This document shows, piece after piece, positions 1 to 40,883 of a DNA stretch of 40,883 nucleotides (its first letter is position 1; each line of letters opens with the position of its first letter). This stretch comes from Cyanobacteria bacterium SW_9_44_58 (GTDB taxonomy: Bacteria > Cyanobacteriota > Cyanobacteriia > Cyanobacteriales > Rubidibacteraceae): assembly GCA_003021905.1 (NCBI GenBank), contig PXPI01000087.1, positions 1-40,883 of the forward strand. Reading direction: 5' to 3'. Both the position numbers and the translations under genes were made by a program. The notes beneath the pieces are model-generated. The model had not been told where the DNA came from, did not search any database, and saw only the letters and a list, made by a program, of their open reading frames with translations.

Positions 1-29
1 TTCCGAAAATCAATTGAATAAGGTTGCAT
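1..29 (-). CDS. IS630-type transposase, N-terminal fragment (runs off the window)
   Basis: Only the first nine codons are present, reading MQPYSIDFR on the minus strand from an ATG at position 29. The same start is seen at the right end of the window on the plus strand. Transposases of the IS630 family characteristically begin with a PYSxDxR motif followed by a helix-turn-helix. Too little is present to judge whether the gene is intact. Confidence 0.6.
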
Positions 30-92
30 GGACACGCTTATTTTAATCTACTGTCTTTCCTTCTCAGTGTACCTTATTGGTCTGAGAATTGC
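1..92 (-). mobile_element. 5' end of an IS630-family insertion sequence, cut by the window edge
   Basis: Positions 1-94 are a perfect reverse complement of 40785-40878. The shared block ends in TA (93-94), the target dinucleotide duplicated by IS630/Tc1-type elements, so the element proper is 1-92. Inside it, on the minus strand, an ATG at 29-27 opens a frame reading MQPYSIDFR, the typical start of IS630 transposases. A short inverted repeat (TTCTCAG 61-67, CTGAGAA 82-88) lies near the terminus. The family call rests on the TA flank plus the transposase start; the rest of the element is outside the window. Confidence 0.8.
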
Positions 93-145
93 TATATTAT
101 TATTTAATGATTCTTAGTTCAGTATTGGTTATTCGCTCATTGGCA

Positions 146-784
146 ATGGCAGAAACAATTTGGATTGCTCGCCACGGCAAACGGTATGACTTTGTTAACC
201 CCGACTGGTTTATCACAGCAGAACTTCCCTATGATCCGCATCTAGCAGAAGAAGGAATTGTGCAAGCACAAGAACTAGGGCAAAGACTCAAATCAGAAAA
301 TATTACGCACATTTTTTCCTCTCCTTTTCTGCGGACGGTGCAAACCGCCTATGAAGCGGCAGAAATTTTGGATCTGCCAGTTAAACTGGAAGCCGGGTTG
401 GGAGAATGGTTAAATCCAGAGTGGATGGAATACTCTCCTGAAATTCATTCCCGGGAGACGTTAGCGCAAACCTATTATCGCATTGATCTAAACTATACTT
501 CAAAAGTGATTCCCAAATATCCAGAAAGTGAAGAAACGGTGCAGCAAAGAACAGCACAAACCGCCCAACAACTAGCCAGCGACTTTGCCGGGGAGTTATT
601 ATTAGTAGGGCATGGGGTTTCCGTTTTAGGAACTGCCCAAGGATTGTTGGGAAGACCTCTCCAGATGCGACCCTCTTTTTGTTGTTTGACAAAATTAGTG
701 CAAAATAAGGGAAGTTGGGAGATGGAAATGGCTGGGGATACCTCCCATCTCTCGGAAACCGAAACCACAATTCGCTTTAATTAG
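146..784 (+). CDS. Histidine phosphatase family protein (phosphoglycerate mutase-like)
   Basis: The protein carries the RHG catalytic motif (WIARHGKR, about residues 6-13), the FSSPFLRTVQTA block of the branch, and the second catalytic histidine in GHGVSVLG near the C-terminus. This is the phosphohistidine-intermediate fold shared by phosphoglycerate mutases and SixA/UBASH3-like phosphatases; the substrate cannot be told. I chose the ATG at 146 (MAETIW...) because it begins just before the catalytic strand. Upstream in-frame starts at 89 (TTG) and 107 add a tail, and 89 overlaps the insertion-sequence junction. The gene sits 7 bp before glucokinase on the same strand, so the two are probably co-transcribed. 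Confidence 0.85.
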   Translation: MAETIWIARHGKRYDFVNPDWFITAELPYDPHLAEEGIVQAQELGQRLKSENITHIFSSPFLRTVQTAYEAAEILDLPVKLEAGLGEWLNPEWMEYSPEIHSRETLAQTYYRIDLNYTSKVIPKYPESEETVQQRTAQTAQQLASDFAGELLLVGHGVSVLGTAQGLLGRPLQMRPSFCCLTKLVQNKGSWEMEMAGDTSHLSETETTIRFN

Positions 785-791
785 GCATGCT

Positions 792-1820
792 ATGACATTA
801 CTGATTGCAGGGGATATCGGCGGCACAAAAACGATTTTACGGTTGGTAGAAGTAACTGACCAAGCAGCGCCGTTCCAAACCCATTTGGAATCTACTTATC
901 CTTCCCAGAACTATACCGATTTAGTGCCCATGGTGCAGGCGTTTCTCACTCAAACCGATTATACCCCCGATCGCGCCTGTTTTGCCATTGCCGGACCCGT
1001 CATTCAACAACGATCGCAACTGACTAATCTCGATTGGTATCTGGATGCCCTTACTCTCAAACAAGATTTAAACTTAGATGCGGTGAGTTTAATTAACGAC
1101 TTTGCTGCGATTAGTTATGGCGTTCTGGGATTACAAGAAAACGAAGTCGAATCCCTACAAAATATCGAATCGCAAGACAATGCGCCCATTGCTGTTATTG
1201 GTGCCGGAACCGGGTTAGGAGAAGGTTTTTTAATCCCCAAAGGAAATGGGGACTATCAAGTTTTTGGAACCGAAGGAGGGCATGCTGATTTTGCCCCGCG
1301 TTCGGAGTTGGAATTTCAGTTATTCGACTATATTAGCAGCCAAAATAATTTGGATCATGTTTCTGTGGAAAGAGTGGTTTCAGGACAGGGAATTGTTTCC
1401 ATTTATCAAGGTTTAAGAGATTTAGAAATTCTCCCTGAAAGCAATTCCTATGCCGCCCAAGCAATTAGAAACTGGGAAACCAATGGCAACTCCAACATTG
1501 ATCCGGCTGCGGTGATTTCCCAAGCGGCGCAAGAGAAAACTGATTCTCTGGCAGAAAAAACCATGGAAATGTTTCTGGAAGCCTACGCTGCCGAAGCTGG
1601 CAATTTGGCCTTAAAATTGATGCCCTATGGCGGACTGTATCTCGCTGGGGGCATTGCCGCGAAAAATGTTTCCTTAATCAAAGAGAGCAATTTTCTTGAC
1701 ATTTTCAAGCAGAAAGGAAGAGTTAGTTCCGTTCTGGATGCTGTGCCCATTTATGTCATTCTTAATCAACAAGTGGGATTGTTGGGATCAATTATGTATG
1801 GCATAAATGATGAAGTCTGA
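792..1820 (+). CDS. glk: Glucokinase (ATP: D-glucose 6-phosphotransferase)
   Basis: This cytosolic enzyme phosphorylates glucose to glucose 6-phosphate. The N-terminal phosphate-binding loop DIGGTK is at residues 8-13. LINDFAAISYG carries the catalytic Asp. GAGTGLGEG near residue 137, EGGHADFAPR, and the C-terminal LAGGIAAKN adenosine motif all match the bacterial Glk family (PF02685). Its 342 residues are the normal length. It starts 7 bp after the histidine phosphatase and is tail-to-tail with raf1, with only about 10 bp between the stops. Confidence 0.95.
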   Translation: MTLLIAGDIGGTKTILRLVEVTDQAAPFQTHLESTYPSQNYTDLVPMVQAFLTQTDYTPDRACFAIAGPVIQQRSQLTNLDWYLDALTLKQDLNLDAVSLINDFAAISYGVLGLQENEVESLQNIESQDNAPIAVIGAGTGLGEGFLIPKGNGDYQVFGTEGGHADFAPRSELEFQLFDYISSQNNLDHVSVERVVSGQGIVSIYQGLRDLEILPESNSYAAQAIRNWETNGNSNIDPAAVISQAAQEKTDSLAEKTMEMFLEAYAAEAGNLALKLMPYGGLYLAGGIAAKNVSLIKESNFLDIFKQKGRVSSVLDAVPIYVILNQQVGLLGSIMYGINDEV

Positions 1821-1830
1821 GTAGCAGAGA

Positions 1831-2904
1831 TTATTCTTCATATTGCCAACTTTGCGCGATCGCGCCCTCATCTACTACCCGTTTGGGACGCAAAATTAAA
1901 ACGACTCTGCCCAACAAGGGTTGATTGGGGGCTTGTTCAAACCATTGAATCCCTAAGCCGTTTTCTTGTTCAATTAGAAAATAACTATGAAGATACCATT
2001 GCCTATCCCCGCGATCCACCACTACTAGCACGGGTTCATTCGCCAGGGACTCTGATTTGGGAAGTTGTTCCCGCTGACAGGGAATCGCAACCGGATCTGC
2101 TGCTGCCCAAATGGTTTGCCAACCGGGAAGGGCGACCCATTCCCCTTCTCCCGACAGTTTATTGAAACGAAACGTGCCTTGCTGTTGCGGTTGGGAATAA
2201 CTTTGAAATTGAGAGGCACTAATGTCTAAGCTGGGAACCACTGGCAAAATCCGGGGCAATTCGTCTTCTTGTTCCAGACGATAGAGGGGTAAAGTGGGCG
2301 CAGGGGTTTCGGGAACGACGGTAAAATCGCTTAACAAATTTTCAATTTTTTCTCTGGCCGTCTCGGAGGCAACATAGCGCAATCCTTGGGCAATGAGGCG
2401 CGATCGCGCTTGCAAATCTTTTTTCCCTCTTGCCAATTTCCAGTACTTATAGGCGACGGCATCCCCAGCACAATCGGTGAATCTCTCCGGCAGGGAATTT
2501 AATTCCGAAAAGTCTTTAATCGCCTTGGCAATCTCATGGGCATCAGCTTGGGCTAATTGTTTGTCCATGGCCAATGTTGCTGCCTCAACCCGTTTGTTGG
2601 GGGGAAGAATGCGAAACTCATAGATAATGTCGCTGCCTTTTTGGGCAAAATAGGTTTTAACTTCCTCGCTCGCCCCAGCTTGAATAATGCTTTCATAGAC
2701 TTGCGCCGCCACAATGACTTGGTTTTGATGAACCGGTTGCAAGCCGGTTTCCTCAAAAATGGTTTGGTTGTCATATCCTGCTTTTTGCAACTGCTGACAG
2801 GATTTTCCCCACTCCACCCAATTGCCTTCTTTTTGGCGGAGGGTTTGCAATAATTCACTCGCTTGTTGTTGAGACAGGGAGGCAGATTGAGGCTGTTCCG
2901 GCAT
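1831..2904 (-). CDS. raf1: RuBisCO accumulation factor 1 (Raf1)
   Basis: Raf1 is a dimeric chaperone that brings RbcL subunits together during form I RuBisCO assembly. The protein has the Raf1 order: an N-terminal helical domain (LRQKEGNWVEWGKSCQQLQKA and QNQVIVAAQVYESI), a central helical domain (FRILPPNKR, ARSRLIAQGLRYV), then a linker and a beta domain ending in QPLLGRVVLILRPK. I prefer the ATG at 2904 (MPEQPQ...), giving 357 residues, over the GTG at 2967, because family members begin shortly before the LRQKEG helix. No RuBisCO genes are in the window. It is divergent from hemA and convergent with glk. Confidence 0.9.
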   Translation of the reverse strand: MPEQPQSASLSQQQASELLQTLRQKEGNWVEWGKSCQQLQKAGYDNQTIFEETGLQPVHQNQVIVAAQVYESIIQAGASEEVKTYFAQKGSDIIYEFRILPPNKRVEAATLAMDKQLAQADAHEIAKAIKDFSELNSLPERFTDCAGDAVAYKYWKLARGKKDLQARSRLIAQGLRYVASETAREKIENLLSDFTVVPETPAPTLPLYRLEQEDELPRILPVVPSLDISASQFQSYSQPQQQGTFRFNKLSGEGEWVALPGWQTIWAAADPVAIPCQREQLPKSESLANEPVLVVVDRGDRQWYLHSYFLIEQENGLGIQWFEQAPNQPLLGRVVLILRPKRVVDEGAIAQSWQYEE

Positions 2905-3141
2905 AAGTTGCACTAGATTCGACAGATGATCATTTACTAATGTATCGCTTTTATCGTGACGGGTCACGGGTGAAGCTTTCTTTACTGGGTTTTACAATTA
3001 AAAAAAAATTTACAAAGTTTGTTTTCAAAATCTTTCTTTAAAAACACAATTCCGTATAAATTGCAAAAGGGAGAGAGGAGTTTAACGGACTCTACCCACT
3101 TATTTGACTGACGTGAAGAAACCATATCTTTGGGAGAACAC

Positions 3142-4431
3142 ATGAATATCGTCGTTGTTGGTTTAAGCCATAAAACCGCACCTGTAGCAGTTCGAGAAAA
3201 ATTAAGCATTCAAGACAATGCCTTGGAAGGCGCGATCGCGCATTTGCTTCAACTTCCCCATGTGGAAGAAATCTCCATTCTCAGCACCTGTAACCGTTTA
3301 GAAATCTATGCCGTCATTACTGAAGCGGAACAGGGGATTCACGAAATCACGCAGTTTCTCTCCGAACGCAGTGCTTATCCCATCTCTCAACTGCGGCGGC
3401 ACCTGTTTATTCTTCTCCATCAGGATGCCATTCGCCATTTAATGCGTGTTGCTGCGGGCTTAGATAGTTTAATTCTCGGAGAAGGACAAATTCTCTCTCA
3501 AGTCAAACACGCTCACAAGCTATCACAAAAATATCAAGGCATTGGCCGCTTGCTGGATCGCCTCTTTAAGCAATCCCTGTCTGCCGGAAAACGGGTGCGC
3601 AGCAATACTAATCTGGGAACCGGGGCGATGTCCATTAGTTCGGCGGCGGTGGAACTTGCCTCCACAAAAGTCAACAATCTTCAAGATTATCGCTGCACCA
3701 TTGTCGGCGCTGGAAAAATGGCGCGATTAATTGTCCAACATCTCATTGCCAAGGGTGCTACGGAGATTTCCATTGTCAACCGTTCCCAAAAACGAGCACA
3801 AGATCTCGCCCAACAATTCAGCGACACGGAATTGCAACTGCATCCCCTAGAAGACATGATGAATGTCATTAGCAACTCTCATCTCGTCTTTACCAGTACC
3901 GGCGCCAGTGAACCGATTTTAGATCGCGCTAAGTTAGAACAAACCTTAGATCCCAATCAGCAGCTGCTCTTATTTGATATTTCTGTTCCCCTCAATGTGG
4001 ACAATGATGTGGCCGAATTAGAATCAGTGGAAAATTACAACGTGGATGACTTAAAAGCAGTAGTGTCGAAAAATACGGCTAGTCGCCGGCAAATGGCCCA
4101 AGAAGCAGAAGCGTTGCTGGATGAAGAAGTGGAATCGTTTGAAGTCTGGTGGCGTTCCTTGGAAACCGTTCCCACCATTAGCTGTTTGCGAGAAAAAGTG
4201 GATACCATCCGCGAACAAGAATTGGAAAAAGCTCTCTCCCGTCTCGGAACCGAATTTGCGGAAAAACATCAGGAAGTGATTGAAGCCCTAACCCGAGGCA
4301 TTGTCAATAAAATTCTCCATGAACCCATGGTGGAACTGCGAGCGCAACAAGATATTGAAATGCGTCGGCGCACCATTCAATCCTTGCAACGGTTATTCAA
4401 CCTTGACCCGGAACAGCAGTATAGTTCATGA
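3142..4431 (+). CDS. hemA: Glutamyl-tRNA reductase
   Basis: Catalyses NADPH-dependent reduction of glutamyl-tRNA(Glu) to glutamate-1-semialdehyde, the first committed step of tetrapyrrole (chlorophyll, haem, bilin) synthesis. The N-terminal domain has [15 protein letters not shown] and the catalytic cysteine in STCNRLEIY near residue 50. Next comes [17 protein letters not shown], then the NADPH-binding GAGKMA region near 190, and a C-terminal dimerisation helix. The ATG at 3142 is preceded by GGGAGA about 7 bases upstream and matches the usual [14 protein letters not shown] start. Length is 429 residues. It is divergent from raf1, and the roughly 240 bp between them should hold both promoters. 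Confidence 0.97.
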
Positions 4432-4456
4432 GTTGTAGGGGAAACAGGGAAACCGA

Positions 4457-5440
4457 TTACCGATCGTTTGTCCCCTTCCCTGTGTCCGAGTCCCACTGGC
4501 TATGATTCCAGTCTACCCGTTGTGCTAAAAACGCATCCAACGACTCTGAGGAGGGTAAAGCGGATTGCGCCCCAGCACGAGTTACTGTTAACGCCCCGGT
4601 AGCGGACCCGCAAATAATGGAACGCTGCAGATTCATCCCCTGACACAAGGCAACAGCTAATCCGGCATTAAAGGCATCGCCGGCGGCAACGGTATCAATA
4701 ATGGGATCAGTATCAAATGCCGGGACAAAAAATGTTTCCTCGCCATGGGCACAATAAACCCCTTGTTGCCCTAAGGTAACGATTACGGTGTTTACCCCTT
4801 GCTTTTGCAATTGCATGGCCGCTTGTTGGGCAGTGTCGGTATCGATAACGGCAAACCCGACTAATTGTTCTGCTTCCACAGCATTAGGCGTAATGATGTC
4901 AACATTATGATAAAGGGTCAAGGGTAATGCTTGGGCTGGAGCAGGGTCGAGAATGACTTTCACCCCCATCTTTTGGGCAAGTTCTGCCGCCGCTTCCACA
5001 ACGGCTAAAGGAATTTCCAACTGCAATAATAAAAAGGCTGCTCCTTCTAAATGCGGGCGCAACCGTTCTACATCTATTGCGTCTAGGTTGCCGTTGGCTT
5101 CGGGAATAACAATAATTTGATTTTCTCCCGAATCATCCACTGCAATCATGGCAACGCCGGTATGAACGGATTCATCTTTTAACACCCCGCTGCTATCAAC
5201 TTGGTTGTCTTGCAAGGATTGGATCAGATTTTGGCCAAAGCTATCTTGGCCCACACGCCCGACCATTTGGCAAGGAATGCCTAAGCGAGACACCGCGATC
5301 GCTTGATTGGCCCCTTTTCCGCCGGGAATCATGGCAAAACTTTCCCCGGTAATGGTTTCTCCGGGCATGGGCAATCGGGAGGTATTCGCTGCTAAATCCA
5401 TGTTCAGGCTGCCCAAGACAACAATATGAGACTGATTCAT
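4457..5440 (-). CDS. rbsK: Ribokinase (PfkB family)
   Basis: A PfkB-fold sugar kinase expected to phosphorylate D-ribose at O5. The N-terminus has GSLNMDLAANTSRLPMPGET, followed by GGKGANQAIAVSRLG near residues 39-53. The C-terminal catalytic motif DTVAAGDAFNAGLA includes the Asp base. The total of 327 residues is slightly long because of a short C-terminal tail. The usual second threonine of DTTGAGDTF-like motifs is replaced (DTVAAGDAF), so the exact sugar is less certain than the family. Its stop lies about 25 bp from the convergent hemA stop, and cobU lies upstream on the same strand. Confidence 0.88.
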   Translation of the reverse strand: MNQSHIVVLGSLNMDLAANTSRLPMPGETITGESFAMIPGGKGANQAIAVSRLGIPCQMVGRVGQDSFGQNLIQSLQDNQVDSSGVLKDESVHTGVAMIAVDDSGENQIIVIPEANGNLDAIDVERLRPHLEGAAFLLLQLEIPLAVVEAAAELAQKMGVKVILDPAPAQALPLTLYHNVDIITPNAVEAEQLVGFAVIDTDTAQQAAMQLQKQGVNTVIVTLGQQGVYCAHGEETFFVPAFDTDPIIDTVAAGDAFNAGLAVALCQGMNLQRSIICGSATGALTVTRAGAQSALPSSESLDAFLAQRVDWNHSQWDSDTGKGTNDR

Positions 5441-5556
5441 AAATTAATATCAAATGGATAAATGTTTGCTTGATTCTCGCTCGGGGAAATAGGAAGACAA
5501 GGTGAAGAAATTACTTATGATGCCATGAGATTAATACTCCATCTTGCAAATTTGAG

Positions 5557-6129
5557 TTAGAGGGCCGTCAGCGGTTGACCCAATTGAGTTAAGGGTAAGG
5601 CATAGCCGCCGGTGACTAAGTAAACGTTTGTTGCGTTTTCTCCCACGCGACGAATTAAATCTCCTAAGCGATCGCGAAACGCCCGTCCGCTTTGATAGGC
5701 AGGAATCACTCCCCATCCCGTTTCTTCGGCCACTAAAATCACTTGGGATGGGGTTTGGTCTAAACTGTCTAAGAAAGTATTTACCGTCTGTTCCCACTGT
5801 TGATCCTCGGTGGTAAGAAGATTGGCAACCCAGGTTCCTAGAGAGTCAATCAATAAACAGTCTTCTGCTTGGGCTTGCTGGAGACAGTTTGCTAAAGCGG
5901 TGGGAATTTCTTGGGTTGACCAAGATTGGGGGCGGCGCAAGGCGTGTTTTTGCAGTTTGTCTTGCCAGGCTGGATCCTTGGGATCCGCGATCGCGGTAGC
6001 AATATAAGTGACAGGCTTAGGGGATTGTTTTGCCAAGTGTTCTGCCCATTCACTTTTGCCGGAACTCGCGGGTCCAACCACGAGAATGATTTGTCCTAGT
6101 TGTGTTTGTGATGTTCCCACAGTTCCCAT
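5557..6129 (-). CDS. cobU: Adenosylcobinamide kinase / adenosylcobinamide-phosphate guanylyltransferase
   Basis: This bifunctional enzyme phosphorylates adenosylcobinamide and then transfers GMP to it in nucleotide-loop assembly of cobamides. The P-loop GPASSGKS spans about residues 19-26. It is followed by YIATA and a RRP motif that carries the guanylylation region, then LLIDSLGTWVANLL (Walker B). VAEETGWGVIP and FRDRLGDLIRRV are conserved in CobU/CobP. The 190 residues match the family. No cobalamin riboswitch is evident upstream. Another cobamide gene, cobD, is 22 kb away, so the pathway genes are scattered. Confidence 0.93.
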   Translation of the reverse strand: MGTVGTSQTQLGQIILVVGPASSGKSEWAEHLAKQSPKPVTYIATAIADPKDPAWQDKLQKHALRRPQSWSTQEIPTALANCLQQAQAEDCLLIDSLGTWVANLLTTEDQQWEQTVNTFLDSLDQTPSQVILVAEETGWGVIPAYQSGRAFRDRLGDLIRRVGENATNVYLVTGGYALPLTQLGQPLTAL

Positions 6130-6251
6130 TTTAATGGTTCACTCAAGGAGATTCTTTCCTTGCTCAGTTTTATAGAAAGGCGCCGTAAAATCAACGTGCT
6201 TTTAGCCGTTAGATATAAGGCGCGTTAACTGAGAGATTCGACATCTCGAAG

Positions 6252-6280
6252 TTAACAAATTCACAAAATTTTGATATAAT
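6252..6280 (+). promoter_or_regulatory. Sigma70-like promoter inside the IS200/IS605 relic
   Basis: TTAACA (6252-6257) and a consensus TATAAT (6275-6280) are separated by exactly 17 bases. A good ribosome-binding site follows at 6293-6298 but the start codon and body of the former gene are gone. Transcription from here would run through the remnant toward the pxcA tail, antisense to pxcA. Confidence 0.5.
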
Positions 6281-6584
6281 GAAAATAAGATAAAGGAGAC
6301 ATAATCGCAGTAGCCGTGGTACGCGAAGCTATCCTCACTAAAGCTCCGGCTGTATAAAGGGTAGTCCCACCAATTCGTATCGAAATCGAATTGCCCCAAA
6401 AGTCCACTGAGGTAAACATCAAGGCTGGGAGATCAATAGAAATTGAATACCGTGGGGCGCACGGGAATCAACGCTTGGGGAGCTATCCATTAGAGTGCTT
6501 GCTGTAAAAGGTGTAGTCGGGTAGGACATGAGACTGTAAGACCAAAATCGACTTGTCGATGGAGGCAAGACTCAGCCCAAGAAT

Positions 6585-6606
6585 CCAACGTGCTGGCTTC
6601 CGTTGG
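6585..6606 (+). repeat. Right-end hairpin of the IS200/IS605 relic
   Basis: CCAACG (6585-6590) pairs perfectly with CGTTGG (6601-6606) around a 10-base loop. It comes immediately after AAGAAT and before GTCAAT, the usual arrangement at the right end of tnpB-type elements, where the hairpin lies in the transcript that becomes the TnpB guide (omega) RNA. Confidence 0.5.
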
Positions 6607-6648
6607 AGTCGTCAATCTGCACTGAAAATAACCAACGAAAATGCCGTA

Positions 6649-7995
6649 CTATTCATTCATATTGCGATACGTGGCCACAGCAGAAGGAGAAATTCGATTC
6701 AAATAGCGAAAGATCCAATACTTAAAAATGGTATCTAAAATAACGGGAAACGTGGCAATAAATAGGAAGTTAAATTCCCGATTTTCTGGCAATCCAAAAT
6801 GCCGTCCAATTTCTTCTAAAATCACTTCCCACCCATGAGGGGAGTGATATCCCACGAACATATCTGTGGATAAAATGATAATAAATGCTTTGGCGGAATC
6901 GCTTAAACCATAAACAAATTCATCAATAAATGATTTCAGCACCGCAATTTGTTCGCGGCTAAAATAAATGACCAAACCGAACGCCACAACAGACAACAAA
7001 TCCGCAATAATATTTTCCAGGGCGTTTTCCCCCAAATCCTGATATTTTTCTGCAATCTCTACCGCTTTTTCTTCCACCCTCTTATCAATTTCTTCTTGAG
7101 ATAGTTCTGACTCTATCCCCAGCTTTTTTTTGAAGTGCAGTTTTTCTTCATAGTTTCTTAATTCCGTTAAGGCTTCTTCTTCAAAATCTTCATTAATAAA
7201 TATTTCTTCCTGAGTTTCTGTAAACCAATATTGTTCAGCTAGAGGGTGGATAATAAAGGTTTTTGCAATTTGATGAGTCAGAAGCGGTACAATAATTAAA
7301 ATCAATAGAAAGCGAAGGGAAATTGCCGTTTTATCCCGAGAAGTACGGAAAGTTTTAACCACTTCTTCTTCCGCCTCTGAAGAGTTGGGATCAATTTCCC
7401 GCTTAATGCGATTGAAAGTTCTCAGCAGCGATCGCGGTAAAACGCTGGTTTGTTTGGAAGGATTGTTGCCGGTTTGGGATTTGTCGGAACGAGGATTTCC
7501 AGAAGCGGGTTGCTCTTGCTTGTTTAAGGAACCGCTTTTTTCTTCATAAGCCATTTCTTCAACCCGAGCAGAAGAAGCAATCTCATTTTTCCTTAAATTT
7601 GTCTTGGTTTTTCCTTCAGTTTGATTTGCCTCGCTCTGCTCATAATGGAGAATTACTTCTTCAACAAAATTTAATTTTTCTAAAATAACCGAGGGATTTT
7701 TGAAGTATTTATTACGAGGAAAATTCTGAGCAGACCAGTTAATAAAGGAACGACTCTTTTTAAATTCGTTTAATTTGGCTTGAGCAACTTTTAAGTTTTG
7801 ATTAACTTCTTCCTGAAAATAAGCAATAACTTGGTCGGAATAGGAGCTATTGTTGGGATTAACCGGCTCTTGAGCAAAATATTCATCTTCAATCACCTTA
7901 ATCATTAACGTTGCCCGATAGGCTTGCTCTAATGATTGCTCTGGAGAATTGAAAAACCACTGTGTTAAATTACGAAAAACTCTCGGTAGATACAT
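6649..7995 (-). CDS. pxcA: Proton extrusion protein PxcA (CemA family)
   Basis: An inner-membrane protein needed for light-induced proton extrusion and pH homeostasis in cyanobacteria; plastid CemA is the homologue. The 448 residues comprise a soluble N-terminal half rich in charged residues, with a low-complexity Ser/Gln/Lys stretch near 130-200. The membrane part begins with [21 protein letters not shown] and contains further hydrophobic segments ([34 protein letters not shown]). The C-terminus has the conserved [18 protein letters not shown] block. It stands alone on the minus strand, with a transposon relic just beyond its stop. Confidence 0.93.
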
Positions 7996-8100
7996 TCACT
8001 AACAAGATAGATAATAATTAATATTGTTGAGTGTGAGTTAACTCGTTTTTCAAGATAAGCTAGAGAGGAATAGCATTTGGGGAAATTTTAACAAACATAC

Positions 8101-10194
8101 ATGGCAACGGAATTCGCCAGTTGGATTACAGGCAACGCCGGCAGCGGCAAAACGGCTTACTTAGTTGAAACCTTCTGCCGCTGGCTTCAAAGCTGGCAAC
8201 CAAGTTTAGACAAAAGCCAACTGCAGTGTACGCCATCTGCTCTCATCTTTGCTGCTAATCATACCACCGGTCGCAAATTGAGCCAGCAATTAACCGACGC
8301 TGTTGCGGGAAACTATCCCATTGTTGTCAAAACGCCGCTGGGGTTTATTGAAGATGAAGTTAATTTATTTGCGCCCCTTTGTTGGCAACGATTAAATCTA
8401 ACTCCCCAGTTTACGCTAAAACTGCGCTCCGAAACGGAACAAAGCCTAGCCACAGCGCTGTGGCATAATGCTTGGCCTAAGTCGATGATTCCCAACGCCG
8501 CAGCAGAAGCTCGCTTAGTTCGAACGACCTTAGATATTTTACAACTCGCTGGTGCCAGTGCCGCCCCCCTAGAAGAGATTCCCCATCGACTGGCTTCGCG
8601 ACTCTCCCCAGAAGAGAAAGCAACGTTGGGAGACGAGGAAATTTTTCCTTTGATGGGGGAACTGATTTTGCAATGGCGAGATTGGTGTCTCCAGCGGGGT
8701 TTCCTCACCTACGGTCTCATTTATAACTTGTATGGACAAGTTTTATTGCCGGATCCCACCTATCAAGACAAACTAAAGAAGCGCTATCAGGGCATTTTTG
8801 CCGACAATGCAGACGATTATCCCGCGATCGCGCACGATTTAGCAAGCTTTTTTCTCCAGCAACAGCGCAGTGCTGTCTTTACCTTCAACCCCAACGGAAA
8901 AGTTCGTTTTGGACTGAACGCCGATCCCGATCTTTGGGAAAATCTAGCGCAACATTGTCACACTGTTGCCCTTTCCTCGCCTCCCCCTGTTTCAAACACT
9001 CCCTCTCCCCGAGCTACCATTCCCAGCATTCTGCAACTCATTGATGATCCGTGTTCCCTAGAACCGTTGCCTTCCTGCATCCGCAACATTCAAACCCTCT
9101 CTCGTTCCCAATTGTTGCGGGAAACTGCCGAAACAATTATTGAACCCATTCAACAAGGCAAAATTCAACCGCAAGAAGTGGCCATTATTGCCCCCGGTTT
9201 GGATGAAATTGCCCGCTACACATTGATGAAATTATTTCATCAAGCCTCAATTCCAGTTTATCCGCTCAATGAACAACGTCCGCTGATTAGTTCTTCGTTG
9301 GTTCGTGCCCTGCTGACGCTTGCTTGTTTGGTTTATCCGAATTTAGGGCGATTAATCGACAGCAATACGGTTGCGGAAATGCTAGTCATTTTAACCGAAC
9401 CTTCCTCTTATTCTATCGATCCGGTGCGAGCCGGATTGCTAGCTGACTATTGTTATCAAGCGGATCCGAGTTCTCCCCGTTTACTCGATATTAAAACGTT
9501 TCCGCGTTGGGATCGCATCGGATATCAAGCAGAAACTGCATATAATCAGCTTCGTGATTGGATTGAACATCAAAAACAGCAACAAAATACCGCCCAACCC
9601 ACCAATTTAGTCAGTTTTTTCAATCAAGCCATTCAACAACTGCTTTGGAAAGGAAATAATTTTTCCGTTGCCGATCTTTCTAGTCTGAGAGAATTAACAG
9701 AAACGGCACAACATTATTGGGAAGTGGAAAGTCGAATGCCAGAGGTTGCATCTCGCGATCCCAGCTATATTATTGACCAATTTATTCAACTCCTTAGACA
9801 AGGAACAATTACAGCAAATCCCTATCCGCTAACATCTTTGCAACAGTCTTTTTCTCAAGGAATTACCCTTGCCAATATTTTTCAATATCGTTCCCAAAGA
9901 AATTATCATCGTTGGCAATTTTGGCTGGATGTAGGCTCGCCATTATGGCTAAAACAAGGGGCAACTAGTTTATTTGCCTGTTCAGTGTTTCTTCGCAATC
10001 AAAGCGGCGAAAATTTAACCCCGGAACTAGAAGATGAAGAACATCTCAAACGCATTTTACAAGATTTATTAGAGCGAGCAACGGAACGGGTTTATTTATG
10101 CCATAGTGATTTAGCGGTTAATGGAACTGAACAAATGGGGATTTTATCCAGTCTAATTCAAGGAACGATGCCTTCAGAACAATCTGCCAATTAA
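8101..10194 (+). CDS. UvrD/AddB-like ATPase, cyanobacterial 'recombinase family' protein
   Basis: The Walker A motif GNAGSGKT is at residues 11-18, right at the N-terminus as in superfamily I helicase-like proteins of the UvrD/AddB type. A motif II-like segment, IFADNADDYPAIA, follows near residue 233, with AVFTFNPNGKVRFGLNADP after it. In this reading the usual DE of the Walker B is altered (ADNADD). The C-terminal part is helical without recognised nuclease cysteines. Family members are usually annotated only as recombinase-family proteins. A role in DNA repair is inferred, and the helicase activity is unproven. The 697-residue length looks intact. The gene stands alone. Confidence 0.65.
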   Translation: MATEFASWITGNAGSGKTAYLVETFCRWLQSWQPSLDKSQLQCTPSALIFAANHTTGRKLSQQLTDAVAGNYPIVVKTPLGFIEDEVNLFAPLCWQRLNLTPQFTLKLRSETEQSLATALWHNAWPKSMIPNAAAEARLVRTTLDILQLAGASAAPLEEIPHRLASRLSPEEKATLGDEEIFPLMGELILQWRDWCLQRGFLTYGLIYNLYGQVLLPDPTYQDKLKKRYQGIFADNADDYPAIAHDLASFFLQQQRSAVFTFNPNGKVRFGLNADPDLWENLAQHCHTVALSSPPPVSNTPSPRATIPSILQLIDDPCSLEPLPSCIRNIQTLSRSQLLRETAETIIEPIQQGKIQPQEVAIIAPGLDEIARYTLMKLFHQASIPVYPLNEQRPLISSSLVRALLTLACLVYPNLGRLIDSNTVAEMLVILTEPSSYSIDPVRAGLLADYCYQADPSSPRLLDIKTFPRWDRIGYQAETAYNQLRDWIEHQKQQQNTAQPTNLVSFFNQAIQQLLWKGNNFSVADLSSLRELTETAQHYWEVESRMPEVASRDPSYIIDQFIQLLRQGTITANPYPLTSLQQSFSQGITLANIFQYRSQRNYHRWQFWLDVGSPLWLKQGATSLFACSVFLRNQSGENLTPELEDEEHLKRILQDLLERATERVYLCHSDLAVNGTEQMGILSSLIQGTMPSEQSAN

Positions 10195-10260
10195 GTTTGT
10201 CCATAAACAGCAATTTAATAAAAATTTTAATTGCTGAATTACGATTTTAAACTCACTTGA

Positions 10261-11436
<1,176 letters not shown>

Positions 11437-11506
11437 GAAAAAAATGCGCGATCCCTTTGCAATTCCAAACCCCTGTGTTATTATGAGTAATCGCGCGTGG
11501 AAACGC

Positions 11507-11589
11507 GGGTCGGTGCCCGAGTGGTTAATGGGGGCGGACTGTAAATCCGCTGGCTTTTGCCTTCGTTGGTTCGAATCCAACCCGGCCCA
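11507..11589 (+). tRNA. tRNA-Tyr (GTA anticodon)
   Basis: The acceptor stem GGGTCGG (11507-11513) pairs with CCGGCCC (11582-11588), with discriminator A at 11589. The anticodon arm GGACTGTAAATCC gives anticodon GTA. There is a long class II variable arm, and a T arm GTTGG/CCAAC around TTCGAAT. CCA is not encoded. tRNA-Thr begins 8 bases later, so the pair is probably co-transcribed. Confidence 0.95.
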
Positions 11590-11597
11590 TCTACCAC

Positions 11598-11669
11598 GCC
11601 CGTGTAGCTCAGCGGTAGAGCACACCCTTGGTAAGGGTGAGGTCACGAGTTCAAGTCTCGTCACGGGCT
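11598..11669 (+). tRNA. tRNA-Thr (GGT anticodon)
   Basis: The acceptor stem GCCCGTG (11598-11604) pairs with CACGGGC (11662-11668), discriminator T. The D arm has GCTCAGCGGTAGAGC. The anticodon loop TTGGTAA gives anticodon GGT. The T arm TTCAAGT is closed by ACGAG/CTCGT. CCA is not encoded. It directly follows tRNA-Tyr, a pairing common in bacteria. Confidence 0.96.
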
Positions 11670-11774
11670 TCTGCTAAGACAGGATAAAAAAGTGTCTAAT
11701 TCCTGATTAATCAAGCATGATTAGCCAAAATTTAGGTAAAATCAACCTGGTTCTTTTGGTCAGTATCATTAACA

Positions 11775-12638
11775 ATGTCTCAGGCTAGGTCGATCGCGAT
11801 TTTATTAATTTCCTGTCCCGATCAAAAAGGATTAGTCTCTCGCATTTCTCATTTTATTTTTGAGGGAGGCGGCAATATTCTTGACTTGGATCAACATGTA
11901 GATCCCAATGAAGGGATTTTTTCGGCGCGCATTGCTTGGGAGATGCAGGAATTTACCATAACTTCTTCTCAGTTAAAGGAAGCTTTTACCCCTCTTGCCA
12001 AGGAAATCAATGCCAATTGGGATATTTATTTTTCCTGGGAAAAAACCAGACTGGCTATCTTTGTTTCTAAGTACGACCATTGTCTGCAAGAGATTCTATG
12101 GCGTCATCGTCTCGGAGAATTTGGGGTAGAAATTCCGTTAATCGTTTCCAATCATCCAGACTTAAAGCCCTTAGCTGATCATTATGGGATTCCTTACTAT
12201 GTTTTCCCAGTTACGAAAGACAATAAAGAAGAACAAGAACAAAAGCAACTGGCGTTATTAGCCGAATACCAAATTGATACAGTTATTCTCGCACGTTACA
12301 TGCAAATTCTAACGCCCCAATTTGTCAGTGCCTATCCCAGCCAAATCATCAATATTCATCATTCCTTTTTACCGGCTTTTGTGGGGAAAAGTCCTTATGC
12401 CCAGGCTTTTGAAAGAGGGGTAAAAATTATTGGCGCCACTAGCCACTATGTTACAGAGGAATTGGATGAAGGCCCCATTATTGAACAAGATATTATCCGC
12501 ATTTCCCATCGCGATTCGCTACAGGATTTAGTGCGCAAAGGTCGAGATTTAGAACGTTTAGTGTTAGCGAGGGCGATTCAATATCATACAGAGAATCGAG
12601 TTTTAGTTAATGGAAGAAAAACAATTATTTTTGAGTAA
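11775..12638 (+). CDS. purU: Formyltetrahydrofolate deformylase
   Basis: Hydrolyses 10-formyl-THF to formate and THF, balancing one-carbon pools and linked to photorespiration in cyanobacteria. An N-terminal ACT-like domain (ILLISCPDQKGLVSRISHFIFEGGGNILDLDQHVD) is followed by a formyltransferase fold from about residue 90. The catalytic signatures are NIHHSFLPAFVGKSPYAQAFERG and LDEGPIIEQD. Its 287 residues are the normal length. The start ATG lies about 105 bp after tRNA-Thr. A HIP1 octamer and a T-run follow the stop, around 12668-12683. Confidence 0.95.
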   Translation: MSQARSIAILLISCPDQKGLVSRISHFIFEGGGNILDLDQHVDPNEGIFSARIAWEMQEFTITSSQLKEAFTPLAKEINANWDIYFSWEKTRLAIFVSKYDHCLQEILWRHRLGEFGVEIPLIVSNHPDLKPLADHYGIPYYVFPVTKDNKEEQEQKQLALLAEYQIDTVILARYMQILTPQFVSAYPSQIINIHHSFLPAFVGKSPYAQAFERGVKIIGATSHYVTEELDEGPIIEQDIIRISHRDSLQDLVRKGRDLERLVLARAIQYHTENRVLVNGRKTIIFE

Positions 12639-12878
12639 ACATCAATTATAGCAGGCGGGATTGACGCGATCGCGCTTTTTTTTTCATGTTTGGTTTTGCG
12701 ACCGGTCACTCGCTTACGCCATAGTTTGAAACTGGATAGCTTTAAATCAAATGGATTTGCTACAGATTTCTGTGGGTAATAGGGAGACAAGGCGACAAGA
12801 AGGCAAGGGGAAGGGATTCCTATACCTGAATCCTTACACTGCAATTAAACGAAAAAAAACAGTATCAAATCATTAGGA
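12639..12878. other. Intergenic stretch without a recognised gene
   Basis: Between purU and the small minus-strand frame at 12879 I see no convincing coding signal. It holds a HIP1 site running into nine T (about 12668-12683), which could act as a weak purU terminator. It also holds a low-complexity purine-rich run of GGGAGACAAGG-like units (12780-12820), a kind of spacer seen elsewhere in the window near 5490. The open frame on the minus strand across this region has poor composition and is not called. Confidence 0.4.
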
Positions 12879-13079
12879 TTAACTTTCGGAACCAAGAAAA
12901 CGGTAGTATTTGCGTTGTTGGTAGCGGTGTGTGCAACGCTTAGCAGCATTATTTATGGAGAACTGTTGTTGAGTAACTCGCGCTTTTTTTAATTGGGTGG
13001 CGCGATCATAAACCAACTTTGTATGATTTAAGGGGAGAAAGCTATACTCAAAGCAATTAAAATCAGTCAAATATCGCAA
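12879..13079 (-). CDS. Small basic hypothetical protein, 66 residues
   Basis: Unrecognised. The frame encodes a protein rich in Arg, Lys, Gln and Tyr (VYDRATQLKKARV, RYQQRKYYRF) and codon choice looks like that of neighbouring genes, which favours a real gene. Against this, the only start is TTG at 13079 with no clear ribosome-binding site. It also begins just 15 bp from the divergent peptidase start, leaving little room for a promoter. It could be a 3' part of a degraded gene. The basic C-terminus would fit nucleic-acid or pigment-complex binding, but that is a guess. Confidence 0.4.
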   Translation of the reverse strand: MRYLTDFNCFEYSFLPLNHTKLVYDRATQLKKARVTQQQFSINNAAKRCTHRYQQRKYYRFLGSES

Positions 13080-13094
13080 TCATAAAATTTGCTT

Positions 13095-15137
13095 ATGTCT
13101 TTTAATTATCCTAAAACGCCAAAAGTGGAACAAATTGATAATTATCATGGTGTCAAAGTAAAAGACTCTTATCGTTGGTTAGAAGATCCCGATTCTGCTG
13201 AAACAAAAGCATGGGTAGAGGCACAAAATGAAGTTGCTTTTGAGTTTTTAGAACAAATCTCTGAGCGAGAAACGATTAAAAATCGTCTTACTGAACTCTG
13301 GGATTACGAAAAATATGGCATTCCCTTTAAAAAAGGAGAACGCTATTTTTACTTGAAAAATGATGGGTTACAAAACCAAAGTGTTCTTTATACTTTAAAA
13401 CAGCTAGATGAAGAACCCCAAGTGTTAATTGACCCCAATCAATTCTCGGAAGATGGAACGGTTGCCCTATCGGGAATTGCCATCAGTGATAATGGTCAGT
13501 TTTTAGCTTACGGCATTTCTAAATCGGGTTCAGATTCGCAAGAATGGCAAGTTAGGAATATCGAAACGGGAGAAGATTTTTCGGATCATTTAGAGTGGAT
13601 TAAATTTTCCGGCGCTACTTGGACAACTGACAATGAAGGGTTTTTCTATAGTCGCTACGAAGCGCCGCCGGAAGGGAAACAATTAGAAGAAGCAAATTAT
13701 TACCAAAAATTATATTATCATCGTTTAGGGACAGAACAAAGCGAAGATCTATTAATTTATGAACGCCCCGATCAAAAAGAATGGATGTTTGATGCTGATG
13801 TCAGCGAAGATGGCAAGTATCTAATTATTTCTGTCAGTCAAGGAACTGATCCTAAAAATTTAGTTTTTTATCAAGATTTAGAAGATCAAAGCGGAGAAAT
13901 TAAAGAACTCATTTCCGAGTTTATTGGCGATTTTCGTTTTATTGAAAATGAGGGATCGCTGTTTTGGTTTCGCACTGATTATGAGGCCCCGAAAGGACGC
14001 TTAATTGGCATTGATATTAATCAGCCTGAACCGGAAAATTGGCAAGAAATTATTCCGGAAAGTCAGAATACCTTAGAAGGGGTTACTGTTCTCAATAACC
14101 AGTTTATTTTAGATTATTTACAGAATGCGCGATCGCGCATACAAATTTATAGTTTAACTGGAAAATATATTAAAGACATTAAACTGCCGGGAATCGGTTC
14201 CGCTGGCGGATTTTACGGGAAACGCGAGGACACCGAAACCTTCTACGCTTATACAAGTTTCAAGACACCCACTCGAATTTACCGCTACAATTTTGAAACC
14301 GGCGAAAGCACTCTTTTCCGAAAACCCACTGTTGATTTTAATCCTGCCAACTACGAAACACGCCAAGTCTTTTACCGCAGTAAAGATGGAACGCAAGTTC
14401 CCATGTTTATTACCCACAAAAAAGGCTTGCTGTTGAACGGAAATAATCCCACAATTCTCTATGCTTATGGCGGATTTAATATTCCAGTAACCCCTAGTTT
14501 TTCAGTAAGTCGGTTAGTCTGGATGGAAATGGGAGGCATTTATGCTGTTCCCAACTTGCGCGGCGGCGGCGAATATGGAGAAGAGTGGCACCAGGCTGGA
14601 ACCAAATTAAATAAACAAAACGTCTTTGATGACTTCATCGCGGCTGCGGAATGGCTAATCCAACACCGTTACACCTCTTCCCAAAAACTAGCGATTAACG
14701 GCGGCAGTAACGGTGGGTTGCTCGTGGGGGCATGTATGACGCAACGCCCGGAATTATTTGGCGCGGCCTTACCCGCAGTGGGGGTAATGGATATGCTGCG
14801 CTTCCACAAATTTACCATTGGTTGGGCATGGTGTTCCGATTACGGTTCCCCGGAAAATGAAGAAGAATTTCATGCCTTATATGCTTATTCTCCTCTGCAT
14901 AACCTCAAACCCGGTACCGTTTATCCTTCGACGTTAATTACAACAGCCGATCACGACGATCGCGTGGTTCCTGCCCATAGCTTTAAATTTGCGGCTGCGC
15001 TACAAGAAGCCCACGCTGGGGATAATCCGGTTTTAATTCGCATTGAAACCAAAGCCGGGCATGGCGCCGGGAAACCTACGAGTAAGCGCATTGAAGAAGT
15101 GGCTGATCAATTAGCGTTTTTGCGGGCAGTGTTATAG
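13095..15137 (+). CDS. Prolyl oligopeptidase (S9A family serine peptidase)
   Basis: Cleaves peptides after proline; the N-terminal beta-propeller restricts access to short peptides. The N-terminus YPKTPKVEQIDNYHGVKVKDSYRWLEDPDS is diagnostic of S9A. The C-terminal alpha/beta-hydrolase domain carries the triad: Ser in GGSNGG near residue 538, Asp in DHDDRVVP near 622, His in KAGHGAGKP near 656. I chose the ATG at 13095 (MSFNYP) over the TTG two codons upstream. No signal peptide is seen, so it is likely cytoplasmic. Its stop overlaps the convergent crtD stop by 6 bp. Confidence 0.95.
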   Translation: MSFNYPKTPKVEQIDNYHGVKVKDSYRWLEDPDSAETKAWVEAQNEVAFEFLEQISERETIKNRLTELWDYEKYGIPFKKGERYFYLKNDGLQNQSVLYTLKQLDEEPQVLIDPNQFSEDGTVALSGIAISDNGQFLAYGISKSGSDSQEWQVRNIETGEDFSDHLEWIKFSGATWTTDNEGFFYSRYEAPPEGKQLEEANYYQKLYYHRLGTEQSEDLLIYERPDQKEWMFDADVSEDGKYLIISVSQGTDPKNLVFYQDLEDQSGEIKELISEFIGDFRFIENEGSLFWFRTDYEAPKGRLIGIDINQPEPENWQEIIPESQNTLEGVTVLNNQFILDYLQNARSRIQIYSLTGKYIKDIKLPGIGSAGGFYGKREDTETFYAYTSFKTPTRIYRYNFETGESTLFRKPTVDFNPANYETRQVFYRSKDGTQVPMFITHKKGLLLNGNNPTILYAYGGFNIPVTPSFSVSRLVWMEMGGIYAVPNLRGGGEYGEEWHQAGTKLNKQNVFDDFIAAAEWLIQHRYTSSQKLAINGGSNGGLLVGACMTQRPELFGAALPAVGVMDMLRFHKFTIGWAWCSDYGSPENEEEFHALYAYSPLHNLKPGTVYPSTLITTADHDDRVVPAHSFKFAAALQEAHAGDNPVLIRIETKAGHGAGKPTSKRIEEVADQLAFLRAVL

Positions 15138-16658
15138 TGATGTAGCTTCCATTTGACGCACTGCGGTTAATGCGGAATAACTCACCCCGGCGGTTCCCTC
15201 TCCGGGATGGGTACAGTCGCCCACTAACCAGAGATTTTTAATCGGTGTTCGATTGGCAAACCCAAACGGGCCAAATGTGGAAACCCGTTGTCCTAATCCT
15301 CCCACATAACCGGATTCTCGTGCTGTGAAACGAGCAAACGTTCTTGGGGTTGCCGCTTCTTGATGAACAATCGTGTCTGGGGTGAGGTGAAAGTACTGAC
15401 TAAGGCGTTGCATCGCTGTTTCGACATAATCTTGCTTCAACGCCTCATATTCCTCAGCAGTATTAGTCCACCATTGACTCGCTTCCGTAAAAGAAGATGC
15501 GGTAATGGTCGCTTGTCCCTCTGGGGCACGTCCATCTCCGGGTTCACTAACGGAAACAAACAGCGAGTTCTTTTCACCAACAACGCCATCATAATCATAT
15601 AAAAATTGCAGATGCAGGGGACAGTTTTCTGGAATTGCGCGGCGGTCAACCCCTAAATATAAGACAAATGCCCCGTTAGCGGGGGGTAAATTCTCCACTC
15701 GTCTTTGGTATCCTCTCAGGAAAAGGTCAGAGGCACCAAAGGAATTATTGGGATCATTCAACAACTTTAATAAGTTCTGTACCGTCACATTTGCCACCAC
15801 GGCAGTTGTATTTTCCCGCCACGTTTCTCCGGTTTTGTCATTGCCAACGGTAATTCCTGTAACCTTTCCGTCTTCACAATGAATTTTTTGAACGCCATGG
15901 CGCAGTCGCAGCTTTCCCCCATGTTTTCTCAACCCTTTTACCAAACAAGTGCTTAATACTTGCATACTCCCTTGCAAGTGCCATATTCCCTGTGGGGCTT
16001 GGGAAATTCCTAACGCCGTAGCTGCATATAAAAGGGCTGTTTCATCGGCATTGACTTGGGAATAGAGTTTCAACTGCATGTCAAGAAATGTTCGCAACCG
16101 CTTATCGCGATGCAGTCGCAATACTCGTAACAAATCCCCTACTGTCAGAAAAGTAAACGGCAACGTCAGCAAGGTATCGGGGCGTATCGCAGACACGAGT
16201 TGCCCCATATCCCACAAATTGCGAGGAGGGAGAACAGGGTTGCGTTCCTGAAACCGCCAACTAATAGCAAATAGGGTTTCCATGAGTTGCCAAAACGGTT
16301 CACTTCCCGGAAATTGCTGTTGTCGTTCTTGTCGCCATTGTTCCGAGTCACGCCAAACGCGAATGGGTGTTGTTTCTCCGGGGAGATATACGACACAAGC
16401 AGGATTGCAAGGAGTTGCCAGAGGAACGTCCATGCCTAATTCTGTAAACATTTGTTGATGAACTCCCCCAGATTCTAATCCGGCAACTTGGGTTGCCCCG
16501 ACATCAAAGGTGAAACCATGTCGTCTAAAAGTGGAGGCACAGCCACCGGGTACATAGGCTTGATCATAGACAGTAACGGAATAACCGCGCTTAGCAAGTA
16601 AAGCCCCTGCAGTTAGTCCACCAATGCCGCCGCCAATGACACTTACCTGTTTGGACAT
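15132..16658 (-). CDS. crtD: Carotenoid C-3',4' desaturase CrtD
   Basis: A FAD-dependent carotenoid desaturase of the phytoene-desaturase superfamily, used in cyanobacteria to make myxol-type carotenoids. The Rossmann GGGIGGLTAGALLAKRGY is at about residues 9-26. PGGCASTFRRHGFTFDVGATQV is the cyanobacterial CrtD signature and differs from the CrtH isomerase, which has GGSAG. The C-terminal FAD motif NLWLVGDCTHPGEGTAGVSYS is intact. At 508 residues it is full length. It overlaps the prolyl oligopeptidase tail by 6 bp. CrtH is the main alternative and is less likely. Confidence 0.85.
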   Translation of the reverse strand: MSKQVSVIGGGIGGLTAGALLAKRGYSVTVYDQAYVPGGCASTFRRHGFTFDVGATQVAGLESGGVHQQMFTELGMDVPLATPCNPACVVYLPGETTPIRVWRDSEQWRQERQQQFPGSEPFWQLMETLFAISWRFQERNPVLPPRNLWDMGQLVSAIRPDTLLTLPFTFLTVGDLLRVLRLHRDKRLRTFLDMQLKLYSQVNADETALLYAATALGISQAPQGIWHLQGSMQVLSTCLVKGLRKHGGKLRLRHGVQKIHCEDGKVTGITVGNDKTGETWRENTTAVVANVTVQNLLKLLNDPNNSFGASDLFLRGYQRRVENLPPANGAFVLYLGVDRRAIPENCPLHLQFLYDYDGVVGEKNSLFVSVSEPGDGRAPEGQATITASSFTEASQWWTNTAEEYEALKQDYVETAMQRLSQYFHLTPDTIVHQEAATPRTFARFTARESGYVGGLGQRVSTFGPFGFANRTPIKNLWLVGDCTHPGEGTAGVSYSALTAVRQMEATSL

Positions 16659-16862
16659 TGCAACTATGAGAATAAACTGTCTCTATTGTAAACTTTTGTA
16701 TCGCTATCCGTTCTCTTCCCCAACAAGCTTTCAAAAAATTGATGAAAATCGTTGACAAAATTATCAAAAAAATGCAATTTTACTGGCATATTTATTGCGT
16801 GTTGGAGATGACGCCTTTTTTACAGAGGAGGTCATTCTAACCATTGGTCAAAGGTGTGGGGT

Positions 16863-17528
16863 ATGATTAGAGAAAATATTCGGGTAGCGCCAGTTGCAGT
16901 TCCTCCAGCAAACATCGCCCTCTGGAAAGAATTGGGATTAAAAATGCTGCTAGCAGCAATGATGGCAAGTTTCACTGCATTGGGGGGGTCTTCAGCAATC
17001 AAACCGTCTTCTGTTAAGGCACAGAATGTTGCCGCTAATCCTCCCAGTACTGGAAGATGGCTGGATGCCTCCTTCCCTGTCGAAAATTTCCAAGCCTATA
17101 CCTCTCCGTTTGGTTATCGCCAGTCGCCAACCAGTGGGCGAGAACAATTTCATCGGGGATTGGATTTAGCTGCCCCGTTAGGCAGTTATATTCGCAATTG
17201 GTGGGGCGGAAAAGTAACTAAATTATCGGATCACACTGCTTGCGGCACCATGATTGTGATTCAATCCGGGCAATGGGAACACATTTATTGTCATCTTAAA
17301 GGGCGTGTTCACCGAACAAGCAACGGGTTAATTTTCGTTGACCGTGAAGCAGGCATTCGTTTAAGAAAGGGACAACGCGTTGCTACGGGAACTCGCATTG
17401 GACGCATTGGTATGACCGGACGAACCACAGGCCCCCATTTGCATTGGGGGCTAAAGTATGCCGGAGAATATATTGATCCCGCCTTAATCTTACGACAAAT
17501 GTATCAGGAACAAGCTGCCTTGCAATGA
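16863..17528 (+). CDS. M23-family metallopeptidase (LytM domain)
   Basis: A secreted or membrane-anchored peptidoglycan endopeptidase-like protein. A hydrophobic segment near residues 27-45 (KMLLAAMMASFTALG) is a likely signal or anchor. The M23 domain starts at YTSPFGYR, with zinc ligands in HRGLDLA and in GPHLHWGL near the C-terminus. It contains an insertion (GRVHRTSNGLIFVDREAG) between the two halves. I chose ATG 16863; a GTG 9 bases upstream is possible. Length is about 221 residues. A TTGACA at 16752-16757 could be part of its promoter. Downstream is a degraded gene on the opposite strand. Confidence 0.88.
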   Translation: MIRENIRVAPVAVPPANIALWKELGLKMLLAAMMASFTALGGSSAIKPSSVKAQNVAANPPSTGRWLDASFPVENFQAYTSPFGYRQSPTSGREQFHRGLDLAAPLGSYIRNWWGGKVTKLSDHTACGTMIVIQSGQWEHIYCHLKGRVHRTSNGLIFVDREAGIRLRKGQRVATGTRIGRIGMTGRTTGPHLHWGLKYAGEYIDPALILRQMYQEQAALQ

Positions 17529-17573
17529 TGATTGATTCGCAAAAAGTTTGAATATTATTGATTTGTTGGCTGT

Positions 17574-17958
17574 TCAGTTTCTGAGTTTTGATGATTGGTT
17601 GATACGTCGCTTGTTTCTTTTAGGGAAAGCAACTAACCAACCATGGCCCAAAATCGTTTGTTGTTCAGAAAGTTTCCACTGAGTAATTGGTACGTTGCCA
17701 ACGTTTATTTCAGTGAACTTTAAAGATGGCGCTTGTTTTTTCGCAATATCTTGAACATTAAGCGCGACAGTCCCTAATCGAGCGCGAAGCGGATTAGGGA
17801 AGGTGATCTTTTTCTAATGTTGATTCTGCGATCGCGCGATCGCTGGTTTCCATGACAATGCCTAGCCCCATGCCAAATTGCCCAAACGTTCCCGAGTTAG
17901 AGGAAAGGGCAACTGAACCGACACCGAATTCTCCATGTCGAGCAAAAATAATTGTTGA
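17574..17958 (-). pseudogene. Broken remnant of an unrecognised protein gene
   Basis: On the minus strand two open segments lie in different frames. The first (from about 17958) reads IIFARHGEFGVGSVAL... to a stop at a hairpin near 17795. The second (from about 17790) reads LGTVALNVQDIAKKQAPSL... through TILGHGWLVAFPKR to a TGA at 17574-17576. Composition is protein-like in both. The frame changes by one across a 30-bp palindrome, so the gene appears broken there. No start codon is present. A distant resemblance to the cyanobacterial DUF3352 proteins is possible but uncertain. It abuts the stop of the downstream-numbered lyase gene. Confidence 0.5.
17771..17800. repeat. Small palindromic element within the gene remnant
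   Basis: TCCCTAATC (17771-17779) and GATTAGGGA (17792-17800) form a perfect 9-bp stem around a 12-base GC-rich loop. The reading frames of the remnant shift at this spot, suggesting insertion of a short mobile palindrome. No second copy was found in this window. Confidence 0.55.
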
Positions 17959-17960
17959 AA

Positions 17961-19196
17961 TTAATCATCGATCGCGCCTAAGGCATCAATAATCGCTTCC
18001 AGCGCGATCGCGACATGCGTCCAATGGGTTCCCCCTTGACAAAAAATCGTATAGGGTTCCCGCAACGGCGCATCTGCCGATAACTCCGAGGTACTGCCAT
18101 CAATAAATGTACCTCCTGCCATTACTAATTCACTCTCATATCCCGGCATTTGCGACGGCACCGGATCAAGATAAGATCCCACTGGGGATTGCTGTTGCAA
18201 AGCGCGACAGAAAGCAAGAAGTTTTTCTCGACTGCCCAATTCAATAGCTTGAATAATATCGCGACGGGGCGTTTCGGGAAGGGGATTCACCGGATACCCC
18301 AGTTGATGAAACACATGGGAAACCAGATGCGTCCCTTTAATGGCTTCTCCCACCATTTGCGGGGCGAGAAACAAGCCTTGAAATAAGAGACGATTTTGAT
18401 CAAAGGTGGCACCTCCCTCACTGCCAATCCCTGGGGTAGTCAACCGGCAACAGGCCGCTTCCACTAAGTCTTTTCGTCCGGCAACATAGCCCCCAGCAGT
18501 AACAATGGTGCCTCCTGGATTTTTAATCAGAGAACCGGCAATCAAATCTGCCCCTACCGCTGGCGGTTCTTGGGTTTCAACAAATTCCCCATAACAGTTG
18601 TCCACAAAGCAAATTGTATTGGGGTTTTGCTGTTTAACCAGTTCAACAATGCCTTGAATATCGCTAATGGAAAGGCTGTCTCGCCAACGATAGCCGCAGG
18701 ATCGCTGAATAAAAACTAACCGCGTGTTTTCGGCAACTGCAGTTTTTAAACCCTCCCAATCCAGGGAAGCTTGGGAGGTCAAGGGCAGTTCTCGATACTG
18801 AATGCCGAATTCTCGTAAGGATCCCGGTGCGGATTCCCGTAATCCAATGACTTCTTCTAACGTATCGTAAGGTTTACCAGCCACAGCTAGCATTTCGTCC
18901 CCGGGTCGAAGAACCCCGAAAAGCCCGCACGCGATCGCGTGGGTTCCGGAAACAAACTGCACTCGCACTGCTGCCGCTTCAGCATTCATAACCCCAGCAA
19001 AAACGCGATCGAGCGTTTCCCGGCCTATATCATCATGACCATAACCGCTAACACTGGCAAAATGATGTACGCCTACCCGTTCTTGCCGAAGGATCTGTAG
19101 AACCTTTTTTACGTTATGCTTGATCTTGGTATCAATTCCAGAAAAAAATGGGAATAGTGCTGTTTCTGCTTGTTCTAGCAAGCGTTGACTCTTCAT
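17961..19196 (-). CDS. Methionine gamma-lyase family PLP enzyme (formerly 'aluminium resistance protein')
   Basis: Fold type I PLP-dependent enzyme of the Met_gamma_lyase group (PF06838). The N-terminus is VHHFASVSGYGHDDIGRETLDRVFA, followed by RVQFVSGTHAIACGLFGVLRPGDEM. The PLP lysine is in GSLIKNPGGTI near residue 242, followed by GGYVAGR. The conserved C-terminus ends FCQGGTHWTHVAIALEA. At 411 residues it is full length. The substrate is not established for this group, and C-S lyase activity is inferred. It is divergent from the desaturase gene, about 130 bp away. Confidence 0.9.
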   Translation of the reverse strand: MKSQRLLEQAETALFPFFSGIDTKIKHNVKKVLQILRQERVGVHHFASVSGYGHDDIGRETLDRVFAGVMNAEAAAVRVQFVSGTHAIACGLFGVLRPGDEMLAVAGKPYDTLEEVIGLRESAPGSLREFGIQYRELPLTSQASLDWEGLKTAVAENTRLVFIQRSCGYRWRDSLSISDIQGIVELVKQQNPNTICFVDNCYGEFVETQEPPAVGADLIAGSLIKNPGGTIVTAGGYVAGRKDLVEAACCRLTTPGIGSEGGATFDQNRLLFQGLFLAPQMVGEAIKGTHLVSHVFHQLGYPVNPLPETPRRDIIQAIELGSREKLLAFCRALQQQSPVGSYLDPVPSQMPGYESELVMAGGTFIDGSTSELSADAPLREPYTIFCQGGTHWTHVAIALEAIIDALGAIDD

Positions 19197-19326
19197 AGAC
19201 TCTAATTTAATTTGTGCTAATATTGTCCAAAATTTAAGGATTTATTTGGATTATAATCTTGCATCGGTATCGCTAGAGTCAGCACAATACCATTAAACTG
19301 CTCATTAAGGAAACGTAAATTAGTCT

Positions 19327-20139
19327 ATGACTATTGCAACTGAAAAAAATCTATCATTTGATTGGCCAACATTTATCTATATTGCAAGCATCCATTTAGT
19401 CGCCCTGCTGGCATTTTTTCCCCAATTTTTTAGTTGGTCTGCTGTGGGAGTTGCCCTCATCATGCACTGGGTAACCGGCGGACTTGGGGTAACCCTTGGT
19501 TTCCATCGGCTGTTGACCCACCGCAGCTTAGAAGTTCCCAAATGGTTAGAGTATTTCCTTGTTTTCTGCGGCGTCCTATCTGCCCAGGGAAGCGTGATTG
19601 ATTGGGTGGGTTTACACCGGATTCACCACAAACATTCGGATAGCGATCCTGATCCCCACGACGCTAATCAAGGATTTTGGTGGAGTCATATGGGGTGGAT
19701 GCTTCATGACATTCCTGGTGATCCCGAAATTCCCAAATATACCCAAGATATTAATTCCGACCCAGTTTATCAATTCTTATCTAATTATTTCATTTTGATT
19801 CAGGTGGCATTTGGCCTTTTCCTTTATGCCCTTGGCGGATGGCCATTTGTCATTTGGGGCGTATTTGTTCGATTAGCCGTAGTATTCCACTGCACTTGGT
19901 TTGTCAATAGCGCTACTCATAAATTTGGCTATCGCACCTTTGACTCGAACGATCAGTCCCGCAATTGCTGGTGGGTTGCCCTATTAACCTACGGTGAAGG
20001 TTGGCACAATAACCATCATGCTTATCAATATTCGGCACGTCATGGCTTGCAATGGTGGGAACTTGATATTACATGGATGACGATTCGCTTCCTAGAAATT
20101 TTAGGCCTAGCAAAAAACGTCAAGCGAATTAAAGAATAA
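19327..20139 (+). CDS. desC: Acyl-lipid delta-9 desaturase
   Basis: A membrane di-iron desaturase that introduces the first double bond in membrane-lipid acyl chains; it is important for growth at low temperature. The three histidine boxes are HRLLTH (residues 60-65), HRIHH (97-101) and HNNHH near 230. Two hydrophobic hairpins surround them (IYIASIHLVALLAFFPQFF; VAFGLFLYALGGWPFVIWG). Its 270 residues match DesC. A TATAAT at 19252-19257 may be its -10 element, although no good -35 accompanies it. It is followed by a terminator-like hairpin and rplI. Confidence 0.9.
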   Translation: MTIATEKNLSFDWPTFIYIASIHLVALLAFFPQFFSWSAVGVALIMHWVTGGLGVTLGFHRLLTHRSLEVPKWLEYFLVFCGVLSAQGSVIDWVGLHRIHHKHSDSDPDPHDANQGFWWSHMGWMLHDIPGDPEIPKYTQDINSDPVYQFLSNYFILIQVAFGLFLYALGGWPFVIWGVFVRLAVVFHCTWFVNSATHKFGYRTFDSNDQSRNCWWVALLTYGEGWHNNHHAYQYSARHGLQWWELDITWMTIRFLEILGLAKNVKRIKE

Positions 20140-20145
20140 GTTATC

Positions 20146-20172
20146 AGTCCTGCTGGAAAAGGCAGGGCTTTT
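20146..20172 (+). terminator. Terminator-like hairpin after desC
   Basis: AGTCCTGC (20146-20153) pairs with GCAGGGCT (20162-20169) with one G-T pair, around an 8-base loop, followed by a short T-rich stretch. It lies 7 bp after the desC stop. Confidence 0.5.
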
Positions 20173-20206
20173 CAGTTGCCAATTTTTTTAGTACAATTTA
20201 AGTCTG

Positions 20207-20233
20207 CGCCACCCATTGATTGCCCAGGTGGCG
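20207..20233 (+). promoter_or_regulatory. Stem-loop in the rplI leader
   Basis: CGCCACC (20207-20213) and GGTGGCG (20227-20233) form a perfect 7-bp GC-rich stem with a 13-base loop, 40 bases before the rplI ATG. A T-rich tract follows (ATTATTTTAG). It could be an attenuator or a protein-binding leader structure; either role is inferred. Confidence 0.4.
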
Positions 20234-20273
20234 ATTATTTTAGTTGAACCTTAAATTAAAGATAATAAGCATT

Positions 20274-20735
20274 ATGGCAAAACGAGTACAAGTTGTATTA
20301 CACAAAGATGTGAAAAAACTCGGTCAAGCAGACGATTTGGTCGAAGTCGCCCCCGGCTATGCGCGGAATTATCTGATTCCCCAGCAATTAGCAAGTATAG
20401 CTACTCCAGGGGTACTCAAACAGGTGGAACAACGCAAAGAAAAAGAACGTCAACGTCAATTGGCAATTCTGAAAGAAGCCCAGGATCAGAAGACAGCCTT
20501 GGAAACTGTTGGCCGCTTTACGATTCGCAAGCAAGTAGGTGAAGGAGACGCAATTTTCGGAACAGTAACGCCCCAAGATGTGGTAGATGTAATTAAGGAA
20601 GTAACCGGACAAGACATTGATCGCCGCGGCGTGGTTTTACCCGATGAAATTAGTCGCATTGGTTTCTATTCGGCAGAAGTAAGGTTGCATCCGGAAGTAA
20701 CGGCCCATATTGAAATTCAGGTAGCTTCCTTATAA
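20274..20735 (+). CDS. rplI: Large-subunit ribosomal protein L9
   Basis: L9 binds 23S rRNA and helps maintain reading frame. The N-terminal domain has [36 protein letters not shown], the L9 signature. A long connecting helix ([20 protein letters not shown]) leads to the C-terminal domain with a [11 protein letters not shown] loop. I chose the ATG at 20274 (MAKRVQ), which gives 153 residues, the usual length; the upstream in-frame ATG at 20244 adds an atypical tail. dnaB follows 125 bp downstream, the common bacterial arrangement. Confidence 0.96.
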
Positions 20736-20860
20736 AGGTTGAATTTCCCGATTTTCCCCTCTTAATAATTTCTGGGATCTCAGCAATCATTGACTGTTTA
20801 ACAAGGGAATGTTCCTTGCTGGCATCCGCTAGCATAAGGGAGTCGGAATGCATTTAAGTT

Positions 20861-22207
20861 ATGGCTGAGTTTGCCCCAATTAGCGATCAATCACTCCCTC
20901 CCCAGAATCTGGAAGCAGAAGAGTCAATTTTGGGAGGGATTCTGCTGGATCCAGAAGCGATCGCGCGGGTGGCAGAGTTCCTTCCCCAAGAGGCATTTTA
21001 TCTCCAAGCCCATCAAACCATCTATCAAGCCGCGATCGCGCTTCAAAGCCAAGGAAAACCCACGGATTTGATGACAGTGAGTACTTGGTTGGACGATCAA
21101 GGGTTGCTGGAAAAAGTCGGCGGAAAGGCCAAATTAGCCCAATTAGCGGATCGCACGGTTTCAGCCGTTAATATTGACGGCTATGCCCAACTGGTTTTAG
21201 AGAAATATCTCCGCCGCAAGCTGATTCATGCCGGACACCAAATTATTCAATTAGGCTATGACACCACCGAAGCTTTAAATCTCATTCTCGATCGCGCCGA
21301 ACAAAATATTTTCGATCTCACCCAAGATCGGCCTCAGTCCGGGTTAGTGCCGCTCTACGAAACGTTATTGGGAACTTACGACGATATTGAAAGCCGGTAT
21401 AACCAAGAAAAACGGCCTGGACTCAATACGGGGTTTTACGATTTAGATAGCATGACCAGCGGGTTGCAGCCCTCAGATTTGGTGATTTTGGCGGGACGGC
21501 CATCAATGGGGAAAACCGCCTTTGGCTTAAATATCGCCCGTTACATTGCGGGAGGATCTCAGTCGCCCGTTGCTTTGTTCAGTTTGGAAATGTCCAAAGA
21601 ACAACTGAGTCAACGGCTGCTAGCCAGCGAAGCCAAAATTGAAAGCAATCGGTTGCGTTCGGGACGGTTAAGCAGCCAAGATTTTGAAAAAATTAGCGAC
21701 GCCATCGGCACCTTATCCCAAGTTCCCATCTTTATTGACGATACCGCAACCATGACGGTTATGGAAATGCGGTCCCAGGCGCGGCGGTTGCAAGCCGAAC
21801 AAGGACAATTGGGCTTAATTTTGCTGGACTATTTGCAATTAATGGAAGGGGGAGGGGACAATCGCGTTCAAGAATTATCTCGCATTACCCGCAGTCTCAA
21901 AACCTTAGCCCGGGAATTAAAAGCCCCGGTAATTGCCCTTTCCCAATTAAGCCGGGGCGTGGAACAGCGAACGAACAAACGCCCCATGCTATCAGATTTG
22001 CGGGAAAGCGGGTCCATTGAACAAGATGCGGATTTAGTGCTCATGTTGTATCGAGATGTTTATTATAACCCTGATAGCCCCGATCGCGATGTCGCAGAAG
22101 TCATTATTACCAAACACCGCAATGGCCCCACCGGAACCGTGAAACTTCTCTTTAATGCCGATTTAACGGAATTTCGCAATATGGCAAAACATGACCCGGG
22201 ATCCTAG
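20861..22207 (+). CDS. dnaB: Replicative DNA helicase DnaB
   Basis: A hexameric 5'-3' helicase that unwinds DNA at the replication fork. The N-terminal primase-interaction domain starts PPQNLEAEESILGGILLDPEA. A linker leads into the RecA-like core with Walker A GRPSMGKTA near residue 213. Further conserved blocks are ALFSLEMSKEQL, LILLDYLQLM (Walker B) and SDLRESGSIEQDADLVLMLYR. At 448 residues there is no intein, unlike several cyanobacterial DnaB genes. It is downstream of rplI and convergent with an FKBP gene. Confidence 0.97.
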   Translation: MAEFAPISDQSLPPQNLEAEESILGGILLDPEAIARVAEFLPQEAFYLQAHQTIYQAAIALQSQGKPTDLMTVSTWLDDQGLLEKVGGKAKLAQLADRTVSAVNIDGYAQLVLEKYLRRKLIHAGHQIIQLGYDTTEALNLILDRAEQNIFDLTQDRPQSGLVPLYETLLGTYDDIESRYNQEKRPGLNTGFYDLDSMTSGLQPSDLVILAGRPSMGKTAFGLNIARYIAGGSQSPVALFSLEMSKEQLSQRLLASEAKIESNRLRSGRLSSQDFEKISDAIGTLSQVPIFIDDTATMTVMEMRSQARRLQAEQGQLGLILLDYLQLMEGGGDNRVQELSRITRSLKTLARELKAPVIALSQLSRGVEQRTNKRPMLSDLRESGSIEQDADLVLMLYRDVYYNPDSPDRDVAEVIITKHRNGPTGTVKLLFNADLTEFRNMAKHDPGS

Positions 22208-22214
22208 CCGATTG

Positions 22215-22243
22215 TAGAGACATTCTGCTTGAGAATGTCTCTA
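22215..22243. terminator. Strong hairpin between dnaB and the FKBP gene
   Basis: TAGAGACATTCT (22215-22226) and AGAATGTCTCTA (22232-22243) form a perfect 12-bp stem with a 5-base loop between convergent genes. There is no T-run on either strand, so it is either a bidirectional transcript-end structure or a dispersed palindromic repeat. A related GTCTCTAT/ATAGAGAC pair occurs at 31733-31794. Confidence 0.5.
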
Positions 22244-22265
22244 TTCCGCGATTAGGCTTCGGGCG

Positions 22266-22778
22266 TTAGGAAGCGATCCTAAGCAGTTCCACATCAAAAA
22301 TGAGCGTGGCATTGGGGGGAATGACACCCCCTGCCCCCTTTTGACCATAGCCTAGTTCCGGGGGAATAATCAGTTGACGGCGACCGCCGACTTGCATGGT
22401 GGAAATGCCTTTTTCCCAACCCTCAATCACTTGTCCTTCTCCTAAGGTAAAGGAAAAAGGGCGATCGCGATCGCGGGAACTGTCAAATTTGGTTCCATCG
22501 GAGAGACTGCCGGTGTAGTGAACCACAACTGTATCTCCTTGTTGCGGGGTTTTGCCATTGCCTTGTTCAATATCCACATAACGCAGCCCCGACTCCATTC
22601 TTTTAACGTCCTCTTTGGCTGCCACATCCTCCAAACTGAGGGCGACCAACGTTTGCGACGGAGACGAGGACGGGGACGCGATCGCGCTATTTTGTTTTCC
22701 TTGATCAACAACTTGCGCGGCGATCAGGACTAAAACACAAGCCACTAGAACGCCAAAACTAACTAAAATTTCTCGCAT
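22266..22778 (-). CDS. FKBP-type peptidyl-prolyl cis-trans isomerase, membrane-anchored or exported
   Basis: A proline isomerase and folding helper. An N-terminal hydrophobic segment (ILVSFGVLVACVLVLIAAQVV, residues 4-24) is a signal or anchor, so it should act in the periplasm or thylakoid lumen. The FKBP domain follows from about residue 62: GLRYVDIEQGNGKTPQQGDTVVVHYTG, then SLSDGTKFDSSRDRDRPFSF, VIEGWEKGISTM, and the terminal PPNATLIFDVELL. GGAGG lies about 8 bases before the ATG. The phasin-like gene is 24 bp upstream on the same strand, so the two may be co-transcribed. Confidence 0.92.
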   Translation of the reverse strand: MREILVSFGVLVACVLVLIAAQVVDQGKQNSAIASPSSSPSQTLVALSLEDVAAKEDVKRMESGLRYVDIEQGNGKTPQQGDTVVVHYTGSLSDGTKFDSSRDRDRPFSFTLGEGQVIEGWEKGISTMQVGGRRQLIIPPELGYGQKGAGGVIPPNATLIFDVELLRIAS

Positions 22779-22802
22779 TATATTACCTCCTACCTGGTAT
22801 AG

Positions 22803-23126
22803 TTAACGCCAGGATCGGTTTTCCAACTCTCTGATTTGACGTTCTATCCGATCAATGCGTCCTCGCAACTCATCCAACTCATTTTGACGAGGAACTCCTA
22901 AATCTTGGAGGGCATTGCGCATTTGACGTTCCATTTGTTCTTCAAGATTGCCCTGTTCAACCTGCATTTGCTGCATCAAATCATCTACAAATTCTCTTGC
23001 TTGTTCCGGGTTGATTTTACCTTCTCGAACCCACTGTTCACTCACTTCTCGCAATTTTTCCGCAACCAGGGAAGTGGTGCCCACTCCCACCATTAGCAAT
23101 TGCTTGATCCAATTATTGCTATCCAT
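22803..23126 (-). CDS. Phasin-like small coiled-coil protein
   Basis: A 107-residue protein that begins with a hydrophobic stretch (WIKQLLMVGVGTTSLVAEKLREV). It continues with a long amphipathic, heptad-rich helix (EQAREFVDDLMQQMQVEQGNL, LDELRGRIDRIERQIRELE). This matches the small phasin-family proteins common in cyanobacteria, related to PhaF/PhaI coiled-coil domains. Whether it coats polyhydroxyalkanoate granules is unknown, and no pha genes are nearby. It lies between an SDR gene and the FKBP gene on the same strand. Confidence 0.7.
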   Translation of the reverse strand: MDSNNWIKQLLMVGVGTTSLVAEKLREVSEQWVREGKINPEQAREFVDDLMQQMQVEQGNLEEQMERQMRNALQDLGVPRQNELDELRGRIDRIERQIRELENRSWR

Positions 23127-23158
23127 AATTTTGATTCAACATTGTCTTCTTGTTTATT

Positions 23159-24034
23159 TTAAGTCCCTAAATAACGAGTGATAAAACTCTCTAAAGACTC
23201 CATTTTCATGTTAAATGTTGTTTCCAGTTGATTAATTTCGGCTTGGGTACAGAAAAATTCGTTTGCTGATAAAGTTCGCAAGGTTCCCAAAGACTTTTGC
23301 GTTTGCGCGTCGAACAATCCAATGCCCTCCCGTACTGTATCCAACACAGCCAGAGGAACATTCACAGTGATGGGATCGCGCTTAAAAATCCGACTAAAAA
23401 TTTCTGGAACCTCTTCTCGCTTCAAGGCTTCGGGACCCCCGACCGGAAAGGTTTGATTTCTAGCCCCTTCTATCCTTACTGAATCAATGGCAATTTTGGC
23501 AACATCATCGGGACTCACAATCGAAGTGCGGTTTTTGGGGTCGCCAATAATTAAATAAAATCCCGTGTTGCGAAACCGTTCCGCCAAGGGCAGCAAATCT
23601 GAAGCTAGCCCGGAAGGTTGCAAAATTGTATAATTCAGTCCATTTTTTTTCAAATAATTTTCCACTTCCCGTTTCGCTTTAAACGTGGGAGAATCTTCAT
23701 AACCCCGTTGCGCGCCTAAAACGGAAATAAACACAAAATGTTCAACGCCGTTGGCTTGGGCATGATCAATCAAGTCAATATTGGCGCGATAATCCAGGGC
23801 TTGGGCATTGCCGCCTGAACCATGGGCACTAATGAGATACTTAACATCCTGACAGGCTCGGGCAATATCTTTTTCTTCCGTTAAATCGCCAATGAAAATA
23901 TCGGCGCTCCGTTGTTCCAGTTCACTATAGTTCGACTCTAAGCGAACAAACCCTCGCACCGGTTCTTCTCGCTCCCGTAACAAACGAACTGCCTGTCGTC
24001 CAATTTGTCCCGTTGCACCAGTTACTAAAAACAT
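23159..24034 (-). CDS. NAD(P)-binding SDR / NmrA-like family protein
   Basis: An atypical short-chain dehydrogenase fold. The N-terminal nucleotide motif is GATGQIGRQAVRLL (about residues 5-18), followed by AHGSGGNAQALDYRANIDLIDHAQANGVEHFVFISVLG. YTILQPSGLASDLLPLAERF is typical of the NmrA/Ycf39 branch. The classical YxxxK is not obvious, so the protein may bind NAD(P) without classical catalysis. At 291 residues it is full length. The best comparison is the plastid Ycf39/HCF244-like group, but I would not assign that name. Confidence 0.8.
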   Translation of the reverse strand: MFLVTGATGQIGRQAVRLLREREEPVRGFVRLESNYSELEQRSADIFIGDLTEEKDIARACQDVKYLISAHGSGGNAQALDYRANIDLIDHAQANGVEHFVFISVLGAQRGYEDSPTFKAKREVENYLKKNGLNYTILQPSGLASDLLPLAERFRNTGFYLIIGDPKNRTSIVSPDDVAKIAIDSVRIEGARNQTFPVGGPEALKREEVPEIFSRIFKRDPITVNVPLAVLDTVREGIGLFDAQTQKSLGTLRTLSANEFFCTQAEINQLETTFNMKMESLESFITRYLGT

Positions 24035-24097
24035 ATAGCTTATTATATCAATATATTTCGGATATTCCTATTATCCAAACTTTAGTCTAAACTGGGA

Positions 24098-24886
24098 TTA
24101 AACTTCAACAATTACTGGCGTGTGGTCGCTGGGTCGTTCTTGTTGTCGCGGTACGATGTCAATCCAACAGCTTATTGCCTTTTCATATAAACGCGGTGTA
24201 AGCAGGTAGTGATCGATGCGCCATCCTCGATTTCGGGCAAACCCCCGAGTGCGATAATCCCACCAACTGTATTGTCCTCCCTCGGCATGAAATTTGCGGA
24301 AGGAATCTTGAAATCCTAAGGATTTAATCGCTTCCATGGCGCTTCGTTCTTGGGCAGAGGCCATGATATGATTTTCTTTGCCAGCGGGATCGTAAATATC
24401 GCGATCTTCGGGGGCAACATTAAAGTCGCCGCAGAGACAAATTTCAGTCTCGGTGTCAGTTAATAGCCGCTGGAGATATTGCTTCAAAACTTGAAACCAA
24501 CCCAATTTGTACTCATATTTTTCACTGCCGACACTACTCCCATTGGGAACATAAACATTAACAATGCGGATGTTATTAACGACGGCGCTAATAACTCGTT
24601 TTTGTTGGTCATAGGCAGCGCCAACATCGTCTCCCACCAGAGGGCTAAACCCATAGTAACAGGATTGCATCGGTTTTTGACTTACAATGGCAACCCCGTT
24701 ATAGGTTTTTTGTCCATAAACCGCAACCGAATATCCCAACTCTTCAAACGGAAGCCGCGGAAAATCGTCATCAATGACTTTGGTTTCTTGTAAACAGAGA
24801 ACATCAACGTCATGCTGTTTTAACCAATCTAAAACTTGGTTTTTGCGTGTGCGAATGGAATTAACATTCCAGGTGGCAATTTTCAT
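24098..24886 (-). CDS. xth: Exodeoxyribonuclease III (AP endonuclease)
   Basis: Cleaves DNA 5' to abasic sites and digests 3' ends in base-excision repair. The signatures are present in order: KIATWNVNSIRTR, LQETKV (metal-binding Glu near residue 36), YNGVAIVS, VNVYVPNG, CGDFNVAPEDRDIYDP, FARNRGWRIDHYLLTP and the terminal SDHTPVIVEV carrying the catalytic Asp-His pair. Its 262 residues are standard. It begins 9 bp after the alpha/beta-hydrolase gene on the same strand, suggesting a two-gene operon. Confidence 0.96.
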   Translation of the reverse strand: MKIATWNVNSIRTRKNQVLDWLKQHDVDVLCLQETKVIDDDFPRLPFEELGYSVAVYGQKTYNGVAIVSQKPMQSCYYGFSPLVGDDVGAAYDQQKRVISAVVNNIRIVNVYVPNGSSVGSEKYEYKLGWFQVLKQYLQRLLTDTETEICLCGDFNVAPEDRDIYDPAGKENHIMASAQERSAMEAIKSLGFQDSFRKFHAEGGQYSWWDYRTRGFARNRGWRIDHYLLTPRLYEKAISCWIDIVPRQQERPSDHTPVIVEV

Positions 24887-24895
24887 AACTTTGGG

Positions 24896-25633
24896 TTATG
24901 TCTGATTAACTGATTTCTCACAAACTTGATGATTGACGACATTTTTTAAAAACTTCAAAATGGCATTTCCCACAGCTTGGGGATAATGATAATGAAAGAA
25001 GTGATGCCCTTGCCAACATTCCCAAATTTCATCCTCAGGCTTGAAGTAAGTTTTCCAATCATGCAAAGCACAGGGATCAATAATAACATCGTCATTGCTG
25101 CCGCACACCAATAGCGGGGAGGCTACTGCTTCTGTTTCCAGATGAGGGCGCTGCATCAAAGAGTGGGGAGAGGGCGTTGCGTGTAAATCCCCTTCTAAGC
25201 ATTTGACGAATTGCTGGGTTCGCTTGGGATCTTGTTGGCCAAATAATGCCCGCACCATCTGGGCTAAGACAATTTCGCGGCTGCAGGGCAACAGTTGCCG
25301 ATAAGTATAGTAATGGGCATGCCAGTCGATTAAAGGATGGACACCAACGCCTAATAACGTCAGGGATTTGACCCGTTCGGGATAGCGATAGGCATAAAGG
25401 AGGGCCACGATTCCTCCTGTGCTATGGCCTAATAAATGTAAGGGTTGATCGCAATATTTGAGATAGTCATGCAATAAAGTGAGAGGAAGATCGAGGGTCG
25501 AGGGTTCATCCGCTGCTTGTTGATATTGCCATTCTCGTATAGTGAGTTCTTGGGAGAGGGTGGTTAATAAAGGGCGATGAAATTTTTTGAGAGTAGGACT
25601 GACGCTAATCCAGAGGGCTTGTTCCGACATCAT
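24896..25633 (-). CDS. Alpha/beta hydrolase
   Basis: Nucleophile elbow GHSTGG with surrounding LLGHSTGGIVALLYAYRYPERVKSLTLLGVG; acid in SNDDVIIDP; histidine in GHHFFHYHYP near the C-terminus. All three members of the triad are therefore visible. The substrate is unknown. I chose the ATG at 25633 (MMSEQALW, about 245 residues), because the upstream 32 codons back to 25729 look non-conserved and lack a good start signal. It precedes xth by 9 bp on the same strand. Confidence 0.8.
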   Translation of the reverse strand: MMSEQALWISVSPTLKKFHRPLLTTLSQELTIREWQYQQAADEPSTLDLPLTLLHDYLKYCDQPLHLLGHSTGGIVALLYAYRYPERVKSLTLLGVGVHPLIDWHAHYYTYRQLLPCSREIVLAQMVRALFGQQDPKRTQQFVKCLEGDLHATPSPHSLMQRPHLETEAVASPLLVCGSNDDVIIDPCALHDWKTYFKPEDEIWECWQGHHFFHYHYPQAVGNAILKFLKNVVNHQVCEKSVNQT

Positions 25634-25784
25634 GAAATTTTCCGCTCGTTTTAACTCGTTATTGCAAAATAAATTCAATAACTTATGAGATATAGCATAG
25701 CAGATCGCGCTTGGGTTGAGGCAAGGCATCGTTAATAATTATTATGGTTTTCCTTATCCCGAATGAATCACGGAGGAATCACCG

Positions 25785-26354
25785 ATGCTGCAAACCTTAG
25801 AGATGAGATGGTTTAAGCCTGGCGAAATTCCAGTTGCGGTGCGTCAATGGTTTGACCAAACTTGTCCCGGAACCCATTTAGGAGAAGCAGAAACCCGCAC
25901 TGATTGGTATTTAGAACCGATAGCGCCCTGTGATTATTTAAATATTAAGTTTCGTCAAGGGCGATTGGAAATCAAATGGCGGCAAATGCAATTCCCGCAA
26001 TTGTCCTTACAACAGCAGTGGCAAGGCCGAATGGAACAATGGGGGAAATGGCTTTGTGAAGAAGCAACCTTGCAAGAGTTTGTTCCCGAGGGGCAGGCTT
26101 GGATTGCCGTGCAGAAATCGCGATCCCAGCGTCAGTTTGTTATTTCCGCCGATGCTTGCTGCAACTTAGAACTGACCCAACTGCGAGTTGATAATCAAAA
26201 CTGGTGGACCTTGGGCTTGGAAAGTACCCGAGATCAAGAAAGTTTACACAGTATCGCGCGTCAACTCAGCGAAACTTGTCCGGCAACGTTAACGGATCAA
26301 CAAGCCATGGCCTATCCCCATTGGTTATTCCGCCGCTTGCGTCAGAATCCATAA
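25785..26354 (+). CDS. Conserved hypothetical protein, 189 residues
   Basis: Unrecognised. It has an excellent ribosome-binding site (GGAGGA about 7 bases before the ATG) and protein-like codon use. The sequence is Trp- and Gln-rich with no membrane segment, and includes TRTDWYLEPIAPCDYLNIKFRQGRLEIKWRQ. The alternation of charged strands and the DYLNIKFR...LEIKWR pattern recall CYTH-like or lipocalin-like barrels, but this is only a shape impression. Its last 30 bp overlap the end of the convergent AEC transporter gene. Confidence 0.7.
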   Translation: MLQTLEMRWFKPGEIPVAVRQWFDQTCPGTHLGEAETRTDWYLEPIAPCDYLNIKFRQGRLEIKWRQMQFPQLSLQQQWQGRMEQWGKWLCEEATLQEFVPEGQAWIAVQKSRSQRQFVISADACCNLELTQLRVDNQNWWTLGLESTRDQESLHSIARQLSETCPATLTDQQAMAYPHWLFRRLRQNP

Positions 26355-27224
26355 TATCAAGGGTAAACTGAGAAAACTCAATAGAGTAGAAACAACCACT
26401 GTCCGCGCTGCGCGATCGGGTTCTCCACCAAATTCCCCCGCCATGAGGACTGTGTTGACCGCTGCCGGCATTGCTGTTTGCAGAACTAATACCTTGAAAT
26501 CAAGTCCCGTTAACTGTAACATAAGTCCCACACCCAGCGCGATCGCGGGGGCAACAAATAACCGCAGCGCTGAAGCGAATAATTCATAAAGCCCCAAAGC
26601 AAACCCGGTACTGGCCAACTGCATTCCCAAAATAATGAGGGCAATGGGAATTGAGGATTTTCCCAACTGTTCAATCCCGGCATCCAAGCGATAGGGAAAC
26701 TCCACTTGCAACACATGAAACGCAATCCCTGCCGCCATTGCCCAAAACAAGGGCAACTTCAGCGTCACACCGACCCCGTATCGCCAGCCTTTCCCTGTCA
26801 AAATTGCTGGCGCAATCCCAAACAAGAGAATCGCCGAGGTAATTAAGCAAATAATGGCCCGTTCCAATCCTGCTTCTCCAAAGGCAAAACTATTCATGGG
26901 GAGTCCGAGATTGCCCACATTGCCAAAAATCGTAGTAACCAATAAGCTTTTTCCCATGGCTTTCGGGAAATTGCCCCACTGATTGATTCCTAAAACCAGT
27001 AAGTATAACAGGGCAGAACTGATCACAAACCCGGCAGCCAATCCCATTGCCCCTTTTAAAGAGACACTGGTGCGATATAACTTATCCCCAACCAAAGCCG
27101 GAATCAAAATATAAAGGGCTAGTCGCGATAGCGTTGATTGGTCTAAGGAGAGGGTACGTTGGGCAATGACACCAATCAGAATAATCAGCGCCACCGGAAC
27201 AACTGCCGGAAGAAGAATACTCAT
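26325..27224 (-). CDS. AEC (auxin efflux carrier) family transporter
   Basis: An integral membrane transporter of the bile/arsenite/riboflavin superfamily with about ten hydrophobic segments. Typical AEC features are ILPALVGDKLYRTSV near the start, the loop FGNVGNLGLPMNSFAFGEAGLERA, and the repeat-half equivalent MPAAVNTVLMAGEFGGEPD. The substrate is unknown (malate and auxin-like acids are known for relatives). I prefer the ATG at 27224 (MSILLPAV, 299 residues) over the TTG at 27254. It overlaps the convergent hypothetical gene by 30 bp and diverges from the HU gene. Confidence 0.88.
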   Translation of the reverse strand: MSILLPAVVPVALIILIGVIAQRTLSLDQSTLSRLALYILIPALVGDKLYRTSVSLKGAMGLAAGFVISSALLYLLVLGINQWGNFPKAMGKSLLVTTIFGNVGNLGLPMNSFAFGEAGLERAIICLITSAILLFGIAPAILTGKGWRYGVGVTLKLPLFWAMAAGIAFHVLQVEFPYRLDAGIEQLGKSSIPIALIILGMQLASTGFALGLYELFASALRLFVAPAIALGVGLMLQLTGLDFKVLVLQTAMPAAVNTVLMAGEFGGEPDRAARTVVVSTLLSFLSLPLILWILTQAAE

Positions 27225-27400
27225 GGAGATAATTAGCGATGACTGATCAATCAAACATGATCATAAACCAATTAAACTGGCTACTTTAGCGGGAATTGAT
27301 CGCGGATTCGTTTCACTTAGGATCCAAGAATTGGAAGGAGGAATAAAAATAACGGGTAAATTGTTTTTAATTACATTTTATTAATGATATATTTTACAAA

Positions 27401-27436
27401 CTACATTTCAAAACGTAAAAAAATGCCGAAATGTAG
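27401..27436. promoter_or_regulatory. Inverted repeat in the AEC-HU divergent region
   Basis: CTACATTTC (27401-27409) and GAAATGTAG (27428-27436) are a perfect 9-bp inverted repeat with an 18-base spacer, in the 410-bp AT-rich region between the AEC and HU starts. The half-site distance of about 27 bp would suit a dimeric regulator. Confidence 0.4.
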
Positions 27437-27515
27437 ATAATTTAATGGTTTTGACGATCCACAATGGACGATCAGAGTTTAGAATGATGCAGTGAAACAT
27501 AGAACAGACAACTAT

Positions 27516-27587
27516 CCTAGGCTTTTGAATCTCTATTGGCCTAGGGTCTATCTTAGTAAATGCAAACAAAACTTGCTCTGAGCAAGT
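27516..27587 (+). promoter_or_regulatory. Two more inverted repeats in the HU leader
   Basis: CCTAGGC (27516-27522) and GCCTAGG (27539-27545) are 16 bases apart. A tight 17-bp palindrome, ACTTGCTC-T-GAGCAAGT, spans 27571-27587, about 48 bases before the HU start. A tandem GACGATC pair also occurs upstream (27450-27475). These may be operators, or HU autoregulation sites; the function is inferred. Confidence 0.4.
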
Positions 27588-27634
27588 ATTTTGTCGTTAT
27601 CGTAGAGAAACACTCGCAAATTAGGAGATTAACT

Positions 27635-27925
27635 ATGAATAAAGGTGATTTAGTCGATAAAATCGCTGATCGCGCAACCGTAACCAAAAAGCAAGCAGAT
27701 TCGGTTTTAACCGCTGCCCTGGAAACCATCATGGAAGCAGTGGCTGAAGGAGAAAAAGTAACCCTAGTGGGCTTTGGATCCTTTGAACGTCGCGAACGGA
27801 AAGCGCGGGAAGGACGCAATCCTAAAACAGGAGATAAAATGGAAATTCCTGCAACATCCGTTCCTGCCTTTTCTGCAGGGAAACTGTTCAAAGAACGGGT
27901 TGCTCCCGAGGACAATAAAAAATAA
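27635..27925 (+). CDS. hup: HU family DNA-binding protein
   Basis: A nucleoid-associated histone-like protein that bends DNA as a dimer. MNKGDLVDKIADRATVTKKQADSVL is the dimerisation helix pair, GEKVTLVGFGSFERRERKAREGRNPKTGDKM leads into the DNA-contact arm, and VPAFSAGKLFKERV closes the domain. I chose the ATG at 27635 with ribosome-binding site AGGAG about 8 bases upstream, giving 96 residues. The 25-codon upstream extension from 27560 runs over a palindrome and is rejected. cobD begins 21 bp after the stop. Confidence 0.96.
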   Translation: MNKGDLVDKIADRATVTKKQADSVLTAALETIMEAVAEGEKVTLVGFGSFERRERKAREGRNPKTGDKMEIPATSVPAFSAGKLFKERVAPEDNKK

Positions 27926-27946
27926 CTGCACAGCAATCCCAAGATT

Positions 27947-29029
27947 ATGACGCGACCAATACACGGAGGGAACTTAAATTGGGCAGCCCAGTTAGCGGGG
28001 TGTTCTCCCTCTGTGATATTGGATTTTTCCGCCAGTATTAATCCCCTAGGGCCCCCTGAAAGTGCCATTGCTGCCATTAAAAGGGGGCTAAGTTCTGTAA
28101 GCCATTATCCCGACCCCAATTATCCGCAACTGCGGGAAACACTGGCCCAAAGCCACAATATTTCTCCCGAGTGGATTTTACCGGGAAATGGCGTAGCAGA
28201 ATTGCTGAGTTGGGCAGGGCGAGAACTGGCGGATTTAGATGCGGTTTATTTACTTACCCCTGCTTTTCGAGATTATTATCGCGCCTTGCAGGGATTTGGG
28301 GCAACGATCAAAGCTTGTCCCCTTGATATCCCTAAGATGCGATTTCAGTCCGCAAAGCCTCAAGATTTTCCCCTGGAGGCACCAGAAACTAAAAACTGCG
28401 GGCTAATCTTGAATAATCCTCATAACCCCACCGGTCAATTGTTCTCTCGTCAAGCAATTTTGCCTTATTTAGAACAATTTGCACTGGTGGTGGTGGATGA
28501 GGCATTTATGGATTTTTTACGCCCCGAGGATCAAGAAAGCTTGCTTGAAGATGTCGCACAATATCCCAACCTAGTGGTATTGCGATCGCTGACTAAATTT
28601 TATACCTTGCCGGGGTTGCGCATGGGGTATGCTGTGGCGCATCCCCAACAGTTAAACCAATGGCAGCAATGGCGCGATCCCTGGGCGGTAAACAGTTTAG
28701 CTGCCGAGGCAGCAATCGCCGTGTTACCTGATCGCAGTTTTCAAGAACAAACTTGGCAATGGTTAGAGACAGCGCGATCGCGCTTTTATCATGATTTAAT
28801 GACAATACCGGGCATTTCCCCGCTTCCCAGTGCTGCTAACTTTTTATTGGCGGCAACCGAAATTCCTGCTTCCCAGCTACAGGCACAACTCCTCCAACAA
28901 GCACAAATTCTGATCCGCGACTGTCTTAGTTTTCCCGAACTTGGAGAAGGCTATTTCCGCACTGCCATTCGTCATCCCCAAGAAAATGCAAAACTGCAAC
29001 AAGCGCTTCAAACTATTTGCCGGAGATAA
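27947..29029 (+). CDS. cobD: Threonine-phosphate decarboxylase
   Basis: A PLP enzyme making (R)-1-amino-2-propanol O-phosphate for the cobamide side chain. The start HGGNLNWAAQLAG followed by DFSASINPLGPP is diagnostic. PGNGVAELL, NPHNPTGQL and VVDEAFMDF follow. The PLP lysine is in RSLTKFYTLPGLRMGY near residue 219. FRTAIRHP closes the protein. At 360 residues it is full length. It lies 21 bp after HU and 6 bp before the flavoprotein gene, which suggests co-transcription with the latter. A histidinol-phosphate aminotransferase is the alternative, but the N-terminus argues against it. Confidence 0.9.
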   Translation: MTRPIHGGNLNWAAQLAGCSPSVILDFSASINPLGPPESAIAAIKRGLSSVSHYPDPNYPQLRETLAQSHNISPEWILPGNGVAELLSWAGRELADLDAVYLLTPAFRDYYRALQGFGATIKACPLDIPKMRFQSAKPQDFPLEAPETKNCGLILNNPHNPTGQLFSRQAILPYLEQFALVVVDEAFMDFLRPEDQESLLEDVAQYPNLVVLRSLTKFYTLPGLRMGYAVAHPQQLNQWQQWRDPWAVNSLAAEAAIAVLPDRSFQEQTWQWLETARSRFYHDLMTIPGISPLPSAANFLLAATEIPASQLQAQLLQQAQILIRDCLSFPELGEGYFRTAIRHPQENAKLQQALQTICRR

Positions 29030-29035
29030 CAAACA

Positions 29036-30454
29036 ATGAACTACGATGTAATTGTTATCGGCAATACCCCCGTTGGCAGATATGCCGCCCTGACTGCCGC
29101 TTTCTGGGAAGCGCGAGTGGCGTTAGTCACCCAAGACATTTCTTTCGCTGCCCAGGGAGATTGGTTCTATCATTTTAGCCTTACCCAACTCACAGCAATT
29201 GCTCAAAAATGGAACAATGTGCAGCCCATTGCTTCGCCGCCCTTAGAAAGGTATCAACAATGGGGGCAACAAGTCATTGCCGTGATGGAACAAGAACAGG
29301 CTTTCGTGAAATTAGCGGCACAAGGGATTGATGTCATTGAGGGAAAAGGAGAATTTTGTCGGTTGCCGCAACAGGCTTTCATTGTGAATGATGAATCCTT
29401 AAAAGCCCCGGCTTATCTAATTGCTACCGAAACCTCACCCATTTTCCCGGAAGTTGCCAATTTATCAGAGGCGGGTTGTTTGACGCTGACTGATTTAAGG
29501 CAAAAGCATCGTTTAGAAACGTTACCGAACAATCTAACGATTATTGGCGAGTCTCCCGAAGCCATTAGCTTGGCGCAAAACTTAGCAAAACTGGAAAAAA
29601 ATATAACGTTATCGCTACCCAACTCTCATTTATTTGCGAAAGAAGATGAAGAAATTGCCTATTTATTACAAGCGCAATTAGAAGGCGATGGCATTAATCT
29701 TTTAACGGCTAGTGCCCTCTCCGATATTCGGAAAACGGAAAATGGAAAATGGTTACAACTTGGAAACCACACCATGGAAACGGAAGAGTTGATTATTGTT
29801 CCTGAAAAAACGCCAAATGTTGAAGGATTAAATTTAGAAGGCGTAAAAGTTGACTATACTCATGAGGGATTAGCTGTCAATCGGAAATTACAAACGACGA
29901 ATCAAAACATTTATGGTTGCGGCGGTGTTATTGGCGGGTATCCTTTTTTCAATCTCGCTCGATATGAAGCCCAGATTGTTCTGAAAAATGCCTTATTTTA
30001 TCCACGACATAAGGTGGATTATCGGACGATTCCTTATCTCATTTCAATTCATCCGCCTTTAGCGCGGGTGGGATTAACAGAAAGGCAAGCGAAACGCCGA
30101 TATGGAAATAAAGTGGTGGTTTTTAAAGACTATTTCAAGGATAATTCTTTAAGTATTATTCAGGGAGAACTATCGGGATTATTGAAATTAATTGTACATC
30201 AAAATGGTAAAATTATTGGAGCAACTGGAATTGGCAATAATGTCGGAGAATTAGTTAATATAATCGCGATCGCGCTGGCTAAAAATTGGAAAATGAAACA
30301 ATTAAAGTCGGTTTCGTTTGTCTCACCCAGTGTTTCGGATTTGCTTACTAATATCGTGCAGAAATGGGATTTTTATTATTATCAAACTCATCCGTTACTG
30401 CGAAAGTTAAGGAAACAATATTTTCTGTTCCGTCGCAACCCGATGCAAGAATAA
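29036..30454 (+). CDS. FAD/NAD(P) oxidoreductase of the pyridine nucleotide-disulfide family, lacking the redox cysteines
   Basis: The overall plan is that of dihydrolipoamide dehydrogenase or mercuric reductase: an N-terminal FAD Rossmann (YDVIVIGNTPVGRYAALTAAF), an NAD domain near residue 165 (NLTIIGESPEAISLAQNLAKLEK), NIYGCGGVIGGYPFFNLARYEA, and a C-terminal dimerisation domain from about 340 (HPPLARVGLTERQAK). The CxxxxC redox pair expected near residue 40-50 is absent (that stretch is QDISFAAQGDWFYHF). The C-terminal His-Glu pair is not seen. It may therefore be a non-disulfide reductase or have an unknown role. It follows cobD by 6 bp. Confidence 0.75.
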   Translation: MNYDVIVIGNTPVGRYAALTAAFWEARVALVTQDISFAAQGDWFYHFSLTQLTAIAQKWNNVQPIASPPLERYQQWGQQVIAVMEQEQAFVKLAAQGIDVIEGKGEFCRLPQQAFIVNDESLKAPAYLIATETSPIFPEVANLSEAGCLTLTDLRQKHRLETLPNNLTIIGESPEAISLAQNLAKLEKNITLSLPNSHLFAKEDEEIAYLLQAQLEGDGINLLTASALSDIRKTENGKWLQLGNHTMETEELIIVPEKTPNVEGLNLEGVKVDYTHEGLAVNRKLQTTNQNIYGCGGVIGGYPFFNLARYEAQIVLKNALFYPRHKVDYRTIPYLISIHPPLARVGLTERQAKRRYGNKVVVFKDYFKDNSLSIIQGELSGLLKLIVHQNGKIIGATGIGNNVGELVNIIAIALAKNWKMKQLKSVSFVSPSVSDLLTNIVQKWDFYYYQTHPLLRKLRKQYFLFRRNPMQE

Positions 30455-30466
30455 TCACTAACACGT

Positions 30467-30632
30467 TTGACGCTCCACCCGCCTAGAAGGCGCCGGAGCT
30501 TTAGTGAGGAGATTCTTGGTTCATCACCCAGATTTAACTGAGCAGGACGGACATCTCATGATGCGGAACCAAGTTCCGCATCCGTGTCCTCACGTATCCA
30601 ACTCAGCCAGTGACCCGAACTCCCCAAGCATA
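30467..30632 (-). mobile_element. Right-end remnant of a second IS200/IS605 (tnpB-type) element
   Basis: Read on the minus strand, it begins near TATGCTTGGGGA (YAWG, the same AWG motif as in the relic at 6.4 kb). It continues with frames broken by stops, passes a strong hairpin GCGGAAC/GTTCCGC (about 30560-30578), then CCAAGAATC. It ends in a hairpin at 30472-30499 (GCTCC...CGCCT aga AGGCG...GGAGC) and GTCAA at 30467. This is the layout of a TnpB C-terminus plus guide-RNA scaffold. It lies 13 bp after the flavoprotein stop. No transposase remains. Confidence 0.6.
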
Positions 30633-30727
30633 TTATACCAATTCTCAAAAGTAGCTAGAGAGATCGCGAGTCTGACTTCTCTTAAACTTGGAACTGAGTG
30701 TCCAGTGACTTTTAATAAATGGTATTA
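30633..30727. mobile_element. Possible 95-bp MITE with TA-flanked inverted ends
   Basis: The two ends (30633-30656 and, reversed, 30727-30704) match at about 18 of 24 positions, sharing ATACCA, TT and AAAAGT, with TA at both borders. The left end contains CAATTCTCA, also present at the tip of the IS630 element bounding this window (GCAATTCTCAGACC). This fits a non-autonomous IS630-related miniature element inserted directly against the tnpB remnant. Confidence 0.5.
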
Positions 30728-30841
30728 GTTCACAATTGTGTCCAAAATTGGATTCAACAATTAATGAAGCTCCATCGCAACAAACTGCCTTGTTATCAGA
30801 AAGGTCTGCGAGCCATGGAACTTATGCAACAAGGGATTTAA
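30719..30841 (+). pseudogene. Short protein-like fragment of unknown origin
   Basis: A 40-codon frame reads NCVQNWIQQLMKLHRNKLPC, then YQKGLRAMELMQQGI and a stop. Composition is protein-like, but its start is inside the putative MITE and there is no ribosome-binding site, so it is probably the 3' tail of a gene cut by the insertion. I do not recognise the family. The remaining 63 bases up to the nitrilase stop show nothing. Confidence 0.3.
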
Positions 30842-30904
30842 AGTAATTGTCACCCCGTGAGACTGAGAGCACTACCACCCATCCCTATATTTTGTGTGCC
30901 AACC

Positions 30905-31720
30905 TTAAATAAAGACGCGATGTTCTAAAGAAGGCATCTGACGGCGCACTTGTTCCAAGCGAGAGGGATTGATTTCGGCGAGGGCAACCCCGGGATCTTC
31001 GCCAGCATCGCTTAAAACCATTCCCCAGGGATCAATAATCATGGCATGACCGTGACTGTAGCGTCGGCCATAGTGATGTCCGGTTTGGGCAGGGGCAATG
31101 ACATAAGCCGTATTTTCAATGGCCCGCGCTTGCAATAACACCTGCCAATGGTATTTCCCTGTGTAAGCCGTAAATGCTGCCGGAATCAGAAGAATCTCTG
31201 CCCCCTTTTGGGCTAGCTGACGATAGAGTTCCGGGAAACGCACGTCATAACACACAGAAAGCCCAATTGTGCCTAAATCAGGGGAAACAGGCAGCGGCGG
31301 AAGCGAGGTTCCCGCTTGCACGGTTTGGGATTCTTGATAGGTGTTGCCATCGGGAAGATTGACATCAAACAGATGTACTTTTTCGTAACGGGCTAATTCC
31401 TCACCATCGGCGTTAATCATCAAGGCAGTATTGGAAACTTTTCCATCTGCAGTCGGAATCGGGAAACCGCCGCCGACAATAGTAATTTGATACCGTTGCG
31501 CCATGGTTTTCAGGAATATTTCCGTTTGTTGCGCGATCGCGCTAGCTTGTCTAACTTTTTCCGATTCTTCTCCCAGAAACGGAAAATTTTCTGGAAGCGT
31601 TACCAAACTAGCACCTTTTTGGACTGCAAGTTCTACTAAATCGGCAGCAGACGCCAAATTTTTCTCTAACTCAGGTTGACTGGTCATTTGAATCGCAGCC
31701 GCCAGATAACTTTTCATCAT
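30905..31720 (-). CDS. Carbon-nitrogen hydrolase (nitrilase superfamily, Nit1/deaminated-glutathione amidase-like)
   Basis: The Glu-Lys-Cys triad is visible: LPENF (Glu44), RYEKVHLFDV (Lys near 116) and LSVCYDVRFPELYRQLAQKG (Cys near 156). IPAAFTAYTGKYHWQVLLQARAIENTAYVIAPAQTG and YSHGHAMIIDPWG match the Nit1 branch, whose members hydrolyse deaminated glutathione. Its 271 residues are normal. Two consecutive ATGs begin the gene (31720 and 31717). It stands alone next to the mobile-element scar. Confidence 0.88.
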   Translation of the reverse strand: MMKSYLAAAIQMTSQPELEKNLASAADLVELAVQKGASLVTLPENFPFLGEESEKVRQASAIAQQTEIFLKTMAQRYQITIVGGGFPIPTADGKVSNTALMINADGEELARYEKVHLFDVNLPDGNTYQESQTVQAGTSLPPLPVSPDLGTIGLSVCYDVRFPELYRQLAQKGAEILLIPAAFTAYTGKYHWQVLLQARAIENTAYVIAPAQTGHHYGRRYSHGHAMIIDPWGMVLSDAGEDPGVALAEINPSRLEQVRRQMPSLEHRVFI

Positions 31721-31732
31721 TCAAACAATTTC

Positions 31733-31794
31733 GTCTCTATCAATTGATCCAGGGGGCAAAACTCCCCACTTCAAATTGTAGTGGGAATAGAGAC
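31733..31794. repeat. Nested inverted repeat upstream of the nitrilase gene
   Basis: The outer arms GTCTCTAT (31733-31740) and ATAGAGAC (31787-31794) are perfect. An inner pair, CCCACT and AGTGGG, forms a second stem. The whole could fold as a long hairpin in the leader of the nitrilase transcript, or be a degraded dispersed palindrome related to the one at 22215-22243. Confidence 0.4.
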
Positions 31795-31866
31795 CGAGAA
31801 AAATAGCTTTTTCAACCATAGGAAAATAAAATTTTTGCCCTCAGCAATTGCCGGTACTGATTAAAA

Positions 31867-32436
31867 TTAAATCATCAATCCTTGGGTGGTTGCTGTCCAA
31901 ATGGTCCAAGTATCAACTACTAATAAAAGAAGGGTCAATGCTAATAAAATAAAATACATCCAAGGCTGGGCTAAGGGACGAACATCTTGGGTATCAATGC
32001 CTGTTTTGTCCTGGACAATTGTTACTAACTGGGCAAAACCGGCAACGCGCATAGGAACAAGATAAGCGCAATCGCGTTCCGGTGTGACAAAATAGTACAC
32101 TAATCCCCCTTGCCCTGTAGTGCGAGGTTTCAATTGTTCAATTTTTTCCCAAGAAAGGGACCATCCCTTGCGGAAAACTGAGGGAAACCATCGCGGATAG
32201 GTAACAGCAATTTTTTCCTCATCCAGGACAACTTTTTGACTTAGGGCACCGTATAACAGAATAAACCCCGCGATTAAGCCGAAACTTAATACACTAATGG
32301 GAATTGTCGATGTCGTAATGGCAGCTAAAAAGGGCAAGGGGGCAGTTAGGGCAATATAAAGCGTTAGTAAGGTAATGCGAATGAGGGAAGAAATCTGAAA
32401 GGCAATTGGGAATTGATGGATTGTAGCAGTTGTCAT
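31867..32436 (-). CDS. Membrane protein of unknown function, 189 residues
   Basis: Two hydrophobic segments near the N-terminus (IRITLLTLYIALTAPLPFLAA and VLSFGLIAGFILLYGAL) and one at the C-terminus (WMYFILLALTLLLLVVDTW) flank a soluble core. The core (KVVLDEEKIAVTYPRWFPSVFRKGWSLSWEKIEQLKPR) resembles the bacterial PH-like (YdbT/DUF304-type) layout. I chose the ATG at 32436 (MTTATIHQFP); an upstream ATG at 32460 adds eight residues. Conserved in cyanobacteria by impression only. It diverges from the RRM gene. Confidence 0.65.
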   Translation of the reverse strand: MTTATIHQFPIAFQISSLIRITLLTLYIALTAPLPFLAAITTSTIPISVLSFGLIAGFILLYGALSQKVVLDEEKIAVTYPRWFPSVFRKGWSLSWEKIEQLKPRTTGQGGLVYYFVTPERDCAYLVPMRVAGFAQLVTIVQDKTGIDTQDVRPLAQPWMYFILLALTLLLLVVDTWTIWTATTQGLMI

Positions 32437-32606
32437 ATGGCAAGAATTTTCAGCGAGCATCTTTTGTTAAATATTATGAAGGACAATTCCCCTCTCAGCC
32501 TCCCCAAGCAAAATTAATATTTGTTTAAAAATTGCTGTAACTGCCCTTCCAAGGCTACTTTCAGAAATTACCCAGTTCCATCCCTTTCTCAAGAAAAACC
32601 CGAGTC

Positions 32607-32635
32607 TTGTTGATCCCAAAAATTACTGCTATAGT
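32607..32635 (+). promoter_or_regulatory. Predicted promoter of the RRM protein gene
   Basis: TTGTTG (32607-32612) and TATAGT (32630-32635) are 17 bases apart. Transcription would start near 32642, giving a 5' leader of about 125 bases before the ATG at 32768. Long leaders are usual for cold-regulated cyanobacterial rbp genes. The rest of the gene-free stretch 32461-32767 shows no other feature, and GGAGAA before the ATG is the ribosome-binding site. Confidence 0.45.
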
Positions 32636-32767
32636 TAATCTATGAGAACAAAGATCGGTGACTACGTTTGGTTTCAGTATTGATAGTTTTTTTCAGCTTC
32701 GTATTGAAAGACTCCCTCCGAAATCTTGCCTCACGACACCATTCCTGATTGAGGAGAATCTACATCA

Positions 32768-33055
32768 ATGTCAATTTATATCGGTAACCTCGACTACTCT
32801 GTCACTCAAGACGACCTAAGCGAAGTTTTTGCTGAATACGGTACAGTTAAGCGCGTTCATCTGCCCACTGACCGTGAAACAGGTCGCATGAGAGGATTTG
32901 GATTTGTCGAAATGTCATCCGAAAGCGAAGAATCCAATGCAATTTCCGAACTGGATGGTGCAGAATGGATGGGTCGCGAACTCAAAGTGAACCCAGCCCG
33001 TCCTCGGGAAAATAAAGGCCCCTCTGGTGGCGGTCGCAGAAACAAACGTTTCTAA
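32768..33055 (+). CDS. rbp: RRM-type RNA-binding protein (cyanobacterial Rbp)
   Basis: A single RNA-recognition motif protein of 95 residues. RNP2 is IYIGNL (residues 3-8) and RNP1 is RGFGFVEM (42-49), with the typical aromatic residues at Tyr4, Phe44 and Phe46. A short Gly/Arg-rich tail (GPSGGGRRNKRF) follows. Cyanobacterial Rbp proteins bind mRNA and many are induced by cold. A terminator hairpin and a small basic-protein gene follow. In many cyanobacteria rpsU takes that downstream place; here it does not. Confidence 0.94.
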   Translation: MSIYIGNLDYSVTQDDLSEVFAEYGTVKRVHLPTDRETGRMRGFGFVEMSSESEESNAISELDGAEWMGRELKVNPARPRENKGPSGGGRRNKRF

Positions 33056-33110
33056 GCATTAAGTTTCAAGCAACAACCAACGCTTTTGGGGAGTGCATCA
33101 TTTTGAATCG

Positions 33111-33131
33111 GCTTTCCGAAAGCGTTTTTTT
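33111..33131 (+). terminator. Rho-independent terminator after rbp
   Basis: GCTTT (33111-33115) and AAAGC (33119-33123) form a short stem around CCG, followed by G and seven T. It lies between rbp and the small basic-protein gene; read-through would allow joint expression. Confidence 0.7.
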
Positions 33132-33152
33132 ATTTAAGAGGAGAACTCACCT

Positions 33153-33323
33153 ATGTCCAAACGTCGTAACCAAAAAAAAGAAAAAGCCGCTCGCAATCTT
33201 GCCTATGCCCGACAGTTTCGTAAAAAACCATCAGGTTCTTTTTCAAAAGGGCGCCGCTTTTCTGGAGGCAATCATTCGAATAATGCCAGTAATCATACAA
33301 CCGCTAATAACAATGAAGATTAG
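33153..33323 (+). CDS. Small basic protein, 56 residues
   Basis: Missed by length cut-offs but well supported: ribosome-binding site AGAGGAGAA 8 bases before the ATG and a clean frame to TAG. The N-terminal half is strongly basic (MSKRRNQKKEKAARNLAYAR, then QFRKK), and the C-terminal half is rich in Gly, Asn and Ser (GGNHSNNASNHTTANNNED). I do not recognise the family. The composition suggests RNA or ribosome binding, and the place after rbp, where rpsU often sits, points the same way. A longer overlapping frame (33103-33327) is a shadow of it. Confidence 0.7.
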   Translation: MSKRRNQKKEKAARNLAYARQFRKKPSGSFSKGRRFSGGNHSNNASNHTTANNNED

Positions 33324-33338
33324 GTGATTATTGCATTC

Positions 33339-33378
33339 GGGGAAAGTAGGAGACCATTGTTCTCCTTACTCTCTCCCC
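33339..33378. terminator. Hairpin between the small basic-protein gene and ychF
   Basis: GGGGAAAGTAGGAGA (from 33339) pairs with TCTCCTTACTCTCTCCCC (to 33378) with small bulges, around a short loop. It lies between convergent genes and could end both transcripts, though T-runs are weak. Confidence 0.5.
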
Positions 33379-33423
33379 AGGAAAATTACTCCCTATATGT
33401 ATGGGAAGTCTAACTGCCAGCGA

Positions 33424-34515
33424 TTAGACATTAAACTTAAATTCGATGACATCCCCTTCTTGCACCACATAATCTTTCCCTTCCGAACGTACCAATCCTT
33501 TTTCTTTTGCGGCAGCTAAGGATTGCACTTCGGCTAACTTGTCATAGCTAATAGTGTCAGCGCGAATAAAGCCTCGTTCAAAGTCGGAATGAATAACACC
33601 GGCAGTTTGCGGCGCTTTCATACCGGCATAAATTGTCCAAGCCCGAGTTTCTGTTTCCCCTGTTGTCAGATATGTTCGCAATCCTAATAAGTCATAAGTG
33701 GCGTGAATGAGAGATTGCAATCCCCCTTCTTCTACCCCTAAAGAAGCTAAGAAATCCGCTTTTTCCTCTTCTGACAATTCCATTAATTCCGATTCGACTT
33801 GCGCCGAAACAACCACAACAGAAGCATTATCTTGAACAGCTAATTCCCGTACTTGTTCCACCGCTTGATTCCCTCCTGCAATGTCTTCCTCGGAAACATT
33901 GGCGGCATAAATAATTGGCTTTTTGGTCAATAAATTGAGGGGTTTAATAATCGCTTCTTCTTCTTCGGTGAGTTCAAGTTGACGAATGCCTTTTCCGTCA
34001 TTGATGGCCGCAGCCAATCTTTCTAAGAGTTCGAACTCTACTTGCGCATCTTTATTTTTTTTAGCATCTTTGCGCGTGCGTTCCATGCGCCGTTCAATTT
34101 GGGCTAAGTCGGCTAAGGCCAACTCTAAGTTGATGACTTCAATGTCGCGCCCTGGATCAACTGACCCCGACACATGAACAATATCATCACTCTCAAAACA
34201 CCGTACCACATGAACAATAGCATCCACTTCCCGGATATTGGCCAAAAACTGATTGCCTAATCCTTCTCCTTGACTCGCCCCTTGTACTAACCCGGCAATG
34301 TCCACAAATTCGATGCGAGTGGGAACAATCCGTTGCGAATTGGAAATTTTGGCCAATACCTCTAAGCGTTCATCAGGAACAGCCACTACTCCCACATTGG
34401 GTTCAATCGTACAGAAGGGAAAGTTGGCGGCTTCTGCTTTCGCATTGGCAACAAGGGCATTAAAAAGGGTCGATTTACCGACATTGGGGAGTCCGACAAT
34501 TCCTGCTCTAAGCAT
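33424..34515 (-). CDS. ychF: Redox-regulated ATPase YchF (Obg family)
   Basis: A P-loop protein of the TRAFAC class that prefers ATP over GTP and binds ribosomes. MLRAGIVGLPNVGKSTLFNAL starts the G1 motif (residues 8-15). NFPFCTIEPNVGVVAVPD and DIAGLVQGASQGEGLGNQFL (G3) follow. The G4 is the divergent NVSE typical of YchF instead of NKxD. A helical insert and a C-terminal TGS domain (ARAWTIYAGMKAPQTAGVIHSDF) close it. I chose the ATG at 34515 (363 residues); the upstream 12 codons to 34551 are not family-like. Confidence 0.97.
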   Translation of the reverse strand: MLRAGIVGLPNVGKSTLFNALVANAKAEAANFPFCTIEPNVGVVAVPDERLEVLAKISNSQRIVPTRIEFVDIAGLVQGASQGEGLGNQFLANIREVDAIVHVVRCFESDDIVHVSGSVDPGRDIEVINLELALADLAQIERRMERTRKDAKKNKDAQVEFELLERLAAAINDGKGIRQLELTEEEEAIIKPLNLLTKKPIIYAANVSEEDIAGGNQAVEQVRELAVQDNASVVVVSAQVESELMELSEEEKADFLASLGVEEGGLQSLIHATYDLLGLRTYLTTGETETRAWTIYAGMKAPQTAGVIHSDFERGFIRADTISYDKLAEVQSLAAAKEKGLVRSEGKDYVVQEGDVIEFKFNV

Positions 34516-34750
34516 TGTTGAATAAGCGTTAAATAAGCGATTCCAAAGCAATTGTACCGTAGCTTGAGAGCATTTATGGACAGCAGAAAAACTGACACAG
34601 AGGATTAACTTTTATTCCTTAATTTTATAGATAATGCCTCTGGCGGTTTTTTTAGATTTTTCGCTGAAATTTGCCTTTTTTTGGAAAAAACGTTTATTCT
34701 GCTAGAGAAATGGACATTTTTTGTAATTTGTGTGGTGGAGGATTTACTAA

Positions 34751-35824
34751 GTGAGTAATCAAGATAAACATTTTCAAGAACCACTAGAGACCAATCACGG
34801 TTCTTGCAATGGAAGTCGGCCGTTGCGGGTAGGGGTAATTGGTGTGGGGAATATGGGACAACACCATACCCGTGTTCTTGGTTTGTTGAAAGATGTGGAA
34901 TTATATGGAATTGCCGATATTAATATGACGCGAGGTCTCGATATTGCCAGTAAATATCGGGTGCGCTATTTTGAAGATTATCATGATTTATTAACTTGTG
35001 TAGATGCAGTGTGTATTGCTGTTCCCACGCGACTGCATCATGAAGTGGGATGGGCTTGTTTAAATGCCGGGGTTCATGTCTTAATTGAAAAGCCCATTGC
35101 GGCCAATTTAGAAGAAGCAGAATCATTGGTCAATGCGGCTGCCGAGAACAATTGCATTTTACAAGTGGGGCATATTGAACGATTTAACCCTGCTTTTCAA
35201 GAGTTAAGCAATGTTCTCAAAACAGAAAAATTGTTAGCCGTGGAAGCCCATCGCATGAGTCCTTATTCCCAACGGGCCAATGATGTATCTGTGGTGCTGG
35301 ATTTAATGATTCATGACATTGATTTATTATTAGAATTAACTGCCAAGCCTGTTGTGAAATTAACTGCCAGTGGGATTAAAGGCGAAAATTCCGGTTATTT
35401 AGATTATGTCACAGCTACCCTGGGATTTGCTGACGGCGCGATCGCGACGTTAACCGCGAGTAAGGTCACCCATCGCAAAATTCGCAATATTTCTGCTCAT
35501 TGCAAAAATGCCTTAATTGAAGCGGACTTTTTAGATAATGAAATCTTGATTCATCGGCAAACAACTGCCGATTATACCACCAATTATGGGCAAGTTTTAT
35601 ATCGGCAAGATGGGTTAATTGAAAAGGTTTATACCAGTAAAATTGAACCGCTTTATGCCGAATTAGAACATTTCGTCTCTTGTATTCGCGGGGGCAATCA
35701 ACCCTCTGTTGGCGGGGAACAAGCCCTCAAAGCGTTGCGTTTAGCAAGCTTGGTGGAACAAATGGCCCTTGATGGGCGAGCTTGGGAACATCAGTTTCAA
35801 GAATGGGCAATTCCTTCCGTCTAG
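34751..35824 (+). CDS. Gfo/Idh/MocA family oxidoreductase
   Basis: A NAD(P)-dependent sugar or cyclitol dehydrogenase-type protein. The Rossmann motif GVIGVGNMGQHH lies near residues 28-39, after a 25-residue leader. The catalytic-lysine motif EKPIA is near 115. The C-terminal alpha/beta domain includes VGHIERFNPAF and DLMIHDIDLLL. It starts at GTG with GGAGG 9 bases upstream. The substrate is unknown. Its stop is only 1 bp from the convergent ABC-permease stop. Confidence 0.9.
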   Translation: MSNQDKHFQEPLETNHGSCNGSRPLRVGVIGVGNMGQHHTRVLGLLKDVELYGIADINMTRGLDIASKYRVRYFEDYHDLLTCVDAVCIAVPTRLHHEVGWACLNAGVHVLIEKPIAANLEEAESLVNAAAENNCILQVGHIERFNPAFQELSNVLKTEKLLAVEAHRMSPYSQRANDVSVVLDLMIHDIDLLLELTAKPVVKLTASGIKGENSGYLDYVTATLGFADGAIATLTASKVTHRKIRNISAHCKNALIEADFLDNEILIHRQTTADYTTNYGQVLYRQDGLIEKVYTSKIEPLYAELEHFVSCIRGGNQPSVGGEQALKALRLASLVEQMALDGRAWEHQFQEWAIPSV

Positions 35825-35825
35825 A

Positions 35826-37043
35826 TTAAATGCCTCTTAGGGCAACAATGGGGTCAAGTTTCGCCGCTTGACGGGCAGGAATGACACCAAAGGCTAGCCC
35901 AACGCCCCCGGAAACTGTAACGGCAATCATCACTGCAGTAATGGAAATTGTGGCAGGAAGCGGGGTAATACTGCCGACAACAATAACAATGCCTCCGCCA
36001 ATTACTGTCCCCAATAATCCCCCTAAAACAGCTAGAATCGTTGCCTCGATTAAAAATTGAGTTAGGATATCTTTTTCTCTTGCCCCGATGGCTTTGCGAA
36101 GTCCAATTTCTTGAGTGCGTTCTGATACAGAAACCAGCATAATATTCATTACGCCGATGCCGCCCACTAAGAGTGAAATTCCCGCGATCGCGGCTAACAT
36201 CGCCGTTAAGCCGCCGGTAACTGTTCCCACAAGGTCAAGAATATCCTGTTGCGTTTGTATCGTAAAGTCATTTTCTCCTGTAATGTTATGTCTTAATCGT
36301 AGTAAGTTTTCAATTTGAAATTTCGCCGCACGAATACTATCTGAATTTTTTGCAGACACAGCAATCAATGTTAAATTGATCCCATAAACTGAACGATTGC
36401 CCACAATCTGGTTTGCCATTGTTGTTAAAGGAATATAGACCGCATCATCTTGATTATTTCCTAAAAATGACCCTTTTGGTTCCATAACACCAACAATTTT
36501 GAAACTGGAATTTTTAATCCGAATTTGTTTACCGAGGGGATTTTCTAAACCAAAAAATTGTTTCGCCGTCTCTGATCCTAAAACCGCAACACGATTATTT
36601 TTCTGTAAGTCAAATTCTCGAATAAAACGGCCCTTTGCTATTTGAAAACTTCGAACATTTAAAAATGATGGGGTTGTCCCAATAACTGAATCATTGCTAT
36701 TTTTATCCTGATAGGTAATGACTTGGTTATTGCTAATTTGCGGGGCAACACTTTTGATGCTAGGCACTTGTTCGGCAATGGCTTTTGCATCTTCGTAAAC
36801 CAAAGTTTTTGGAAGATCAAAGGTGGTTTGACGTTGTTCTCTAGAACCGGGAGTAATAAATAAAGTATTGGGGCCCAAAGATTGAAATTCATTTTTAGCT
36901 AATTGTTGTGCCCCTTCTCCTACTCCCACCATGGCAATAACAGAAGCATTGCCAATAATAATTCCTAACATGGTTAAACTGCTGCGCAATTTATTGGCTG
37001 TGAGGGTAGCAGTTGCCATGCGAATCGTTTCAATCAGTTGCAT
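35826..37043 (-). CDS. MacB-type ABC transporter permease
   Basis: FtsX/MacB-family membrane protein with the expected plan: an N-terminal transmembrane segment (LRSSLTMLGIIIGNASVIAMVGVGEGA), a large periplasmic MacB_PCD domain (residues about 45-260), and three C-terminal transmembrane segments. SVSERTQEIGLRKAIGAREKDILTQFLIEA is the coupling-helix motif. The last residues (PARQAAKLDPIVALRGI) are typical. No ATPase or membrane-fusion gene is adjacent, so its partners are encoded elsewhere. At 405 residues it is complete. Confidence 0.92.
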   Translation of the reverse strand: MQLIETIRMATATLTANKLRSSLTMLGIIIGNASVIAMVGVGEGAQQLAKNEFQSLGPNTLFITPGSREQRQTTFDLPKTLVYEDAKAIAEQVPSIKSVAPQISNNQVITYQDKNSNDSVIGTTPSFLNVRSFQIAKGRFIREFDLQKNNRVAVLGSETAKQFFGLENPLGKQIRIKNSSFKIVGVMEPKGSFLGNNQDDAVYIPLTTMANQIVGNRSVYGINLTLIAVSAKNSDSIRAAKFQIENLLRLRHNITGENDFTIQTQQDILDLVGTVTGGLTAMLAAIAGISLLVGGIGVMNIMLVSVSERTQEIGLRKAIGAREKDILTQFLIEATILAVLGGLLGTVIGGGIVIVVGSITPLPATISITAVMIAVTVSGGVGLAFGVIPARQAAKLDPIVALRGI

Positions 37044-37127
37044 GGTTTTTAATCGGAGAATGAGCTATTATTTGCATTATAAACAATGAACAACTGTTGA
37101 TTGAGTGCTCATTACGAATGTTTCGTT

Positions 37128-37466
37128 ATGCAAAATACACGCTTAAATTCATTAGTTAGTAATTTATCGAGTCAAGCTCGACAGTTTTTTCTCAATCCTT
37201 GGCGTAGGATAACCTTATTAGTAATTAGTTTGCTTCTTGGCATTTTTATGGGGATTACGTTGGTTACCAGTGCTGGTCAACTTGCACGTTTAGATATTTT
37301 TGTTGCAGCAATTGTTTTACTCGTGACGGAAGTAATTAGTTGGTTTGTCTATCGAAGACTGTCAGAAAATAATAATCAAGGGTCAGGATTTATAGAGGTT
37401 TTAAATACGTTCAAAATTGGTTTAACCTATAGTTTGTATATTCAAGCATTTATTTTGGGGTCTTAA
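37128..37466 (+). CDS. ycf20: Ycf20-like membrane protein (DUF565)
   Basis: A 112-residue protein conserved in cyanobacteria and plastids. Two hydrophobic segments (ITLLVISLLLGIFMGITLVTSAG and LDIFVAAIVLLVTEVISWFVYRR) and the C-terminus FKIGLTYSLYIQAFILGS match Ycf20, whose algal and plant members affect non-photochemical quenching. I chose the ATG at 37128; an in-frame start at 37101 is less likely. The glycerate kinase gene begins 3 bp later, so they are co-transcribed. Confidence 0.85.
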   Translation: MQNTRLNSLVSNLSSQARQFFLNPWRRITLLVISLLLGIFMGITLVTSAGQLARLDIFVAAIVLLVTEVISWFVYRRLSENNNQGSGFIEVLNTFKIGLTYSLYIQAFILGS

Positions 37467-37469
37467 ATT

Positions 37470-38492
37470 ATGTTTGGTTTGGAAATAGCTCCCCTTTTAA
37501 AGCGTTTTTCGCAAGGAAAAACAATAACAATTAAAGAAGAAAAAAAATTAGCTCAAGCGCGCTTAATCGTTCCAAACAATGATAATTCTCAAGACTTGAA
37601 AACACAACTGAATTATTTTCCCATAGCTTACTCAATTATAAAAAATTATATTGCTAAGCTAAACTTATCAGAAGAAATTGTTTTAAATTTATTATGGCGC
37701 CTCTGGCTTCCTCTAGCATTTTATATTGCCAAAAAAAGAGACCGAAAATCATTGCCCATTATTCAGGGCATTTTAGGGCTTCAGGGCACCGGAAAAACGA
37801 CGTTGGCAACCATTTTAGGACTCCTTTTAACGGAGTTAGGCTATCAAACAGCGACTCTTTCTATTGATGACTTGTACAAGACTTATACCGAACGTCAACA
37901 GTTGCAACAGGAAGATTCCCGTTTAATTTGGCGTGGTCCCCCCGGTACTCATGATATTGATTTAGGAAAAGAAGTGTTAGATAATATCCGACAGGAGAAA
38001 ACGCCGGTGGCCATTCCTCGTTTTGATAAATCGGCTTTTCAAGGAATGGGCGATCGCGCGGGACCGGAACAGATTAATCACAAAATTGATATTTTATTGT
38101 TTGAAGGTTGGTTTATCGGCGTTCAACCCATCCAAGAAACAGCATTCTACTCTCCCCCTGCACCGATTGTAACGGAAGCAGATCGGCAATTTGCAATCGA
38201 TAATAACCGTCGCTTAGAAGCCTATCTTCCCTTATGGAATCGCTTGGATGGCTTAATTATTTTGTCTCCGGTTGATTATCGTCTGAGTCAACAATGGCGC
38301 AGGCAAGCCGAACAAAAAAGGATCGCGCAGGGAAAATCAGGCATGAGTGAACAAGAAATTAATCAGTTTGTGGAATATTTTTGGCAATCGCTGCATCCCG
38401 AGTTATTTATTACACCATTAATTGAAAGCAAACAAGGGGTTGATGCAGTAATTGAAATTGATGCCAATCATATTCCCAAACACATTTACTAA
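37470..38492 (+). CDS. glyK: D-glycerate 3-kinase
   Basis: Phosphorylates D-glycerate to 3-phosphoglycerate, the last step of photorespiration; this is the plant/cyanobacterial GLYK type, unrelated to bacterial GarK. The P-loop is GLQGTGKTTLA near residue 103. SIDDLYKTYTERQQL follows, then GPPGTHDIDLG and PRFDKSAFQGMGDR. DILLFEGWFIGVQP is the Walker B region. The 340 residues match. The ribosome-binding site is poor, consistent with translational coupling to ycf20, 3 bp upstream. Confidence 0.95.
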   Translation: MFGLEIAPLLKRFSQGKTITIKEEKKLAQARLIVPNNDNSQDLKTQLNYFPIAYSIIKNYIAKLNLSEEIVLNLLWRLWLPLAFYIAKKRDRKSLPIIQGILGLQGTGKTTLATILGLLLTELGYQTATLSIDDLYKTYTERQQLQQEDSRLIWRGPPGTHDIDLGKEVLDNIRQEKTPVAIPRFDKSAFQGMGDRAGPEQINHKIDILLFEGWFIGVQPIQETAFYSPPAPIVTEADRQFAIDNNRRLEAYLPLWNRLDGLIILSPVDYRLSQQWRRQAEQKRIAQGKSGMSEQEINQFVEYFWQSLHPELFITPLIESKQGVDAVIEIDANHIPKHIY

Positions 38493-38546
38493 TCATGTAA
38501 CTTTGTCCTAGTTATTCCAGAGATAATATTTCTTTACTGTTGATCC

Positions 38547-38574
38547 TTAATGGCGATTACTTTATCGCTATTAA
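38547..38574. terminator. Hairpin after glyK
   Basis: TTAATGGCGAT (38547-38557) and ATCGCTATTAA (38564-38574) form an 11-bp stem with one G-T pair and a 6-base loop, between the convergent glyK and the secreted-protein gene. No strong T-run. Confidence 0.5.
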
Positions 38575-38581
38575 TTCATTA

Positions 38582-38620
38582 ATTCCGTATAATATTAATT
38601 ATTTGATAATTTTACGGAAT
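38582..38620 (-). terminator. Inverted repeat across the secreted-protein stop codon
   Basis: ATTCCGTA (38582-38589) and TACGGAAT (38613-38620) are a perfect 8-bp pair. The right arm includes the TAA stop of the gene at 38612-39043, so it may act as the transcript end of the barrel locus. Confidence 0.4.
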
Positions 38621-39043
38621 ACTTTTAACTGGAATTCCCTGTTTGTTTTCTATTGCTGAGTTTATTGCTGAGTTGCTCGAATCAAGAGGAGTCATTTTTA
38701 AAGTGCGACGAATTTCATTGACGTTACTAGGAGCAGTTGTTGATTGATCAACAAAATTGCCATTTTTAACAACTGGATTCAGACGCATCAAAATGTCGTC
38801 AGCAAATTGACTGCTGGGTTTCTCAGCAAAAGAAACAGTATTATCTTCTATTTCTTCACCCAATATTTTAGTAATATCTATTTCTGGAGATGCTGTTGAA
38901 TCCTCTAAAGGCGGAATTTCTATTACAGAAGGAGGTAATATATCTGTATCTGGGGCAGCTTGAGCTCGCGAGGTAATATTTAAAGTAATTAAGCCTAGTG
39001 TAAAAACAAAAATAGAAGTAAAATAGGTTATTTTCATAGTCAT
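38612..39043 (-). CDS. Small secreted hypothetical protein, 143 residues
   Basis: The signal peptide is clear: Lys-containing start, hydrophobic core (YFTSIFVFTLGLITLNITS) and likely cleavage after AQA near residue 29. The mature part is acidic and low in structure signals (LPPSVIEIPPLEDSTASPEI, TKILGEEIEDN). It has no recognised domain. It lies about 105 bp downstream of the outer-membrane barrel gene on the same strand, so a shared envelope role is plausible but unproven. Starts at 39043 and 39037 are both possible. Confidence 0.7.
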   Translation of the reverse strand: MTMKITYFTSIFVFTLGLITLNITSRAQAAPDTDILPPSVIEIPPLEDSTASPEIDITKILGEEIEDNTVSFAEKPSSQFADDILMRLNPVVKNGNFVDQSTTAPSNVNEIRRTLKMTPLDSSNSAINSAIENKQGIPVKSIP

Positions 39044-39148
39044 TAACTTAATAATAATAGTACAGAAATTATTGCTTTATTTTTTTACTCAAAGTTATGG
39101 AACTAAAAATTAGCATTGCTATTGTTGATAGGAAATTTGGATTCAGTT

Positions 39149-40786
39149 TTAGAAGAAAAATCCATAGTTCACTGATCCAGTAAATCGTGCTTCTCCTTCT
39201 TGACCAAAGGCTTCTTCTAGATTTCCATTTAAGTCAATGCCTACAACTGTAATGACTAAAGGTAAATTTCGGAAAGGAACTACTGATAAGCCTAAGGTCA
39301 TATCTTGTCCAGTCCATTCAGCAATACCATTAACCCTCGGTAAAATTTGTATTGCTAGACTACTGAACAAATTAAATTGAGAACCATCATTATCAAATTC
39401 AAAGTCTTCTGCAGGACGGAATTTACCGTTCCCTAGCCCTATAGTAACGTAAGCAATTCCAAAGGGAGAAATTGGATCCTCTCGAAGTTGAAAGCGCTTA
39501 CTACCTACCAGGTAGGTGCTAGTTGGTGTTTCTCCTCTTCTTCCTGCTTCACTAAAACTGAAACGAATCAGGTTTTCGACTCCAAAAGAAACGCCACTGT
39601 TGCCTGGTAAGTTGCGACTAATTTCAAGACTTATGCTTCCAGTACTAAAAGCGTCACTTGCTCCATTATCTTCTCCCCCAGTCAGACTTAAAATATTTAG
39701 GGTTGTGTCAACACCAACGCTTTCTTCGGGATCCCCTATTCCTATTGAGAAAGACATAGCACCATCTTCACTATTTCCAAGGCGAGCACGTTCATTATAG
39801 ATAATGCCTGCGCCGATATTCCCCCAAGAATTTCCATAACCAATGGGGTTAAAATAAGTAATGGCAGGACTGGGGACAGGTTTCTTATCGGCTTCGTTGG
39901 TGAGTGCTGTTTGAATATTTTGACGTTGACTGCTACTAAGGGAGTCAACAAAGCGTCTTAGTTGTTGCGTTTGTCGGGGAGAAAGAAGAAATTGATCGTT
40001 TTGGCTAGATTTTAGAGAAGCAAGTTCTCGGCTGAGACGACCAATTGATGTAGCTTGAGATGAGGAAAGGGAAAGTTGATTTTGCGCAGTTTCTAGATAA
40101 GTGATGACATCTTGGAGTTCATTGAGAGAGAGCGTTGTTCCCGCGATCGCGCTTTGATTAAAGACTAAGCCTTGTATGTTTTGTAAGAATGTCTGCGTTT
40201 GCGCTGAAGATAGTTCAATTTTGGGGTTGCAATTGAGTCAAGAAATTAATTAATTCTTGCTTTTGTTGCTGTTGACCGGTACTCAATTGTTGGTTTGGCA
40301 ATCCTTGAAAAAAGGGAATGAGATCATTGATTTCAGCTTGGGTTAGATTAATAGTTTCTGGGGCTTCCCGAGTGAGAAGTAAAATCTCTAGGGCTGCTGT
40401 TTCCTGAGGTTTTAGTGAACCAATTAGCGTTCTCAATTGTTGTGTTTGATTAGAAGAGAGAGTAACAGGTTGCTTGGTCTCCTGTTGTTGCTGTAGTTCA
40501 CTCAATAACATCCTTATTTTTTGTTGCTGATTGGGAGGCAACTTTACCTGTAGAATTGCTTGTAATCCTTGAATAATCTGATTTAGCTCTTGTGGCGTTA
40601 AGGTAACTTGTTCAGGAGTTTCCTGTTCTGATAGTTGCGCAGTTTTTGTCGCCGGCGTAAAGAAAACAAACGCGATCGCGCGACCGAAAGCATCAGTTTG
40701 CTTTGATGACAAGGATACTGATTGTCGCTGAGGAGTGTTTTTCAAAAAATCCTTAACAACTGTTAATTGTTTTTGCTGTAATTTTA
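39149..40786 (-). pseudogene. Outer-membrane beta-barrel protein with N-terminal helical repeats, 5'-truncated and frameshifted
   Basis: One gene in two frames. The upstream part (to TGA at 40215-40217) and the downstream part (open from about 40222 to 39149) join if one base is removed from the run CCCCAAAA (about 40219-40226). No stop interrupts the downstream frame between 40222 and 39149. The N-terminal part holds about ten degenerate repeats of 26-30 residues with a LSxxQ...L..L..L pattern (VTLTPQELNQIIQGL, VTLSSNQTQQLRTLIGSL, FLLSPRQTQQLRRFVDSL). The C-terminal 240 residues form a strand-rich domain ending in YGFFF, the aromatic-terminal signature of barrels inserted by the BAM machinery. 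The signal peptide is missing because an IS630 element sits at 40787. Confidence 0.7.
39870..40720 (-). repeat. Array of degenerate protein repeats (coding) in the barrel gene
   Basis: Successive units start with a hydrophobic-x-LS/LT/LP turn, then Q-rich amphipathic helices: VSLSSKQTDAF, VTLTPQELNQI, VKLPPNQQQKI, VTLSSNQTQQL, INLTQAEINDL, QLSTGQQQQKQ, IELSSAQTQTF, TTLSLNELQDV, LSLSSSQATSI, FLLSPRQTQQL. Unit length is about 26-30 residues. The DNA is not a simple tandem repeat, so the duplication is old. Confidence 0.6.
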
Positions 40787-40883
40787 GCAATTCTCAGACC
40801 AATAAGGTACACTGAGAAGGAAAGACAGTAGATTAAAATAAGCGTGTCCATGCAACCTTATTCAATTGATTTTCGGAAAAAAA
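40787..40883 (+). mobile_element. 5' end of a second IS630-family insertion sequence, cut by the window edge
   Basis: Inverted copy of positions 1-92, starting GCAATTCTCAGACC after a TA at 40785-40786. It carries the start of the transposase (ATG at 40850). The insertion lies inside the barrel gene: two codons upstream of the residual frame there is an in-frame TGA within the IS sequence, so no native start survives. Confidence 0.8.
40850..40883 (+). CDS. IS630-type transposase, N-terminal fragment (runs off the window)
   Basis: The first eleven codons read MQPYSIDFRKK, then the window ends. The start matches the PYSxDFR opening of IS630 transposases. The upstream 63 bases are the non-coding element end with an inverted repeat TTCTCAG/CTGAGAA. 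Confidence 0.65.
   Translation, partial: MQPYSIDFRKK

Follow-up and report, generated by a model that had tools for sequence, protein, structure and literature searches.

A repeat-barrel gene cut by an insertion sequence

The window, meaning the whole stretch of DNA analysed here, is the entire contig C87, 40,883 bases long and one of 136 that make up a draft genome of 2.94 Mb. Close to one end of it, the minus strand holds an open frame of 362 residues that finishes in NYGFFF at 39152 and contains a barrel-like stretch of about 225-240 aa. Upstream of the barrel, in a different frame of the same strand, lies an ORF of 191 aa (40215-40790) terminated by a stop. The features that bear on these two frames are as follows.

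1-94, minus strand: the same insertion-sequence terminus as at 40785-40883, at the other contig end (genome matches)
38612-39043, minus strand: downstream gene, whose small product begins like a signal peptide (ORF; homologous to the gene beside the paralogue)
39152-40785, minus strand: C-terminal part of the disrupted gene (six-frame reading and paralogue match)
39152-39880, minus strand: barrel-like C-terminal domain with the NYGFFF end (3.8e-89 with profile A2, which was built with the window barrel included; 67% to the paralogue; beta periodicity of the family)
39902-40132, minus strand: whole helical repeat unit adjoining the barrel (74.2 bits with the repeat profile, which contains this unit; 46.6 bits with the L044-only profile)
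40215-40346, minus strand: partial repeat unit running into the frame break (27.6 bits with the repeat profile, with one TGA)
about 40218-40230, minus strand: break that separates the frame of the 191-aa ORF from that of the barrel (six-frame reading; each frame matches the paralogue on its side)
40386-40601, minus strand: whole helical repeat unit (71.9 bits with the repeat profile, which contains this unit; 53.6 bits for the upstream piece with the L044-only profile)
40602-40784, minus strand: rest of the unit cut by the insertion sequence (paralogue alignment from residue 184; just 5.9 bits by profile)
40785-40883, plus strand: terminus of a multicopy insertion sequence interrupting the gene; a TA marks the junction (genome matches and reading of the junction)

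Two whole and two partial repeat units are present by a count whose profile includes the window's own units, as the L044 profile does not, and the whole gene would hold about five; residues 146-187 of the upstream piece score 31.0 bits by profile. The original prediction had described about ten Q-rich LSxxQ units fused to a barrel with a YGFFF end. That sequence is indeed seen on the minus strand (39152-40784), but not in one reading frame, and the ten units are better counted as units of 76-85 aa; the observation is real, yet it is not of a single gene product. Promoters and terminators were sought in the window, with no signal clearly over chance.

An intact paralogue with the whole design is present in the same genome (C1:3842-6022), uninterrupted over 727 aa from its first start codon. 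Its residues 382-727 correspond to the window barrel piece (62%) and its residues 184-386 to the upstream piece (49%), and a 202-aa query from the window barrel is 67% identical to it.

The upstream piece runs directly into the insertion-sequence terminus. Among the 30 matches to this terminus listed in the genome, one is the window's other end; 24, with that end counted among them, are no more than 100 bases away from a known contig end, a single one is internal and the other five are on contigs of unknown length, so that the draft seems to have been fragmented by the element. Other copies carry the beginning of a transposase-like reading, and from this and the TA target the element is presumably IS630-like. 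A short copy of the same terminus was also read by eye inside a tnpB-like gene (L010:1501-1598).

The missing N-terminal part of the gene was found at the end of contig C15, where positions 19592-20029 correspond to paralogue residues 51-198 and form the sole further match to the paralogue in the window's genome besides the window pieces (E up to 1). C15 runs into the opposite terminus of such an element, the TA at the junction is common to both sides, and the C15 frame, followed as far as the TA, stays in phase when carried on into the window. C15 is assigned through this matching junction rather than through an assembled join. There is good support for regarding the window gene as the C-terminal portion of a gene that an insertion sequence has interrupted. 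Modelling of a frame-corrected protein had been proposed earlier; such a protein would still be without its 5' part, which lies on C15.

Both window frames are similar to the paralogue right up to the break, and a repeat-barrel gene in G145 (L066:4183-5775; draft 85% complete) also seems to be split into two ORFs, which would agree with programmed frameshifting or with the halves being separate proteins. However, the paralogue and ten other repeat-bearing relatives are each in one frame, C15 carries a further frame break in the signal-peptide region (read by eye), and the window piece is without a start region because of the insertion. We consider such a mechanism very improbable; the breaks at about 40218-40230 and on C15 may be assembly errors, and the insertion, unlike them, is seen from both sides.

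Compared with the paralogue, the barrel has a pairwise dN/dS of 0.16, the upstream repeats of the window 0.28 and the C15 part 0.51, figures that average both copies and accompany dS values of 0.96 to 1.65, near saturation. The sequences fit an old duplicate that was probably kept by selection for a long time before it was lost. As it stands, the window copy is expected to have no function and, as a ruin, matters little. It had been singled out as the most novel protein in the window; the repeat and barrel design is real, but this copy of it is disrupted and not an intact novel protein.

A predicted helical repeat conserved outside the window

Glutamine makes up 18.0% of the 306 aa of the window repeat region. 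Exact LSxxQ motifs occur 8 times in these residues (shuffled mean 0.74) and looser motifs of this type 17 times (shuffled mean 4.6), counts reached in 0 of 2000 shuffles in either case. An alignment of nine full-length proteins gave a period of 76-85 residues, and the consensus over 45 units is LTQEELQQLILVLQAIQELSLRPQQAQEIQSLIEELEQLQAEGQEQVILSPEQTQQLRSLIESLTPEELAQIEQAL, with 1 to 6 units per protein. A profile made from four units of one distant protein (L044, from Oscillatoria sp. HE19RPO) gave 53.6 and 46.6 bits on the window pieces, 18.9 on the C15 part and 83.3 on the paralogue, against a top score of 10.2 bits over 1000 shuffles of each of five sequences. Random Q-rich sequence is ruled out by the motif shuffles together with the conserved repeat profile.

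In a two-unit structural model (pLDDT 72.5, four rows; the structure-prediction alignments held three and four rows only), each unit runs strand-helix-helix-strand-helix-helix, modestly suggesting that a unit may consist of four helices and two short strands. Periodicity of the repeat profile points the same way to a modest degree, with the alpha value reached by 34 of 1000 column shuffles and the beta value by 934 of 1000.

The repeat reaches no Pfam or NCBIfam cut-off in the paralogue, the window pieces or nine full-length relatives, and no SLH (PF00395) match was obtained in the repeats. At E up to 1, neither SLH nor any other domain of Pfam or NCBIfam was reported in the paralogue, and the window pieces have no SLH at the same Pfam threshold. 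TPR gave no match in the paralogue or the nine relatives, where the unit is 76-85 aa. Below-cut-off matches to IFT46_B_C (5 of the nine relatives, best E 0.0013), DUF7739 (4 of nine, E 0.0051) and SRP_SPB (3 of nine, E 0.0049) were taken as chance. Comparison with solved folds gave no clear match, the best Foldseek E being 0.12 and the best VIA-align hit (Z 6.9, rmsd 3.9 over 72 residues) lying inside the range that its output calls common, so that the repeat is neither assigned to a fold family nor set apart from one, TPR included. Against PDB sequences, the best hit of the full-length profile was a heterocyst control protein (E 0.028), with numerous LEDGF entries next in order, beginning at 0.032. 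It had been claimed that the array is not a recognised family, and the families and folds searched bear this out. The profile search with the repeat unit suggested at the same time found the repeats conserved in homologues and shuffled sequences far lower. A match to a named family, or random sequence absent from homologues, would have spoken against the original prediction; the repeats are conserved and reach no Pfam or NCBIfam cut-off, and neither outcome was obtained.

A widespread, probable C-terminal barrel

The C-terminal domain is likely to be an outer-membrane barrel, judging from its sequence. Among 43 non-identical barrels, the terminal residue is F, W or Y in 34, and one of these lies within the last three residues in all 43. 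The beta moment of the barrel column profile was reached by 2 of 1000 column shuffles and the alpha moment by 143, on a hydropathy scale in which we set W and Y as lipid-facing. Full-length structure prediction, carried out on L044, gave no confident model (pLDDT 46.9, with the barrel part below 40 in every ten-residue block), and the barrel assignment consequently rests on the periodicity and the ends. No Pfam or NCBIfam family was reached by 16 barrel members, and nothing in PDB sequences fell below E 0.5 with the barrel profile (best E 0.57). The domain is nevertheless widespread in cyanobacteria, in agreement with the unnamed cyanobacterial barrel family recognised from the start.

The barrel profile matched in 64 of 386 cyanobacterial genomes, spread over the phylum, and its weakest matches are partial ones. 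The full-length paralogue used as query had matches in 87 of 148 genomes of the order, most of those listed via the barrel, and up to 9 in single genomes, where the barrel is multicopy. In the same two samples, which overlap, the repeat profile was found in 5 of 386 and 14 of 148 genomes, respectively. Six of the 14 belong to the window's genus and the remaining eight to a single different family (f9). A survey of which genomes keep the repeat, also called for originally, shows it to be rare and the barrel much wider. Plasmids and viral contigs yielded no relatives.

Exchange of the N-terminal part

We constructed a phylogenetic tree of 41 barrels, omitting the near-copies L084 and L085. Ten repeat-bearing barrels form one group (100/99), within the tree the window and C1 copies are sisters (100/99), and three further repeat-bearing barrels from the window's genus, with one unit each, fall elsewhere. 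Two acquisitions of the repeat were considered on account of these two groups, yet a single origin of the 13 was not rejected (p 0.0735). Five SLH-bearing barrels occupy three places on the tree, one of them (L069) on a long branch, and a single origin is rejected for them (p 1.75e-5). SLH was confirmed by Pfam in all three sister proteins chosen for an SLH-like pattern (L026, L032 and L069), while L030, L042 and L064 gave no SLH match by Pfam; labels beyond these Pfam tests come from our own profile and pattern, and the remaining 23 tree rows are unclassified. Sister barrels, by these labels, have SLH domains or unclassified stretches where the repeats sit. In 17 of 43 barrels, just 84-146 residues precede the barrel in the open frame (the broken frame of the window is not one of the 17). 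The design is real, rare and conserved, and its architecture is well supported.

Classical autotransporters have a variable N-terminal part, a C-terminal barrel and a terminal aromatic residue. The proteins described here have the same order, with a signal peptide and a barrel of about 225 aa, and their barrel could in principle carry the repeats through the outer membrane and display or release them. However, 16 barrels have no Pfam autotransporter match at E up to 0.1, an SLH domain, which binds the cell wall, makes little sense in the passenger place outside the cell, and the stretch before the barrel is merely 84-146 residues in the 17 cases above. We regard export of this kind as improbable.

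The repeat also occurs without the barrel. In G096, G037 and G060 there are additional barrel-less repeat frames of 256 aa, two of which (L095:8962-9726 in G096 and L096:5668-6408 in G060) are without a signal peptide by eye; both of these adjoin a 2OG-Fe(II) oxygenase gene. In G012, one of the 14 genomes with the repeat, it is confined to a short ORF (L063:3497-4141) that starts like a signal peptide and has no barrel match. The standalone repeat of G096 is separated from the repeat-barrel gene by oxygenase genes and a cupin/JmjC gene, and the protein downstream of the repeat-barrel gene has a long PPVA repeat. Prolyl hydroxylation of a proline-rich partner was considered and is kept as a lead only: the oxygenase beside the standalone repeats is found in 59 of 148 genomes (E up to 1e-20) and in 0 of 6 of the window's genus.

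The standalone proteins bear on whether the repeats bind peptidoglycan or act as a spacer stalk, tethering the outer membrane to the cell wall in place of SLH as in OmpM and SlpA. Some sister barrels have SLH at this N-terminal position, and SLH-stalk-barrel tethers are widespread in Terrabacteria (PMC9388160, PMC10628300). On the other hand, the paralogue gave no match to such a domain, the unit number varies from 1 to 6, and a standalone repeat without a signal peptide could not reach peptidoglycan, which argues against a dedicated peptidoglycan-binding role. A tether is possible but doubtful. The standalone repeats suggest a putative protein-binding module, and on their account we favour a protein rather than the wall as the probable target.

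Downstream genes

The product of 38612-39043 is homologous to that of L003:3165-3719 beside the paralogue (BLASTP 1e-10; phmmer 3.2e-6). A signal-peptide-like ORF lies within 1 kb downstream on the same strand at 34 of 35 loci examined, a count that includes a spurious ORF at L026, where a neighbouring ORF is the better candidate, and that enters one gene twice, as L020 and L044; at L015 the ORF is 1.7 kb off. The rule used is lax, as it also flags 17 of the 37 genes in the window and 43 of 100 at 12 long loci, so 34 of 35 is not a measure of significance.

Pfam identified a CHAT domain in 11 of 19 downstream proteins scanned, ten of the 11 having been picked as CHAT-like. Their genes (at L025, L028, L029, L031, L032, L033, L036 and L038-L041) lie directly downstream of the barrel gene, with gaps of -59 to 40 bases. 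Several of the CHAT proteins start like (S/T)GNQSDxTGP after the signal peptide. CHAT as the partner of the repeat version was rejected, with 0 of 5 downstream proteins scanned (window, L003, L064, L044 and L095) having the domain. Homologous downstream proteins across both repeat families appeared likely by eye, but homology between the products of the window's genus and f9 is unsupported by profile (E 11) and BLASTP (0.11). A conserved pairing of repeat and partner is weakened, since no homology was shown between the two families' products.

Other genes occur near the repeat-barrel genes. RTX-like proteins are encoded by the second gene after the intact ones, both in the window's genome (L003:1275-3056, Pfam HemolysinCabind) and in G040 (L065:1-3672, by eye). 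The one-unit genes of G132 and G082 have in their vicinity genes for a PPIC-type isomerase and a C39-peptidase ABC transporter (L067:3-2473 by Pfam; L064:6903-7999 by eye).

Proposed role

We propose that the gene, here disrupted by an insertion sequence, encodes an outer-membrane barrel with an exchangeable N-terminal domain, in this case a periplasmic helical binding scaffold, to which we assign a probability of about 0.55. The ancestral protein, intact as the C1 paralogue, would be exported via its signal peptide, and its last 225-240 residues or so would form a barrel inserted in the outer membrane. The four-helix units of its N-terminal array would remain in the periplasm as a stalk-like scaffold that may bind a further protein, for which the exported product of the adjoining downstream gene is a candidate. 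The periplasmic placing would follow from the signal peptide, the exported N-terminal part and the aromatic-ended barrel, as in SLH-barrel tethers, whose N-terminal part is periplasmic (PMC9388160, PMC10628300). A periplasmic helical part ahead of the barrel had been suggested originally and would fit, because some sister barrels carry SLH there; that it might span toward peptidoglycan or gate the pore was a further conjecture.

On a broader and rather unlikely reading, these genes would represent an undescribed two-gene surface system throughout cyanobacteria, with a fixed barrel core, an exchangeable periplasmic domain (helical repeats, SLH or other stretches) and an exchangeable exported partner encoded downstream (CHAT-domain, proline-rich or small) that is anchored or helped to the surface, the repeats being the version that holds the partner. 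This scheme has room for partners that differ from one another.

Many cyanobacteria have the barrel, and both it and the repeat lie under any Pfam or NCBIfam cut-off. A barrel that carries SLH or a new helical repeat bears on how the cyanobacterial outer membrane is connected to the rest of the envelope, and the downstream genes, with CHAT in 11 of the 19 scanned, offer a testable pairing with it.

Comparison with known systems

Neither the barrel nor the repeat was named in the titles and abstract openings searched, coverage that excludes most subscription journals and is weak evidence of absence. OmpM and SlpA tethers have an N-terminal periplasmic part, a helical stalk and a C-terminal barrel, which are also predicted for the exchangeable-barrel proteins proposed here, and SLH is present in sisters of the latter. 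The tethers have SLH at the N-terminus, whereas the paralogue has none; their stalk is one long coiled coil, in contrast to the short four-helix units predicted here, and the SlpA barrel spans residues 254-1167, compared with 225-240 aa (PMC10628300, PMC9388160). The cyanobacterial SLH-OprB porins (PMC8707739, PMC9705863) are likewise outer-membrane proteins with SLH, which here occurs in sisters, but the barrel described here, including that of the paralogue, has no Pfam porin match.

For two-partner secretion, the paralogue, nine full-length relatives and 16 barrels gave no match to POTRA or to the TpsB barrel. Classical autotransporters share the order of parts and the aromatic end, and differ in that no autotransporter domain was matched here and some members of the barrel family have SLH where the passenger would be. 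The TPR unit is 34 aa long. Like TPR and other helical solenoids, the repeat appears to be built of tandem antiparallel helices and is probably protein-binding, but its unit is larger, at 76-85 aa, and is modelled with two short strands in addition to the helices.
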